Assembly: GCA_019694435.1 (NCBI GenBank)
Contig: JAIBBZ010000012.1
Location: 62,001-126,000 of the forward strand
Length of the DNA: 64,000 bases
From: Pirellulales bacterium
Lineage (GTDB): Bacteria; Planctomycetota; Planctomycetia; Pirellulales; JAEUIK01
Direction: 5' to 3'
In this document: positions 1 to 64,000 of the stretch, piece after piece
Position numbering within the stretch: the stretch's first letter is position 1
Layout of the letters: each line of letters begins with the position of its first letter
Made by a program: the position numbers and the translations under genes
Notes under the pieces: generated by a model
What the model saw: only the letters and a program-made list of their open reading frames with translations
What the model was told of the DNA's origin: nothing
Databases searched by the model: none

Positions 1-752
1 ACATCATGGTCCAATCCGCCGATCAGGAAGTCGTCGCCGTTGCCGCCCACGAGGATGTCGTTGCCGGCGCCGCCGTCCAGATAGTCGGCCACGTCGCCGC
101 CGAACAATTGATCGGCGCCATCGCCACCGAAGAACGTCGCTGTGACTCCCAACCCGTTCGACGACACGATGTCGTCACCGGCGCCGGCATCGGCGAAAAT
201 GTAGCCGTTGATATTGTTGAACGACTGCCGGTTATTGGTGGTGACCCCGTTGATGCGCGATTCGATGATCGTCACGCGGCCACTTTGACGCGTGAATTGC
301 ACGAAGTCGTCGCCGGGCGTCCCCAGCCAGATCAGGTTGTTGAGCGACGAGTTGGACGCATCGACTTCGACGCGATACGACGCAATCGTCACGGTATGCG
401 TCACCACCGGGCTCCCGACGGCGAGCTCGTTGTACGCGGTGACGCGAATCGACTGCGCACCGGTCCCCGTGAACGTGTGGTGAACTTGCGCCGAACCAAC
501 TCCGCGAACGTACTCCTCGACAATCGTGTCGCCGTTCCAATCGATGAACCATGCGAACGATTGATCCTGCCCTGGGGGAGACGTGTCCGTGGCGCGCAGC
601 GTGAAGACGGTGTCCACTCCGCGGGAAACCGCAGCGGGCCCTTCGATACTCGCGGTCACTGCCAGAAGCTGTCGATATTCCAAGGATTCGATAGTCAAGG
701 GCCTCGAACCGTGACGGATTCGAGATGGTGGGCGATTTGACAATCGAGGCAT
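1..752 (-). CDS. Exported RTX-repeat surface protein with LExRxLL N-terminus (C-terminus outside window)
   Basis: Only the first 250 residues are in the window; the frame is open to the left edge. The start is the ATG at 752-750, preceded by a GAGAGG ribosome site. Residues 19-31 carry LTIESLEYRQLLA, the N-terminal motif common on exported planctomycete surface proteins (known from family knowledge). Residues 40-123 look like a PKD/Ig-type beta domain (VFTLRATD, FIDWNGD, HTFTGTG). From about residue 146 the sequence becomes acidic and Gly-rich (GTPGDDFV), and residues 208-250 hold RTX-type nonapeptides (FGGDVADYLDGGAGNDILVGG) that would bind calcium in beta-roll form. Probably a secreted or cell-surface adhesin or matrix protein; the ligand is unknown. 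The plus-strand open frame over the same bases is a shadow. Confidence 0.85.
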   Translation of the reverse strand, partial: MPRLSNRPPSRIRHGSRPLTIESLEYRQLLAVTASIEGPAAVSRGVDTVFTLRATDTSPPGQDQSFAWFIDWNGDTIVEEYVRGVGSAQVHHTFTGTGAQSIRVTAYNELAVGSPVVTHTVTIASYRVEVDASNSSLNNLIWLGTPGDDFVQFTRQSGRVTIIESRINGVTTNNRQSFNNINGYIFADAGAGDDIVSSNGLGVTATFFGGDGADQLFGGDVADYLDGGAGNDILVGGNGDDFLIGGLDHD

Positions 753-1037
753 GCCTGACCTCTCTGCCGGAAGCGTGATCGAAAAACAACGTGCGGACGC
801 CGGGCCGTCGCACTGGGCAGACAAGAACCCCCCGGTTCTGCCGGCGCGCAAAGGCCTGAGACAAGTGACGGACTGCGGACGAGAACGCAAGTTGGCCCGA
901 AAGAAATGCGCCTGGTGCGGTAACAGTATCGAACGGTGCCGGGCAGTGCTACCCCTAAATCGGTGAATTTTGGCTCATTTCATGCCTAATTGGTCCGCTG
1001 CGAACCATCGGCTAATGCTCACACGGGCAGTGGAGGA

Positions 1038-1304
1038 TCAGCATCCCCCACCAATTGCCGGGAGGAAATGAACTTCGCTCTCAGGCTTAAGACGCGCTAA
1101 GAGTCCCTGCGAGGTGATCACGCCGTCGATCGACGCGGCAACGCCGGCCGCGAGCCCATCGCCGCTGCGCAAGCGGCCGACCAGCTCGGGATGTGCAAGC
1201 TCCAGGGCGATGATCAACTGGCGCAGGCTCGACGCTTCGATATCCAATTCGGCCTGGCCACCGGTTTGCCCGCGCATCAACGGCGGAATGAAAACGTGTG
1301 CCAT
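1038..1304 (-). CDS. MoaD/ThiS-family sulfur carrier-like protein
   Basis: 88 residues with the beta-grasp pattern of MoaD/ThiS: an N-terminal strand (VFIPPLMR), the helix SLRQLIIALELAHPEL, the segment VAASIDGVITSQGL, and a C-terminal HFLPAIGGGC. MoaD carries sulfur for molybdopterin synthesis on a C-terminal Gly-Gly. Here a Cys follows the glycines, so the tail is GGGC rather than GG; it either needs trimming or serves a different conjugation or sulfur-transfer use. It is the last gene of the molybdenum hydroxylase operon, 20 nt after the large-subunit stop, which favours a role in molybdenum cofactor supply for that enzyme. A moaE partner is not visible in the window. Confidence 0.75.
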   Translation of the reverse strand: MAHVFIPPLMRGQTGGQAELDIEASSLRQLIIALELAHPELVGRLRSGDGLAAGVAASIDGVITSQGLLARLKPESEVHFLPAIGGGC

Positions 1305-1324
1305 GCGGCGCAGTTCTATCGGGT

Positions 1325-3625
1325 CTAGGCCGGCTTGTTGCTCAGGGCTGCCCAGAGTCGCGGCGGCGACATGGGCAGCTCGCGCATGCGCACACCCGTG
1401 GCCCGGTAGATCGCGTTGGCGAGTGTGGCCGGCGGAGGCACGATCGGAGTTTCCCCCACTCCACGCACCCCGTAGGGGTGGTCCGGGTTCGGCACCTCGA
1501 CGATGATCGTGTCGATCATCGGCAGGTCGAGTGCGGTCGGAATGCGATAGTCGAGATAGCTAGCATTCGTCATCCGGTCCGCGTCGTCGAAGACATATTC
1601 CTCGTTGAGCGCCCAACCGATGCCCTGCACGGCACCGCCCTGCATCTGACCTTCGACGTAACTGGGGTGCACGGCACAGCCTGCGTCCTGGATCACGGTG
1701 TATCGCAAGATCGTGACCTTGCCCGTCTCGGGATCAACCTCGACGTCGGCAATTTGCGTGCCGAAGGTGTTCGTCGAGCCTTCCGGGCTGACGCTGGCCC
1801 GCCCGACGACGGGGTCTCCCAGGTGGGGTAGCTTCGCGGCGAGTTCTTTGAACGAGATCGACTCCCCTGGCCCACGAAAGGTGCCGGCCACGAACTCGAC
1901 CTGGTCGGGTTCGCATTCCCAAAGGGCGGCCGCGCGAGCACAAAGCTGTTCGCGCAGATCGAGCCCGACCTTGTAAGCCGCCAACCCCGTGGCAAAGGTG
2001 ACGCGGCTGCCGCCCGTGACATCGGTGTAGCCCACGCTGTCGGTATCGACGACCCGGGGCAACACCTCCTCGGCCGCGATCCCGAGTGTTTCGGCCAATT
2101 GCATGGCAATGCTGGCGCGCGACCCGCCGATATCGGTCGAGCCTTCGAGCAGCGCAACCGTCCCATCGGGATTGACGGACGCCGAGACGCTCGACTTCAA
2201 GCCAATGTTGAACCAGAAGCCGCTGGCGATTCCACGGCCGCGATTTGGGCCGACCAGCGGCGTTTTCCAGTGGTCGCTGGCGCGCGCCGCCTCAAGCGTT
2301 TCGACGAATCCCACGCGTGGGTAAACCGGTCCGTCGGCGCGGCGGGTGCCTTCCTTCGCGGCGTTCAGCAACCGAAACTCGATGGGGCACATGCCTAATT
2401 GCTCGGCCAGCTCGTCGATGACCGATTCGCAGGCGAATGCCGCCTGTGTTGCCCCCGGAGCGCGATAGGCGGCCGTCTTCGGCTTATTGACGCAGACGTC
2501 GTAGCCTTCGACCAAGGCATGAGGCAGGTCGTAGCAACTGAACACGCACATGCAGCCCGGCCCGATCATGCCACCGGGATAGGCGCCTGCGTCGTAGGCG
2601 AGCCAGGCCTGGCCCGCGGTGAGCCGCCCGTTTTTCTTCACGCCCAGCTTGACCCGTACGAACGAGCCGGGCGTGGGGCCGGTGCCCTCGAAACAGTCAG
2701 CGCGGTTCATGGTGAGCTTGACCGGCCGCCCGCATTTGCGGCTCAACAAGGCCGCCAGCGGCTCGAGATAGACGGGAATCTTGCCGCCAAAACCGCCGCC
2801 GATCTCGCAAGGGGTCACGGTCACGCGCGAAACCGGAACCTGCAACAATTCCGCGGTCTGCTGGCGGCAGGTGAACGAGCCTTGCGTCGAGGTCCAGATT
2901 TTCAACTGGCCATCGCTGTTCCACAGCGCCACGCAGGCATGCGGCTCGATGTAGCCCTGGTGGACCGATGCGGTCTTGAACTCGCGCTCGATGAGCAGGT
3001 CGGCCTCGGCAAAGCCGCGTGCGACGTCGCCCAGCTCGAAGCGCAAATACTGGCCGATGTTGCTCGGCTTCGGGTCCGTGGTCCCCATCCGATTGGTGTG
3101 CAAATCCTGGTGCAGCAACGGCGCGTCCGGCTGCATCGCGTCGAGCACCCAGGTGACGCTGGGCAGCGGTTCGTATTCGACCCGAATGAGCTGGGCCGCT
3201 TCTTCTGCCAGATGCTGCGACAGGGCCGCCACGGCCGCCACGGCGTGGCCCTTGTACAGCGCCTTGCCATGGGCGAGGCAATTCGCGCCCAAGTGCGCCA
3301 GGTTCACCGCGCCTTCGCCGAGATTGGCCACTTTGTCCTTCAAATCAGGCAGGTCGGCGGCCGTCACCACGGCCAGCACGCCAGGCAAGCGCAACGCCGC
3401 CGAGGCGTCGATCGAACGGATCCGGGCATGTGCATGCGGACTTCGTAGGACGTGGCCGGCGACCATGCCGGCCAGTTTCACGTCGTTGGTATAGATCGCG
3501 CGGCCGGTCACCTTGTCGTTGCCGTCGTGGCGAATCGGCCGCGTGCCGAGCACTTTGTAGTGGCGACCGTGGCCGTTTTTTTCCGGCTGTGCTTCGTCGG
3601 TCGTGGCGCGAGTCGTCGTGGCCAT
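1325..3625 (-). CDS. Molybdenum hydroxylase large (Mo-binding) subunit, xanthine dehydrogenase/CoxL family
   Basis: 766 residues from the ATG at 3625-3623, which overlaps the TGA of the 2Fe-2S subunit by one base (TGATG). The frame extends further upstream, but that extension lies in another gene. The N-terminal third is the aldehyde oxidase a/b hammerhead domain (GRAIYTNDV, SPHAHARI). The molybdopterin domain shows GGGFGGK near residue 276, AYRAPGA near 386, and a C-terminal GVGE whose Glu (about residue 725) is the catalytic base of xanthine dehydrogenase/aldehyde oxidase enzymes. The AYRAPGA loop differs from the Cys-containing active-site loop of form I CO dehydrogenase, so CO oxidation is unlikely. 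The substrate (purine, aldehyde or N-heterocycle) cannot be read from sequence. Cytoplasmic, no signal peptide. Confidence 0.92.
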   Translation of the reverse strand: MATTTRATTDEAQPEKNGHGRHYKVLGTRPIRHDGNDKVTGRAIYTNDVKLAGMVAGHVLRSPHAHARIRSIDASAALRLPGVLAVVTAADLPDLKDKVANLGEGAVNLAHLGANCLAHGKALYKGHAVAAVAALSQHLAEEAAQLIRVEYEPLPSVTWVLDAMQPDAPLLHQDLHTNRMGTTDPKPSNIGQYLRFELGDVARGFAEADLLIEREFKTASVHQGYIEPHACVALWNSDGQLKIWTSTQGSFTCRQQTAELLQVPVSRVTVTPCEIGGGFGGKIPVYLEPLAALLSRKCGRPVKLTMNRADCFEGTGPTPGSFVRVKLGVKKNGRLTAGQAWLAYDAGAYPGGMIGPGCMCVFSCYDLPHALVEGYDVCVNKPKTAAYRAPGATQAAFACESVIDELAEQLGMCPIEFRLLNAAKEGTRRADGPVYPRVGFVETLEAARASDHWKTPLVGPNRGRGIASGFWFNIGLKSSVSASVNPDGTVALLEGSTDIGGSRASIAMQLAETLGIAAEEVLPRVVDTDSVGYTDVTGGSRVTFATGLAAYKVGLDLREQLCARAAALWECEPDQVEFVAGTFRGPGESISFKELAAKLPHLGDPVVGRASVSPEGSTNTFGTQIADVEVDPETGKVTILRYTVIQDAGCAVHPSYVEGQMQGGAVQGIGWALNEEYVFDDADRMTNASYLDYRIPTALDLPMIDTIIVEVPNPDHPYGVRGVGETPIVPPPATLANAIYRATGVRMRELPMSPPRLWAALSNKPA

Positions 3626-4113
3626 CAGCGGGCGACCTCCTGCGATTTTTTGGCGGCATCGAGCACGGCGCGCACGATCTTGTCGTAGCCCGTGCAGCGA
3701 CACAAATTGCCGGCGAGTTCGAAACGAATTTCCGCCTCGGTGGGATGCGGGTTGCGATCCAAGAGGGCCTTGGCCGCCACGAGGAAGCCAGGCGTGCAGA
3801 TGCCGCACTGCAAGGCGGCATCTTCGAGAAAACATTGCTGTAACGGATGCAGGCGACCATCGTGGGCCAGGCCCTCGACCGTCGTGATCTGCGCGCCTTC
3901 GGCCTCGACGGCCAACATCACGCAGCTATTCACGGGCTGGCCATCGACGAGCACCGTGCAAGCGCCGCAGTTGCCGTTGTTACAGCCTTCCTTCGCGCCG
4001 GTCAAATTGAGCGTGTCGCGCAACACTTCCAGCAAGCTCTGGCGGGCTTCGCAGAGAAACTCGACCGGCTCGCCATTGACCGTGGCAGTGACGTGATTGC
4101 GTTTCTTGGCCAC
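3625..4113 (-). CDS. Molybdenum hydroxylase small subunit, two [2Fe-2S] clusters
   Basis: 162 residues from a GTG start at 4113-4111 with GGGAG a few bases upstream. A longer frame with TTG at 4170 overlaps the previous gene's stop and is less likely, because the extra 19 residues do not fit the family. A plant-type ferredoxin domain holds Cys 44, 49, 52 and 64 (CNNGNCGAC...C), followed by the all-helical domain with CGIC (103, 106) and CRC (138, 140). This subunit passes electrons from the Mo centre to FAD. It sits between the FAD and Mo subunits, giving the order medium-small-large seen in the CoxMSL/Hcr families. Confidence 0.93.
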   Translation of the reverse strand: MAKKRNHVTATVNGEPVEFLCEARQSLLEVLRDTLNLTGAKEGCNNGNCGACTVLVDGQPVNSCVMLAVEAEGAQITTVEGLAHDGRLHPLQQCFLEDAALQCGICTPGFLVAAKALLDRNPHPTEAEIRFELAGNLCRCTGYDKIVRAVLDAAKKSQEVAR

Positions 4114-4166
4114 CGAAACTCTCCCAAGTTGCCGCAGGGGCCTGGATGTCGGCCGGACTGCGAGAT

Positions 4167-5051
4167 TCAACCTTGATCTTTACCTGCCGCACGTGCCGCG
4201 GCCTTGGCCAGACAGCGCTTCACCAGGACACCGACCAGGTGCCGGCGGTAGTCGGCCGGGCCGCGTTTGTCGGAGATCGGCCGGGCCACCTGCTGCGCCA
4301 GCCGCCCCGCCTCGGCAAACGACGCTTCGGTTGCCGGCTGGCCGACAAGCCAGTCGGCTGCTGCGGTCGCCAACAAGGGGGTCGGCGCCACAGCCGCCAG
4401 CGCAATCCGCGCTGCCTGAACCGACTTCAGGTCGTTGCTCAACTGCACCCAGGCACCGCAGCCGACGACGGCAATATCCATCTCATTCCGCGGAATGAAC
4501 CGCAGGTAAGCCCCGCCGCTCCGCGGCAGCTTCGCGGGCAGTTCCAGGTTCACCAGGAACTCGCCCCGTTGCAGCACGTTCTTGCCGGGGGCCGTGCAGA
4601 ATTCGGCGACCGGCACCAGCCTGGTGCCCTCGGGCCCGGCGATTTGGGCTCGCGCGCCGTAGGCGATCAAAGCGGGAATCGAGTCGGCGGCCGGGGACGA
4701 GTTACACAGGTTGCCCCCCAGGCTGGCCCGGCTCTGAATCTGCCACCCGCCGATAATGTGAGCCGCGTCGGTCAGGCCGGCGTAGGCCTCGACGATGCGG
4801 GGGTTGCCGTAGAGTTGGGCGCACGGCACCGCGGCACCTAGCCGCAGCGAACCATCGGACTGCCAGTCGATGGCCGTAAGCTCGGGGATTCGCTTGATAT
4901 CCACGACCAGGCTGGCGTCGCGCATGCCTTCGCGCAACTGGACCAGAATATCGGTGCCGCCGGCGAGGACCTTTGCTTGCGGTCCATGGGCAGCCAACAG
5001 GCTCACGGCTTCGTCCACCGTGGCCGCCGCGGCGTAGTCGAAATCTTTCAA
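4167..5051 (-). CDS. Molybdenum hydroxylase FAD-binding subunit (CoxM-like)
   Basis: 294 residues with a TTG start at 5051-5049. The FAD_binding_5 domain shows the pyrophosphate loop AGGTDILVQLR near residue 31 and the second FAD motif GGWQIQSRASLGGNLCNSSPAAD near 100-122; the C-terminal part is the CO dehydrogenase flavoprotein domain. It hands electrons from the two [2Fe-2S] clusters to an acceptor such as NAD or a quinone. It is the first gene of the operon, with the 2Fe-2S subunit directly behind. A 223-nt non-coding stretch separates it from the divergent acyl-CoA dehydrogenase gene. Confidence 0.92.
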   Translation of the reverse strand: MKDFDYAAAATVDEAVSLLAAHGPQAKVLAGGTDILVQLREGMRDASLVVDIKRIPELTAIDWQSDGSLRLGAAVPCAQLYGNPRIVEAYAGLTDAAHIIGGWQIQSRASLGGNLCNSSPAADSIPALIAYGARAQIAGPEGTRLVPVAEFCTAPGKNVLQRGEFLVNLELPAKLPRSGGAYLRFIPRNEMDIAVVGCGAWVQLSNDLKSVQAARIALAAVAPTPLLATAAADWLVGQPATEASFAEAGRLAQQVARPISDKRGPADYRRHLVGVLVKRCLAKAAARAAGKDQG

Positions 5052-5274
5052 GTGCGGACTCGCTTCCTAAGACCCTCGAGCCGACCGTGGCCGCTCGAAT
5101 GGAATACTTAAGTGCCAACGCAACGGCAATATGCGGCCCGCCGGCCGGCGCTGTCAAGCAACGGCCGCGCGCCGCCGGATTGCAACAGGCAGCGCTGCCG
5201 TGTTTGGCTAGAATGAGGGGCGACCCGCGAACCGGTTTCCCGGTGTCGCGAATTCTCGTTTGCGAGGCCCGGCC

Positions 5275-7047
5275 ATGAATGCGTTTTTTCAGGACCCGCC
5301 CCAGTTGGGTAACCCGTACACGGAAGATCGCCTGTTGGCCGGGCAGCTCCGCCGGCTGCTTCCCGCCGACGTTCTTGCCGAGGTCGACGCGGACGTGACC
5401 CGTTTCGGCGAACGGGTGCTGCACGAGGTGACCCCGGCGGCGGCCGATGCCGAGGCCCATCCGCCGGTCTACGTGCCGTTCGATCCCTGGGGTCGCCGGA
5501 TCGACGAGATTCAGGTGGCCCCCGGCTGGCAGCGGCTCGCCGCGATCAGCGCCGAGGAAGGACTCGTGGCCACCGGCTATGAGCGCCGCCACGGACCTTA
5601 TTCGCGCTTGCATCAATTCGCCAAGCTGTACGTGTTCAACCCTTCGTCGGCCGTCTTTACCTGCCCCCTCGCCATGGCCGACGGCGCCGCCCGGCTGCTC
5701 GAAACGCACGGCGACGCTTCGCTCAAATCGCACGCGTTTCGGCGCCTGACCACGCGCGACCCGAAGCTCGCCTGGACCTCGGGACAGTGGATGACCGAGC
5801 GCACTGGCGGTTCGGACGTCGGCCGCACCGAGACGATCGCACGGCTCGACGGCGACACCTGGCGGCTCTCCGGCACCAAGTGGTTCACCTCAGCGACGAC
5901 CAGCGAGATGGCCATCACGCTGGCGCGCACCGAGGCCACGGACGGCTCAACGACCGCGGGCAGCCGAGGGCTGAGCGCGTTTTACGTCGAGACGCGCGAC
6001 CCAACCGGCCAGCTCAATCGGATCCACATCAACCGCCTCAAGGACAAGCTCGGCACGCGCGCGCTCCCCACGGCCGAACTGGAGCTCGACGGCACCCCAG
6101 CCCGGATGATCGGGCCGCCGGGTCGCGGTGTGGCGACGATCGTCACGCTCGTCAATGTGACGCGCCTGTACAACGCCATCTGCGCCGTCTCGGGCGCGCG
6201 CCGCGGGCTGATGCTGGCACGCGACTATGCCCGCCGCCGCGAGGCGTTTGGGAGGCCGTTGGCCGAGCAGCCGGCGCACCTGGCCACGCTCGCGAACTTG
6301 GAGATCGAGATCGCCGGCGGCCTGGCCCTGACGCTGCATGCCATCGGACTGCTGGGCCGGGAAGAGTGCGGCCTGGCGACGGCCGAAGAGGCAGCGACGC
6401 TGCGGCTGCTCACGCCGCTGGCCAAGCTGTGGACCGGCAAACTCGCCGTTGCCGTCGCCAGCGAAGTCCTCGAATGTTTTGGCGGCGCGGGCTACGTCGA
6501 GGACACGGGGCTGCCGAAGCTGTTACGCGACGCGCAAGTCTTGCCCATCTGGGAAGGCACGACCAACGTGCTTTCGCTCGATGCGCTGCGAGCCATCGAT
6601 CGCGAGGCGGCGTTCGGCCCGTTCGTCGAATCGCTACGCCAAGGACTCCAGGATTTATCGCTCCCGGAGCTGCGTCCGTCGGCCGAGCGCGTCGTCCGGC
6701 AATTGGCTGAGCTGGAACAGTTCCTGGTCGCGGGGGCCACGGCCGGGCGCGAGGCTCTCGAAGCCGGCGCGCGCGGCTTCGCCCTGCGTCTGGCGCGCGC
6801 CGCGGCCTCGGTCTTGTTGCTCCAGCAGGCGCAGTGGAGCGCCGCAACCGAGCAAGACGGTCGGCCGCTGTTGCTGGCCGAGCGGTTTATCGCCGCGGCC
6901 GACAGCACCCTGGACATGCCGGACGAACGCTGCCGGCAAGCGTCGGCCGCGCTGGCGCTCGATCTCGACTGGCCGCTAGCTCCACCGGCAGCCAACGCGC
7001 CGTCGCAGCGCGAATCGCGCCAGCCGGCCACTGCTGCCGGCGGCTGA
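5275..7047 (+). CDS. AidB-like acyl-CoA dehydrogenase
   Basis: 590 residues from the ATG at 5275 (GAGG upstream); a TTG five codons earlier is possible but unneeded. It has acyl-CoA dehydrogenase N-, middle and C-domains: WMTERTGGSDVGRTET and LSGTKWFTSA bind flavin, and a C-terminal flavin-binding stretch reads ECFGGAGYVEDTGLPKLLRD followed by WEGTTN. The long N-terminal extension (FFQDPPQLGNPY, YVPFDPWGRRIDEIQ) is the AidB / ACAD10-11 subtype rather than classic short-chain enzymes, which are about 380 residues. AidB-type proteins oxidise acyl-CoAs poorly and, in E. coli, answer alkylation damage. Here the next gene is an acyl/AMP ligase, so acyl-CoA metabolism is the simpler reading (inference). 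Confidence 0.88.
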   Translation: MNAFFQDPPQLGNPYTEDRLLAGQLRRLLPADVLAEVDADVTRFGERVLHEVTPAAADAEAHPPVYVPFDPWGRRIDEIQVAPGWQRLAAISAEEGLVATGYERRHGPYSRLHQFAKLYVFNPSSAVFTCPLAMADGAARLLETHGDASLKSHAFRRLTTRDPKLAWTSGQWMTERTGGSDVGRTETIARLDGDTWRLSGTKWFTSATTSEMAITLARTEATDGSTTAGSRGLSAFYVETRDPTGQLNRIHINRLKDKLGTRALPTAELELDGTPARMIGPPGRGVATIVTLVNVTRLYNAICAVSGARRGLMLARDYARRREAFGRPLAEQPAHLATLANLEIEIAGGLALTLHAIGLLGREECGLATAEEAATLRLLTPLAKLWTGKLAVAVASEVLECFGGAGYVEDTGLPKLLRDAQVLPIWEGTTNVLSLDALRAIDREAAFGPFVESLRQGLQDLSLPELRPSAERVVRQLAELEQFLVAGATAGREALEAGARGFALRLARAAASVLLLQQAQWSAATEQDGRPLLLAERFIAAADSTLDMPDERCRQASAALALDLDWPLAPPAANAPSQRESRQPATAAGG

Positions 7048-7096
7048 AATAGGCAACCTGCACACCTTCGGATCAACACCGCAACCCCACGCTGCC

Positions 7097-8815
7097 ATGG
7101 AACTTGCCTACCGCCACGGCGTCGCCCAGTGCACGCTGGAAAACTTCGAGCGCGATTTCGCCGATCGCCACCTGCTGCACGGCGTGGTGGCCAAATGGGC
7201 TCGCGAAACGCCCGACGAACTCGCTCTGATCGAATACGACACCGGCCGCGAACTGACCTACCGGCAATTCGACGAGCAGACGACCGCGCTGGCACTCGCG
7301 CTGTTGGAACTGGGTTTTGGCCCGGGTGACTTTCTCGCCACGTCGCTGCCGCTGCTGGCCGAGCACGTGCTGCTCGAGTACGCCTGCTTCAAGATCGGCG
7401 TTATTCACGCGCCGCTCGACTTGCGGCTCAAAGGCCCCGAGGTGATTCGTTCGCTGTCGCTGATCCGGGCCAAGGGCTTCGCCTTTCTCGGCAAGACGCC
7501 GGTGGCCGATTTCTCGGCGCTGGGCCAGGCGGTCCGCGAGCACTGCCCCTATGTCGAGCACCTGTTTCAATTCAGCCCGCCGGCAGAGACGATCCCCGGC
7601 GCGCTGTCGGCCCACGCGCTGGCCGCGCGGGCCACGACGCTGGCGGCCGAGGCCGCACACCCGCTGTGGACCAAATTGCGCGAGATTTCCGCGCAGATCC
7701 GCGAGACCGACGGGGCCCAGGTGATCTACACGACCGGGTCGACTGGCCTCCCCAAGCCGGCCCTGTTGTCGCACCGCAACATTACCTGCCAGAACATGTG
7801 CCTGGCGTGCGGCTTCGAGATGCTCGACCGGCCGAGCATGCTGGTCAATCTGCCGCCGTCGCACGTCGGCTGCCAGGCTGAACAGCTCATGACGACGCTG
7901 TTCAGCGGCGGCTGCGCGGTGCTGCTGCACTTGTTCGACGCCGAAAAGTCGTTGAGGGCCATCCAGGAGCTCCGCGTCGAATGCTTCGGCCAGATCCCTG
8001 CGCTGTTCGCCATGCAATGGCGGCTGCCGAATTATCAGCAGTTCGATCTTTCATCACTGCGCTTCGCGCTGTTCGGCGGCCAGCAGGTCACGCGGCAATT
8101 CCTCGAACAACTGGCACGCATGGCGCCCCGGATGGGCACGGGGCTCGGGCTCACGGAAATGGCGGGGTTTGTCACCTACACTCCGCTCGACAGCACGGTC
8201 GACGACTTGCAGGCCGGCGTGGGGTTCGACATGCCTGTCACGCCGTTGTCGATCCGCAAACCCATGTGCGGCGACGGTTCGGCCGGCGAGGAATTGCCCC
8301 CCGGCGAAACTGGCGAGATCTGCTTCAGCGGGCCGCAGGTGTTCATCGGTTATGTGAACGACGAGCAGGCCTATCGCCGCACGGTCAGCAACGACGGTGT
8401 CTGCTATACGGGAGATCTCGGCTACATGAGCCCTCGGGGGCTGATTTTTGCCGGCCGGTCGAAGCTGGTGATCAAGCCCAAGGGCTACCAGGTGCATCCG
8501 GCGCAGATCGAAAACCATTTCTGCCTGTTGGCCGACCGGGTCGCCGCTTGCGGCGCCGTAGGCGCGCCGCACGAGGTGTTCAGCGAGGGGGTCGTGCTGT
8601 TCGTCGAATCACGACCCGGCGTCGAATTGCAGCTGGTCGAGTTGCAGGAACACGCCAAAGGCATTGCCGCCTACATGCGGCCCACGCATTACGTGCTGCT
8701 GCCGCCGGGCGGACTGCCGCTCAATCGCGTGGCCAAGACCGACTACGTCTCGTTGCGCGAGCGGGCGCTGTCCGAGGTCGAGCAACTGCGCAGCGCCGGC
8801 GGCTGGGATCGCTAG
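7097..8815 (+). CDS. AMP-dependent acyl-CoA synthetase/ligase
   Basis: 572 residues, ANL superfamily. The P-loop is IYTTGSTGLPKPALLSHRN around residues 212-230; GTGLGLTE is the A5-type motif, YTGDLG the hinge Asp region, AGRSKLVIKPKGYQVHPAQIE the core A8 loop, and the C-terminal NRVAKTDY holds the catalytic Lys. It activates a carboxylic acid as an acyl-adenylate, most likely for transfer to CoA. It starts 49 nt after the acyl-CoA dehydrogenase stop and is probably co-transcribed with it. The chain-length or aromatic preference is not evident. No carrier-protein or condensation domain is present, so it is not an NRPS module. Confidence 0.9.
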   Translation: MELAYRHGVAQCTLENFERDFADRHLLHGVVAKWARETPDELALIEYDTGRELTYRQFDEQTTALALALLELGFGPGDFLATSLPLLAEHVLLEYACFKIGVIHAPLDLRLKGPEVIRSLSLIRAKGFAFLGKTPVADFSALGQAVREHCPYVEHLFQFSPPAETIPGALSAHALAARATTLAAEAAHPLWTKLREISAQIRETDGAQVIYTTGSTGLPKPALLSHRNITCQNMCLACGFEMLDRPSMLVNLPPSHVGCQAEQLMTTLFSGGCAVLLHLFDAEKSLRAIQELRVECFGQIPALFAMQWRLPNYQQFDLSSLRFALFGGQQVTRQFLEQLARMAPRMGTGLGLTEMAGFVTYTPLDSTVDDLQAGVGFDMPVTPLSIRKPMCGDGSAGEELPPGETGEICFSGPQVFIGYVNDEQAYRRTVSNDGVCYTGDLGYMSPRGLIFAGRSKLVIKPKGYQVHPAQIENHFCLLADRVAACGAVGAPHEVFSEGVVLFVESRPGVELQLVELQEHAKGIAAYMRPTHYVLLPPGGLPLNRVAKTDYVSLRERALSEVEQLRSAGGWDR

Positions 8816-8852
8816 CCGATGCAGGAAACCACCGCTGACCTGGATTTTGCGG

Positions 8853-9974
8853 ATGAATCCCACGCGATCGGCTTGCTGCTGGGCATCTGGAACGATTTTG
8901 GCCGGCTGGCTCGCGCTCGGACTACCCACTACGATCGGGGCCCTTGAACCGGTGACCAACCTCAAAGCCGACGAACGGATTGTTTTCTATCCCACCTACG
9001 GGCACCTCGATCCGCAGGCGGGGGTGCGGCTGTGGATCGAAGGCGTCGTGCTCGAATCGCGCCACGGCGCAGGCGCGACGGCCCGGCTGGCACAATTGTT
9101 CGGCTTGCCGGACAACGCCGACGAGTCGGCGCTGTTTCGGGAGCGCGTGGCGCATTTTCTCGTCGATCACGAGCGCGACAAGCGCGTCATCGTGCGAGTC
9201 GGCCGCTTGGAGCACGAGTTCGCCCCCACGGCCGCCGACGGGGTGTTCTCGGGCGAGATCGACATCGAAGCGCTGGCCGCCGCGGGATTCGACCCGGCCG
9301 CCGTCGCGCGCGAGCAGCGACTGCGCGTGCAGGCCGTGCTGCCCGACCACGATCGGCGCCAATTCGGCATCGACGTGCAACTCATCGGCCACCAGGGCTG
9401 GTCGGTGGTCTGCGACATCGATGACACGGTGAAAGTCACGCAGGTCAACGATCACAGCGAGTTGATGAACAACACGTTTTTCCGCCCGTTCCGCGCGGTC
9501 CAGGGCATGCCCGAAGCGCTGGCCGCATGGCGGCGCGCAGGCGCGGCGTTTCACTACGTTTCGGCCTCGCCCAAGCAGCTCGTCGAGCCGCTGGCGCAGT
9601 TTCTGCACGATGCCGGGCTGCCTCCCGGTTCGATGCATCTGCGCACCTTCCGGTTTGGCGGGAGCGACATGCTCGAAGTTGAAGAGCATCACGACGGCTT
9701 CAAGGCGAGCGTCATCGCCCGCATCCTGCAGCATTTCCCCGAGCGTCGGTTCGTGCTCGTCGGCGATTCATCGCAGCGCGATCCCGAGATCTACGGCAAG
9801 CTCGCTCGCGAGAATCCGCTGCAAATCGCGGCGATCTTCATTCGCAATTGCACCGGCGAGCCGCACGGCACTCCGCGCTACGAGGCGGCTTTCAGCCAGA
9901 TTTCGCCACAGCGCTGGCGCGTGTTCGACGATCCGGCCCCCCTGGCGCTCGCAGCCGGCGCGCTGGCGCCGTAA
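8853..9974 (+). CDS. Exported APP1-type phosphatidate phosphatase (DUF2183)
   Basis: 373 residues from the ATG at 8853; the frame runs further up into the ligase gene, but codon 8853 gives a plausible signal peptide (hydrophobic stretch at residues 12-30). The catalytic HAD-like core shows DIDDT at residues 188-192, then the second motif YVSASPKQL, a conserved FRFGG segment, and the third HAD motif VLVGDSSQRDPEIYGKLA. This matches the APP1 catalytic domain of fungal and bacterial phosphatidate phosphatases. The N-terminal half (about 35-175) is a beta-rich region typical of the family. It lies 37 nt after the acyl ligase, giving the cluster a lipid-metabolism flavour. Confidence 0.82.
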   Translation: MNPTRSACCWASGTILAGWLALGLPTTIGALEPVTNLKADERIVFYPTYGHLDPQAGVRLWIEGVVLESRHGAGATARLAQLFGLPDNADESALFRERVAHFLVDHERDKRVIVRVGRLEHEFAPTAADGVFSGEIDIEALAAAGFDPAAVAREQRLRVQAVLPDHDRRQFGIDVQLIGHQGWSVVCDIDDTVKVTQVNDHSELMNNTFFRPFRAVQGMPEALAAWRRAGAAFHYVSASPKQLVEPLAQFLHDAGLPPGSMHLRTFRFGGSDMLEVEEHHDGFKASVIARILQHFPERRFVLVGDSSQRDPEIYGKLARENPLQIAAIFIRNCTGEPHGTPRYEAAFSQISPQRWRVFDDPAPLALAAGALAP

Positions 9975-10014
9975 ACTCGCGGCACACCGTCCTGCCTCCG
10001 CGGAGAGTCACCCC

Positions 10015-11349
10015 ATGCCTGCTGCCGCGCTACCTATCGCTCGTCGTGATTTTCTTCGGGTCGGGGCCGGCGCCGCAGCCGCCGGACTTTGGCCCTCGAT
10101 CCACCCGCAGATGGCCCGCGCGGCGAACGCGAAGTTACGTGTCGGCGTCGTGCTGACCGAATTCACCTATCGCAGCCATGCCCACGTGATCCTCGAGAAT
10201 TTCCTCGAACCGTACTTGTTCAACGGCCTCTGGCAGCACGCCGACATGAACGTCCCCTGCTTCTACGTCGACCAGTTTCCCGAGGGCGACATGTCGCGGC
10301 AGGTGGCCGAGAGCTACGGCATCAAGATCTATCCCACGATTCGCGAATGCCTCTGCCAGGGGGGCGATACGCTGGCCGTCGATGCCGTGCTGTCGATCGG
10401 CGAACACGGCAACTATCCGCACAACGAGAAAGGACAGCACGAGTATCCGCGCAAGCGGTTTTTCGACGAGATTGCCGCCGTTTGCCGGACGAGCGGCCGC
10501 GGGGTGCCGGTGTTCAACGACAAACATCTCTCCTATCGCTGGGATTGGGCCAAGGAGATGTACGACACGGCCCGGGAGCTGCACATGCCGTTGATGGCCG
10601 GCAGCAGCGTCCCCTTGGCCGAACGCCGCCCGCCGCTCGAATTGCCGGCAGGCGCCAAGATCACCGAAGCCGTCTCGATCCACGCGGGCGGCGTCGAGTC
10701 GTACGATTTCCATTGCCTCGAAGTGCTGCAATCGATGGTCGAGGCCCGCGCCGGCGGCGAGACCGGCATTCGTGAAGTCCAGTTCCTGACCGGAGAACCG
10801 CTGTGGAAGGCCGCCGACGAGGGCCGCTGGTCGATCGAGCTGGCCGAGTTGGCAATGGCCGCCGAACTTGGCGAGCGCAAGCCGCTCCGCGAGATCGCCG
10901 CGGCCGGTGGCGATCCGAACTCGGCGCACGGTGTGCTCTTGACCTACACCGACGGGCTCCGGGCCATCGGCCTGAAACTGGGCAGCGGCAGCACGCGCTG
11001 GAACTTTGCCTGCCGCCTCGACGGTAACGCGACCCCGCAGGCGACGAGCCTTTACGTTGGCCCCTGGCAGAACCGCAATCTCTTCAAGGCGCTGTCACAC
11101 GCCATCCAGGACCATTTCCGCCGTGGACAAGCCCCCTACCCCGTCGAGCGCACGCTGCTGGTAACCGGCGTGCTCGATGCGGAGATGGAATCGCGGTTCC
11201 AGGGAGGGCAGCCGCAGGCGACGCCGCACCTCGAATTCAGTTATGCCCCGCGAGATTTTCGGGCGATGCGCGAAATGGGGGCCACCTGGAAAATCATCAC
11301 CGAGGCCACGCCCGAGCCGCCAGGCATCGATCCCGGCGGGCGCAAGTAA
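10015..11349 (+). CDS. Tat-exported protein of unknown function
   Basis: 444 residues from the ATG at 10015 with GGAGAG upstream. The N-terminus has a twin-arginine signal (ARRDFLRVGAGAAAAG, Arg 10-11), so the protein is exported folded. The mature part begins with a Rossmann-like strand (LRVGVVLTEF) followed by a phrase on a nested directory-like pattern (VDAVLSIGEHGNYPHNEKG, VFNDKHLSYRWDWAKEM, MPLMAGSSVPL) that loosely resembles the layout of Gfo/Idh oxidoreductases without their GxGxxG or EKP motifs. I recognise no catalytic signature and do not assign a function. It is 40 nt downstream of the APP1 phosphatase on the same strand and may be the last gene of that unit; it converges with the TPR lipoprotein gene. 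Confidence 0.8.
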   Translation: MPAAALPIARRDFLRVGAGAAAAGLWPSIHPQMARAANAKLRVGVVLTEFTYRSHAHVILENFLEPYLFNGLWQHADMNVPCFYVDQFPEGDMSRQVAESYGIKIYPTIRECLCQGGDTLAVDAVLSIGEHGNYPHNEKGQHEYPRKRFFDEIAAVCRTSGRGVPVFNDKHLSYRWDWAKEMYDTARELHMPLMAGSSVPLAERRPPLELPAGAKITEAVSIHAGGVESYDFHCLEVLQSMVEARAGGETGIREVQFLTGEPLWKAADEGRWSIELAELAMAAELGERKPLREIAAAGGDPNSAHGVLLTYTDGLRAIGLKLGSGSTRWNFACRLDGNATPQATSLYVGPWQNRNLFKALSHAIQDHFRRGQAPYPVERTLLVTGVLDAEMESRFQGGQPQATPHLEFSYAPRDFRAMREMGATWKIITEATPEPPGIDPGGRK

Positions 11350-11395
11350 GCCGGCCGCCAGTGCCGCCCAAGAGCCCGGCAAACAGCGGCCACGG

Positions 11396-12904
11396 TCAGT
11401 CGTCGAGCGACGGCTTGCTAAGTCCGCCGAAGCGGCACGCCCGAAAACGGTCGAGCGCCGCGGCGGGCTCGTTGCCGAGTTGCTGCCAGGCGTCGGCCCG
11501 CGTTTCGAGCGTCGCCTCGAGGTCGCTGGTCCACTGCGTTGCGCCGGCCAGCGTCGCCTGTGCGGCGTCTCCCTCGCCGCGCGCGGCAAGAATCCGGCCG
11601 CGCAACACCCTCGCCCGCCCGTAGGCTTCGTCTAAACCATACCAGACCGGATCGCGCACCACCGATAAGACGTGATCGGCGTCGTCCAACGCCAGGTCGG
11701 GGCGCCCGAGCCGTTCGTAGATCTCTGCTCGATCGGCGCGCGCGACTAAGGCGCCCGTGCGGTCGATGATTTCGTCGAGCGCCATCCGCGCCGCATCTAA
11801 GCGGTGACTGGCCACGAGTGCCGCCGCCAGGCAGCGATATGCTTCGGAATCGCGCTCGTCCAGCGCCGCAGCAGCTTTCGCGGCCTCGACTGCCTGCCTG
11901 GGCCGTTTGAGTTTCAACAGCAGCTTGGATTTGCCGAGCAAAGCTTCCCTGCGGAACGATGCGGCGAAGTCGTCCTCGTCCATCGCCAGGACGGCCTCGT
12001 AGTCGGCCCGCGCCTCGGGAAGCATCCCGAGCTCGACAAACCACTCGGCACGCTGCATGCGATACCGGGCATCGTTAAAGGCTCCATCCTCGCCGCTTTC
12101 TATGGCAATGGCGTGGGTGATGAGCGTAATCGCTTCGATATCGTCGCCGATGGCGTGGTAATAATCGGCCAATTCCGAGATCACCCAGGGAAGATCGCCA
12201 GCGTGCTCACGCAGCCTTTCGAAGACCTGTGTCGCGGCGTCGCGATGGCCCAAGCGATGTTCGAGCCAGCCACAGAGGATGTAGGCCCGATAGTCGTCGG
12301 GGGTCGTGTCTAGGGCCCGATAATAGTCGGAAAGCGCTTCGTCGTTGCGGCCCAGCGACTCGTAGATTCTCGCACGCATGCGGAACCGCAAGTGCGATTC
12401 CTGCGGTTTGAGATCGATGGCTCTTTGGATGCTGTAGAGCGCCTCGCCGAGTCGCCCTGCGTCGCGACAGGCATCGGCTCTCGATTCCCAGATGTCCGCC
12501 TGCTGATCGTCGAGATACAGCGAGTTGTTGTAGTCGCGAATTGCGTCGTCATAGCGATGCTCGCGATAATAGGCCGCACCGCGGCGCGCGTACCGTCGGG
12601 CAAGTTCCGTGGATTCCCGATCGGAGCGAATCATCATGCTCCAATCTTCGACTGCCTTGGCGTAGTCGTGTAAGGACTCCCAACAATCGGCCCTGGCCTC
12701 GAGCGCTTCGACGTCCGTGGGGCGATGCTCGAGCGTCACCGAGAACTCGCGCACAGCCGTTTCATAGTCCTCCGCTTCCATGGCCGCCTGGCCGCGCTGG
12801 AATGCTGACCGGGCCTGCTGCTGTTGCTCGCTGCAGCCTGCCGTCGACAAACACGCCGCGCAAGCGAGCCAGCAGATCGAAGACCAGGGGGGCTCTTTGA
12901 ACAT
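11396..12904 (-). CDS. TPR-repeat lipoprotein
   Basis: 502 residues from the ATG at 12904-12902. A lipoprotein signal (hydrophobic CWLACAACLSTAGC, lipobox STAGC at about residue 24) is followed by roughly a dozen 34-residue TPR units (for example AYYREHRYDDAIRDYNNSLYLDDQQ and ARIYESLGRNDEALSDYYRAL). TPR arrays are protein-protein scaffolds; the partner is unknown. The frame continues upstream from a GTG at 12994, but that part lacks a signal and overlaps the glutamine-synthetase-like gene. A TACAAT box ends only 8 nt before the ATG, hinting at a near-leaderless message. Confidence 0.85.
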   Translation of the reverse strand: MFKEPPWSSICWLACAACLSTAGCSEQQQQARSAFQRGQAAMEAEDYETAVREFSVTLEHRPTDVEALEARADCWESLHDYAKAVEDWSMMIRSDRESTELARRYARRGAAYYREHRYDDAIRDYNNSLYLDDQQADIWESRADACRDAGRLGEALYSIQRAIDLKPQESHLRFRMRARIYESLGRNDEALSDYYRALDTTPDDYRAYILCGWLEHRLGHRDAATQVFERLREHAGDLPWVISELADYYHAIGDDIEAITLITHAIAIESGEDGAFNDARYRMQRAEWFVELGMLPEARADYEAVLAMDEDDFAASFRREALLGKSKLLLKLKRPRQAVEAAKAAAALDERDSEAYRCLAAALVASHRLDAARMALDEIIDRTGALVARADRAEIYERLGRPDLALDDADHVLSVVRDPVWYGLDEAYGRARVLRGRILAARGEGDAAQATLAGATQWTSDLEATLETRADAWQQLGNEPAAALDRFRACRFGGLSKPSLDD

Positions 12905-12912
12905 CACCGCCG

Positions 12913-12918
12913 ATTGTA
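12913..12918 (-). promoter_or_regulatory. Candidate -10 box of the TPR lipoprotein gene
   Basis: On the minus strand TACAAT is followed by eight bases and then the ATG. No convincing -35 hexamer is present at the right distance, so this is a weak promoter call based on the -10 alone. Confidence 0.3.
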
Positions 12919-12990
12919 TCCGGCCGGCACCGCTTTGACGCCAGGCGCGGCACATGCAGGCGGGCCGCCGGGCCGGCCGCGGCACTCGAC

Positions 12991-14355
12991 TCACAACTGC
13001 TCGAAGTAGCGCTGCCGCTCCCAGTCGGTCACGGCGGCACGGTACAGGCCGGCTTCGAGCCGCGCGGTGTGCACGTAGAAATCAACGACCTCGTCGCCCA
13101 GGGCCGCGCGGGCCACCTGGCTGGCGTTCAGCAATTCGGCCGCTTCTTCCAGGCTCTGGGGCAGCCGCGGCAGCGTTTCGTCTTCATAAGCGTTGCCGCG
13201 ATAGGGCTCGCCGCAATCGAGCCGTTCGGCAATTCCCGCCAAGCCGGCCGCCAAGGTGGCCGCGAACGCCAGATAGGGATTTGCGTCGGCCCCCGGCGAA
13301 CGGTTTTCGATGCGAAAGCCGTCGCCGTGGCCCACGACGCGCAGCGCCGTGGTGCGATTGTCGTAGGCCCAGGCCAGCCGCGTGGGTGCCCACGAGGCGG
13401 CTTGAAACCGCTTGTAGGAATTCACCGTTGGGGCAAAGAAGTAGCACAGTTCCCGCCCGTACTTGAGCAGCCCGCCCAGGAACTGGCGAAACACGGCGCT
13501 GCCGGCCGACTTCGTCGCATCCCAAAACAGGTTGCGCGACTCGTTCTTATTCCACAGGCTGGTGTGCAGATGAAAGCTGCTGCCGGCCTGCTGGGCGTCC
13601 CATTTGGCCATAAAGGTGATTGCCCGGCCAAGCTGCGCCGCGATGTCCTTGGCGCCGTACTTGTAGATCACGTGCTGATCGGCCATCTGCAAGGCCTCTG
13701 CATAGAGCAGATTGACCTCGTGCTGGCCGCGGCCCCATTCGCCCTTGCTCCCCTCGACGACGATGCCCGCATCGGTCATTTCGTTGCGCAGCCGGCGCAT
13801 CAGGTCTTCGTCGCGGCCGGGCTGCAGCAGATGGTAGTCGATCAGGTAGTCGCTCGACGGCGTCAGGTCGCGAAACGTGAGAGCATGCGCCTCGGCATAG
13901 CTGTTGTGGAACAGGTAGAACTCCAACTCCGACGCCATCATCGCGACCTGGTCCGCGCTCGAGAGCCGCTCGAGCTGCCGGCGCAGCACGGCCCGGGGCG
14001 AAGGGGCAATCGGCCGGTGATCGGCGTCCAACAAGTCGGCGATCGCCAATGCGGTTCCCGGGTGCCAAGGCAACCGCCGCATGCTGTGCAAATCGACGGC
14101 CGCGTGAAAATCGCCGTAGCCCTGGTCCCAGCTAGCCAGCCGAAAGCCCGGCATCGGGTTCATCTCGACGTCGACCGTCAGCAGGTAGTTGCACAGATGT
14201 GTGCCCGATTTTTCGACGCTGCGGGCAAAGTGCGAGTAGGTGAAACGTTTCCCCAACAGGCGGCCGTAGACGTCGGGCACGGCGACGATCACCGTGTCGA
14301 TTTCGTCGGCGGTAAACCACGCGGGCAGGAAACCCGAATCGTGCTTGGCACTCAT
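12991..14355 (-). CDS. Glutamine synthetase-like ligase (PuuA / type III-like)
   Basis: 454 residues from the ATG at 14355-14353, overlapping the aldehyde dehydrogenase stop by ATGA. It has the glutamine synthetase catalytic fold: the metal-binding SELEFYLF, EWGRGQHEVNL, the ATP/metal element SSFHLHTSLW, and the C-terminal RIENRSPGADANPYLA. The N-terminus (PAWFTADEIDTVIVAVPDVYGRLLGKR) is the type found in gamma-glutamyl-amine ligases such as PuuA rather than the ammonia-assimilating GlnA, whose adenylylation loop is missing. Sitting behind an alcohol and an aldehyde dehydrogenase, it most likely glutamylates an amine or amino alcohol for oxidation (inference). The true substrate is not determined. 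Confidence 0.85.
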   Translation of the reverse strand: MSAKHDSGFLPAWFTADEIDTVIVAVPDVYGRLLGKRFTYSHFARSVEKSGTHLCNYLLTVDVEMNPMPGFRLASWDQGYGDFHAAVDLHSMRRLPWHPGTALAIADLLDADHRPIAPSPRAVLRRQLERLSSADQVAMMASELEFYLFHNSYAEAHALTFRDLTPSSDYLIDYHLLQPGRDEDLMRRLRNEMTDAGIVVEGSKGEWGRGQHEVNLLYAEALQMADQHVIYKYGAKDIAAQLGRAITFMAKWDAQQAGSSFHLHTSLWNKNESRNLFWDATKSAGSAVFRQFLGGLLKYGRELCYFFAPTVNSYKRFQAASWAPTRLAWAYDNRTTALRVVGHGDGFRIENRSPGADANPYLAFAATLAAGLAGIAERLDCGEPYRGNAYEDETLPRLPQSLEEAAELLNASQVARAALGDEVVDFYVHTARLEAGLYRAAVTDWERQRYFEQL

Positions 14356-15857
14356 CCGCCGGCCTCTTCGTTGACGCGTATGAAGACGTTCTTGACTTCG
14401 GTATACAGCCGCATGGCCTCGATGCCTAAATCGCGGCCCACGCCGCTGCGCTTGAACCCGCCGAAGGGCGCCTCCTGATAGACGCTGCTGTTCGTGTTGA
14501 CGCTCAGCACGCCCGTTTCGACCGCGCGCGCCACGCGCAGGGCCCGTTCGAGATCGCGCGTCCACAGCGAACCCGACAGCCCGTAGATCGAGGCATTGGC
14601 CAGCTCGATCGCCTCGCGCTCGTTGCGGAACGGCAATACGCAGGCCACGGGACCGAAGATCTCTTCCTGGCAGGTGCGCGACTCGTTCGGCAGGCCTTCG
14701 ACGACGGCCGGTGTCAGGTAGAACCCCGGCGATTTCGGGCGTTCGCCGCCGCACAAGATGCGTCCGCCTTCTTGGCGGGCGAGCTGCAGGTAGCCCTCGA
14801 CCGTTTCGCGCTGCGCTTGCGAGACCATCGGGCCAATTTGTGTCTGGGCGTCCAGCGGATCGCCGACGACGAGCGCCCGGGTCGCGCTCACCAGGGCCTC
14901 GACGAACCGGTCATAAATCGACGCTTCGATCAGTACCCGGCTGCGGGCACAACAGTCCTGGCCGGTGTTGTCGAAGACGGCCATCGGTGCCGCAGCGGCC
15001 GCGGCCTCCCAATCGGCATCGGCGAAGACGATGTTGGGGCTCTTGCCGCCCAGCTCGAGCGAAACGCGCTTGATGTCGTCGGCCGCGAGCTTGAGAATCC
15101 GCGCGCCCGTCGTGGTCTCGCCCGTGAAGGCGATCTTGCGCACACCGGGATGGCTGACCAGGTAATCGCCTACCAGACTGCCGCGCCCCGCGATGACCTG
15201 AAAGATGCCGGCGGGGATGCCGGCTTGTTCGGCGAGTTGTCCCAGCGCCAGCGCCGTAAGCGGAGTCAGGCTGGCCGGCTTGAGAATCACCGCATTTCCG
15301 GTCGCCAGCGCCGGGGCACATTTCCAGCACGCCATACAGAACGGAAAGTTCCAGGGCACGATGGCCGCGACCACCCCGATCGGTACGTGCAGCGTGTAGT
15401 CGAAGCCTTGCCCCGAGACGGGTAGCGTCTCGCCGACGAACCGCGGAATCGCGCCGGCGTAATACTCAAAACAGCGCGCCCCGGCCAGGATCTCCCAGCG
15501 GGCGCTGCCGAGCGGCTTGCCGACGTTGCGGGCCTCGAGCAGCGCCAACTCGTCGGCGTGCTGGCGAATCAACTCGGCCAGGCGGAACAACGCATTGGAG
15601 CGCTCGCGCGGCGAAATCCGCGCCCAGGCCGCGGTCCGAAAGGCCTCGCCGGCGCTGGCCACCGCGTCGTCGATCTCGGGTTTGCCCGCCGCGGGCACCG
15701 CGCACCAAACCTGCTCGGTGGCCGGCTCGATCAGCTCGATGCGTCCGCCGCTGGCCTCGCGCCGCCAGGTGCCGCCAATCAATAGGGCATCGGGAATCGC
15801 GCCTGCGGGACTCGACGTCTTGTTGGCGGCGGTCGAAACGGCAGCATGCATCGTCAC
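14352..15857 (-). CDS. NAD(P)-dependent aldehyde dehydrogenase
   Basis: 501 residues with a GTG start at 15857-15855 that overlaps the alcohol dehydrogenase stop (GTGA); an ATG two codons later is an alternative. It shows the ALDH core: PWNFPFCMACWKCAPAL, the cofactor motif FTGETTTG, the general base Glu in ELGGKSPN, the nucleophile Cys in NTGQDCCARS, and EEIFGPV with FGGFKRSG at the C-terminus. It oxidises an aldehyde to the acid, here probably the product of the upstream iron alcohol dehydrogenase. Its length and motifs are complete. Confidence 0.93.
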   Translation of the reverse strand: MTMHAAVSTAANKTSSPAGAIPDALLIGGTWRREASGGRIELIEPATEQVWCAVPAAGKPEIDDAVASAGEAFRTAAWARISPRERSNALFRLAELIRQHADELALLEARNVGKPLGSARWEILAGARCFEYYAGAIPRFVGETLPVSGQGFDYTLHVPIGVVAAIVPWNFPFCMACWKCAPALATGNAVILKPASLTPLTALALGQLAEQAGIPAGIFQVIAGRGSLVGDYLVSHPGVRKIAFTGETTTGARILKLAADDIKRVSLELGGKSPNIVFADADWEAAAAAAPMAVFDNTGQDCCARSRVLIEASIYDRFVEALVSATRALVVGDPLDAQTQIGPMVSQAQRETVEGYLQLARQEGGRILCGGERPKSPGFYLTPAVVEGLPNESRTCQEEIFGPVACVLPFRNEREAIELANASIYGLSGSLWTRDLERALRVARAVETGVLSVNTNSSVYQEAPFGGFKRSGVGRDLGIEAMRLYTEVKNVFIRVNEEAGG

Positions 15858-16993
15858 CAGGCCTCCTCGTACATCCGCAGCAGATCTTCCACGGTGCAGG
15901 GCCGTGGGTTGGTCAAATGGCAGCCGTCTTCAAAGGCCTTCTGCGCGAGCATGGGCAACGCGTCGCGCGGAATCTTCAAGTCGCGCAGACGCTGCGTGAT
16001 GCCCAGGCTGCGATTGAGCTCCTCGAGCCAGGCCGCGACCTGGCGGGCCGGGTCGGCATCGGGCACCAGACCCAGCGCCTCGGCCACGCGCGCGTATTGC
16101 TGCGAGTTCGTTTCGCCGTTGAACCGAATCGTCGTCGGTAGCACGAGGGCGTTCGCCAACCCGTGATGCGCGGCGAATTCGCTCGACAGCGGATGCGCCA
16201 GCGAATGAGCCGCGCCCAGGTCCTTTTGAAACGCGATGGCACCCATCGACGCGGCGATCAGCATGTAGCCGCGGGCCTCGAGATCGCCCGGCTGCTCGAC
16301 GGCGCGCGGCAAGTACAACCGCACCAGGCGGATCGCCTCGAGCGCGATCGCATCACACAGCGGATGAAACACTGGACAGACATACGACTCGATGGCATGC
16401 GTCATCGCGTCCATGCCCGTCGCGGCCGTCAGATGTGCCGGCAGGCCGACGGTCAATTCCGGATCAAGAATCGCCAACTCGGGCATCATGGGCGGACCGC
16501 CCAGGACGACCTTGCGCCCGATGGACGGTACGGTCACGACGCTGCTGCGCCCCACCTCGCTGCCGGTGCCGGCGGTCGTGGGAATCGCGCAGAAGGGCAC
16601 CAGCTTCGCCGGCAATTGATCGAGCTTGATGTCGACCAGCTTGGTGTCGGGATACTCGACCTTGAGCCGCAGCGCCTTGGCACCGTCGAGCCCGCTGCCG
16701 CCGCCCAGGCCGACGATGCCGTCGCAATTTGCGCGGCGGTAGGCTTCGTACGCGTCGTCGATGTCTTGTTCGAGCGGGTTCGGGTGAATCCCCGTAAACG
16801 GCTGCCAGGCACCCGGCCAAACCGTGTCGAGCACGTGCGCCGTCAGCTTGTAAGCCTCGGTCCGTGCCAGACCGTCGTCGGTCACCAACAGCGGCCGGGC
16901 AATGTTGTAGGTGGCCGCAAACTCGGCCAGCATCCGCCGCGCCCCGGGGCCGAAATGCATGCGCGTCGGAAAGCGAAACGTACTGATTTCCAT
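15854..16993 (-). CDS. Iron-containing alcohol dehydrogenase
   Basis: 379 residues from the ATG at 16993-16991. The family features are all present: the NAD-binding GGGSGLDGAK, PTTAGTGSEVG, and the metal ligands in DPELTVGLPAHLTAATGMDAMTHAIE, HSLAHPLSS and HHGLANA. Group III iron-dependent enzymes interconvert alcohols and aldehydes. It is the promoter-proximal gene of the adh-aldh-ligase operon; all three genes overlap by 4 nt, so their products are expected in fixed ratio. A promoter with 17-nt spacing lies upstream. Confidence 0.93.
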   Translation of the reverse strand: MEISTFRFPTRMHFGPGARRMLAEFAATYNIARPLLVTDDGLARTEAYKLTAHVLDTVWPGAWQPFTGIHPNPLEQDIDDAYEAYRRANCDGIVGLGGGSGLDGAKALRLKVEYPDTKLVDIKLDQLPAKLVPFCAIPTTAGTGSEVGRSSVVTVPSIGRKVVLGGPPMMPELAILDPELTVGLPAHLTAATGMDAMTHAIESYVCPVFHPLCDAIALEAIRLVRLYLPRAVEQPGDLEARGYMLIAASMGAIAFQKDLGAAHSLAHPLSSEFAAHHGLANALVLPTTIRFNGETNSQQYARVAEALGLVPDADPARQVAAWLEELNRSLGITQRLRDLKIPRDALPMLAQKAFEDGCHLTNPRPCTVEDLLRMYEEAW

Positions 16994-17045
16994 CGAGCGC
17001 CTCGAGAACCGCGCCGGTCACAGCGCGAAGAGTCGGAAACGGGCG

Positions 17046-17074
17046 AATCTACGCCTCGCGCAAAAAACCGTCAA
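17046..17074 (-). promoter_or_regulatory. Sigma70-type promoter of the adh-aldh-ligase operon
   Basis: On the minus strand TTGACG (17074-17069) and TAGATT (17051-17046) are separated by 17 nt. The predicted start near 17039 gives a leader of about 45 nt to the alcohol dehydrogenase ATG. Confidence 0.6.
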
Positions 17075-17112
17075 GCCGCGGGCCGAGGCGCCTGGTCGCA
17101 GGCGGGCAAGAC

Positions 17113-17142
17113 TTGTCGCCGCCGATCACCGCCACCTAGACT
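17113..17142 (+). promoter_or_regulatory. Candidate promoter of the PVC-type dehydrogenase gene
   Basis: TTGTCG (17113-17118) and TAGACT (17137-17142) are spaced by 18 nt and lie back to back with the operon promoter on the other strand. The predicted leader is about 65 nt. Confidence 0.4.
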
Positions 17143-17214
17143 AGCGCGTCTGCCCTACAGGGGCCGGTACGCATCCGGCCCCCTACCCCCTCACGGTGCA
17201 TGCGAGGTCTCTCG

Positions 17215-20200
17215 ATGCGATTTGCCGTCCGCATGACTTGGTGTTTGGCCGCCGTGGCGACGAGCGCGGCCCTGGCTCAGGAAGTGCCCCTCGTCGCGCC
17301 GACCGAGGCGCTGCCGCCCGAGCAGCAGCGGCAGATGTTTCACCTGCCGCCGGGCTTCGAGATTCAGCTTGTGGCCGCCGAGCCCGAAGTGCACAAACCG
17401 ATGAATCTGCGCTTCGATCACCGGGGACGGATGTATGTCACCCAATCGGTCGAGTATCCCTACCCGGCCGCCGACGACGCGCCGAAACGGGACGAGATTC
17501 GCCGCTACAGCGAATTCGGACCCGACGGGCATGCCGGCAAGATCGAGACGATCGTCTCGGGTTTGAACATCCCGATCGGCGTGCTGCCCACCTCGGCGGG
17601 GCTGCTGTACTACAGCATTCCGCAGGTGTCTCTCGCCACCGACACCGACGGCGACGACGTGCCCGACCACAGCGAGCCGTTCGTCGGCACCTTCGGGTTT
17701 CGAGACACGCACGGCATGTGCTCGTCGCTGCATCGCGGTTTGGACGGCTGGGTCTATGCCACACACGGCTTTGCCAACACGTCGGAAGTCGCCGGCAGCG
17801 ACGGGCAGAAGATCGTGATGAACTCGGGCAACACTTTCCGGATGAAGCTCGACGGCACCCATTGCGAACAACTCACTCACGGCCAGGTGAATCCCTTCGG
17901 GTTGTGTTTCGACCCGAGGATGAACCTCTACTCGGCCGACTGCCACTCGATGCCGGTCTACATGCTGTTGCGCGGCGCGTATTACCCCAGCTTCGGCAAG
18001 CCGCACGACGGGCTGGGGTTCGGCCCGCAGATGATTCGCCATCTGCACGGCTCGACCGGCATCGCGGGGGTGGTCTACTATGCGGCCGATCATTTTCCGG
18101 CGAGCTATCGCGACACGCTGTTTATCGGCAACCCGGTCACGGGCAGGATCAACCACGACCGATTGGCGCAGACCGGCTCGACGTTCGATTGCGTCGAGCA
18201 ACCCGACTTCATTTCCTGTGACGATCTCTGGTTTCGACCCGTCGACGTGCAGTTGGGACCCGACGGGGCGCTGTACATCCTGGACTTCTACAACTGCATC
18301 ATCGGGCACTACGAGGTGCCCTTGACGCATCCCCGGCGCGACCGGGAGCGCGGCCGGATTTGGCGCGTCGTCTACAAGGGCGACGACCCGACGTCGCGGC
18401 CGTTGGCGCCGCTGCCCGACATCACTTCGAAATCGGCCGACGAGTTGATCGCCCTGCTGCGGCAGGACAATCTCGAACTGCGCACGATGGCCACGCACGA
18501 GTTGGTCGATCGAATTGGCTCGGCCGCCATCGCTCCGGCCCGCGCCGCGCTCGAACATTCAACTCCCGACCAGCGCGCGCATTTGATCTGGGTGCTCGAG
18601 CGCCTGGGTGCGCTGGACGGTACGACCATCTTGCGGCTCGCCAACGACGGCGAGCCCGTAGTCCGGATCCACCTGATAAAAGCCTTGTCCGAACGGGCCG
18701 ACTGGACGGCCGCGGGCTGCGATGTGCAAGGCCTGGTGCTCGCCCGGTTGCACGATGGCGATGCTTTCGTCGCCCGCGCCGCGGCCGAAGCGCTGGGCCG
18801 GCACCCGCGCCTCGATCAGCTGGGCCCGCTCCTGGAGGCCTGGAGCCTGGCGTCGCCGCAGGACACCCACCTGGTGCATGTCATTCGAATGGCCGCGCGC
18901 GATCATCTGTTGTTGCCCGAGGCCTTTGCCGAGGCCCGCCGTCTGGCCGAGGGCAACCCGCAGCGATTCGGCCAGGTAGCGGATCTCAGCTTAGGTGTCG
19001 CCAGCGCCGAAGCCGCCGCCTTCGTGCTCGACTACCTGCAAAGCCCCAGCGGCCCGCGCGATCGACTCGACCAGTTTCTGCAACATGCCGCCCAACAGGG
19101 GCCGCCTGAGCAATTCGCCGCGGCCTGCGGTTTTGCCGAGGGCCTGCAAGCCACCGAGCGCGGCACGCAACAGCTCGCTCTGCGAGCGCTGCAGCGTGCC
19201 GCGGCCGCGCGGGGTCTTGCGCTCACGCCCACGATTCGTACTTGGGCTACGCGTTTGGGCAACGAGCTGCTCACCGCCTCGGAAGAAGGCCCCGTGCGTG
19301 AGGGGATCGACCTGGCCCGCGAGCTGGGACTGGCCGAGCTGTTCGATGCGCTCGCGGCGCTGACCGAGTCGCAACCCCTGGCCGCGCTGCGGCCCGCCGC
19401 CGTCGATGCGTGCGTCGCCATCGACGGTCACCGGGCCGTGGGACTGCTGGCCCGGCTGCTCGCTTCTTCCGATCAGCCGCTCGATCTTCGACAAAAGGCC
19501 GCACAAGCGTTAGGCGCCGTCGGTAACGACGCCGCGCGCGAGGCCCTGTTGGCCCAATTGAGCACTGCGCCCGAACGGCTGGCGATCGAGATTGCCGCGG
19601 CGCTGGCGGCCAACCGCCCAGGTGCCGAAGGCCTGCTGGCGGTGATCCAAGCCGGCAAAGCCTCGCCGCGGCTGCTCCAAGAGCTGAACGTCGAGAATCG
19701 ATTGCGCGCGGCGGGCGTGCCGGAGCTCGATGCACAGCTTCAACAACTCACCTCAGGACTGCCGCCGCGCGACGAACGCGTCCGGCAGTTGATCGATCAG
19801 CGCCGCGAGGGCTTTCACCGTGCGTCGGCCGACGTGGCCGCCGGCCAGGCCGTCTTCAAGCAGCGCTGCGCGGCGTGCCATCGCTTGGGCGGAGAAGGCA
19901 CGAAGATTGGCCCCGAGCTGGATGGCATCGGCCAACGCGGCTTGGATCGGCTGTTGGAAGACGTGCTGAGCCCGAGCACCAACGTCGACCAGGCCTTCCG
20001 CAGCACGCTTGTCGCCACGACCGACGGCCGCAGCCTCAGCGGTTTGGCCTTGCGCGAAGAAGGGCAAGTGTTGGTGCTGGCCGACGCCGAGGGGAAAGAA
20101 GTGCGCGTCGCGCTCGACGACATCGACGAACGCAGCGCTACGCCGCTGTCGCCGATGCCGGGCAACCTGGCCGACCTCGTGCCTGAGGCCGACTTCTACC

Positions 20201-20250
20201 ACCTGTTTGCGTTCCTGCTCTCGCAAAAGCAGCCGCCGGCCAAGCCCTGA
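17215..20250 (+). CDS. PVC-type membrane-bound dehydrogenase with HEAT repeats and cytochrome c domain
   Basis: 1011 residues from the ATG at 17215, chosen over the ATG at 17200 because GAGGT precedes it at good distance and a clean signal peptide follows (ends near ALAQ). Residues about 25-400 form a PVC-type dehydrogenase/GSDH-like beta-propeller (FEIQLVAAEPEVHKPMNLRF, DTDGDDVPD, GPDGALYILDFYN). The middle 400-850 is Ala/Leu-rich HEAT-like repeats. The C-terminus carries a c-type haem site CAACH at about 885-889, in the planctomycete variant (VFKQRCAACHRLGGEG). It is a periplasmic oxidoreductase, probably of sugars or sugar derivatives, with electrons leaving through the haem. The substrate is unknown. 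Confidence 0.92.
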   Translation: MRFAVRMTWCLAAVATSAALAQEVPLVAPTEALPPEQQRQMFHLPPGFEIQLVAAEPEVHKPMNLRFDHRGRMYVTQSVEYPYPAADDAPKRDEIRRYSEFGPDGHAGKIETIVSGLNIPIGVLPTSAGLLYYSIPQVSLATDTDGDDVPDHSEPFVGTFGFRDTHGMCSSLHRGLDGWVYATHGFANTSEVAGSDGQKIVMNSGNTFRMKLDGTHCEQLTHGQVNPFGLCFDPRMNLYSADCHSMPVYMLLRGAYYPSFGKPHDGLGFGPQMIRHLHGSTGIAGVVYYAADHFPASYRDTLFIGNPVTGRINHDRLAQTGSTFDCVEQPDFISCDDLWFRPVDVQLGPDGALYILDFYNCIIGHYEVPLTHPRRDRERGRIWRVVYKGDDPTSRPLAPLPDITSKSADELIALLRQDNLELRTMATHELVDRIGSAAIAPARAALEHSTPDQRAHLIWVLERLGALDGTTILRLANDGEPVVRIHLIKALSERADWTAAGCDVQGLVLARLHDGDAFVARAAAEALGRHPRLDQLGPLLEAWSLASPQDTHLVHVIRMAARDHLLLPEAFAEARRLAEGNPQRFGQVADLSLGVASAEAAAFVLDYLQSPSGPRDRLDQFLQHAAQQGPPEQFAAACGFAEGLQATERGTQQLALRALQRAAAARGLALTPTIRTWATRLGNELLTASEEGPVREGIDLARELGLAELFDALAALTESQPLAALRPAAVDACVAIDGHRAVGLLARLLASSDQPLDLRQKAAQALGAVGNDAAREALLAQLSTAPERLAIEIAAALAANRPGAEGLLAVIQAGKASPRLLQELNVENRLRAAGVPELDAQLQQLTSGLPPRDERVRQLIDQRREGFHRASADVAAGQAVFKQRCAACHRLGGEGTKIGPELDGIGQRGLDRLLEDVLSPSTNVDQAFRSTLVATTDGRSLSGLALREEGQVLVLADAEGKEVRVALDDIDERSATPLSPMPGNLADLVPEADFYHLFAFLLSQKQPPAKP

Positions 20251-20261
20251 ATCGCTGGCTC

Positions 20262-22151
20262 TCAGCGGGCCAGTTGCTCGGCCGCCGTCTCGCGCAAGGG
20301 CATGCCCGCGCGAAACATTTCCAAGTGGGCCTTGTAGCGCGCGGTGCGTTCGGGCCGGCCCGTTTGCGCGGCGCGGACGGCGGCCCGCTCGGCGGCTTGA
20401 ACTGCCCGGGGAAAATCGCCTGCCTCGGCCAGCGCTGCGGCCAGGGTGTCGAGCGAGGCGCTGCTTTGCGATTGCGTCAATGCGACGGCACGGCTCGCCC
20501 ACTGCACCGCGAGACGACCGTCGCGCAGGCCGGCGTCGTGATCGGTCGCCAGGATGCGGGCAAACTGGTTCGCCGCCGTGGCGGTCTCGACGGGCGTGAG
20601 CGTCGCCGCGGCCACCCGTGGATCAGGCGACAGGGCCCGGCGATAGAACTCGACGGCCCGGCGCGTGTTGCCCTGACGGTGATAGATGTTGGCGACCCCG
20701 GCGTTCGGCCGGTCGAGTTGCGGCATCTGACGCAGCGTCACCTGGAAATGCGCCAAGGCCTCGTCGAGCTTGCCCTCGGCCAACAACACGGTGCCCAGAC
20801 CCGTGTTGGCTTCGGCCTCCTGGGGGCTGATCGCCAGCGCCCGGCGATAATACTGTCCGGCCGTCGTTTGATCGCCCCGCTGCTGCGCGAGCACGCCTAG
20901 ATTGTTCAGCGCCGGCACGCTGCGCGGATTGACGGCAAGCGTTCGCTCGAAGAGCGCGATGCTGTCGTGCCAAGTGGGCGCGGTTTGCCAGCTTTGCCAC
21001 CCCAACAGCGCCGCGACGATAGCCGCGGTCACCGTACCGACGCGTCCGAATCGGACGACAAGCTCAGCCACGATGAATGCCACTCCGACCAACGAAAAAT
21101 ACAGATACCGGTCCGCAACCGTCGAGATGCGCTGATATTGAAACGGCAACAGCCCAAGCACGGGCAGCGGCGCCAGCAAAAACAAGGCAATCCCCGCACG
21201 CGCAGCTCGCCCGCGCAACAACCACCAGGCCCCACCAAGCACCGCGACGGGCACCAGTGCCCAAGCCGCGGTCCAGCGCTGGGCCAAGGCCACTGCCGGC
21301 GTGCGGCCATAGTCCATCACCAGATCGACCGGATACACAAGCTTGCCCAAGTAGAAGGCCAGGGCGTCGCCCATCACCAGCGGCCGCTGCCACACGGCCA
21401 CCGGCGCGAGCGTCTCGGCCGTCGGCTGGGCGAACCGCGTGATCAGCACCCAGACGGCCGAGAGCAGGAACCAGTCCCAATATTCGTTCCAGAGGCCGCG
21501 CCAAGATGTACCGCGTGTCAGATGCAAGACGACGACCACGACCAAGGGCAACGTCACGGCCGACGGTTTGCACATCAGCGCCAGCAAGAAGCACAGAGTC
21601 GCGGCCAACCGCCCGTAGCCGCGTCGCTCGTTGGCTGCCGGTGGCGACTCACCTGGCGCGAGGATCAGCGCCAGGGCCCCCAGCGAGCCGGCCGCCGCGA
21701 GCAGGCCGCGGGCCTCGCTCACCCAGCACACACTTTCGACCTGCAACGGGTGCAGCAAGAAGACCAGCGCTCCCAGGCAGGCTGCCTCGCGCGAACGCAC
21801 CAGCCGCATCGTCACCTGATAGACCAGCCACCCGCAGCTGGCATGCAGCAGCAGGTTGGCCGCGTGATAGACCCGTGGATCGAAGCGCACGCCGTCGGCT
21901 GGGCTGATCCACTGGCTGACCAACGACAGCGCCGCCCAGAACGCGTACGCCGCGGGAATATACAGGCCGAAATAGGCCGTGATCATCAGCCGGCCGAAGC
22001 TGGCCAGCGTGAGCGGCGAATAGAAGGGGTTTTGCGTGATGTGCAGCGGATCGTCCCATTGGACGAATTCGAACCGCACGGCCTGGCCAAACACGAGCGC
22101 GACGGCAGCCGCGAGACAGGCGTACGGCGCGTAGCGCAGGAGTTTGACCAT
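20262..22151 (-). CDS. GT-C-like polytopic membrane protein with C-terminal TPRs (TMTC-like)
   Basis: 629 residues from the ATG at 22151-22149. About ten hydrophobic segments occupy residues 1-400, with a lumenal-type acidic motif QWDDPLHITQN close to the first one, then HPLQVESVCWVSEARGLLA and QRISTVADRYLYF; residues about 415-560 are TPR repeats (ALNNLGVLAQQRGDQTTAGQYYRRALAISP). This is the layout of TMTC / O-mannosyl transferase-like proteins, which place a sugar on proteins or lipids outside the cytoplasm. It has a close paralogue at 33986-36052 in this window. It lies 43 nt behind sucD and may be read from the same message. Confidence 0.82.
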   Translation of the reverse strand: MVKLLRYAPYACLAAAVALVFGQAVRFEFVQWDDPLHITQNPFYSPLTLASFGRLMITAYFGLYIPAAYAFWAALSLVSQWISPADGVRFDPRVYHAANLLLHASCGWLVYQVTMRLVRSREAACLGALVFLLHPLQVESVCWVSEARGLLAAAGSLGALALILAPGESPPAANERRGYGRLAATLCFLLALMCKPSAVTLPLVVVVVLHLTRGTSWRGLWNEYWDWFLLSAVWVLITRFAQPTAETLAPVAVWQRPLVMGDALAFYLGKLVYPVDLVMDYGRTPAVALAQRWTAAWALVPVAVLGGAWWLLRGRAARAGIALFLLAPLPVLGLLPFQYQRISTVADRYLYFSLVGVAFIVAELVVRFGRVGTVTAAIVAALLGWQSWQTAPTWHDSIALFERTLAVNPRSVPALNNLGVLAQQRGDQTTAGQYYRRALAISPQEAEANTGLGTVLLAEGKLDEALAHFQVTLRQMPQLDRPNAGVANIYHRQGNTRRAVEFYRRALSPDPRVAAATLTPVETATAANQFARILATDHDAGLRDGRLAVQWASRAVALTQSQSSASLDTLAAALAEAGDFPRAVQAAERAAVRAAQTGRPERTARYKAHLEMFRAGMPLRETAAEQLAR

Positions 22152-22194
22152 AGTGCGGCGCCGCTGCGATGACTTGTCTGGCGCCGGCCGCCCG

Positions 22195-23076
22195 TTACTT
22201 GCCGGCGCGCTTGATCGCCCGCACGACGGCGGCGCCCAAGTCGGCCGGGCTGTCGGCAATCTCGAATCCGGCGGCAGTCAGCGCCGCGATCTTTTCGTCG
22301 GCGGTCCCCTTGCCGCCCGAGATGATCGCCCCGGCGTGTCCCATGCGCTTGCCCTTGGGGGCCGTGCGGCCGGCGATGAAGGCGGCCAGCGGCTTCGTGA
22401 CGTTCGCCTTGGCAAAAGCCGCGGCTTCTTCCTCGGCCGTGCCCCCGATTTCGCCCATCATCAGGATCGCCTCGGTCTGCGGGTCGTTCTGAAACCAACC
22501 CAGCAGATCGACGAACGAGGTGCCGACGATCGGGTCGCCGCCCAAGCCCACGCAGGTCGATTGGCCCAGTCCGAGCTTGGTCAACTGCCACACGGCCTCG
22601 TAGGTGAGTGTGCCCGAGCGACTGATGACGCCGACTTTGCCCGGTTGATGAATGTAGCCCGGCATGATGCCGATCTTGCAGGCGCCCGGCGTAATCACGC
22701 CGGGGCAATTCGGACCGATCAGCACCGACTTGCTGCGTTTGACGACCGGGTAGACCCGGACCATGTCGAGCACCGGGACGCCTTCGGTGATCGCCACGAT
22801 CGTCGCGATGCCCGCGTCGACGGCTTCGAGAATGGCATCGGCCGTGAACGCCGGGGGGACGAAGATCATCGTCGCGTTCGCGCCGGTCTGGGCGACGGCC
22901 TCTTCGACCGTGTCGTAGACGGGCACACCCTCGACCGTCTCGCCGCCCTTGCCGGGCGTGACGCCGCCGACCATCTTCGTGCCGTATTCCAGACAGCCGC
23001 GCGTGTGGAACTGACCCACCCGGCCGGTGATGCCCTGGCAAATGACCTTGGTTTCCGCGTTGATCAGAATGCTCAT
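22195..23076 (-). CDS. sucD: Succinyl-CoA synthetase alpha subunit
   Basis: 293 residues, the usual length. The CoA-binding fold has [23 protein letters not shown] near the N-terminus, [11 protein letters not shown] in the middle, and the phosphohistidine loop [19 protein letters not shown] near residue 245, with the His that carries phosphate. With SucC it makes succinate and ATP or GTP from succinyl-CoA in the citric acid cycle. It follows sucC by 60 nt on the same strand, the standard operon order. Confidence 0.97.
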
Positions 23077-23136
23077 AGTCTGGCGATTCGTTCGATCGGC
23101 GTGCCTGCTGCGTCGCCGTACAAGGATTGAATTGGG

Positions 23137-24324
23137 TTATTTGCCGGCTGCCGCGACGACTTTCTTGGCCGCGTCGGTCAGGCCCTCGGCCGAGATCAAA
23201 TCGAGCGCGCTGTCGGCCAGCATCTTGCGGCCCTGCTCGACTTCGGTGCCTTCGAGCCGGACGACGAGGGGGACGTTGAACCCCACGGTCTTGTAGGCCT
23301 CGAGCACCGCGGAAGCGATCGTTGTGCAGCGCATGATGCCGCCGAAGATATTGACTAGCACGGCCTTGACGTTCTTGTCGGAAAGCAGAATGCGAAAGGC
23401 CTCGGTCACCTGCTTGACGTCGGCGCCGCCGCCCACGTCGAGAAAGTTGGCCGGTTCGCCACCGTGCAGCTTAATCAGGTCCATCGTACTCATGGCCAGG
23501 CCGGCACCGTTGACCAGGCAGCCGATGTTGCCGTCGAGCTTGACATAGCTCAGGCCGGCCGCGGCCGCGCGCACCTCGGCGGGTTCTTCCTCGTCCAGAT
23601 CGCGCAGCTTGCTCAGCTCCGCATGACGGAACGAGGCGTTGTCGTCAAAATTCATCTTGGCGTCGAGCGCCAACAGTTCGCCCGACTCGGTCACTACGAG
23701 CGGGTTGATCTCAGCCAGGCTGCAATCGCAAGCGACGAACACCCGGCACAGCGCCGTGAGGAACTTCTCGGCCGCGCGCACCGACGCGCCCTGCAGGTTG
23801 AGCTTCTTGGCCAGCTTGCGCACCTGGTAAGGCTGCAGGCCCGCGTCGGGGGCGAACTTCTCGCGGAAGATCAGCTCGGGCGTTTCGTGGGCCACCTTTT
23901 CGATGTCCATGCCGCCTTGGTTCGACGCCATCAGCACGGGCCCGGCCGACGAGCGATCGACGACGATCCCCAGGTACAGTTCGCGGGCGATCTTGCAGCC
24001 CTCTTCGACCAGGACCTGGCGGACTACCTGGCCTTGCTCGCCGGTCTGAATCGTGACCAGCGGATTGCCGACGAGCGCCCCCGCCACCGCCGCGGCCTCT
24101 TCGGCCGAGCGGACCAGTTGCACGCCGCGCTGCTGCGGATTGCCGAGCAGGCTCCCCTTGCCGCGTCCGCCGGCATGAATCTGGGCCTTTACGACGGCCA
24201 ACGAGCCGCCCAGTTCGCGAAACGCGGCGGCAGCCTCGTTCGCGGTCCGAGCCACGATGCCTCGCGGCACGGGCACGCCGGCATCGCGAAGAATCTGTTT
24301 TGCTTGAAATTCGTGGATCTTCAT
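23137..24324 (-). CDS. sucC: Succinyl-CoA synthetase beta subunit
   Basis: 395 residues from the ATG at 24324-24322; the upstream extension has no family similarity. The start [22 protein letters not shown] is the conserved beta-subunit N-terminus; the ATP-grasp domain has [13 protein letters not shown], and residues about 250-330 carry the subunit-contact and Gly-rich parts ([29 protein letters not shown]). It binds nucleotide and succinate and works with SucD. A strong promoter lies about 50 nt upstream, and the divergent gene is a PerR-like regulator. Confidence 0.97.
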
Positions 24325-24375
24325 GGGCCGCTTACCGTTACTACCGTCGCGGGGAATGCTGATGAGAAACCGCGG

Positions 24376-24405
24376 ATTATAGAAGTCTCCCAATTTTTCG
24401 GTCAA
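24376..24405 (-). promoter_or_regulatory. Sigma70-type promoter of sucCD
   Basis: On the minus strand TTGACC (24405-24400) and a perfect TATAAT (24381-24376) are 18 nt apart. Transcription should begin near 24369, giving a leader of about 45 nt before sucC. Confidence 0.7.
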
Positions 24406-24466
24406 GGAACCCCGGCGCGGCAAGTGAACCGCCGCCGCGCACCGCTCGTCGTCCGAAGCTGCTGCG

Positions 24467-24495
24467 TTGACGCTAGTTGCGCGGCTACCTATAGT
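24467..24495 (+). promoter_or_regulatory. Sigma70-type promoter of the PerR-like gene, predicting a leaderless mRNA
   Basis: TTGACG (24467-24472) and TATAGT (24490-24495) have exact 17-nt spacing. Transcription would start at about 24502, that is at or within two bases of the start codons GTG 24501 / ATG 24504, and no Shine-Dalgarno sequence is present. Confidence 0.65.
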
Positions 24496-24503
24496 TCGGC
24501 GTG

Positions 24504-24986
24504 ATGAATACGTCGCCGCAACTTGACGCAGTTGGCGCAAACTCGCTCGACGAGGCTGCTGTGCGCCATGCTTTAGCCGACGCCGGTTGCCGGTATACCC
24601 AGCAACGGGCCGCCGTGCTGGCCTACCTGTCGAGTGTCCAGACGCATCCGACGGCCGAAGAGGTCTACACGGCCGTTCGCGAAGGGCTCCCGCGGATCAG
24701 CCTGGCGACGGTCTACAAGGCCCTGGAGGCCCTCGTAGCGGCCCGGCTGGCCACCAAGCTCAGCGGTGGCAATGGCACGGCACGCTACGACGCCCGCGGC
24801 GAGGACCACTATCACTTGCGCGACGTCGAGACCGGGCAGGTTCACGATTTGCCGGCCTCGTTCGACAACCAACTGCTGATCAAACTCGACCCCCGCCTCG
24901 TCGAGCGGCTGGCGCAGCAGGGTTTCGAGGTGACGGGCTATCGTCTCGAAGTCCTGGCGCGCCGCACGGCCGCGCCGGCCCGATAG
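24504..24986 (+). CDS. PerR-like Fur-family regulator lacking structural zinc cysteines
   Basis: 160 residues from the ATG at 24504 (GTG one codon earlier possible). It has the winged-helix N-domain ([31 protein letters not shown]) and a C-terminal dimer domain. The five regulatory metal ligands of B. subtilis PerR have counterparts at His48, Asp96, His102, His104 and Asp115, with identical spacing. The two CxxC pairs that hold structural zinc are absent; the only Cys is residue 29. Such proteins sense peroxide or Fe/Mn and repress target genes. It is divergent from sucCD, with both promoters inside 180 nt, so control of itself or of sucCD is possible (inference). Confidence 0.88.
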
Positions 24987-25110
24987 CGCCTGTCGCAGCT
25001 AGGTAATTGATGCTGGTGCGATTTGGTGCCGGCGCCGCGGCCGATTATCTTGGCGGCCAAGTACCGGTCGCGCCTGCGACCATTCGCGATGCCTTCTGCG
25101 GAGTGACTCC

Positions 25111-26016
25111 ATGAGCTCGATGCGTTGTGTCTGGTTGTTGACCCTCGCTGCCTGGGCGCTGGCCCAAGTGACCCTCGTGCGGGCCGACGACGACTCGACG
25201 CGCAAGAAGGTGGTGTTCGTCGCCGGGAAGCCGAGCCACGGCTGGGGCCAGCACGAGCACTACGCCGGCTCGGTACTGCTCGCCGCGGCGCTCGAGCAAG
25301 GCATGCCCAACTTCGACGCCGACGTCGTGCGCAACGGCTGGCCCGAGGATCCCCAAGCAGCCTTTGCCGGCGCAGCGGCCATCGTCATGTACAGCGACGG
25401 CGGCGAGGGGCACATGGTCATGGACCACCTCGACGAAGTCTCGGCACTGTCGAACCAGGGAGTCGGCATCGCCTGTCTGCACTACGCCGTCGAGATCCCC
25501 AAGGGCAAGCCTGGCGACGCGATGCTCGATTGGATCGGCGGCTACTTCGAGACGCACTGGTCGGTGAATCCCCACTGGACGGCCAACTTCACGTCGTTGC
25601 CCGACCATCCGGTGACGCGCGGCGTGCAGCCCTTCGCCATCGCGGACGAGTGGTACTACCACATGCGGTTCCGTCCCGACATGCAGGGGGTTACTCCGGT
25701 GCTGTCGGCCATTCCGCCGGAGAGTACGCTCGCCCGGCCCGACGGTCCACACAGCGGCAACCCCTTCGTCCGCAAAGAAGCGGGCCAGCCTCAGCACGTG
25801 GCCTGGGTCTCGGAGCGCCCGGGTGCAGGACGCGGGTTCGGGTTTACCGGCGGCCACTTCCATCACAACTGGGCGAAAGACGACTTCCGCCGGTTGGTGC
25901 TCAATGCCGTCGTCTGGATCGCGCAAGGCGAGGTGCCTGCCGGCGGCGTACCGCTGGAGAAGGTCACCAAGGCCCAGCTCGACGAGAATCAAGACGAACC
26001 CAAACCGGGGAAGTAA
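25111..26016 (+). CDS. Exported ThuA-like domain protein
   Basis: 301 residues, ATG with GGAGTG upstream. A signal peptide (LLTLAAWALAQVTLVRA) precedes a ThuA-like, type 1 glutamine amidotransferase-related fold: KVVFVAGKPSHGWGQHEH, an MYSDGGEGHMV strand-loop, GIACLHYAVEIPKG, and GFTGGHFHHNW near the C-terminus. ThuA-like proteins are common in planctomycetes and are linked to trehalose or other sugar use, though the reaction is not well defined. The downstream membrane-protein gene starts 70 nt later on the same strand. Confidence 0.88.
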   Translation: MSSMRCVWLLTLAAWALAQVTLVRADDDSTRKKVVFVAGKPSHGWGQHEHYAGSVLLAAALEQGMPNFDADVVRNGWPEDPQAAFAGAAAIVMYSDGGEGHMVMDHLDEVSALSNQGVGIACLHYAVEIPKGKPGDAMLDWIGGYFETHWSVNPHWTANFTSLPDHPVTRGVQPFAIADEWYYHMRFRPDMQGVTPVLSAIPPESTLARPDGPHSGNPFVRKEAGQPQHVAWVSERPGAGRGFGFTGGHFHHNWAKDDFRRLVLNAVVWIAQGEVPAGGVPLEKVTKAQLDENQDEPKPGK

Positions 26017-26086
26017 GCACCGCGGGTGCAAGTAGCGACTGCGGGCCACCGCGGCGACCGACAACCTCACGCCGTTTCCCCGCGCC

Positions 26087-27697
26087 ATGACTCATCCCGA
26101 GGCTGCCGGCCGCCGCCGGTTCATCGCGACGACGTTGCTGTGCTTCGTCGCCTGGTGCGTGGCGCGATCCGAAGTCATCTTGCTGCCGCCCACGCTGGAC
26201 CAGGCGCGCGGCGTGTGGTTCGAGGGCGTCTATCTCGCTCACACCAATTTCGACTATCACCGGCTGCTCACCGAAGAGCCCGGACCAGACACGGAAGCGG
26301 CCAAGAACTACATCGTCAGCATCGTGCCGACGCTGATCGCCATCGTACTCAAGGCGTCGCACAGCGTCCGCTTCACGATCGCCACGTTTCACCTGCTGAA
26401 TTTTCTGCTCGCGGCAGCGATCGTCGCATGCGTGTACTGCCAGCTTCAACCGCACCTGGGAAGCCTGGCGGCGGGCTTCACGGCGGCGGCGCTGGCGACC
26501 AACCCGGTGTTCTGCGTGCAGAGCGAATTGATCGGCATGGATCTGCCGGTCGCGGCCTGCGGCGTGGCCGCCGCGGCCTTGCTGGCGCGTGAACGTTACG
26601 TGGCCACCGCGCTGGTCGCGACCCTGGCGTTCGGCATCAAGAGTATCGGGGCCATCGTCTCGTTCGCCGCGATCTGCCAGGTGTTCGTTTTGCTCCTGGG
26701 ACCGCGATATCTGCCCCGGATTTTCCCGGCGCCCAGCGATCCGCAAGACGTTCGGCGGCGCAAACGCGGGCTCGTGGTACTCGGTTTGGCGCTGATGGGG
26801 CAATTGCTGGCCAGCGCCCTTGGCGGGTCGTTCAGCGTGCTCGATCTGCCCAGCTTTGCCATGCAACCTGCCGCGTATTGGGAAGCGCACCGGTTCTTCC
26901 GCTTCGACGCGACCACCTATTTGTGCCCCGATTTATTGGTCGTGTTCGCCGTGGCCGCGCTGGCCGGGTTGATGGGCGTGACAGCGCAGTGCCGCACGAC
27001 CGCAGCGCCTGGCCCGCGGCCCCCGCACGCCGTTCGAAACGTCGTGCTGTTTGCCTGGCTTGTCGTGTTGCTCGTCGGAATGCTCACGGCTTGGGCGGCG
27101 TTTTACGTTCGCTACTGGACCCTCGGCATTCCGTTTCTGTTTCTCGTGGCGGCCTTCGGGTTGTTCGGCCTGCTCGGGCGTCAGCGTGGACGGGCGATTG
27201 TCGCCGGGGCGTTCGCGGTGATGTGCGCGTTCAACGTGTTGAATTGGAACGGTGGCCTGCTGCCAACGCTCGAGCCGCGCGTCGGCGCGCGATACGCCTA
27301 CTGGCCGGCCGTGTTGGAACGAAGCCACGAGTACTTGATCAACCATCGGCGCATTCTCGCGGCTTACCAGGGACTCGCGCAGCACCGCGACCGTTACATC
27401 GTCAGCAATTACCCCTTTGGCTTGTTTCTCGCGCTGCCCGATTTCGGCTATGTCGACCATCCGTTTCACGGTTATGACATCGGGTTGAACACCAAGCTGT
27501 TCGCGCATTTCAGCGGACAGGACCTCGACGCGGCGGTGCACGGCCCCGGGCGGCCGCCGCTGTTTTTCTGGGGGGCCGACCACGCCTGGCGCCCCGAGGT
27601 TCCCCTGGAAGCGGGCGACCAGCTCATCGCGGGCGCCGCCTCGCCGCCGATTGCCTACGCCTTCGACAAACTCTGGCTCGAAGCGCCGCCTGTTTAG
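26087..27697 (+). CDS. Polytopic membrane protein, GT-C glycosyltransferase-like
   Basis: 536 residues from the ATG at 26087. About nine to ten hydrophobic segments (for example FHLLNFLLAAAIVACVYC, VVLFAWLVVLLVGMLTAW, FLFLVAAFGLFGLLG) and a soluble C-terminal part suggest a GT-C-type or related multi-pass enzyme. It lacks the WDDPL and HPLQVESV motifs of the two TMTC-like proteins in this window. It ends with a TAG at 27695-27697, and the same frame stays open beyond it into a TPR region, so this may be the N-terminal half of an interrupted longer protein. The substrate is unknown. Confidence 0.75.
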   Translation: MTHPEAAGRRRFIATTLLCFVAWCVARSEVILLPPTLDQARGVWFEGVYLAHTNFDYHRLLTEEPGPDTEAAKNYIVSIVPTLIAIVLKASHSVRFTIATFHLLNFLLAAAIVACVYCQLQPHLGSLAAGFTAAALATNPVFCVQSELIGMDLPVAACGVAAAALLARERYVATALVATLAFGIKSIGAIVSFAAICQVFVLLLGPRYLPRIFPAPSDPQDVRRRKRGLVVLGLALMGQLLASALGGSFSVLDLPSFAMQPAAYWEAHRFFRFDATTYLCPDLLVVFAVAALAGLMGVTAQCRTTAAPGPRPPHAVRNVVLFAWLVVLLVGMLTAWAAFYVRYWTLGIPFLFLVAAFGLFGLLGRQRGRAIVAGAFAVMCAFNVLNWNGGLLPTLEPRVGARYAYWPAVLERSHEYLINHRRILAAYQGLAQHRDRYIVSNYPFGLFLALPDFGYVDHPFHGYDIGLNTKLFAHFSGQDLDAAVHGPGRPPLFFWGADHAWRPEVPLEAGDQLIAGAASPPIAYAFDKLWLEAPPV

Positions 27698-27760
27698 CCG
27701 GCTGCCGCGCGCCGCTGGGCCGAAGAGTGCCACTGGCCAGGCGATTCGCCGCAAGAACGA

Positions 27761-28324
27761 TTGATCGCGCGCTGGCAGGCCATGGCGCGGTTCGGCCGGG
27801 CTGCGCAAGCCGGGCAGGAGATCGACCAACTGGTTGCCCAGCAATTTGACGCTGTCGTCTGGGCAGCAGCGTTTCAGTTCTGGATCGACACGCAACATCC
27901 TGAGCGGGTCGTGGCGAAAACCGCAGACGCCGTGCAACAAGCGCCCGCGGACGCGGTGATCCGCGTCTTGCTCGCCCAGGCCGCGATGCAGACGGGCAAC
28001 TGGCCGCATGCACGCGAGCATTACCTGGCCGCGCTCCATGCCGATCCGAGCCGGTCGCTCGCGCGCGCAGGGCTCGTGCTGGTCGCAGCGCTCGGTGGCG
28101 ACGGCCAGGCGGCGGTCAACGAGTTTCACACGTTGTGCCAGCTCGACCCGGCGCGCGCTGGCGAGACCGGCCTGTTGGCCGCGCGCGTCTTGGCTCAGCG
28201 CGGCAACGTCGGCGCAGCGCGGGCGATCTGCGAAGAACTATTGACCGTCGCCGACGACGACACCCGACCGGCCGTTGCCGCGGCCCTCGAGCAGCTCTCG
28301 GGCGCGTCTCCGCAAGCTCGCTGA
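27761..28324 (+). CDS. TPR-type protein or C-terminal half of an amber-split membrane protein
   Basis: 187 residues if begun at the TTG at 27761; the frame is open from 27698, directly after the TAG of the upstream gene and in the same reading frame. Between 27698 and 27761 the codons read as ordinary protein (ARRWAEECHWPGDSPQE) with no ATG or GTG, and no ribosome site precedes the TTG. The body is TPR-like (LLAQAAMQTGNWPHAREHYLAALHADP; VLAQRGNVGAARAICEELL). Membrane domain plus C-terminal TPR is the layout of two other proteins in this window, so one ancestral protein of 745 codons split by an amber stop is plausible. Readthrough, reinitiation or a broken gene cannot be told apart here. Confidence 0.55.
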   Translation: MIARWQAMARFGRAAQAGQEIDQLVAQQFDAVVWAAAFQFWIDTQHPERVVAKTADAVQQAPADAVIRVLLAQAAMQTGNWPHAREHYLAALHADPSRSLARAGLVLVAALGGDGQAAVNEFHTLCQLDPARAGETGLLAARVLAQRGNVGAARAICEELLTVADDDTRPAVAAALEQLSGASPQAR

Positions 28325-28376
28325 CGCGCGGAGACGCAGGCACCGACAATCGTGAGGCGCACCGCCAAACCGCGGC

Positions 28377-30071
28377 TTATTCCTTGCCCCACATCGTCAT
28401 GAATTCGTCGATCGCGTCGAGCTGCGAGCCCCGAAATCCCTGGCTCACCTCGGGCGCATCGCTGATGATCAGCACGGGATCTTCGCTCGCAGTGACCGTC
28501 GGCCAGGCGGGCGCGCCCTCGAAATTCGGGTTTCCCGTCTTGGCAAATTGCACCCAGTAGCCGGTCATCAAGTCGCGAACCTTGATGTCGCTCTCCCGGG
28601 CTCCCGTGGCGATCTCGATATTGTCGAGCGCGTAGGGAATCTCCGCACCGTGATGGGCACCGAACATCGGTCCCGTCGGCGCCGGCGGCCGGTGCGCGAA
28701 GTTATAGGTGAACACCGACGCCCCGGCCTTGGCCACGGAACGCGCCACGTAACGGGCCGGCGCCAGGAAGATCACGTCGCCGGCCAGATCGACCACCGCG
28801 CGACGAATCTCGGCCTGCTTGGCCGCCGGGTAGAGTTCCTTGATCTTGCCGGCCAGCGGCCCGAATTCGGTATCGACGATCTTGCCCATCGCCTCGATCG
28901 ATTTCGGCAACGGGGCAAACATCGTGAACAGCGTGGCCTCGTCCTTGTTCGCACCCACGATCAACGGCACAGCGTTCACTTTCCCCGCGGCATACAGCTT
29001 CATCGGGTCGTCCGGCAGCACGTAGCCATCGACGACCGGGGCAATCGACAGCACGTTGCCCCGAATCGAGAATTCACCCGACCCCTCCATGCTCGAGGTC
29101 TTGCTGATGATTTCGTCGACCGGCAGAGCGCGCAGCGCCTGTAAGGCGTCGCCCGAGTTCTCTACGCCCAGGGTCTTGGCGGCCAGCAGTCCGGCCTCTT
29201 CGGCGGGCAGATGGCCATAGCGTTTTTGCTTGAGACCGGCCATTGTCAGCGACGGACCGCTTTCGGCGATGGCCCGCTGGAACAACCCGGCCGCCAGAGG
29301 CGAAGCGATGAGCGTGAACACGCTGCCGCCGCCGGCCGACTCGCCGTAGATGGTCACTTGCTGCGGATCACCGCCGAAGTTGGCGATGTTCTTCTGCACC
29401 CAGCGAAGCGCGGCGATCTGGTCCAGGATGCCGTAGTTACCCGAGACCTTGTGCTCGCTCTCCGCCGACAGCGCCGGGTGCGCCAGGAATCCCAGGTGGC
29501 CCAAGCGATAGTTGATCGTCACGGCGATCACGCCGCGGCGAGCCAGGTCGCTGCCCTCGTAGACCGGTTGCGAACCGGCTCCCCAGATGTAACCGCCGCC
29601 GTGAATCCACACCATCACCGGCAGCGGCTGCTCGCTGCGCTTGGCCGGCGTCCAGACGTTCAGATACAGACAATCTTCCGACTGCGGTGCCGACAGCGCC
29701 ATGCCAGGCATCTGCGTCAGAAACGGGCTGGCCTTCTGCGTGCAGCAAGGCCCGAACTCATAGCACTCGCGCACGCCGGTCCACGCGACCGGCGGTTGGG
29801 GCTCGCGCCAACGCAGCTCGCCGACGGGCGGCGCGGCAAACGGAATGCCCTTGTAGCAATGCACGTCTTCGGCTTCGCCTTGCACCAGGCCGCGTACCTT
29901 GCCCGACTCGGTGTCGACCGTGTTGGCGGCGACCTTGAGGACCGCCGGGCCCTTGGCATCTTTGTCCGCGGTCTTCGCGGCCGAACTCTGAGCCAGGGCG
30001 GGCGCGCCCAGCAGCAGGACGGCCAACCCGAGCATCAGCGGAAACGCGGCACGAGCAGGGCAACGCATCAT
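28377..30071 (-). CDS. Exported type B carboxylesterase
   Basis: 564 residues from the ATG at 30071-30069, with AAGGAG nine bases upstream. A signal peptide (FPLMLGLAVLLLGAPALAQ) is followed by an alpha/beta-hydrolase of the carboxylesterase/cholinesterase family: EDCLYLNVWTP, oxyanion hole HGGGYIWGAG, nucleophile Ser in YGESAGGGS, acid in GANKDEATLF and His in FGAHHGAEIPY. It would hydrolyse esters in the periplasm or outside the cell; the natural substrate is not evident. It converges with the TPR open frame on the other strand. Confidence 0.92.
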   Translation of the reverse strand: MMRCPARAAFPLMLGLAVLLLGAPALAQSSAAKTADKDAKGPAVLKVAANTVDTESGKVRGLVQGEAEDVHCYKGIPFAAPPVGELRWREPQPPVAWTGVRECYEFGPCCTQKASPFLTQMPGMALSAPQSEDCLYLNVWTPAKRSEQPLPVMVWIHGGGYIWGAGSQPVYEGSDLARRGVIAVTINYRLGHLGFLAHPALSAESEHKVSGNYGILDQIAALRWVQKNIANFGGDPQQVTIYGESAGGGSVFTLIASPLAAGLFQRAIAESGPSLTMAGLKQKRYGHLPAEEAGLLAAKTLGVENSGDALQALRALPVDEIISKTSSMEGSGEFSIRGNVLSIAPVVDGYVLPDDPMKLYAAGKVNAVPLIVGANKDEATLFTMFAPLPKSIEAMGKIVDTEFGPLAGKIKELYPAAKQAEIRRAVVDLAGDVIFLAPARYVARSVAKAGASVFTYNFAHRPPAPTGPMFGAHHGAEIPYALDNIEIATGARESDIKVRDLMTGYWVQFAKTGNPNFEGAPAWPTVTASEDPVLIISDAPEVSQGFRGSQLDAIDEFMTMWGKE

Positions 30072-30173
30072 GGCAAGAAACTCCTTGCGGGGGAGATCGA
30101 AGCGATTGGCAAGCAATGGTGCGGTTAGCCTACCAAGCCCGGCTTCCCCGGGGAAGCTGCGCCGCCGCGGCCG

Positions 30174-31652
30174 TCAACCGGGGCGGCGCTTCGAACTCGC
30201 GCCATGTCTCCGCAGGACTCCTGCCAGCAGGGCCACAAGCCCGGTACCAGCCAAGACCGGGCCGGCCGGCTCGGGCACCGCGGCAAAATGCAGATCGCCG
30301 CGCACCTTGAGGTACAAGCTCGCCCCGTTGCCGAGCGAAGTCAAATAGAGCGGAATGCCGTCGACTCCCAGGTTGTATTCGGCCTTGTCCGACAGCAGCC
30401 CGGGGCCGAGATCGAACGAACCCGGCAGCACCGCGTCCGGAAAGTCGCTCTTGCCGCCCAAGAAAGGATCTTGGATCACGATGTCCAGCGGCAACGAACC
30501 GCTTAGCAAAGTGGCGATGGGGCCCGTGGGGTCGTGCAAACTGGCCGTGACGCTCAAGAGGCCCAGAGTGTAATAGTCGGCCTGGCCAACTTCGAACGCA
30601 TGTCCCGCAACGTTCGTGGGACGGCTGCCGCCGTAGATCGCCAGGTTTTCCAGGTCGACGCGAATCGAGCCGAGGATGTCCAAATCAACTTTTCGATTGA
30701 GCACGTCGTTGACTTGCGCGGTCATCTCGGTCATCGCAACCTGGCCATTGCCGCCGGCATCGAGATGGCCGACGAGCTTCGCCTCGCCGTGGGAAAACGT
30801 GAGGTTATTGATGCTGCCGAGCAGGGCCCCGTCGACCTCAGGATCGCCGAGATAGACGTCGATGCTGAGCGTCGAAGCGACGGGGTGCTCGTTCATCGAG
30901 TAGACGGTCGGAGTCACCTCGGTGTGCGCGGTCGTACCGCCGGCCGCCCAATTCAAAAACAGCCCTTGAAACACGTCGGCATCGTAAAAGTCCGGCTGGG
31001 CCGGCTGCGCGAGAAAGCCGTTGCGTCCTTGCCAGATGCCGACCGAGCCGCCCGCGCCTGGCAGATCGGTGTACACGATCTTGTCACTCCCACCCGCGGC
31101 CGAACGCACCAGCGACACGGCACCGAGCCCGGTATTGGCAAACACCTGGTCGTAACTGTTGGAATGCGCACTCGCGGTGCCGCGATAATCGCCGAACGGC
31201 CCGTGCGTGATGAAGTTATCGATCGTGGTCACGACCTGGGGGGTGGGTGGTTCGAAGTAGCTGAATTCTGGCAACAGCAGCCGCCCGAATCGAAAAGCGT
31301 CGAGGTTACTGCCGCCGATGGATTCCGTGACGCCGGTGACCAACACGTCGCCGCCAGCGGCGACGTAACCGTCGAACGCCGCCAGGGCCGCCGCAGACGG
31401 TGCCACATTGCCGCGCGCCGAATACACCACCATGTCGTAATTGGCCAGGAGTGCCGCATCGCTCAAGTGCGTGTAGCCTGCCGCTTGCTCGTTGATGATC
31501 TGCGTGACGTTGTGCCCGGCGCCGCTCAGCAACCCCACCGCGGGACCGAAGCCGCCACTGAAGTCGTCGATCAACAGAATGTCTCGGCTCGTCGCCCGAC
31601 TGGACTGCGTCAACAGGCATACGGCCAGCGCCATCGTTACCCAACGTTTCAT
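30174..31652 (-). CDS. PEP-CTERM anchored exported protein
   Basis: 492 residues from the ATG at 31652-31650, with GGGAG upstream. A signal peptide covers the first 20 or so residues. The first half (ILLIDDFSGGFGPAVGLLSGAGHNV, LANYDMVVYSARG, FDGYVAAGGDVLVTG) has the strands and turns of a ThuA/DUF4350-like Rossmann domain; the second half is beta-rich, without recognised motifs. The C-terminus is a sorting signal: VPEPAGP, a hydrophobic helix (VLAGTGLVALLAGVL) and a basic tail. PEP-CTERM proteins are cut by an exosortase and attached at the surface or released into the matrix. No exosortase gene is in the window. Confidence 0.85.
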   Translation of the reverse strand: MKRWVTMALAVCLLTQSSRATSRDILLIDDFSGGFGPAVGLLSGAGHNVTQIINEQAAGYTHLSDAALLANYDMVVYSARGNVAPSAAALAAFDGYVAAGGDVLVTGVTESIGGSNLDAFRFGRLLLPEFSYFEPPTPQVVTTIDNFITHGPFGDYRGTASAHSNSYDQVFANTGLGAVSLVRSAAGGSDKIVYTDLPGAGGSVGIWQGRNGFLAQPAQPDFYDADVFQGLFLNWAAGGTTAHTEVTPTVYSMNEHPVASTLSIDVYLGDPEVDGALLGSINNLTFSHGEAKLVGHLDAGGNGQVAMTEMTAQVNDVLNRKVDLDILGSIRVDLENLAIYGGSRPTNVAGHAFEVGQADYYTLGLLSVTASLHDPTGPIATLLSGSLPLDIVIQDPFLGGKSDFPDAVLPGSFDLGPGLLSDKAEYNLGVDGIPLYLTSLGNGASLYLKVRGDLHFAAVPEPAGPVLAGTGLVALLAGVLRRHGASSKRRPG

Positions 31653-32089
31653 GCCCTGTGCTCCCTGGGAAAGGCAAGGAAGAGCATCGGCAACGTTCGC
31701 GACCGGTCGAACAGGGCGAACCAGCGGCGCAAGTGCGCCGAAAGGTTCGCAACACACCTGGAGCATGGCCGTACCGCACAAGAGCGGGCGAACAGCGCTG
31801 GGCGCTGCTGCCCCGTGACAGAATCGCAAGGCGGTGCGAGCAGGGTTCCGTGGCGGACTCTACCGGCGGAACGTCACGAGCTGCCCCTTGAGGTGATTCG
31901 CGCCGGCGGCCCCGAGTGGCGGGCTGTCGCCGGCTGCAAATCGACGTGATGCAAACGGGGCTGGCCACACAACGACCTACCCCCAGTCGATCGACGTTGA
32001 TACTAAACTGCTTCCGGAGCCGTTGGCAAGCAAGAAACGGCAAGTTTCCCTGCGGCCGTCGGCCGCCCGGGCGCGCGAATGGTCAAGGC
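31653..32089. other. Intergenic region between the PEP-CTERM gene and polX
   Basis: A 437-nt stretch between two minus-strand genes. No frame in it has coding character, and no clear promoter, terminator hairpin or repeat was found by eye. It probably holds the PEP-CTERM gene's leader and the end of the polX transcript. Confidence 0.4.
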
Positions 32090-33805
32090 TCATTTCGCCA
32101 GCAGTTTTTTCAACTGGGCCCAGGTCCGGGTGTTGATCACGTCCTTTGCGGTCAGGCCGGCGCGGCGGGCCTGCAAGATGCCGTAGCGCAGCACATTGAA
32201 GCCGTCGGGGCTATGCGCATCGGAAGAGATGACGATTGGAACTCCCTGGGCCTTGGCCGCTGCACAGGCCACGTCGTCCAGGTCGAGCCGCGCGGGGTTG
32301 GCATTCAGCTCGAGGATCTTGTGGTGCTGATGAGCGGCCCGGATCACAGCCTCGAGGTCAACCTCGTAGGGTTTGCGCCGATTGATCAACCGGCCGGTCG
32401 GATGCGCGATCGCTGCGACATGCGGATTCTCGATGGCCTCGAGGATCCGCGCCGTGATCCGTTCTCGCGGCTGGTTCTGACCGTAATGGACGCTGCAGAC
32501 GACCCAGTCGGCCTCGGCCAGGACGTCGTCCGGCAGGTCGAGCCCGCCCTTTTCCAGGATGTCGCACTCGACGCCTTTGAGCACGTGAAACGCCTCGAGC
32601 CGCTCGTTGAGCTTGTCGATCTCGCGCCATTGCCGGCGCAGCCTCGTCGCGTCGAGCCCCCGGGCCATCGTGACCCGCTTGGAATGATCGGTGATCGCGA
32701 TGTAGCTCAATCCTCGCGCCTGGGCGGCGGCCACCATCTCGCGGATCGTGGCCGTGCCGTCGGTGGCGACCGTGTGCATGTGCAGATCGCCGCGCAGATC
32801 GTCCAACTCGATCAGCTTGGGCAGCTCGCCCGCGTCGGCCCACTCGAATTCGCGCCGCCCCTCGCGTAGTTCCGGGGGAAACACCGGCAGATCGAGCGCG
32901 GCGTAAACCTCTTTTTCCGTGCGACCCGCGACCGAGCGCGTGCCGTCGAACACGCCGTACTCGTTGATCTTCAGCCCCCGATCCTTGGCCCGGCCGCGGA
33001 GGATCACATTGTGCTCCTTCGAGCCGGTGAAATACTGCAGCGCCGCGCCGAACGACTCGGCCGGCACCACGCGCAAATCGACCTGCAAGCCCGCCGGCAA
33101 CCTGAGCGACATCTTCGTATCGCCGCGGGCCAGCACTTCGGCCGCGGCGTCGAACCGTGCAAGGTGCTCCATCACCGCGTCGGCGTCGGGCGACACGACG
33201 AGAAAATCGAGATCGCCCACGGTTTCGCGACCCCGACGATAGCTGCCCGCGGCTGCGAGCTGTTTGACGGCGCTACACGCCTGGAGATGGGCGAGGATGG
33301 CTTGCACGTAAACGTCGGCCTCGGCCCAATACATTCGTTCCTGTCCCGCGCGGGCCACTTGCAGACCGGCGAGGATCGCCTGCTCGGTCTTGAGGCCGAA
33401 TCCCTTGAGCAAGCGGACCTTGCCGGCCGCGCAGGCCGCTTGCAGCTCGTCGAGATTATTGATGCCGAGGTCCTGGTGCAGGTGCGCGGCCTTCTTCGGG
33501 CCCACGCCGGGAATCCGCATCAACAGCAGCACGCTCGCCGGGACGGCTGATCGCAGCTCGTCGAGCATCGGCAACCGGCCGGTTTCGATCAGCGTCGTCA
33601 GCTTTTCGGCCAGGTCGGTGCCGATCCCCTCGATGTCGGTCAGGCTCCGCTCCGGATCGGCGACGATCCCAGCGATCGACTCGGGCAGATCGCGGATCGT
33701 CCGGGCCGCGTTGCGGTAGGCCCGCACGCGAAACGGATTGGCCCCCTGGAACTCCAGGATGTCGGCGATCTCGTCGAAGGCGGCCCCGAGTTGCGCGTTG
33801 TTCAT
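32090..33805 (-). CDS. polX: PolX-family DNA polymerase/PHP exonuclease
   Basis: 571 residues from the ATG at 33805-33803; the frame runs far upstream but only this start gives the family N-terminus (MNNAQLGAAFDEIADILEFQG). The pol-beta-like domain has helix-hairpin-helix segments (DIEGIGTDLAEKL; RIPGVGPKKAAHL) and the nucleotidyl-transfer motif GSYRRGRETVGDLDFLV with its Asp pair. The C-terminal PHP domain shows DLHMHTVATDG, AITDHSK, EC and ISSDAHS metal ligands for 3'-5' exonuclease or AP-endonuclease activity. It takes part in base-excision or gap repair in bacteria. Length matches the bacterial family. Confidence 0.95.
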   Translation of the reverse strand: MNNAQLGAAFDEIADILEFQGANPFRVRAYRNAARTIRDLPESIAGIVADPERSLTDIEGIGTDLAEKLTTLIETGRLPMLDELRSAVPASVLLLMRIPGVGPKKAAHLHQDLGINNLDELQAACAAGKVRLLKGFGLKTEQAILAGLQVARAGQERMYWAEADVYVQAILAHLQACSAVKQLAAAGSYRRGRETVGDLDFLVVSPDADAVMEHLARFDAAAEVLARGDTKMSLRLPAGLQVDLRVVPAESFGAALQYFTGSKEHNVILRGRAKDRGLKINEYGVFDGTRSVAGRTEKEVYAALDLPVFPPELREGRREFEWADAGELPKLIELDDLRGDLHMHTVATDGTATIREMVAAAQARGLSYIAITDHSKRVTMARGLDATRLRRQWREIDKLNERLEAFHVLKGVECDILEKGGLDLPDDVLAEADWVVCSVHYGQNQPRERITARILEAIENPHVAAIAHPTGRLINRRKPYEVDLEAVIRAAHQHHKILELNANPARLDLDDVACAAAKAQGVPIVISSDAHSPDGFNVLRYGILQARRAGLTAKDVINTRTWAQLKKLLAK

Positions 33806-33985
33806 GGTCGCAGGATGGGCGGGGATAACGAGAACGACGGCGCGGTGCGCGGCGTTCGGCGGTGACTCTTCGTCGAAGATACCCGAATCGCCGCACGGCG
33901 GCTTCGCCCCCTTGCGCCAGTCGTTAAGATAAGCCCATTTCCTGCCGGCGGCCTGCAGGGTGTCGCCCGTCCCGGTCGAATTGCG

Positions 33986-36052
33986 ATGCGAATAGCCGTC
34001 TTGGTGTTTGGGTTCACTTGTGCGCTGTTTGCGGCGACGCTGGCGCATCCGTTCTCGATCTACGACGACCCGCTCAATGTCACGGAGAACACCGCGTTGC
34101 GACCGCCGTCGGCGGCGCACCTCGCCCGATTCTGGCTCGCCCCGTACGAAGGACTTTACGCCCCCGTGGCGTATAGCTGCTACCTGGCCGTCGCCGCGTT
34201 GGGGGGCCTCGATGCCCGTTGGTTTCATGCGGCCAATGTGTTGCTGCACGCGGGCACAGCGGTGCTGGTGCTGTTCTGGCTACGGCGGCTGGGGATTTCA
34301 CCACTCGCGGCCGGATTCGGCGCTTTAGCATTTGCCGTCCATCCGCTTCAGGTCGAGTCGGTCGCCTGGGTGACCGAAACCCGTGGACTGCTGGCAGGGT
34401 TCTTCGGACTAGCGGCGTTGACCGCCTATGTCGGCCCGCCGTCCAGTTGGCGTGGATATATCGTCGCGTCGCTGTGCTTCGCCTTGGCACTCTTATCGAA
34501 GCCGACTGCCGCGGCCGTGCCCCTGATGGCGCTGGCGATCGACGCGGTTGTGTCGCGGCGTCCCTGGCCCGAATCGGCACGAAGACTGGCGCCGTGGTTT
34601 GTGGCCGTGGTGGTCCTGGCGATCGTGACCAGCGCGCAGCAGCATCGCGCCGAGTTGGCGCGGACTAGCCCCCTTTGGGCGCGACCTCTCATCGCGTTCG
34701 ATGCACTCGGCCATTACGCGCAGAAATTCGCCTGGCCGCTGAACCTCGGACCCGATTACGGCCGCTCGCCCTACTGGCTCTTGCAAGAGCCGGCGCGCTG
34801 GTGGCCGGCGGCCGGGTGCGCATTGGTGCTGGTTGTCGTCGCGCTGTGGCAGGCGGCACGGCCGTGTTGGCCCGTCGTATTGCTCGCGATCGCCGGATGC
34901 GCGCCGTCGCTCGGGCTGACGCCGTTTGTCTTTCAGGGACATTCCACCGTGGCCGATCGCTTTGCCTATCTGGCAATGGCCGCCGTGGGGCTGGCAGCGG
35001 CGCAAGGGTTTGCCGCAGGCAAAGCACCCTTGCGCGCAGCGTTGGCGACCGTCGTCGTGCTGTGGGCGGCGCTCGCCTTTCGACAGACGACTTTTTGGCG
35101 CAGCGACGTGGCGATGTTTACCCACGCCTTGGAAGTCAACCCGACGAGCGAGCTCTCGATGAACAACCTGGGCATCGCGCTGTCCGCCGCGGGGCGTACC
35201 GCCGAGGCCATCGCCCAGCTCGAGCATGCCACGCGTCTCGATCCGCAATTCGCCGATGCCTACAACAATCTCGGCCTGGCCCGCTTGCGATCGGGCGATC
35301 CGGCGGCGGCAGTGAGCGACTTCGAGCGCGCCCTGGCCCTGAAACCGCACGACTTGAAGATCCGCAACAACCTGGGCGAGGCCTTGAGCGGCTGTGGCCG
35401 CTGGGCCGAAGCGGGCAAGCAATTCGCCGCGCTGCTGGCCGTGCAGCCGGGATTCTCGAACGTCCAGTTGAACTATGCCCGAGCGCTCAGAAACCTGGGC
35501 CAGGCGGCGCAGGCCCTACGGCACGCCCGCGAGGCCTGCCGCATCGAGCCCGGCTACGCGGAGGCACATCGCGAACTCGGCGAGTTGTTGCTGCTGGCCG
35601 GCCAGTTAAACGACGCTGCGCACGAACTGAGCGAGGCCTTGCGCCTCGCGCCGAAGAGCCTTGCGGCGCGCAACAGCCTGGCAGCTGCCTGGATGGCGGC
35701 CGGCGACCATCGGGCCGCAGCACGCGAGTACGAAGCGATTCTTGCTGCGACGCCCGGCTCGCCGCCGCGCCCGGTGTTGAACAACCTGGCCTGGCTGCTG
35801 GCGACGAGCGCCGACGCCGCATTGCGCGACGGTCCGCGGGCCCTGACGCTCGCCGAATTGATTCCCGCTCCGCTGACGGCGCGCGAACTCGACACCCTGG
35901 CGGCCGCTTATGCCGCGACCGGCGACTTTGCCCGGGCCTTGTCGACGATCGAAACCGCGCTGGCCCAAGGCGACGACCACGGCGACTTGATGGAGATGGT
36001 CAAAAAGCGGCAGACTCGCTACCAGTCCGGCCAGCCGTGGACCGAGCCTTAG
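33986..36052 (+). CDS. GT-C-like polytopic membrane protein with C-terminal TPRs (TMTC-like), second copy
   Basis: 688 residues from the ATG at 33986. The first membrane helix is followed by YDDPLNVTENT; HPLQVESVAWVTETRGLLA and GHSTVADRFAYLAM come later, all matching the copy at 20262-22151. Residues about 380-620 are TPR units (SMNNLGIALSAAGRTAEAIAQLEHATRLDP; AYNNLGLARLRSGDPAAAVSDFERAL). In eukaryotes proteins of this build mannosylate cadherins; the bacterial substrate is unknown. The last part (TARELDTLAAAYAATGDFARALSTIE) is a tail also seen in the other copy. It stands alone between divergent polX and the LssY_C gene. Confidence 0.82.
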   Translation: MRIAVLVFGFTCALFAATLAHPFSIYDDPLNVTENTALRPPSAAHLARFWLAPYEGLYAPVAYSCYLAVAALGGLDARWFHAANVLLHAGTAVLVLFWLRRLGISPLAAGFGALAFAVHPLQVESVAWVTETRGLLAGFFGLAALTAYVGPPSSWRGYIVASLCFALALLSKPTAAAVPLMALAIDAVVSRRPWPESARRLAPWFVAVVVLAIVTSAQQHRAELARTSPLWARPLIAFDALGHYAQKFAWPLNLGPDYGRSPYWLLQEPARWWPAAGCALVLVVVALWQAARPCWPVVLLAIAGCAPSLGLTPFVFQGHSTVADRFAYLAMAAVGLAAAQGFAAGKAPLRAALATVVVLWAALAFRQTTFWRSDVAMFTHALEVNPTSELSMNNLGIALSAAGRTAEAIAQLEHATRLDPQFADAYNNLGLARLRSGDPAAAVSDFERALALKPHDLKIRNNLGEALSGCGRWAEAGKQFAALLAVQPGFSNVQLNYARALRNLGQAAQALRHAREACRIEPGYAEAHRELGELLLLAGQLNDAAHELSEALRLAPKSLAARNSLAAAWMAAGDHRAAAREYEAILAATPGSPPRPVLNNLAWLLATSADAALRDGPRALTLAELIPAPLTARELDTLAAAYAATGDFARALSTIETALAQGDDHGDLMEMVKKRQTRYQSGQPWTEP

Positions 36053-36091
36053 GATCGGCCGCGCGAGCGCCGACAAGTCGCCTTGCAGGAT

Positions 36092-36814
36092 CTACCGCGC
36101 CGGCTTTACGACGCCCACCAGCAACCGGCCGTCGGTCTGCCATTGGTCGCCGCCGCCATTGCTGCCGGCGCGCCGGGTGTGAAAGCCGTCGACGTAATAG
36201 TCGGACTGCAGCTTGCCCGCATCTCGTAGATTGTTGAACAGATGGTCGCGCTCGACGTCGACATGGCCGTCAATGTGATGCGTGACCTGGCCCGTCGTGT
36301 GGCTCAGTCCCACGCGGAGATCGTACGAGGCAGCGCCGATCCAAACCGGACGTCCATCGTCGCTCGTGCGATCGAGCTTCCAGAACCGCACGTGATGGCG
36401 CTGACGCGGGTTATCACCGACAGGCTGCTCGAACGCGTGATCTTCCTTACGGCCAAACAGAAAGAGGTTGCTCACCGGGGCCTCGACGTCGGGCCGCGAC
36501 AACACCGTGTCGCCGGCGATCTCCAGATCGCTCCGCAGGCCCAGCGCAGCGGCCGGATACCAGCCGGCCGCCTGCATCGCGGCTGCCAGTTCCTCGTCGC
36601 GCGCCACGAGGGCCACGTTCAGCGGATCGCCCGGATGGTCGTCGCCGGTCGTCGTGATCCGTGGGTCGCCGTCGAACTCCGGATGACGGTGCGCATAGCT
36701 TTCCCAGGCCAGCGGCAGCAGCAAATAGGCCACGGAAAGATAAACGGCAATCAAAATCGCCGCCCAGCGCGCGATCCGACGATTGCGCGGCGAGAGCAAG
36801 GGATGATCGGACAT
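36092..36814 (-). CDS. LssY_C-type membrane-anchored protein
   Basis: 240 residues from the ATG at 36814. One N-terminal membrane segment (AAILIAVYLSVAYLLLPLAW) is followed by a soluble domain with DPLNVALVARDEELAAAMQAAGW, PVSNLFLFGRKEDHAFEQPVGDNPRQRHHVRFW and HIDGHVDVERD. These are the signatures of the LssY C-terminal domain, found after PAP2 phosphatases in Legionella LssY and as stand-alone proteins elsewhere. The biochemical role is unknown. It converges with the GT-C/TPR gene, whose stop is 39 nt away. Confidence 0.75.
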   Translation of the reverse strand: MSDHPLLSPRNRRIARWAAILIAVYLSVAYLLLPLAWESYAHRHPEFDGDPRITTTGDDHPGDPLNVALVARDEELAAAMQAAGWYPAAALGLRSDLEIAGDTVLSRPDVEAPVSNLFLFGRKEDHAFEQPVGDNPRQRHHVRFWKLDRTSDDGRPVWIGAASYDLRVGLSHTTGQVTHHIDGHVDVERDHLFNNLRDAGKLQSDYYVDGFHTRRAGSNGGGDQWQTDGRLLVGVVKPAR

Positions 36815-37302
36815 GGCGAGCTTCCACGGTGACCTGGTACAGCGGGTGCATGATACTACGCGACGGTCGCCTTTTCGCGCCGCCCCGGGAGCGGTCCGGG
36901 GAAGATTTCCATCTCGGCATGCTTCCCCTGGCTGCCGATTCGTAGCAAGGTAGCTAGCGTATCCCAGAGCCGATCGCGGACCGCGCCGTCGGGATGGCAG
37001 GCGACCAGACTCTGAGCGAAACTCGTTCCGGTGTCCGACGACTCATACGATCGCCGACCATGGCCCCTGGGCTAACCGGGGACACTGGAGAATTCCTTTC
37101 AGGGGCTGTTGTTCTACGCAGCACGGCGATCAGCCGTGGGAGTCTTGTGTCCCCTGCTCACCGTAGGCAGCGCGCTGCTGGAAACGCCGACGGGCGACGC
37201 ATCCGCGCATGGCCACCGCATAGTTCGTGAGCGCCAACTACCTGCGCAGCATGCAATCTGTGGTGGTTGATGAGGCTGGACTGTAATACCTGCGGCCGCG
37301 GT
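36815..37302. other. 488-nt intergenic region with no recognisable gene
   Basis: It separates two minus-strand genes. No frame looks coding. GGGGACAC at 37078-37085 and its complement at 37147-37154 form an 8-bp inverted repeat with a 61-nt interval, which is too weak to call a structure. The stretch may be remnant DNA, but nothing identifies its source. Confidence 0.4.
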
Positions 37303-38298
37303 CTAGGCATGAATCTCGACTACGTCGCGGTCGTGCGGCTCGTAGTCGGCCTTGACCACGGTGCCATCGTGGACGCCGGTGCCCCAGACGCGGGCGAACT
37401 TGAAGCTCTCGGCGAAATCTCGATGGATCAGCTCGGCGACGTCGAGCACCGTGCGACCCCGGCGGATGGTAAACGGCTTTTCGAAGTCGGCCGCCTTGGC
37501 CGTGGGCAGCTTCGTATAGACCCGCACCACGTCGAGCGCCGCGAATAGGGCGCGGCGCAGCGCGTCGAGCCCGGTGCCCTGTTCGGCCGAGATCGGTAAC
37601 TCGGCCAGGTCGAGCGGCAATAGCTCGTGCAGCAGCGCCAGCCGGTCGGCGGCGTCGGGCAAGTCGAGCTTGTTGGGCGCAAGCAGCGTACCGGTGAACG
37701 AAAGCCCTACGTCCTCTTCGTCGAGCTGCGATTGCCGGGCCAGCCGGGTCTTGGTCGCGGCGAGCCGGTTCCAGAGGTCTTGGAGCTGCTCGATCCCCTC
37801 ATCGGCTCCGAGGTCGACCACCAGCACGGCCAGATCGGCGCCTCGGATGAGCCCTTGCATGTAGGGCTCCATGAAATCGGTCGTGATCGGCGGCGTGTCG
37901 ATCAACTGTACCGACACGTCTTCCCAAGGCATCATGCCCGGCAGGGGCGTCCGGGTAGTGAAGGGGTACGGTGCGACCTCGGGCGTGGCGCGCGTCAGCG
38001 CGGCCAGGAGCCGGCTCTTCCCGGCGTTCGGTCCGCCCAAAATAACGACCGTGCCGGCACCCTGGCGGGGAATCTTGACCCCCTGCCCCGTACTCTTGCT
38101 TGCTTTGCGCTCGGCGTCGGCTGCCGTGCGGGCCTTGCTGAGCTTCTGCTTGAGGTCCGATTCGAGCTTTTCGCTGGCCTTGTGCTTCGGTAACTCACGG
38201 AGCATCACTTCGAGCCACTTGAGCTCGTCGGCCGCCGACGAGGCGCGGCGGTACTGCTCGGCGGCCTTGTGGTACTGCGGCGTGAGATTAACGGCCAT
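37303..38298 (-). CDS. DRG/Obg-like GTPase with C-terminal TGS domain
   Basis: 331 residues from the ATG at 38298-38296. After a helical N-terminus (residues 1-70) comes a GTPase core: G1 GGPNAGKS near residue 85, the switch segment APYPFTTRTPLPGM, G3-like LIDTPP, and G4 APNKLD. Residues about 250-331 are a TGS domain (YTKLPTAKAADFEKPFTIRRG; VWGTGVHDGTVVKADYEPHDRDVVEI). The DTPP in place of the DTPG of most Obg proteins is a variation. DRG/Obg GTPases bind ribosomes or RNA; the exact task is unknown. No clear operon partner. Confidence 0.85.
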   Translation of the reverse strand: MAVNLTPQYHKAAEQYRRASSAADELKWLEVMLRELPKHKASEKLESDLKQKLSKARTAADAERKASKSTGQGVKIPRQGAGTVVILGGPNAGKSRLLAALTRATPEVAPYPFTTRTPLPGMMPWEDVSVQLIDTPPITTDFMEPYMQGLIRGADLAVLVVDLGADEGIEQLQDLWNRLAATKTRLARQSQLDEEDVGLSFTGTLLAPNKLDLPDAADRLALLHELLPLDLAELPISAEQGTGLDALRRALFAALDVVRVYTKLPTAKAADFEKPFTIRRGRTVLDVAELIHRDFAESFKFARVWGTGVHDGTVVKADYEPHDRDVVEIHA

Positions 38299-38446
38299 GC
38301 GACGCTCGATTTGCGGCGAAAAGCAGCCAGTTCCGTTGAGTCTATCGCCGGGCCCTGCAGGCGACCAGCGGCCCGCCGCAGCGCGCGGCCCGGCAGAATC
38401 TCGCCGCGCACGACACGGACGACAGGCGCGGAGACAATGGCCGAAG

Positions 38447-38452
38447 TAGAAT
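38447..38452 (+). promoter_or_regulatory. TAGAAT -10-like box upstream of the small PEP-CTERM gene
   Basis: It stands 81 nt before the ATG. The same hexamer recurs before several genes in this window, which supports it, but no -35 match is visible. Confidence 0.3.
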
Positions 38453-38533
38453 CGCCACCGTCCGCAGCACGGCTGCCAGCTCCGGGGGGTGCTTCGCTCC
38501 ATTCTTTTCATCGCACAACGCGCGGAGGGTCTC

Positions 38534-39418
38534 ATGAAACGATGTTCGTGGCGGAATTTTTACTTGGCCTGCCTGTTTGCTTGCCTGGGCGCGCCACAGC
38601 CGTGTCTGGCCGGTCTCACGATGACCTCCGGAATCGGCGCCACGCACGCCGGCAATCTCGTCACCAACGGCAGCTTCGAGACCGGCGCTCCGCCGAGCGG
38701 CTCGACCTACTACTGGGCCACCGGCAGCGCGCTGACGCCCTTCGCCGCACCGCCGGGCTGGACCACCTCGGGTGACTCGCCAGCCTATGCAAGCTGGGGC
38801 AACGACAACGGGGCGCCCTTGCGCCTGCAGGGCAGCGACGTGATTCCCGACGGCTCGAACGCGCTGTACTTCGGCAACGGCGGCCCGGTGCTGCCCAGCC
38901 AAGGGCCCACGTTTCACGCCAACGGCTCGGTGACGTTTCCGTCCACGCCGACGATGACGACCTTCTTCGCCACTCAGCCGGTGATCCTCGCGCAGACCAT
39001 CAACACGCCGGCCAATCCATCGCCCTATTACAAGTTCTCGTTCTGGGTCTCCGGCGAAGATGCCGGCATTAACCAGGTGTTCGCCGAGCGCGGGATCTTC
39101 GGCCTGCAGGTGACCAATACGCTCGCGGGCGATCCGATCAACTACCTCAGCGTGCCCAACGGTGTGAACAACACGTTTGGCATGTCGCACCTGTACGAAT
39201 TCGTCTTTACGCCCCTCAATACGAGCCTCCCGGTGACGATCAGATTCATCAACTGGGGGCACTTCGACTTGAGCGCCTACGGCATGGCCAACTTCACCAC
39301 CGAGTTGGTGCTCGACGACGTGATCGTCAACGCGGTGCCCGAGCCGAGCAGCGGATTGCTGCTGTTGCTGGGCACGGTCTCTCTGGGACTCGCCGCACGG
39401 CGCCGAAGCCGGCGTTGA
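38534..39418 (+). CDS. PEP-CTERM exported protein
   Basis: 294 residues from the ATG at 38534, with CGGAGGG upstream. A signal peptide (FYLACLFACLGAPQPCLA) is followed by a beta-sandwich-like, Gly/Ser/Thr-rich body with the opening NLVTNGSFETG, common in PEP-CTERM proteins with carbohydrate-binding-like domains. The C-terminus is VPEPSSG, a hydrophobic helix (LLLLLGTVSLGLAA) and RRRSRR. It is expected to be processed by an exosortase and anchored or released at the surface. Function unknown; a second such protein lies at 30174-31652. Confidence 0.85.
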   Translation: MKRCSWRNFYLACLFACLGAPQPCLAGLTMTSGIGATHAGNLVTNGSFETGAPPSGSTYYWATGSALTPFAAPPGWTTSGDSPAYASWGNDNGAPLRLQGSDVIPDGSNALYFGNGGPVLPSQGPTFHANGSVTFPSTPTMTTFFATQPVILAQTINTPANPSPYYKFSFWVSGEDAGINQVFAERGIFGLQVTNTLAGDPINYLSVPNGVNNTFGMSHLYEFVFTPLNTSLPVTIRFINWGHFDLSAYGMANFTTELVLDDVIVNAVPEPSSGLLLLLGTVSLGLAARRRSRR

Positions 39419-39439
39419 TTTTCAAGCCGCCCCAAGCAC

Positions 39440-39480
39440 GGAAAAAGAGACAGCCTGCCGTCGGACGACGGCAGGCTGTC
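39440..39480 (-). terminator. Rho-independent terminator of the low-complexity protein gene
   Basis: A perfect 14-bp stem (39449-39462 with 39467-39480) and a 4-nt loop. On the minus strand the stem is followed by TCTCTTTTTC, so it ends the minus-strand gene whose stop is 47 nt away. The plus-strand side has no T-run, though the hairpin may also slow transcription from the convergent PEP-CTERM gene. Confidence 0.8.
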
Positions 39481-39527
39481 GTGGGCGCCTTGATGGTCGG
39501 CATCGCCGCGGGGGCGACGCACGGCGG

Positions 39528-40556
39528 CTAGCGCTGCGAGGGACGCCAGCCGTCGGCCAGTCCGCGATCGACCGCGGGGCCACGGTGCGTGTCGACCGCC
39601 GGGGTCGTCGCGTCGGCGGTGAAGAACACCGCGCGGCGCACCGGCACTGCCGTGGTTCGTTCATCCGGATTGACTAACCGCGGCAGCACGGCCGGCGGCT
39701 GCGGCGCGCCGCTCACGTTCGGATCCGGAATCGGCGTTTGCGGTGCAGGCATGCTCGGCGCGGTCGGCGGCACGGGCTGCAGATTCGTCGTGGGCGGATT
39801 GAGCGTCGGCGCTTGGTCGGCCGGGTTCGGCGCCGCAGGCGTCGGCGAAGTCGCCGCCGGAGGAGCCGGCGGGGTATAGACGGGCGGCGCGTAGGACGGC
39901 GTCGAAGTGCTCGGGGCCGTGTAGCTCGGCATCGCCGGAGTCGGCACCGAATAACTGACGGCCGGGGCCGGCGAAGCAGCGGCCGCCGGGGCGTACGATG
40001 CCTGCGTGGCGCACGCCGAACAGGCCGGAGCCGCCGGCGCGGCGGGCACTGCGGCCGCGGGGGCCGAATACATGGCAGGCGCCACCGGCGCCGCATAGCT
40101 CACCGACGGCGTGTAATAGGCCGACGTGTACGACGTCGAGCAAACCTGGCGATACGTCGTCTGGGGAACGTATTGCACCTGCTGCACATACGACGTCACC
40201 GGCTGATAGGCCGTCGTCGGGCAACCGGTGCACGGATCGCACGAGGTCACCGGGCGATAGCTCGTCACCGGCATCGCGTAGCACACCGGCCGGTAGCTCG
40301 TCTGCGGGACGTAGTTGCAGACCGTCGCGGGGGCGCAGGCCGGCGCGCAGGCGGTCGCACACGGCGACATGCACGTCGAGCAACCGGTGGCTACTGGCGC
40401 GACCGGTGCGACGGGGGCATAGTAGGTCGCGGTTCGCGGTGCGCAGCAGCCACGAAACCAATGGAAGATGGCCTGACTTTCGCTCGGCGTCGCCAGCACC
40501 GAAGCCGTGACGCAGCCGGCCAGAGCGGCGCGGCGCAAAACAAGAGAAGAGAACAT
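39528..40556 (-). CDS. Exported Cys/Tyr/Pro-rich low-complexity protein
   Basis: 342 residues from the ATG at 40556-40554. A signal peptide (LAGCVTASVLATPSESQA) is followed by a Cys-rich stretch (GCSTCMSPCATACAPACAPATVC), then short repeats built on YVPQTSYRPV / TSYRPVTSCDPC / YVPQTTYRQV, and a long Ala/Pro/Ser/Tyr segment ending in PXXP-type runs. Secreted proteins of this composition are frequent in planctomycetes; the Cys pairs may cross-link and the Tyr/Pro part resembles wall or matrix proteins. No enzyme motif. It has a good promoter and its own terminator, so it is an independent unit, probably well expressed (inference). Confidence 0.75.
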   Translation of the reverse strand: MFSSLVLRRAALAGCVTASVLATPSESQAIFHWFRGCCAPRTATYYAPVAPVAPVATGCSTCMSPCATACAPACAPATVCNYVPQTSYRPVCYAMPVTSYRPVTSCDPCTGCPTTAYQPVTSYVQQVQYVPQTTYRQVCSTSYTSAYYTPSVSYAAPVAPAMYSAPAAAVPAAPAAPACSACATQASYAPAAAASPAPAVSYSVPTPAMPSYTAPSTSTPSYAPPVYTPPAPPAATSPTPAAPNPADQAPTLNPPTTNLQPVPPTAPSMPAPQTPIPDPNVSGAPQPPAVLPRLVNPDERTTAVPVRRAVFFTADATTPAVDTHRGPAVDRGLADGWRPSQR

Positions 40557-40876
40557 TGGATGGGCTCCACGTGCGGTGAAAACGCTTCGCAACTTTGTTA
40601 AATCCCAGGTCAACTCAAGTGTCAAGTAGCGCAAACAATCGTTGATCTATTTGGTAAAAGATTCCGCTTGCGCCGGCATTGCCGGCACCTCGACACCTTG
40701 CCGATCAGGCAAGCTGTGCCTGCGGTCCATCGCCCGAGAGGGGATCGATCTGCTTCGCGCCAGGGAGTCGCGCGGGACGGGGAGTTCCTGTCGAACCCTA
40801 CGGCACGCTTACTCGGGGCGTGAATGATTCCGGCACGAATTTGCCCGCGGCGTCGCCGAGGATGGCCCTACAATCG
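40557..40876. other. Intergenic region upstream of the low-complexity protein gene
   Basis: 320 nt between two minus-strand genes. It holds the promoter described separately. A short perfect hairpin (CTTGCC with GGCAAG, five-base loop, near 40697-40713) has no U-run and is not called a terminator. No coding frame was seen. Confidence 0.4.
40597..40625 (-). promoter_or_regulatory. Sigma70-type promoter of the low-complexity protein gene
   Basis: On the minus strand a perfect TTGACA (40625-40620) is followed after 17 nt by TTTAAC (40602-40597). The predicted leader is about 35 nt. Confidence 0.6.
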
Positions 40877-41485
40877 CTACCTTCGCGCCTCGTAGCGGTC
40901 GTACAAGTCCATCAATACGTCGCGCAGATTGCCGCGCCGAGCGATCAGCGCGGCGGCGACTTCTTCCCGGCCAATGGTGCTGTCGCCAGGGGGCAGCAGT
41001 GCCCGCACGACTTGCCAGGCCAGGTCGGGATCGACGCCGGTTTGCCACAACGTGGGCAATCCGCAATCCGTGTGCGCGGTGACCAACAACCCATGGCCGC
41101 GCCGCCGGCAAGTCCATTTGAGCTTCGTACGCGACCAGGTGCTGAGTTGTTCGTAGCCATCGACCAGGATCATCGAACGCTGCCCGCCACGACCACGCGC
41201 AGCCACGCGGCCGGGGAGCCGGCGCTGTCCGTCGTGCATTTCGAACTGCTGCACCGCGTGGCCGGCGTCCTGCAAGTCGCGCGCAAGCTCGGCCAGCAAT
41301 GTCGATTTTCCGCTGCCGTGCGGCCCGATGATCTGGCCCCAGCCACCGCACGATTCGAGCGCTGCCCGCAGCGACGCGACGGTCGCGGTGGCCATCGCGG
41401 GAAAACGGAAGGCCAGCCGTCCCGGCCGCACGTGCCGCGTGGCAAACGGGTTTCCGGCGGGGACCCCGGCGGCATCGGCGTTCAT
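40877..41485 (-). CDS. Small P-loop ATPase of a planctomycete-type family
   Basis: 202 residues from the ATG at 41485. An N-terminal GNPFATRHVRPG is followed by a Walker A GPHGSGKST (about residues 54-62), a candidate Walker B hydrophobic strand SMILVDGYEQLS near 105, and VTAHTDCGLPTLW, which sits where a sensor region would be. There are no membrane segments and no second domain. It is the last gene of a three-gene minus cassette, 25 nt behind the small beta-rich protein. The substrate or partner moved by ATP hydrolysis is unknown. Fold and family come from the motifs only. Confidence 0.7.
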   Translation of the reverse strand: MNADAAGVPAGNPFATRHVRPGRLAFRFPAMATATVASLRAALESCGGWGQIIGPHGSGKSTLLAELARDLQDAGHAVQQFEMHDGQRRLPGRVAARGRGGQRSMILVDGYEQLSTWSRTKLKWTCRRRGHGLLVTAHTDCGLPTLWQTGVDPDLAWQVVRALLPPGDSTIGREEVAAALIARRGNLRDVLMDLYDRYEARR

Positions 41486-41510
41486 GGCCCCACCCCCGGC
41501 GCAGCGCCGC

Positions 41511-41912
41511 TCACGGCAAGACCGCTCGCGCCGGCGGCAAGCTACCCACGCGAAACGCTTGCTCTTCGACGATTTCGCGGCCGCGCGGCAAGAACAGCCG
41601 CAGCCGCACGCACCAGCGAATCTTCACGATCACACCGTCATAGCTCAGCGGGCTCGCCGGCAGATGCGTGCTGAATCGGCCCGGTCGGTGCGGATTGATG
41701 TAGTCGCCTTCGTCGGCCGATTGGCGCAGAAAGTAGTGCACCTCAAGGTCTTCATCCCCCTTCCCCTCGGTGTACCACAGCACCGACAGCTCCAGGGCTC
41801 GAATATCCGAGCGATTGATCACGTCGAGGCGGAACTCGCCCGCGAGCGATTCGCCCGGGGCATATTCGCGCTTGCCGCCGGCCAGTCGCAAAGTCACGCG
41901 AGGCTCGTTCAT
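41511..41912 (-). CDS. Small beta-rich protein of unknown function, possibly arrestin-like
   Basis: 133 residues from the ATG at 41912-41910, which overlaps the stop of the upstream membrane-protein gene (ATGA). It is built of alternating strands (VTLRLAGGKREYAPGESLAGEFRLDV; ALELSVLWYTEGKGDEDLEVHYF; GVIVKIRWCVRLRLFLPRGREIVEEQAFRVG) in the pattern of an arrestin-like immunoglobulin sandwich, with no signal peptide. Translational overlap ties it to the DUF3592-like protein. I do not assign a function. Confidence 0.65.
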   Translation of the reverse strand: MNEPRVTLRLAGGKREYAPGESLAGEFRLDVINRSDIRALELSVLWYTEGKGDEDLEVHYFLRQSADEGDYINPHRPGRFSTHLPASPLSYDGVIVKIRWCVRLRLFLPRGREIVEEQAFRVGSLPPARAVLP

Positions 41913-43276
41913 AGCGACTCCTGGCGCGGCGGCATCATCACGACGGCAAACTCGCGCACATAGTCGGGCCAACCCTGCAGCTTGCCATGCACGACGAATT
42001 TCCAGCGCACGGCGTTATGCCGCGATTGGAACGAGTGCATCACGTCGAACGGCACGGTGAATTCGCGCAGCTCGGCCAGCGGGTGCCCGCGGCGGATTTC
42101 GAAATCCTCGCGTACGAGCAGCTCGATCCTGCAAACCTGCTTGGTGGTGGTCCGGGTATTAGTCCCTTGTCGATAGGTCGCCGCCTCCTCGCACACCAGC
42201 GACCACTCGAGCCGGTAGACCTTCAGGCGCCCGGTCTGTGACAGCCAGGCTTGATAATGGCGGCCCGGCACCAGCGGATGCCCCGAGATCTCGAGCACCG
42301 TCTGCCCCATACCGGTGGCAATCAACACATGGCGCACGAAATAAACGAACGTCGCAATGCCGATCGCAACCCAGGGAATGACGAACAACGTCAAGAACCA
42401 GTCGGGCTGACCGGCGTTATGGCTGCGCGCGGCGAGTACGGCGAACACGGCCACGAGCGAGTTCACGACCATCGTCACCGCAAACGTGGCGGCTACCATC
42501 CAGGCCTGCGACTGGCGGATCGGCAGGCGATAGGCCAACTGCACGCCGGCGCTGTCGCTGAGATCCGCGTCGCGCGGGATCGTCGGGTACTGGTCGGTTT
42601 CAGAGGCTTCGTTCTCGAAGATCTCGAGATGCGCGGCCCGCTGGGCGAGCACCGCCCGGCGCTCGGTCGATGTGCCCCAGGTGAACCACATGTAGCCCAG
42701 GCCGCTGCCGCCGCTGGCGATCATGGCCAGGGGCAGCAGCATCAAGACCCAGGCGTACCAGGCATGGCCGCGTTTGAGCACGGCCCGGTTGGGGGCCAGC
42801 GGGTCGTACCAGCAGGGATATTTCCGGCCGATCGTAAAATCGTCGAGTTTCGCCTGTTCGCGGTCATGATCGCTACTGAAGGTGCCGGTGATGTCGTAGG
42901 TCCAGAGTTCATAGCGCCGTCCTTGGACCTCGTACTCGATCAACACCTCGGGGCGATAGCGCGGTGCCTCTTCGCCAGGGCGTTCGGCGAGGCGTTTCTT
43001 GAGCACCGTGCATTCGGTCTGCTCGAAGCTGGCGTTGGCCCGCCAATCGGGAATGACCAGCGAGGTGACCACGAATGCCAGAAAGGCCAGGCCGCCGAAG
43101 AACAGCAGCGCAAAAAACAGCACCTGGGCCAGCGCGCCCCACAAGGGCGAGCCGCTCCGGCGCCCTCGGCGTTTTTTCGTCAACAGTGTCTGCGGTCGGG
43201 GCAAAGGGACGCGATCCTCAAAATACCGAAACGCGCGGGCTAGGCCGTACTGCCGCGCGCATTCGGCCAATACCAT
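41909..43276 (-). CDS. DUF3592-like multi-pass membrane protein
   Basis: 455 residues from the ATG at 43276-43274; a GTG at 43306 would add ten residues that adjoin the IS remnant and look unrelated. A first membrane segment (VLFFALLFFGGLAFLAFVVTSLV) precedes a DUF3592-like extracytoplasmic segment (TECTVLKKRLAERP, YRPEVLIEYEVQGRRYELWTYD, GRKYPCWYDPLAPNRAVLKRG), then helices at about residues 180, 280 and 310. The C-terminal 130 residues are soluble (LEISGHPLVPGRHYQAWLSQTGRLKVYRLEWSL). It starts a cassette with the small beta-rich protein and the P-loop ATPase. Role unknown. Confidence 0.75.
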   Translation of the reverse strand: MVLAECARQYGLARAFRYFEDRVPLPRPQTLLTKKRRGRRSGSPLWGALAQVLFFALLFFGGLAFLAFVVTSLVIPDWRANASFEQTECTVLKKRLAERPGEEAPRYRPEVLIEYEVQGRRYELWTYDITGTFSSDHDREQAKLDDFTIGRKYPCWYDPLAPNRAVLKRGHAWYAWVLMLLPLAMIASGGSGLGYMWFTWGTSTERRAVLAQRAAHLEIFENEASETDQYPTIPRDADLSDSAGVQLAYRLPIRQSQAWMVAATFAVTMVVNSLVAVFAVLAARSHNAGQPDWFLTLFVIPWVAIGIATFVYFVRHVLIATGMGQTVLEISGHPLVPGRHYQAWLSQTGRLKVYRLEWSLVCEEAATYRQGTNTRTTTKQVCRIELLVREDFEIRRGHPLAELREFTVPFDVMHSFQSRHNAVRWKFVVHGKLQGWPDYVREFAVVMMPPRQESL

Positions 43277-43334
43277 GCTGGTGCGTGAAACCGAGCACCT
43301 GCTCACCCGTCAAGCGGGGCGCCCCTCGCACATT

Positions 43335-43781
43335 CCGAAGGCCTTCTACCACAGGCATCGTAATCAGGCAAAGTCGTGGCGGTGCGAAAGGTGGTCAGTC
43401 GCCAAGGTTGATTGGCACGCGGTCGAGCCGTGCCTGCGCGTAGGGTTCATCGTGACCAACCGCCCCCAGTACCCGACGAATGTCCCCGAGGTCGACAACC
43501 GTCGCCGAACCGCCCAGCAGTGGCTCAACGATGGCAAGAACGCGGCCAAGGGGACCAAGCTCTCCCGCCCTACGTTCGAAGACAACCCGGCTCGGCTGCA
43601 GCGCTTCGCTCCGGCTTACCGCCCGGCGAACTTCCAGCGGCGGCTGGCGCTACCCGGCAATCTCCAGCACCAGTCGCTGACGACCCTGCGGGAAAAACTC
43701 GTACAGTTCGTAGCCAGAATGACCCGGCACCCGAAGTATGTCACGTATCAACGGGCCGAGATGACGGTACCTCGAAGATAG
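43335..43781 (+). pseudogene. IS1380-family transposase remnant (C-terminal fragment)
   Basis: About 148 codons ending in TAG match the C-terminal part of IS1380-type DDE transposases: NQAKSW, SVAKVDWHAVEPCLRVGFIVTN, TAQQWLNDGKNA, FQRRLALP, SLTTLREKL and YVTYQRAEMTVPR. The N-terminal two thirds, including the first two catalytic Asp, are missing. The family's Y-(2)-R-(3)-E-(6)-K signature reads D..R...Q......K here, so the catalytic Glu has become Gln. It is therefore non-functional. It lies between the start of the DUF3592-like gene and the DUF4838 gene; no terminal inverted repeats or target duplications were found. The longer frame over it is only chance-open upstream. Confidence 0.8.
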
Positions 43782-44003
43782 ATCGTCGCACCGTGGGCTC
43801 CAGAATCCGCGTTTGGCGATGCCAGCGCCGCGCACGACGGTTCAGGACCATCCCTCAAAAGGTGTGACACAGGAAGGGTTTGCGCTCCCCCTGTTCTTTC
43901 GAGCCGCCGATCAGGGACTCGGCCACGCCGGCCGCGCATCGTAGGGTGGAGAATCGTCAAGCAAGCCGCTATGCGCTCGACACGGGGCGAAGCACGCAGC
44001 GGT

Positions 44004-44009
44004 TACAAT
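44004..44009 (+). promoter_or_regulatory. TACAAT -10-like box upstream of the DUF4838 gene
   Basis: It lies 60 nt before the ATG. No -35 hexamer at proper spacing is seen, so the call rests on the -10 alone. Confidence 0.3.
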
Positions 44010-44068
44010 GTTTGCCGTTGCCGGCCGGGAGCAGTTCCCGGCAGGTCCGTCTGGGAAATCCTGATTGC

Positions 44069-45898
44069 ATGAATCGCAACCCTATGCACCGAACCTGGCC
44101 CTTCGCTGCCATCGTTTTCGCGGGGATGGCGTGTGGCTCGTTCGCCAGGGCCGACGATTCGGCGCCGCTGGAGCTGGCCGCCGACGGGAAAACCTCATGC
44201 AAAATCCACGTCGCCGAAGGCGCGACCGTTGCCGAGCAGCACGCCGCCAATGAATTGGCCCTGTTGCTGCACGAGATCACGGGCGCCACCTTCCTGGTGG
44301 AGCAGACGTCGCAACCACCCGCGCCCGACGTGCCTGCGATTCTCGTCGGGCCGGGTGCCTGCCGCGACGTCGCCGATGCCCAGGAGCTGGCACGACTCGG
44401 TCCCGAGGGCTACCTGCTGCGCCGCGCAGGCCAGCGCCTGTGCATCGTGGGCGGCCGTCCGCGCGGGACGCTGTACGGAGTCTATTCGTTTCTGGAAGAC
44501 GAGCTCGGCTGCCGTTGGTTCACGCCCGAGGTGGCCAAGATTCCTCACCGCGAGAGAATCGTGTTGGGCTCGCTCGATCGTTCGTTCGTGCCGCGCTTCG
44601 AATATCGAGCGACCGACTACCCCAATTCGCGCGACGGCGATTGGGCCTCGCGCAACAAGCTCAACGGCACGCATACGAGCATTGACGAGGCGCGCGGCGG
44701 CAAGATCAGCTACGGGGCCTTCGTCCACACGTTTAACCAGATTCTCGACCCCGCGCAGCATTTCGCGGAGCATCCCGAATACTTTTCCGAGGTCAAAGGC
44801 AAGCGAATCGACAGGCGAACGCAGCTTTGCGTGACCAATCCCGAGGTCTTGCGGATCACGATCGATGCGGTGCGCCGCTGGATGCGTGAACGGCCCGAGG
44901 CCACGATTTTCTCGGTCAGCCAGAACGACTGGTTCAACTATTGCACGTGCGCGGAATGTTCCCGCGTCGCCGCCGAGGAAGGGTCGCCGATCGGCCCCTA
45001 CCTGCGCTATGTGAACGCCGTGGCCGACGCAGTGCGTGACGAGTTCCCCGACAAGGTGGTCGACACCCTGGCCTACCAGTTCACGCGCAAACCGCCGCGT
45101 CTGGCAGTGCCGCGCGACAACATGATCGTGCGACTCTGTAGCATCGAATGCTGCTTCTCCCATCCGCTGGCCCCCGACTCGCCCGATCGGCCCAACGCGG
45201 CGTTCGCCGGCGACCTCGTCGCCTGGTCGAAGATCTGCCAGCGACTTTATATCTGGGACTACGTCATCAACTACGCGAATTGCCTGATGCCCTTTCCGAA
45301 CTTGCGGACGATCGGGCCGAACTTGCGATTTTTTGCCAATCATGGCGTGCGCGGCGTTTATGAAGAGGCGAACTACTTTTCCCAGGCAGGCGAGCTCGCG
45401 GAACTGCGCACCTGGCTGATTGCCAAGCTGTTGTGGAATCCCGACTACGACAGCGAGCGGGCGATCGACGAGTTCTTAGCCGGCTACTACGAAGAGGCTG
45501 CCCCCGCGCTGCGAAAATATATCGATCTCGTCCACGAGCGGGCCGGCCAACCTCGAGCGCATTTCCGGATCTTCGACAGCCCGCCGAGATCGGTCTTCAA
45601 CCGGGAATTCATTGCCCAGGCCGAGGGACTATTCGCCGAAGCCCTGCAGAGTGTCCGCGACAAGCCCCTGCTCTCCGCACGCGTGGAACGGGCATCCTTG
45701 AGCGTCCGCTACTTGAAGATCGTCACGACGGACTCCTTGAGCGATGCCGCATCGGACGTGACCACCTTGCAGCAGCAGCTCGAGCAATTCGATCGCATCG
45801 CCCGGGCCAACGGCCTGACACACGTGAGCGAGCACCGCTCGTACGACGATTGGCTCGGCCAGCTTCGCGCTAAGCTATCCGCTACCCCGGGCAAGTGA
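44069..45898 (+). CDS. Exported DUF4838 protein (glycoside hydrolase-like)
   Basis: 609 residues from the ATG at 44069; the ATG at 44084 is an alternative. A signal peptide (FAAIVFAGMACGSFARA) is followed by a GH67/GH20-type N-terminal beta-alpha domain (EQHAANELALLLHEITGATF, GPEGYLLRRAGQRLCIVGGRPRGTLYGVYSFLEDELGCRWF) and the DUF4838 barrel-like region (SVSQNDWFNYCTCAECSRVAAEEG, DTLAYQFTRKPPR, IWDYVINYANCLMPFPNL). DUF4838 proteins sit in polysaccharide-utilisation contexts, so glycan cleavage or binding is likely. The catalytic residues are not identified. Confidence 0.85.
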   Translation: MNRNPMHRTWPFAAIVFAGMACGSFARADDSAPLELAADGKTSCKIHVAEGATVAEQHAANELALLLHEITGATFLVEQTSQPPAPDVPAILVGPGACRDVADAQELARLGPEGYLLRRAGQRLCIVGGRPRGTLYGVYSFLEDELGCRWFTPEVAKIPHRERIVLGSLDRSFVPRFEYRATDYPNSRDGDWASRNKLNGTHTSIDEARGGKISYGAFVHTFNQILDPAQHFAEHPEYFSEVKGKRIDRRTQLCVTNPEVLRITIDAVRRWMRERPEATIFSVSQNDWFNYCTCAECSRVAAEEGSPIGPYLRYVNAVADAVRDEFPDKVVDTLAYQFTRKPPRLAVPRDNMIVRLCSIECCFSHPLAPDSPDRPNAAFAGDLVAWSKICQRLYIWDYVINYANCLMPFPNLRTIGPNLRFFANHGVRGVYEEANYFSQAGELAELRTWLIAKLLWNPDYDSERAIDEFLAGYYEEAAPALRKYIDLVHERAGQPRAHFRIFDSPPRSVFNREFIAQAEGLFAEALQSVRDKPLLSARVERASLSVRYLKIVTTDSLSDAASDVTTLQQQLEQFDRIARANGLTHVSEHRSYDDWLGQLRAKLSATPGK

Positions 45899-46074
45899 AC
45901 GGCCTCGCCCAAGCGGCGGCCTCGGCATCAGGGCCAGCGCGCCGGCGTCGACTCGCACAGGACGTTCGTCTCCGATCAGTGCGCGCCGCATCACGCGACC
46001 AAAGGCCAAAGAAAAGATTCGCAATTCATCAAGGCTCGAAGCGGCAACCGCTCGCTGATCTCCGGATCGATTCC

Positions 46075-46080
46075 TATAAT
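46075..46080 (+). promoter_or_regulatory. TATAAT -10 box upstream of the PQQ-like protein gene
   Basis: A perfect consensus -10 lies 48 nt before the ATG. A matching -35 was not found, so the gene may need an activator. Confidence 0.4.
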
Positions 46081-46128
46081 CGTTCCCGGCCGGCGTGTCC
46101 GTACTTCCACCGCGACGAAGAGTCTCGA

Positions 46129-47529
46129 ATGCCGCAGCTCTTATCCCGCCTGCCGCTCGACGGCGTGCTTGGTTTGACGATTCTGCTCGCCGCTGCCGAG
46201 GGGTGCGCCCCGGCTACCGCCGAACCCCCAACCCGCATCGCGCCGCTCGCCGCGGCGCCGACCACAGGCCAACCCGAGGCGACGGTCGCCTGGCCCGGTT
46301 GGCGCGGTCCGACGGGCGACGGGCACGCGGCCGATGCTTTCCCCGATCCCTGGCCCAGCGAGGCGCCCGAACCGCTGTGGACAACGCCCACGGCCGCTGG
46401 CTGGTCATCTCCAGTCATCGATCAGGGCAAGGTCATCGTCACCGAGCGCGAAGACGCGATCGAGCGCGTCCGGGCTCTCGATTTGGCCACGGGCCGCGAG
46501 CTCTGGCGGCGGGAAAACCCCGTCGATTTCGAACCGCATGACGTCGGGCGCCGGCATGGCAACGGCCCCAAGAGCACCCCGGCCATCGCTGGCGATCGAG
46601 TCTTCACACTCGGCATCGCCGGGTGGCTGCAGGGTCTGCAACTGGCCGACGGCAAACCCCAATGGCTGGCGCAGTTGCCGGCTCGATTTGGTGCCCGCGA
46701 GCCCCTGCCGCGCGGCCGGGCCTACGTGAACGGGGTCGAAAACGTCGTGGTGCCTGTTGGCGATGGGCAAGGAGCCCCGGTCCCCTTGTTCGGCTACACA
46801 GGCTCGTTGCTGATTGCCGGCAAGACAGTCGTGCTTTCGGTGGGCGGCCAGCAGGGCGGAACGCTGATGGCCTTCGACCAGGCGACCGGCGAGGTGCTCT
46901 GGAAGGCGCTCGACGAGCATGTGTCGTATTCCTCGCCGCGATTGGCCACGCTGGCCGGTGTCGAGCAAGTCGTGGCCATGACCGGGCCGCGCGTCGTGGG
47001 CCTGGCGCTCGACGATGGCCGATTGCTCTGGTCGCACCCGTTCCAGATTCAATATGACGAGAGCATCAGCACCCCGGTGATCTCGGGCAACCTGGTGCTC
47101 GTCACCGGCGATGGCCACCCGTTGACGGCGCTGGAAATCACTGCGGCCGACGCGGCCCAACAGGCCCGCGTGGCCTGGACCAACCGCGACTTGACGAGCT
47201 ACCTGTCGTCGATGCTGACCTCCGGCGAGCATGTCTACGGCATGAACGACGGCGGCGAGTTCGTGTGTGCCGAACTGTCTTCGGGCCGCACGGTCTGGAC
47301 CGGCGGCAGCCACGGCTACTACTGCACGCCCGTGCTGGCCGGAAAACGCATCCTGGCCCTGAACGAAGTCGGCCGTTTGGCCGTGGTCGCTGCCGAGGCA
47401 CAGGCGTTTCGCCCGCTGGGAGAAAACCGCCTCATCGACGGGGCCACCTGGTCGGCACCGGCCGTGGTGGGCACACGGATCGTGATCCGTACCGATCGCG
47501 ACGTCCGCTGCTTCGCGTATGGCCAGTAA
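46129..47529 (+). CDS. Exported PQQ-like beta-propeller protein
   Basis: 466 residues from the ATG at 46129. The N-terminal hydrophobic segment (GVLGLTILLAAAEGCAP) is a signal peptide, perhaps with a non-standard lipobox before Cys. The body is a series of blades with the pattern RVRALDLATGRELWRREN, LMAFDQATGEVLWKAL, VVGLALDDGRLLWSHPF and FVCAELSSGRTVWTGG. The opening WPGWRGPTGDG is typical of planctomycete PQQ-repeat proteins. Residues for true PQQ binding are not evident, so it may be structural or ligand-binding. It is separated by about 230 nt from the DUF4838 gene and has its own -10. Confidence 0.85.
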   Translation: MPQLLSRLPLDGVLGLTILLAAAEGCAPATAEPPTRIAPLAAAPTTGQPEATVAWPGWRGPTGDGHAADAFPDPWPSEAPEPLWTTPTAAGWSSPVIDQGKVIVTEREDAIERVRALDLATGRELWRRENPVDFEPHDVGRRHGNGPKSTPAIAGDRVFTLGIAGWLQGLQLADGKPQWLAQLPARFGAREPLPRGRAYVNGVENVVVPVGDGQGAPVPLFGYTGSLLIAGKTVVLSVGGQQGGTLMAFDQATGEVLWKALDEHVSYSSPRLATLAGVEQVVAMTGPRVVGLALDDGRLLWSHPFQIQYDESISTPVISGNLVLVTGDGHPLTALEITAADAAQQARVAWTNRDLTSYLSSMLTSGEHVYGMNDGGEFVCAELSSGRTVWTGGSHGYYCTPVLAGKRILALNEVGRLAVVAAEAQAFRPLGENRLIDGATWSAPAVVGTRIVIRTDRDVRCFAYGQ

Positions 47530-47589
47530 TTTGGCGCCTGGCGGTCGTCAGCGCGGACAATCCGGTGCCAGGACCTGGCCCCCCCCGAA

Positions 47590-47650
47590 AAAATAAATGC
47601 GGCTTTCCCAGGACCGGGACATACGATCCCCGGCTGGGAAAGCCGCATTT
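47590..47650 (-). terminator. Rho-independent terminator of the alpha-CTD-like gene
   Basis: A perfect 16-bp stem (47595-47610 with 47635-47650) with a 24-nt interval that can pair further. On the minus strand it is followed by TATTTTTTC, so it serves the minus-strand gene ending at 47675. No T-run exists in the plus direction. Confidence 0.85.
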
Positions 47651-47674
47651 CGGCAAAGCGGATGCCGGATGGCG

Positions 47675-47947
47675 TCAGGCTGCCACGGCACGACGGCGCG
47701 ACGGGCGATAGAAGCCAATCGATTCGAGCGCCCGGTACACCTCTTCGAGGGTCTTCTCGCCGAAGTTCGAGATGCTCAGCAGGTCTTCGCGAGTGCTGTG
47801 CAGCAGATCGTTGACGGTAAAGATACCGCGTTCTTCGAGGCAATTCGTCGTCCGCACCGAGAGGCCGATCTCGGCCGTGCTCATTTCCAACCGTTGCTTC
47901 AGCGTCTGGGTCGGATTCTCAAAGCGCGAAAGCGGAATACGAGTCAT
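47675..47947 (-). CDS. Stand-alone RNA polymerase alpha C-terminal domain-like protein
   Basis: 90 residues, with an AAGGAGG ribosome site close before the ATG at 47947. Residues about 25-78 align with the helix-hairpin-helix alpha-CTD: IGLSVRTTNCLEERGIFTVNDLL, then DLLSISNFGEKTLEEVYRALESIGF. The alpha-CTD in the polymerase binds UP elements and activators. Here it is a separate gene without the N-terminal dimerisation domain, with an N-terminal arm (TRIPLSRFENPTQTLKQRL) and a basic tail (RPSRRRAVAA). It might compete with or extend the polymerase, or bind DNA alone (inference). It is a single-gene unit with a candidate promoter and a strong terminator. Confidence 0.88.
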   Translation of the reverse strand: MTRIPLSRFENPTQTLKQRLEMSTAEIGLSVRTTNCLEERGIFTVNDLLHSTREDLLSISNFGEKTLEEVYRALESIGFYRPSRRRAVAA

Positions 47948-48256
47948 CGTGTTTCCCTCCTTGGAAAGACGTGCCTTAGAAAGGCGTCACTGGCGCCAGG
48001 TGCGGCCGGCGAACGAAGTTGTTGTCCGTCGTGGCGAGCGACCGCCGCTTCGGACCCCCGGGGCATCCTTACCTCCAGGCGACGTTACGATAACAACTGA
48101 TCGCGTTTTGACAAGCATTTTTCCCGGCAAAACGCCCCGCGGCGGCGCCGTCGACGCTAGCACTCGCCTCGTCAAAGCAGCGACGGACCGTCATACTGCA
48201 GTGGGGCATCGCCGTGCCTCGCCTGTCACGCCATCCTGCCGATTGAGACCTCGTCT
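47948..48256. other. 309-nt divergent intergenic region between the alpha-CTD-like gene and uvrD
   Basis: It holds the candidate alpha-CTD promoter described separately and the leader of the uvrD-like gene. A plus-strand TTGACA at 48108-48113 overlaps that minus-strand -35 but has no -10 at 16-18 nt. No coding frame was seen. Confidence 0.4.
48087..48114 (-). promoter_or_regulatory. Candidate promoter of the alpha-CTD-like gene
   Basis: On the minus strand TTGTCA (48114-48109) and TATCGT (48092-48087) are 16 nt apart. This would give a leader of about 130 nt, long enough for regulation, though no structure was recognised. Confidence 0.35.
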
Positions 48257-50569
48257 GTGACCAGTTCGGATCGGAACGACCCGCTGCGCCAGCTCACCGC
48301 CGCGCAGCGCGAAGCGGTCGAATTCGGCGATGGCCAATTGCTGATTCTCGCGGGCCCCGGCAGCGGTAAGACTCGGGTCATGACTCACCGCATCGCGAGC
48401 CTGCTGCATCGCGGCGTGCCGGCCCGGCAGGTGCTCGCGCTGACGTTCACAAACAAGGCCGCCGAGGAAATGAAGCAGCGCGTCGCGCTGCTGGCGCCGG
48501 GCGAGTCGGTGTGGATCAGCACGTTTCACCGCTTCTGTGCCCGGCTGCTGCGGCAATACGCGCCCCTGGCCGGCCTGACCGAGAACTACACGATCTACGA
48601 CACCCAGGACAGCGGACGGACCCTGAAGCGCGTGCTCGACGAACTGGAGCTCGATGCCCTGCATTACGGCATCGACCAGATCGCCTCGGCGATCAGCTGG
48701 GCCAAGAACCGCCTGATTTCGCCCGACGAATACACGCCGCGGGTGGGCAGCACGCTGGGCGCCATCGTCAAGGCCGTGTACCCGGCCTACCAGGCGCAAT
48801 TGTTGCGGTCCAGCGCCGTCGATTTCGACGACCTGTTGTTCCGCACGGTGCAACTGCTGCGCGACTCGCCCGAGGTTCGCGGCCAGCTCGATGCCCGTTA
48901 TCGGCATGTGCTGGTCGACGAGTACCAGGACACCAACTTCGCGCAATATGCCCTGGTCCGGGCATTGTCGGCCGACTACCCGAACCTGGTCGTGTGCGGC
49001 GATCCAGACCAGTCGATCTACGGCTGGCGCGGGGCGAACATCGGCAACATTCTCGACTTCGAGCGCGACTACCCCGACGTGCACGTCGTGCGGCTCGAGC
49101 AGAACTATCGCAGCACGAAGAACATCCTCCGCGTGGCCGACCAATTGATCGGCCACAATCGGCGCCGCAAGCCGAAGCAGTTGTTCACCGACAACATCGC
49201 CGGTCCGCCGGTGCGGCTCACGGCGTATGCCACGCAACTGGCCGAGGCCGAGGACATCGCCCGCCAGATCGTCGGCGACATTCGCTCCGGCCGGCGGCGG
49301 CCGAAAGATGTGGCCGTCTTTATGCGCACCAACGCCTTGAGCCGAACGCTCGAAACGGCCCTCCGCGAGGCCGGCGTGCCGTACATGCTGGTCAACGGCG
49401 TCGAGTTCTATCAACGCCGCGAGGTCCGGGACCTGCTCGGCTATCTGCAACTGGTCAATAATCCGCGCGACGACAACGCGCTGCTGCGGGTGATCAACGT
49501 GCCGCCGCGCGGTATCGGGGCCACGACCGTCGAGCGGCTCAAGGCCCATGCCCGACGCTACGAGCAGACCTTGCTCGAGGCGGCACGCGAGAGTGGGCTG
49601 ATCGAGGGCCTGGCCAAGCGCAGCGCCGTCGGCGTGGCGCGATTTGTCGCCATGTTCGACCGGATCAGCGAGGCGGCAACCAGGCCGGTCGAAGAAATCG
49701 TCGGCCTGGTCCTCGCGGAAACCGACTACCGTGCGCTGTTTGCCGATTCAGAAGACGAAGACGACCAGAACCGGCTGGCCAACATCGACGAACTGCTCTC
49801 CGCGGCACGGCAATTCGACGAGCACAATCCGGGCGACGGTCATCTCGAAGAGTTTCTCGAAACCACGGCGCTGGTGAACGACACCGACGAATTGGCCGGC
49901 GATGCGGTGATGCTGATGACCCTGCACGCGGCCAAGGGCCTGGAATTCCCGGTCGTCTACCTGATTGCGGTCGAAGAAGGCCTGTTGCCCCACGAGCGCA
50001 GCCGCGACAACGACGAGCAGCTCGAAGAAGAGCGCCGGCTGCTGTTCGTCGGGATCACGCGGGCTCGCGAAGAATTGCAACTCAGCATCGCCCGGGTGCG
50101 CGACTATCGCGGCCAGCGGCGATTGACCATTCCCAGTTCGTTCCTGCTCGAACTGCCGCGCGAAGAAATGGAGCTGAACGAGGACGCCATCCGCTCGACC
50201 TCGTGGGACTTGCAGCTCGACGAGACGAGCGCGGCCGACGTCGTGCATGTGGACCCCTCGGATCACGAAGATATTGTCGACGAGCCGCCGACCCAGGCGC
50301 CGACGGCGACGTCAGCGTATCCCGCTCTGACCGCCGGCACGGCGTTGCAGACGGCGGCTGAACTAGGCGGAGCCACGAAGCGTCGCCTGCCCGCATTGCC
50401 GCTCGATGCTTTTCGCCAGGGCATGCGCGTCACGCATCCCACGTACGGCGCCGGCACGATCGCGGCGCTCAGCGGCAGCGGTTCGTGGCGCGTCGCGCTG
50501 GTGCGGTTCGATCGCGAGGAGGCGAGTCGCAAGTTCATCCTGGAACGCAGCGAACTGCGGCCGGCGTAG
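48257..50569 (+). CDS. uvrD/pcrA: UvrD/PcrA-type 3'-5' DNA helicase
   Basis: 770 residues with a GTG start at 48257. Superfamily 1A motifs are in order: Q motif LTAAQREAV, Walker A AGPGSGKT (about residue 32), TFTNKAAEEMKQRV, Walker B DEYQDTN, GDPDQSIYGWRGA, QNYRS, MTLHAAKGLEFP and VGITRARE. The C-terminal 60 residues (FRQGMRVTHPTYGAGTIAAL) are the Tudor-like PcrA/UvrD tail that contacts RNA polymerase. It unwinds DNA in nucleotide-excision and mismatch repair. The OYE-family gene starts on the base after its stop, and mfd follows, so coupled expression of repair genes is likely. Confidence 0.96.
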   Translation: MTSSDRNDPLRQLTAAQREAVEFGDGQLLILAGPGSGKTRVMTHRIASLLHRGVPARQVLALTFTNKAAEEMKQRVALLAPGESVWISTFHRFCARLLRQYAPLAGLTENYTIYDTQDSGRTLKRVLDELELDALHYGIDQIASAISWAKNRLISPDEYTPRVGSTLGAIVKAVYPAYQAQLLRSSAVDFDDLLFRTVQLLRDSPEVRGQLDARYRHVLVDEYQDTNFAQYALVRALSADYPNLVVCGDPDQSIYGWRGANIGNILDFERDYPDVHVVRLEQNYRSTKNILRVADQLIGHNRRRKPKQLFTDNIAGPPVRLTAYATQLAEAEDIARQIVGDIRSGRRRPKDVAVFMRTNALSRTLETALREAGVPYMLVNGVEFYQRREVRDLLGYLQLVNNPRDDNALLRVINVPPRGIGATTVERLKAHARRYEQTLLEAARESGLIEGLAKRSAVGVARFVAMFDRISEAATRPVEEIVGLVLAETDYRALFADSEDEDDQNRLANIDELLSAARQFDEHNPGDGHLEEFLETTALVNDTDELAGDAVMLMTLHAAKGLEFPVVYLIAVEEGLLPHERSRDNDEQLEEERRLLFVGITRAREELQLSIARVRDYRGQRRLTIPSSFLLELPREEMELNEDAIRSTSWDLQLDETSAADVVHVDPSDHEDIVDEPPTQAPTATSAYPALTAGTALQTAAELGGATKRRLPALPLDAFRQGMRVTHPTYGAGTIAALSGSGSWRVALVRFDREEASRKFILERSELRPA

Positions 50570-52021
50570 ATGTACACCAAGGTTGCCCAATTCAAGTCGC
50601 CTGCGGCGCTGGCTGCCCGGCTCGCGGAACTCGGCTGCGAGTTGCCGGTCGAAGGCGCCGTGCTTTCGGCCGCGCAGGATTCGCCCTTGGCGCAACCGTT
50701 GGAGGTGGCCGGCCGCCGCCTGGGAAATCGGTTTTGCACCCATCCGATGGAGGGTTGGGATGCCAACGCCGACGGCAGCCCCTCGCCCCTGACCTTGAGA
50801 CGCTGGGAGCGGTTCGGCGCCAGCGGCGCCAAGCTCATCTGGGGAGGCGAAGCGGCGGCCGTGCAGGCCGACGGACGTGCCAATCCGCGCCAGACGCTCG
50901 CCACGCCCGACAATTGCGACGGTCTCGCGCGGCTGCGCGAAAAGCTCCTCGCGGCGCACCTCGCCGCACACGGCACGACCGACGATCTGCTCATCGGCCT
51001 GCAATTGACGCATTCGGGGCGCTATGCGCGCCCCGACGCGGCCGGTCCGGCGCCGCGCATCGCTTACCATCATCCACTGCTCGATCCTCGTCTGGGCATC
51101 GGGCCCGACGACGACTCGGTCGTCTGGAGCGACGACGAACTCGAACGGCTGATCGATCGTTTCGTGAGCGCTGCGCGGATGGCGGCCGAAGTGGGCTTCG
51201 ATTTCGTCGACGTCAAGGCTTGCCACGGCTATCTGCTGCACGAATTCCTGAGCGCCCGTCGCCGGCCCGGACGATTCGGGGGCGATTTGACCGGCCGCTC
51301 GCGCGTGCTCTGCACGATCATCGAACGGATTCGCGCGGAGCTACCCGCCCTGGCCGTGGGCGTGCGGTTGAGCGTGTTCGACACGCCGCCGTTCGAGCCC
51401 GGCGCGGATGGCGGCCAGGCCGTCGACTTTGCGCGCTGGCTGCCGTACGAATTCGCCTTTGGTGCGGCGGTCGATGACCCGCTGCGGATCGACCTTCGCG
51501 AACCGATCGAACTGCTGCGCCAGCTGTCTCGGATCGGCGTGGCAGCGGTGAACCTCTCGGCCGGCAGCCCCTACTACAACCCGCACGTACAGCGGCCGGC
51601 GATCTTTCCGCCCAGCGACGGCTATCGGCCGCCCGAGGACCCGCTAGTTGGCGTTTGGCGACAAATCGATGCGGCGCGCCAATGCAAGCAGGCCGTGCCC
51701 GAGCTGGTGATGGTCGGCACGGGCTATACCTATCTGCAAGACTTTCTCCCCCACGTCGCACAGGGTGTCGTCCGCGCCGGTTGGATCGACGCGGTCGGTC
51801 TGGGCCGGATGACGCTGTCCTACCCGGAGCTGCCGGCCGACGTGCTGGCCGGACGTCCGCTGCGCCGCAAGCTGATCTGCCGCACGTTCAGCGACTGCAC
51901 CACGGCCCCGCGGTCCCACCTGGTGTCGGGCTGCTACCCGCTCGACGAGCACTACAAACGCCTGCCCGAGGCGGCGCAATTGGCCGAAATCAAGGCGGTT
52001 CGGCGTGCGGCTGCGGATTGA
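50570..52021 (+). CDS. Old-yellow-enzyme family NADH:flavin oxidoreductase
   Basis: 483 residues; the ATG directly abuts the uvrD stop. The FMN-binding barrel shows RFCTHPMEGWDAN near the N-terminus, IWGGEAAAV, LQLTHSGRYARP (active-site His), DFVDVKACHGYLLHEFLS, and a final GWIDAVGLGRMTLSYPELP. It reduces activated double bonds with NAD(P)H. It lacks the C-terminal Fe-S/FAD domains of dienoyl-CoA reductase, so it is the short OYE type, although longer than the usual 360-380 residues. A link to DNA repair is only positional. Confidence 0.88.
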   Translation: MYTKVAQFKSPAALAARLAELGCELPVEGAVLSAAQDSPLAQPLEVAGRRLGNRFCTHPMEGWDANADGSPSPLTLRRWERFGASGAKLIWGGEAAAVQADGRANPRQTLATPDNCDGLARLREKLLAAHLAAHGTTDDLLIGLQLTHSGRYARPDAAGPAPRIAYHHPLLDPRLGIGPDDDSVVWSDDELERLIDRFVSAARMAAEVGFDFVDVKACHGYLLHEFLSARRRPGRFGGDLTGRSRVLCTIIERIRAELPALAVGVRLSVFDTPPFEPGADGGQAVDFARWLPYEFAFGAAVDDPLRIDLREPIELLRQLSRIGVAAVNLSAGSPYYNPHVQRPAIFPPSDGYRPPEDPLVGVWRQIDAARQCKQAVPELVMVGTGYTYLQDFLPHVAQGVVRAGWIDAVGLGRMTLSYPELPADVLAGRPLRRKLICRTFSDCTTAPRSHLVSGCYPLDEHYKRLPEAAQLAEIKAVRRAAAD

Positions 52022-52035
52022 CCGCAGCGTTGGTC

Positions 52036-52064
52036 TTGGTGGCCGGGAGCCGCACTCCTAGAAT
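52036..52064 (+). promoter_or_regulatory. Candidate promoter of mfd, predicting a very short leader
   Basis: TTGGTG (52036-52041) and TAGAAT (52059-52064) have 17-nt spacing. Transcription would start about three or four bases before the mfd ATG at 52075, so a ribosome site has no room. Confidence 0.5.
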
Positions 52065-52074
52065 TCATCCGCTC

Positions 52075-55326
<3,252 letters not shown>

Positions 55327-55437
55327 GGGCCTTTCTAGAATCCCGCCCCGGTTCCTCGCGCCGGCTATTCAGCTCGTGCGGGGGGCGACTTCTCGCCGCG
55401 TCATCGGGTCTTTCCTTTTCGCGCGCCGATCGGCCAC

Positions 55438-57234
55438 GTGAATCAACTGCTGCAATCCTTGATCCTGCTGGCGGGCATCGTCCTGGCCGTGCTGCTTTGG
55501 CTCAAACCGGCAGCCCGTAGCGAGCTGCTCGAATTACTCGGCCCCTTGCAGGCGCACGCCAGCTCATCGGTCGATGCGCGAGACCACCAGGATTTCGCGC
55601 CGGAATACCGCCCACAAACGGCGCCTTCACCCCAGCGAAATCCTTCGCCGGAAGTCGAAGCGCTGTTCGAATCGCCTGCGCCCGTCGAAGCCGATTCGTC
55701 GCTGCCGCCGGCCGAGGAGCCGCTGGCCGGACTATCTTTTGACAGCACGGCGGGTTTCGCCGTTCCACTGGGAGCAAAGCCACCGAACGCGCGCGCATTG
55801 CCGCCGGCCCCACCGCCGCTCGAGGCAGAAGCGCCCGAGCTGCTGGATGCGCCCGACCAGACGCAACCGGCCGCGGCGCCGCTCGTACCGGTCCGCAGCC
55901 CCTCTGTGAGCCCGAGCGGTTGGCAGCCGAGCGCCGCGGCGCCGCAGTTTCTAGCGCCGACTCCGGTCGTGCCGCTCGCCCAAGGAACTGCCTTTGCCCA
56001 AATGCCGGCGGCCGGGCCCGTACAGCCGGCCGTTTATGCACCCGGCTTCGATCCTCCGCCACCGGTGTCGGCGCCGGCTGCGCCGCCCGAGCAGCCGCTC
56101 CCGCAGAGCGTCATGCCAGCGCCAGTCGGCCCTGCCGCACCGCCCCCTGCCCCGGCGATGCCCACGGCCCCCGTTGCTGCCCCTGTGGCCGAAGTTGTGC
56201 CGCAGCCCGGCGTCGAAGCGGCGCCCGCCGAGGTGCCGACCAGTGCCAACGTGCTCGACTCGGCGACGATCGTGGCCCGCATCGATGGCGAGGTTGTGCT
56301 CGCCGGCGAAGTGCTCGGGCCAATCTCGAGGTTTTTCGCGCAACAAGGTAACGCCATTCCCGCAGAGCAGGTGGAGCAGGCGCGCGTCGAACTGGCCCGG
56401 CAGCGCGTCGCGGAACTGGTCGAGATCAAGCTGATTTACAGCGATGCTCGCCGGTCGATCCCCAAAGACAACTTTCCCAAGCTGGAAGCGCAGGTCGACA
56501 AGCACTTCGAAAACGCGGAGTTGCCGCACCTGCTCGAGCAACACAACGTCGCCACGGCGGCACAACTCGACGCGGTGATGCAATCACAAGGCGACACGCT
56601 CGAAGCGACGCGGCGTCGATTCCGCGAAATGTACATCGCCCGCGGCTGGATGAGCGAAAAAACCAAAGACCATAGCGAAGTCACGCACGACGACATGCTG
56701 GCTTTCTACAAGGAGCACGAGGCCGAGTACCACTTTCCCGCCCAGGCGCGGTGGGAACAGCTCACCGTGCGCTTCGACCAGACACGCGATCGGGCCGAGG
56801 CCCGCCGCAAGATTGCCTGGATGGGCAATCAGGTTGTGAACGGCACGCCGTGGGCCGAGATCGCCCGCGCCCATTCCGGCGGCCCCACGGCCGACGAGGG
56901 CGGACAGCGCGATTGGACCACCAAGGCCAGTCTGCGATCACAGGTCCTGGACCAGGCGCTGTTCGCGTTGCCCGTCGGCGGCATGAGCCCGATTCTCGAG
57001 GATGAATCAGGCCTGCACATCATTCGGGTCATCGAGCGTCGCGACGCCGGCCAGACCCCGTTGGGCGACGCCCAGGCAGAAATCGAAAAGAAGATCAAGC
57101 AGCGGCGCGGCCAGTCGAAGCAGGAAGAATACCTCAGTCGACTGCGGTCGCAGGCGCAGATCTGGACGATTTTCGACGAGCCGAACGGGGCCCTGTTCTT
57201 CGCCCGGCAGCCGGTCGGCACGCGCACCCGGTAG
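55438..57234 (+). CDS. Membrane-anchored PpiC-type peptidyl-prolyl isomerase (SurA-like)
   Basis: 598 residues with a GTG start at 55438. A single N-terminal membrane helix ([15 protein letters not shown]) is followed by a 250-residue Pro/Ala-rich linker, a SurA-like N-domain ([38 protein letters not shown]), and a parvulin rotamase domain ([62 protein letters not shown]). The linker could span the wide planctomycete periplasm. It should assist folding of exported proteins. It is followed after 158 nt by an aldehyde dehydrogenase. Confidence 0.88.
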
Positions 57235-57322
57235 CGACCACCGAACGGCGCCCGGGGATTTTCTCAGGTCGCCTCGCCGCGTGCATTTGGCCCGCCTCTT
57301 TCCGCCATCCGAGGCGCAGCGG

Positions 57323-57328
57323 TAGAAT
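57323..57328 (+). promoter_or_regulatory. TAGAAT -10-like box upstream of the aldehyde dehydrogenase gene
   Basis: It stands 65 nt before the ATG; the -35 region is a poor match. Confidence 0.3.
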
Positions 57329-57392
57329 TCCCGCGGGGGACGGCAGTTGCGCCGTGCTGCGCATCCTTGGCTCATCTCGGAGGAGATTTCCC

Positions 57393-58865
57393 ATGGCGAC
57401 CATGACCTCGGCGGCCAAACGTCCGCAGATTCGTCAAACCGAATGTTTTATCGACGGACGTTGGCAACCCGCTCATAGCGGCAAGACCTTCGAAACGATC
57501 AATCCGGCGACCGAAGAAGTGATCGCCCATGTGGCCGAGGGCGACCGGGCCGATATCGACCTGGCCGTGCGCGCCGCGCGCGAAGCGCTCGAACAGGGGC
57601 CCTGGGGCAAGATGGACGCCCGCGACCGCGGCCGGCTGATGCACCGGCTGGCCGATTTGATCGAGGCAGAGATCGACGAACTGGCCGCGCTCGAATCGCT
57701 CGACAACGGCAAGCCGATTCGCGATGCCCGCAATGCCGACCTGCCGCTGACGATCGACTGCCTGCGGTACTACGCGGGCTACGCCGACAAGCTGCATGGC
57801 CAGACGATTCCCATTCGCGGCGATTATTTCACCTACACGCGCCGTGAGCCGGTGGGCGTCGTCGGTCAGATCATCCCCTGGAATTTTCCGATGTTGATGA
57901 CGGCCTGGAAATGGGGGCCCGCGCTGGCTGCCGGCTGTACGGTCGTGATGAAGCCGGCCGAGCAGACGCCGCTCACCTGTCTGCGGATGGCGCGGCTTGC
58001 GCAAAAGGCCGGCATCCCCGACGGGGTGATCAATGTCGTCCCGGGCTATGGACCGACGGCCGGCGCCTCGATCGTCAAGCATCCCGACGTCGACAAGGTA
58101 GCCTTCACCGGCGAACATCGCACGGCTCAGATCATCATGCGTGACGCGAGCGATTCGCTCAAACGGCTGACCTTCGAACTCGGCGGGAAAAGCCCCAACA
58201 TCGTCTTCGCCGACGCCGACCTCGAGGCCGCCGCCACCGGGGCGCACTTTGGCCTGTACTTCAACCAAGGCCAGTGCTGCTGTGCCGGCAGTCGCCTGTT
58301 CGTCGAAGACAAGGTCTACGACAAGTTCGTGGATCGGCTCGTGGCGATGAACAAGCGGCGCCGCCTCGGCGATCCGCTCGATCCCGACACCGAGCAGGGT
58401 CCGCAAGTCGACCAGGCCCAGTTTGACAAGATCATGCACTACATCGACCTGGGCAAGCAGGAAGGCGCCGAGTGCCTGACCGGCGGCGTGCGGCACGGCA
58501 ACCGCGGTTACTACATCGAGCCAACGCTGTTCGCCGGGGTCAAGGACGACATGGCAATCGCGCGCGAAGAAATCTTTGGCCCGGTGTTGAGCGTGCTGCG
58601 ATTCAAGGACATCGACGACGTCGTGCGGCGCGGCAACAACACCATTTTCGGGCTGGCCGCGGCCGTCTGGACCCGCGACGTCGGCAAGGCCCACCGGCTG
58701 GCCAAGGAGCTCAAGGCCGGCACCGTGTGGATCAATTGCTACGACGTCTTCGATGCGGCCGCGCCCTTTGGCGGCTTCAAGATGTCGGGCCAGGGGCGCG
58801 AGCTCGGCGAACGCGGGCTCGACGCTTACACCGAATGGAAGACGGTCACCATCCGCCTCGACTAG
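57393..58865 (+). CDS. NAD-dependent aldehyde dehydrogenase
   Basis: 490 residues from the ATG at 57393, with GGAGGAG upstream. It contains [17 protein letters not shown], the base Glu in FELGGKSPN, the nucleophile Cys in [20 protein letters not shown] and [14 protein letters not shown], as in the ALDH1/2 (betaine/retinal) group. The cofactor loop, usually FTGSTxxG, is FTGEHRT here, a clear variation that may affect NAD(H) handling. It belongs to the general aldehyde-oxidising family and could detoxify or feed carbon. It ends next to the molybdoenzyme gene but is probably a separate unit, because a -10-like box overlaps its stop. Confidence 0.93.
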
Positions 58866-58868
58866 AAT
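58863..58868 (+). promoter_or_regulatory. TAGAAT -10-like box overlapping the aldehyde dehydrogenase stop
   Basis: Its first three bases are the TAG stop codon of the aldehyde dehydrogenase gene. It lies 94 nt upstream of the molybdoenzyme ATG. No -35 match is visible. Confidence 0.25.
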
Positions 58869-58961
58869 GCCGTTCGGGCGGTGCCGAGCGACGGCACCGC
58901 CCGCCGAGGGCCCTGCCGGCCCGGCGAAATCAGGCGGCAAGTGGATCGACCGGAGACACGT

Positions 58962-61250
58962 ATGCGACGCGCCTCAGGCGGCGGAGGCTGGGCAGCCATC
59001 GCCTATACCCTGGCCAAGGCCCGAGAGGTCGGCGGCCCGTGGAAGCTGTGGCGGGCGATGCGCGCCAAGAACGCCTGCAAGACCTGCGCTTTGGGCATGG
59101 GCGGACAATCGGGCGGGATGGTCAACGAGCAGGGCCATTTCCCCGAGTTCTGCAAGAAATCGCTGCAGGCCATGGCGGCCGACATGCAGGGTGCGGTCCG
59201 CGAAGACTTTTTTCGCACCTATGCCGTGCCCCAGTTGCAGGCCTTCTCGCCGCGCGAATTGGAGCACTGTGGCCGGCTGACGCGCCCCTTGCTGCTGTCG
59301 CGCGGCGAGCAGTATTACCGCGAGATCACTTGGGACGACGCGCTGGAGCGGATTGCATCGCGGTTGCGCCGCACCGCGGCCGACGAAACGTTCTGGTATT
59401 CCAGCGGCCGCAGTTCGAACGAAGCTGCCTTCTTGCTGCAGTTGTTCGCCCGCCTGTACGGCACCAACAACGTCAACAACTGCAGTTACTACTGCCACCA
59501 GGCCAGCGGCGTGGGGCTGGCCTCGAGCGTAGGGACCGGCACCGCCACGATTGAATTGGCCGATCTCGATCGGGCGGACCTGGTGTTCTTGATCGGCGGC
59601 AATCCCGCCAGCAATCATCCACGTCTGATGCGTACGCTGATGGACCTGCGTCGCCGTGGCGGCGAGGTGATCGTGATCAACCCGGTGATCGAGCCGGGGC
59701 TGGTGAATTTCTCGGTGCCCAGCGACGTGCGGAGCCTGCTGTTCGGCAGCCCGATCGCCAGCTTGTACGTGCAGCCACATATCGGCGGCGACCTGGCCCT
59801 GCTGACCGCCGTGGCTCGGCGCGTGCTGGAGCTGGGCGCACACGATGCCGCGTTTCTCGAAGCGCACTGCGAAGGAGCCGAGGCTTACCTGGCTTCGCTG
59901 CGTTCGCTCGACGAAGGAGAACTCGCGCGCCGCGCCGGCGTCGAACCGCACGAGATTGCTGAAATTGCGGACCGTTATGTCCGTTCGCAAGGCACCGTGT
60001 TTGCCTGGACCATGGGCATCACGCATCACGTGAACGGCGTGCAAAACGTGCAGGCGATTGCCAACCTGGCCCTGCTGCGCGGCATGGTCGGGCGTTCCGG
60101 CTCGGGCTTGTTACCGATACGCGGCCATTCGAACGTGCAGGGCATCGGCTCGGTCGGCGTCGCTCCCCAGTTGCGCAAGGCCGTGTTCGACCGGCTCGAG
60201 CAACATTTTGCCGTCCGGTTGCCGACGACGCCGGGCCTGGACACGATCGGCTGCCTCGAAGCGTCTCGCGAAGGTCGCCTGAAAGTCGGCATCTGCCTGG
60301 GCGGCAACTTGTACGGTGCGACGCCCGATGCCGCCTTCGCCGCGGCGGCGTTGGCGCGCCTGGAGCAAGTCGTCTACCTCAGCACGACGCTCAATACGGG
60401 CCACGCCCACGGGCTGGCCGCCGAAACGATCATTCTGCCGATGCGAGCCCGTGACGAGGAATCGCAGGCCACGACGCAGGAATCGATGTTCAATTTCGTG
60501 CGGCTCAGCGACGGCGGTCCGGCTCGACATCAAGGACCGCTCAGCGAGGTGGAGGTCGTGGCCGACCTGGCAGCGCGCGTGCTGGGGGCGACCTCGGCCG
60601 GCGGCGCGATCGATTGGAATGCGCTGCGCGAGCACGGCCGCATTCGCGAGGCCATTGCCCGGATCGTGCCTGGCTTCGAGGCCCTGGCCACGATCGGGCA
60701 GACCAAGCAGGAGTTTCATATCGGCGGCCGCGTGCTACACGGCGAGCGTTTCCCCACGCCCAGCGGTCGCGCACGGCTGATCGCACACGACCTGGCATGC
60801 ATGCCGGAAGCCGACGATCGATTACGCCTGATGACGGTCCGCAGCGAGGGCCAGTTCAACACCGTCGTCTACGAAGAATACGACCTGTATCGTGGCCAGG
60901 AGCGGCGCGATTTGATCCTGCTGCACCCGCACGACGTGGCCCGGCTCAAACTCGAGCCCGAGTCGCGCGTGACGGTCTGCAGCGCCGTGGGCCGGATGCC
61001 GGACATCCTGGTCCGGGCTTGGGACAAGATCAAGCCGGGCAACGCGCTGATGTATTACCCTGAAGCGAACGTGCTGGTTCCGAAGGACATCGATCCGGCG
61101 TCGCGCACGCCGGCCTATAAGAACGTGGCGATCTGGATCGAAGCCCCGGTCGACACGGCGGCCGCAAACGGGCAGCATCGCGGCACGAGCGACACGGCAT
61201 CGCCGGCCGCTCACGGCCCGCCCGCGGCGCGGATTCAAGCGGCCTGCTGA
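58962..61250 (+). CDS. FdhF/YdeP-like molybdopterin oxidoreductase
   Basis: 762 residues from the ATG at 58962, with GGAG upstream; a longer frame from 58881 adds no family sequence. No signal peptide, so cytoplasmic. It has the DMSO reductase-family Mo-bis-PGD fold: WYSSGRSSNEAAFLLQLFARLYG, GGNPASNHPRL, GRSGSGLLPIRGHSNVQGIGS and a C-terminal dinucleotide-binding domain (LMTVRSEGQFNT, YYPEANVLVP). Aligned with formate dehydrogenase H, the Sec position is Cys178 in NCSYYCHQAS. Cys39, 42, 64 and 103 may bind an Fe-S cluster, but the spacing differs from the standard pattern. It may oxidise formate or act like YdeP in acid/redox stress. Confidence 0.85.
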   Translation: MRRASGGGGWAAIAYTLAKAREVGGPWKLWRAMRAKNACKTCALGMGGQSGGMVNEQGHFPEFCKKSLQAMAADMQGAVREDFFRTYAVPQLQAFSPRELEHCGRLTRPLLLSRGEQYYREITWDDALERIASRLRRTAADETFWYSSGRSSNEAAFLLQLFARLYGTNNVNNCSYYCHQASGVGLASSVGTGTATIELADLDRADLVFLIGGNPASNHPRLMRTLMDLRRRGGEVIVINPVIEPGLVNFSVPSDVRSLLFGSPIASLYVQPHIGGDLALLTAVARRVLELGAHDAAFLEAHCEGAEAYLASLRSLDEGELARRAGVEPHEIAEIADRYVRSQGTVFAWTMGITHHVNGVQNVQAIANLALLRGMVGRSGSGLLPIRGHSNVQGIGSVGVAPQLRKAVFDRLEQHFAVRLPTTPGLDTIGCLEASREGRLKVGICLGGNLYGATPDAAFAAAALARLEQVVYLSTTLNTGHAHGLAAETIILPMRARDEESQATTQESMFNFVRLSDGGPARHQGPLSEVEVVADLAARVLGATSAGGAIDWNALREHGRIREAIARIVPGFEALATIGQTKQEFHIGGRVLHGERFPTPSGRARLIAHDLACMPEADDRLRLMTVRSEGQFNTVVYEEYDLYRGQERRDLILLHPHDVARLKLEPESRVTVCSAVGRMPDILVRAWDKIKPGNALMYYPEANVLVPKDIDPASRTPAYKNVAIWIEAPVDTAAANGQHRGTSDTASPAAHGPPAARIQAAC

Positions 61251-61262
61251 TCGCCGCAGCGA

Positions 61263-62501
61263 TCAATAGTCGTCCTCATCGAGCAGCGCTTCGGCGAAGA
61301 TCGCGGTTCCGTAAATGGACGTGGCGAAGAATCCGTCATTGCCGCCGTGCTTGCTCTTATCTTCGGTGGAACGCGTGCGGCGACCGTGTGGTGACATCAA
61401 CACGCAAAACACCAGATAGTCGACCGTTTCCTGCAAGAACCGCACGTGACCATCGGCAAACGTCACGGTCACGCCGTGCGGATGGTAGCTCGAAGGCCGC
61501 GCATAGGGCCAATAATTCTGATGAAAGCAAGGCTTCGGGCTCGGAGCGTGCGTCGCCGCCCCGCCGGGGTCTTGATTGATGGCCAACAGCGGCTGGCTGA
61601 GATGCTCCCAAAACCCACAACCCGCGCAAGGAATGCATTCGTCCACACAACACATCGGTTGCGCCTTGCCGCCGGCCGCGGTGGCTTGCCAATAGAACCC
61701 GACGCTGTCCTCCAGCACGTCGGTCCATTGCCCAGAGTCGACGTTCTCGCACAACAAGAGCGTGTTCGTCACGCCGTCGACGATGTCAGCTGGACGCACG
61801 TGGGTGATCGGTTCGTCGGTCGGCTCGTAAAGGCCGGCCGAGTTTGGACCCGCATAGGGAAACTGAAAATGAAAGATCCCGTTTGCGGCCCAATCGCGCG
61901 GGACATCCATTGGCCCCGCCATCATCTCGGGCGGACTGTCGGGGCTGGGCTTGAAAACAGCCTCGGCTCGTTCGTGGCGCCGATCGCGCAGCCCGGTGTT
62001 GGCAACATAGCTCAGTGAAGCTTTCGGGCCCAATCCTTCACGGCCCGGCTCGCTCGCCAGGATGTCGCTGGGACAAACCGTCACGCTGAGGTATTGATCC
62101 GGCAATACGCCGGGGCCGTACTCCGGCAGCCCTGGATCAGCCGGCACCTGCCCGTTGTACCGTTCGGCAAGATCGCGCCGCTCTAAGAACGGCAGCAGAC
62201 AAAACACCCAACTGATCGGCCGCGTGGCCGCCTGATTCTCTCCCAGGGCCTGCGGCATGACATAGCCGGGATATTCCCCATGAATCCCCATGTATTGCAC
62301 GATCGCCAGTCCCAGCTGGCGCTGGTGATTGGCACACGTGTTCTGGCGCGCCGTCTCGCGCGCGGCGTTGACTGCAGGCAGCAACAGGGAAATCAACATG
62401 CCGATGATGCTGATGACCACCAACAGCTCGACCAGCGTGAAGCCGGATTGAACCGGCGAAGACCCGCGCGCGCAGCGGCGCGCTCGCATGCTCAGACGCA
62501 T
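61263..62501 (-). CDS. DUF1559 type II pseudopilin-like protein
   Basis: 412 residues from the ATG at 62501-62499, with GGGAGG upstream; ATG 62489 is an alternative. A prepilin-peptidase site and helix, GFTLVELLVVISIIGMLISLLLPAV, occupies residues 20-44. The DUF1559 body has ARQNTCANHQRQLGLAIVQY, RPADIVDGVTNTLLLCENVD, and the end HGVTVTFADGHVRFL, which is the family's hallmark. These proteins are strongly expanded in planctomycetes, and their role in secretion or surface structures is not settled. A Cys-rich loop (MCCVDECIPCAGCGFW) is an additional feature of this copy. Confidence 0.93.
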   Translation of the reverse strand: MRLSMRARRCARGSSPVQSGFTLVELLVVISIIGMLISLLLPAVNAARETARQNTCANHQRQLGLAIVQYMGIHGEYPGYVMPQALGENQAATRPISWVFCLLPFLERRDLAERYNGQVPADPGLPEYGPGVLPDQYLSVTVCPSDILASEPGREGLGPKASLSYVANTGLRDRRHERAEAVFKPSPDSPPEMMAGPMDVPRDWAANGIFHFQFPYAGPNSAGLYEPTDEPITHVRPADIVDGVTNTLLLCENVDSGQWTDVLEDSVGFYWQATAAGGKAQPMCCVDECIPCAGCGFWEHLSQPLLAINQDPGGAATHAPSPKPCFHQNYWPYARPSSYHPHGVTVTFADGHVRFLQETVDYLVFCVLMSPHGRRTRSTEDKSKHGGNDGFFATSIYGTAIFAEALLDEDDY

Positions 62502-62617
62502 CGCACACCTCCCCTGGATTGCAGTGTTCGGCTCGTTTTCGAGCCAACCTGTGCGTGCGCGTCGAGCCCGTTGCCTAGCTTCTCTGTTTCGGATCCGGCG
62601 CGCGTTGCCGAAAATTG

Positions 62618-62646
62618 ATTGAATCAATTTGGCAAAGCGTAGTCAA
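62618..62646 (-). promoter_or_regulatory. Candidate promoter of the DUF1559 gene with overlapping palindrome
   Basis: On the minus strand TTGACT (62646-62641) and TTCAAT (62623-62618) are 17 nt apart. The palindrome TTGATT-G-AATCAA (62615-62627) covers the -10 and could be an operator. The leader would be about 110 nt. Confidence 0.45.
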
Positions 62647-62715
62647 CGAAAATTCGTCCGATCAGATGACCGACGTGCTTCGCTGTTTAGCGCATTACAC
62701 AATCTGCCTGCGCGA

Positions 62716-62988
62716 TCAATCGCCGGTCGTCGGGTCGATGATCGCTCGCACTTCCGAGATGCGGTTGGCCGGGAAGCCGCCTTCGCGCGCGTGTCGCTCA
62801 ACGAGATCCTGGCTCGGAGCAATGTAAACGCAATAGACCTTGTCGTCGGTCACATAGCTCTGGACCCATTGAATCTGCGGGCCCAGTTGGCGCAGCACGC
62901 TGCACGATTTCTGGCTGATGGCCTGCAATTCGGCCGGCGAGAGCTTTCCGGCTCCCGGGATGTCGCGTTCGATAACGTACTTGGGCAT
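62716..62988 (-). CDS. DUF4242 family protein
   Basis: 90 residues, ATG at 62988. MPKYVIERDIPGAGKLSPAELQAISQKSC, WVQSYVTDDKVYCVYIAP and GFPANRISEVRAIIDPTTGD are the full DUF4242 pattern; members include a reported nickel-binding actinobacterial protein. It is a small ferredoxin-like fold, cytoplasmic, with an unknown role. It lies 54 nt behind mutS in the opposite transcriptional order (mutS ends at 63043; this gene is downstream on the same minus strand), so it may be read through from mutS. Confidence 0.88.
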   Translation of the reverse strand: MPKYVIERDIPGAGKLSPAELQAISQKSCSVLRQLGPQIQWVQSYVTDDKVYCVYIAPSQDLVERHAREGGFPANRISEVRAIIDPTTGD

Positions 62989-63042
62989 CGAGATTCCTCA
63001 CGGATCGTGAACGTGGGGTAAGTGGTCCGAAGGCACACCGCG

Positions 63043-64000
63043 CTAGCGCGGCTTGACGGTCGCGTCGTCCGCGGCCAACTCGCGCTGCCAGGCTTCGAGC
63101 AGCGCCAGGGCCGCCAGCGGGGTCAACTGATTGACGTCGGTCTCGCGCAGCCGGTCGAGCACGGGATGGTCGCTCGGGCCAAACAGCGTCAATTGCAACT
63201 GCCGGGGACCCGCACGATGGTCGCCGCCGCCCCCGCGGGCGTGTTCTTCTTCCAGTTGCGCGAGCACCTGCTTGGCCCGATCGAGCACCGTGCGCGGGAC
63301 ACCGGCCAGCCGTGCGACATGGATACCGTAACTCTTGTCCGCAGCGCCGTCGACGATCTTGTGCAGGAACACCACTTGATCGTCCCATTCCTTGACCGCG
63401 ACGTTCAGGTTGGCGATGCCGCGGCGCGATTGGGCCAGCTCGGTCAGCTCGTGGTAGTGCGTCGCGAAGAGCGTGCGGCAGCCGACCCGGTCGTGCAAAT
63501 GTTCGGTCACGGCCCAGGCCAGCGACAACCCGTCGTAGGTGCTCGTCCCCCGGCCGATCTCGTCGAGAATTACCAGGCTGTGGGCCGTCGCCCCGTTGAG
63601 GATTCGAGCCGTCTCGGTCATCTCGACCATGAAGGTGCTTTGGCCGCGCGCCAATTCGTCACTCGCCCCCACGCGGGCAAAAATGCGGTCGATCAGACCG
63701 ATGCGTGCTGCCCGAGCCGGCACGAAACTGCCCAGGTGGGCCATCAGCGAGATCAGCGCGACCTGGCGGATGTAGGTACTCTTACCGGCCATGTTCGGCC
63801 CGGTGATCAGCAGCAGCACGGCTGCATCGGGGGCCGCTTCGGTGTCGTTCGGGACGAAGGTGCCCGACGGCAAGACCGCATCGAGCACCGGATGCCGCCC
63901 GTCGTGGATCGCGAGCACCGGTTCGGCAACGATCTCGGGGCGGCAGTAATTGCGATGCCGCGCCAGATCGGCCAGACCGGCGAGCGTGTCGATTTCGGCC
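63043..64000 (-). CDS. mutS: DNA mismatch repair protein MutS, C-terminal part (N-terminus outside window)
   Basis: The frame is open through the right edge, with no start in the window; the last codons before the edge ([24 protein letters not shown]) are MutS core/clamp sequence, so the gene continues. The ATPase domain has Walker [15 protein letters not shown], Walker [13 protein letters not shown], the signature region [16 protein letters not shown], and ATHYHELT. The helix-turn-helix dimer part ([15 protein letters not shown]) and a tail of about 80 residues follow. MutS recognises mispairs and recruits MutL. About 319 residues are visible. Confidence 0.97.

Follow-up and report, generated by a model that had tools for sequence, protein, structure and literature searches.

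Within the window, a 64,000-nt stretch of a Pirellulales bacterium contig (JAIBBZ010000012.1), a Fur-family gene appears to have kept the regulatory metal site of the peroxide sensor PerR and to have dropped the zinc site that usually holds the fold together. This raises the question of whether such a protein is still a working sensor and, if so, to which genes and which signal it is tied. A Cys4 structural zinc site is usual in PerR but not universal.

A PerR-type ligand set without a Cys4 zinc site

The gene begins at an ATG (Table 1), although an in-frame GTG at 24501 would extend the product to 161 residues. Its product passes the Fur superfamily model PF01475 (E 5.6e-22, 80.4 bits, cut-off 23.1). 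Aligned with B. subtilis PerR (2fe3), both by phmmer and by profile, the protein has a gapless ligand region in which His48, Asp96, His102, His104 and Asp115 match PerR His37, Asp85, His91, His93 and Asp104, with identical spacings of 48, 6, 2 and 11. The initial annotation had described these five ligands at the same spacing, and the alignments confirm it and contradict the objection that they might fall out of register; the register itself rests on sequence alignment. An AlphaFold2 model built from a two-row alignment reached pLDDT 51 and pTM 0.43 and was kept out of the argument.

The sole cysteine is Cys29. Asp107 and Thr110 occupy the positions of the first CxxC, and the C-terminal CxxC is absent, in agreement with the earlier description of both pairs as lost. 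We found no Zur-type cysteine at the ligand positions, and in place of the Fur/Mur-type Glu at the last acidic ligand and Arg in the recognition helix the protein has Asp115 and Lys72. The genome contains two other PF01475 matches, one Cys4 Fur and one Cys4 Zur-like gene, which makes the window gene a third, distinct regulator.

Table 1. Positions in the window of the regulator gene, its ligand codons and the adjoining features
Feature	Position	Strand	Remark
Cys-less PerR/Irr-type Fur-family regulator gene	24504-24986	+	160 aa
His48 codon (PerR His37 equivalent)	24645-24647	+	His in 46/46
Lys72 codon, recognition helix	24717-24719	+	Asn in PerR and the six Irr examined; Arg in Fur
Asp96 codon (PerR Asp85 equivalent)	24789-24791	+	Asp 44/46, Glu 2/46
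His102-Tyr103-His104 (PerR His91/His93 equivalents)	24807-24815	+	both His in 46/46
Asp107...Thr110, place of the first CxxC in Cys4 Fur-family proteins	24822-24833	+	CxxC absent
Asp115 codon (PerR Asp104 equivalent)	24846-24848	+	Asp in 46/46; Glu in the Fur/Mur types examined
sucC, divergent neighbour (context only)	23137-24324	-	ATG at 24324
Regulator/sucC intergenic region	24325-24503		179 nt
Promoter-like TTGACG-17-TATAGT of the regulator	24467-24495	+	8 nt before the ATG
Promoter-like TTGACC-18-TATAAT facing sucC	24376-24405	-	separate from the regulator's

A conserved Cys-less clade

We searched 297 genomes of the window's class, its own included, and obtained matches in 45 at E 2e-37 or better, followed by a gap to 1e-22. 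Together with one relative from a Pirellulales MAG these make up a clade of 46 sequences, none of which contains a CxxC. The ligand positions are nearly invariant, with His48, His102, His104 and Asp115 kept throughout and Glu replacing Asp96 in two members. At the recognition-helix position, 39 members have Lys and seven have Asn. A lone Cys left from the first CxxC stands at position 107 in 36 members and Asp in the other 10, including the window protein, while position 110 is Thr in 28 and Ser in 18. Together with the PF01475 score, the constancy of ligands and missing CxxC across the clade means that the Fur-family observation is not due to chance.

The next-best matches of the class search were Cys4 proteins in 14 of the 14 fetched, 13 of them with Arg in the helix and 12 with Asp as the last ligand. 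A search of 392 genomes of the phylum, with 15 loci listed, yielded a second group of Cys-less proteins, these from genomes that lie outside the class; the 14 loci L125-L138 comprise nine of its members, one divergent Cys-less protein (L134) and four Cys4 proteins.

The Cys-less form is thus a clade, which had been one of the checks proposed for this gene. It also bears on the possibility that the gene is a decayed Fur copy, which the initial annotation had named as a reason to abandon its reading. The loss of four cysteines would fit decay, but 46 proteins have retained the ligands and the recognition helix, and this genome has its separate Cys4 Fur and Zur-like genes; we regard decay as barely credible.

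Genomic neighbourhood and the sucCD link

The gene lies back to back with sucC, as had been noted, and this arrangement had suggested a tie between sensing and the citric acid cycle. Across the clade, sucC adjoins the Cys-less gene in 3 of 46 loci (some stretches end at contig ends), the two genes have separate promoter-like sites, and no candidate box was found in the intergenic region, where the initial annotation had proposed to look for an operator. On these grounds we rejected the sucCD link. As the -10 element of the regulator ends so close to the ATG, its mRNA may be leaderless; by eye, the core TTGAC followed by CTATAGT is also seen in the five closest relatives (L064-L068).

Neighbours vary within the clade, with nusA at 25 and tatD at 26 of the 46 loci. 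No dps-like, ahpC or rbr gene lies beside the Cys-less gene at any of the 46 loci within up to 4 kb on each side (less at contig ends). In four genomes of the family coded f3, a Cys4 PerR-like gene is followed by ferritin-like (PF00210, 'dps') and AhpC genes, and at locus L148 (genome G114) by rubrerythrin; these loci are peroxide operons. The Cys4 PerR-like genes of the class (L109-L111 and L113, adjoining the ferritin-like and AhpC genes) and of the phylum (L148) encode the same ligands as the window gene, with Asp at the last site, but differ in having two CxxC and Arg in the helix, and they have no CAATAAT box.

Upstream of the Cys-less gene, 21 of the 46 loci carry a TTGACA-N4-TGTCAA motif (L073, L076, L079, L081 and 17 others; family code f6). 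The exact site is present once per genome in six of seven f6 genomes, twice in G411 and not at all in the window's own genome. The fetched stretch includes nusA at 20 of the 21 loci, and five further loci have nusA without the motif. We rejected this motif as the regulator's operator: its halves, read by eye, are -35 hexamers facing opposite ways, and it is apparently a bidirectional promoter shared by the regulator and nusA.

In G611 (L083:3390-4428) a second Fur-family gene stands in tandem with the Cys-less gene, overlapping it by about 30 nt, and the upstream gene looks Cys4-type by its end sequence. In G068 (L151:3545-4448) the gene for a divergent Cys-less Fur-family protein and a rubrerythrin gene overlap and have the same orientation.

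Comparison with PerR, Irr and Mur

We compared the ligand pattern with that of other Fur-family proteins, leaving out an Azospirillum row. All six alphaproteobacterial Irr sequences examined have the pattern H-N-D-H-H-D, which includes the PerR-type ligands; CxxC is absent from five, and the sixth, from Agrobacterium, has one near its C-terminus. Because Irr has these same ligands, PerR-type ligands alone do not identify a peroxide sensor, and the pattern speaks against Fur, Mur and Zur but not against Irr. The window protein differs from Irr in that its recognition helix has Lys instead of Asn and that the segment after Asp115 is longer. A haem regulatory Cys-Pro motif is a feature of B. japonicum Irr, although not of all Irr. 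No N-terminal Cys-Pro occurs in the 27 planctomycete rows, where the one Cys-Pro is at a C-terminus; it is missing from the six Irr rows as well, and the motif does not discriminate.

Zinc-site-free PerR-like proteins are already known, with Leptospira PerRA and PerRB and Irr as their representatives. PerRA (structure 5NL9) and PerRB, like the window protein, have the H-D-H-H-D ligands without CxxC, and PerRA also has Asp and Thr at the positions of the first CxxC. The relationship is distant (45 bits), PerRA has Asn where the window protein has Lys, and its placement in our trees is unsure owing to a long branch. The available portion of one paper describes PerRA and PerRB as without a cysteinate motif (PMC8638851). 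In the part of another that was available, Irr is likewise without the cysteinate motif, the PerR Asp and Asn are said to be conserved in Irr also, and PerRA and PerRB may be Irrs (PMC8638967).

In a PDB-derived set, the best profile match was B. subtilis PerR (2FE3, 3F8N; 116 bits, with the next match at 90), from which the window protein differs by the missing Cys4 zinc site and by Lys72 at the place of Asn61. The NCBIfam PerR models gave 81.6 bits (equivalog cut-off 180) and 63.9 bits, and the IrrA/Irr equivalog models gave 52.8 (cut-off 150) and 45.1 (cut-off 170). With these cut-offs missed and the PerR Asn replaced by Lys, we claim membership neither in PerR nor in Irr proper. A Mn-transporter-linked Sinorhizobium regulator scored higher against the family profile (121.8) than Ruegeria IrrA (97.6), and among plasmid records a PerR-type gene of Paenibacillus matched the window protein at 87 bits, compared with 53-54 bits for IrrA. 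Pairwise similarity does not favour Irr.

Another possibility is that the protein regulates metal uptake in response to Mn(II) or Fe(II), in the manner of the alphaproteobacterial Mur/Fur proteins, in which CxxC is missing too. Cys-less regulators linked to Mn transporters exist in Paracoccus and Sinorhizobium, and the Sinorhizobium score speaks for this reading. However, the four Cys-less Mn/Fe regulators in our comparison carry Glu at each of the two acidic sites and form a separate branch in the trees (98/90 and 99/91), and there was no metal transporter among 18 neighbour proteins scanned at the clade loci. We consider an uptake regulator of this type improbable.

Phylogenetic position

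Trees were built from 126-133 columns with the first-CxxC columns masked and the protein end with the second CxxC omitted. A first tree of 79 rows, without Irr and without the near-copies L071, L099, L102 and L108, placed the two Cys-less planctomycete groups in one clade (94/74) beside Cys4 PerR-like genes. Both trees that included Irr used 19 rows out of the 46-member clade. With two Irr and Leptospira PerRA added, all of these joined the Cys-less groups (81/91), and a cyanobacterial Cys4 row from Acaryochloris fell inside. A tree with six Irr omitted long or odd rows (L134, the Acaryochloris Cys4 row, L018 and Leptospira PerRA). It united planctomycete groups A and B with Irr in one clade (97/96) and nested Irr in group B, the second planctomycete group (100/98).

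On the six-Irr alignment, an AU test against a topology joining A and B to Cys4 PerRs without Irr gave p 0.022. The LG+G4 model recovered the same A+B+Irr clade (99/97), with the Cys4 PerR grouping at p 0.09. When group B was removed, A with Irr (p 0.33) and A with Cys4 PerRs (p 0.38) were both allowed. The trees are thus suggestive of a link between the Cys-less planctomycete proteins and Irr, one that rests on bridging sequences.

These results bear on the alternative of an Irr-like haem/iron regulator, a protein active in iron scarcity that is inactivated by haem at its His cluster and represses iron-rich proteins including peroxidases. The shared clade, the position of Irr inside group B and the AU result argue for it, as does the common ligand pattern. 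Against it stand the loss of resolution without the bridging group and the p value under LG+G4, the Cys4 row that sat inside the clade in one tree and was later omitted, and direct similarity, which is not highest to Irr by family profile, plasmid records or PerR models. The missing N-terminal Cys-Pro would also count against it, were it not equally missing from the six Irr rows.

A candidate operator upstream of peroxidase genes

We scanned three promoters of the window's own genome for dyads, those of the regulator, a bacterioferritin-like gene and a rubrerythrin gene. The scan revealed a 17-bp perfect palindrome, TCAATAATGATTATTGA, upstream of the rubrerythrin gene. Its 15-bp core, CAATAATNATTATTG, has the form of an AT-rich 7-1-7 box about 90 nt before that gene and also faces an opposite-strand ORF; it is the only site in the genome within two mismatches. 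The PerR box starts TTATAAT and the candidate box CAATAAT, but box form and targets are otherwise of the PerR kind. The box was absent from the regulator's own promoters (0/46), from the promoters of sucC and of the genome's own canonical fur, and from six Cys4 PerR-type promoters. In G530, an exact box precedes a gene for a KatG-type peroxidase (PF00141). In whole genome G000, the haem peroxidase family PF00141 had no match, and there were 43 AhpC-TSA matches, many in open frames of 600-1000 aa.

Allowing one mismatch, the class search found a site in 13 of the 45 carriers of the Cys-less gene and in 43 of the 252 other genomes. For a control pattern, the box read backwards, the corresponding counts were 4 and 32, which indicates that many sites are chance occurrences. 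Over whole genomes, box presence shows only a weak association with the gene. We examined the first-listed site in all 13 genomes with the gene and in 19 of the 43 without. It lay beside rbr, katG or a cytochrome c peroxidase gene (CCP, PF03150) in eight of the 13 and two of the 19, a comparison biased towards carriers because the peroxidase queries were drawn from genomes with the gene. Among the 13, it lay by canonical fur in two and by none of the searched genes in three; sites in G617 and G575 were by none of the genes searched.

Genome G555 has two sites, one by znuA and one by SulP/NYN genes. At the former (L189, G555:C42:112308), a CAATAATCATTATCG box precedes a ZnuA-type zinc-uptake gene, so that a similar box may serve a Zur-type protein at that locus.

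The box covaries with the regulator at a ferredoxin-CCP operon

As whole-genome counts were too weak to serve as proof, we turned to a single operon. The family coded f6 has a recurrent operon in which CCP follows a ferredoxin gene; PF03150 spans MauG as well as peroxidases, and this 'CCP' is a putative peroxidase. We searched 30 genomes, 24 of them carriers of the Cys-less gene and 6 non-carriers, of which 18 had the ferredoxin, 14 with and 4 without the Cys-less gene. The box C[AG]ATAATNATTAT[TC]G was scored over 14 positions within 320 nt upstream at a threshold of 12/14.

A box of at least 12/14 preceded the operon in all 14 genomes with the gene, and in each of them 0 or 1 of 500 shuffles scored as well. 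Six (G515, G487, G471, G407, G411 and G460) were already known when the consensus was drawn up, and the other eight were unseen at that point. None of the four genomes counted as without the gene, which are 92-94% complete, had the box (G440, G405, G417 and G422; best 9-10/14). Two further genomes have box and operon with no Cys-less gene detected, G428 (94% complete, with the genus code of carrier G460) and G491 (77%). Fisher's exact p was 0.0003, or 0.003 with these two added as box-positive non-carriers, values that treat as independent genomes that share ancestry. A rubrerythrin version of the test failed, as only 2 of 40 genomes had the gene at E 1e-20 or better. At the level of sequence, the box stands before genes of three peroxidase families and covaries with the Cys-less gene in one operon.

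The main rival for the protein that binds this box is canonical Fur, in which case the Cys-less protein would control other genes. AT-rich 7-1-7 boxes are the Fur form, and the box precedes canonical fur in G460 and G487, and in G555 at two mismatches. Against this, the ferredoxin-CCP operons of the four genomes without the Cys-less gene have no box, nor does the window genome's own canonical fur. A box before fur is also compatible with a PerR-type regulator, as B. subtilis PerR also controls fur. We judge canonical Fur an unlikely owner of the peroxidase boxes, though one to be taken seriously.

Proposed mechanism

The five-ligand site in PerR register, the absence of CxxC and the clade-wide conservation of both are shown by the alignments. 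Our best reading, to which we give about an even chance, is a homodimeric, zinc-site-free PerR/Irr-type regulator of iron peroxidase genes, with box binding and signal inferred. The protein would fold and dimerise without a structural Cys4-zinc site. With Fe(II) or Mn(II) bound by the His and Asp ligands, the dimer would hold the 7-1-7 box and keep peroxidase genes low, namely rubrerythrin here and KatG-type and di-haem cytochrome c peroxidases in relatives. Release could come through oxidation of one of the ligand histidines by peroxide, the PerR mechanism, or through haem or iron status, as in Irr. The initial annotation had proposed a zinc-independent peroxide or Fe/Mn sensor; in its broad form this is the most likely reading and gains from the peroxidase-linked boxes, but the ligands do not single out PerR.

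The available part of a study of R. sphaeroides gives a notable overlap between its Irr targets and the planctomycete box genes (PMC3413700). There, Irr boxes are predicted for two genes, mbfA, for a rubrerythrin-like membrane-bound ferritin, and ccpA, for a cytochrome c peroxidase, and Irr bound both in vitro and did not bind katE. In B. japonicum, according to the portion available, Irr oxidises its own ligand His63 (PMC4700492), which by elimination we infer to be the counterpart of PerR His37. The target overlap speaks for our best reading and also adds to the case for an Irr-like haem/iron regulator, which we nevertheless think somewhat unlikely. For the zinc-site-free PerR/Irr-type regulator that we prefer, direct peroxide sensing is somewhat more likely than Irr-like haem/iron sensing.

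Significance

A search of the literature found nothing on the function of planctomycete PerR or Irr, which is not proof of absence. The kind of protein is known from PerRA/PerRB and Irr, whereas the lineage, its helix residue and the candidate regulon look new. The available text of PMC8638967 describes Irr as limited to alphaproteobacteria and PerR as mainly Gram-positive. We tentatively raise the possibility, itself rather doubtful, that the Cys-less planctomycete proteins make up the wider family, with alphaproteobacterial Irr as an offshoot of it. They would then be zinc-site-free PerR descendants holding peroxidases (rubrerythrin, KatG and cytochrome c peroxidase) under a CAATAAT-type box, with peroxide control and Irr-type iron/haem control as two ends of one lineage.

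The planctomycete proteins represent a conserved zinc-site-free lineage in another phylum, present in 45 of the 297 genomes sampled from the window's class, with a candidate operator and candidate peroxidase targets. They offer an outside point on how peroxide and haem/iron sensing separated within the Fur family, and bear on whether the loss of structural zinc came before the change of signal.
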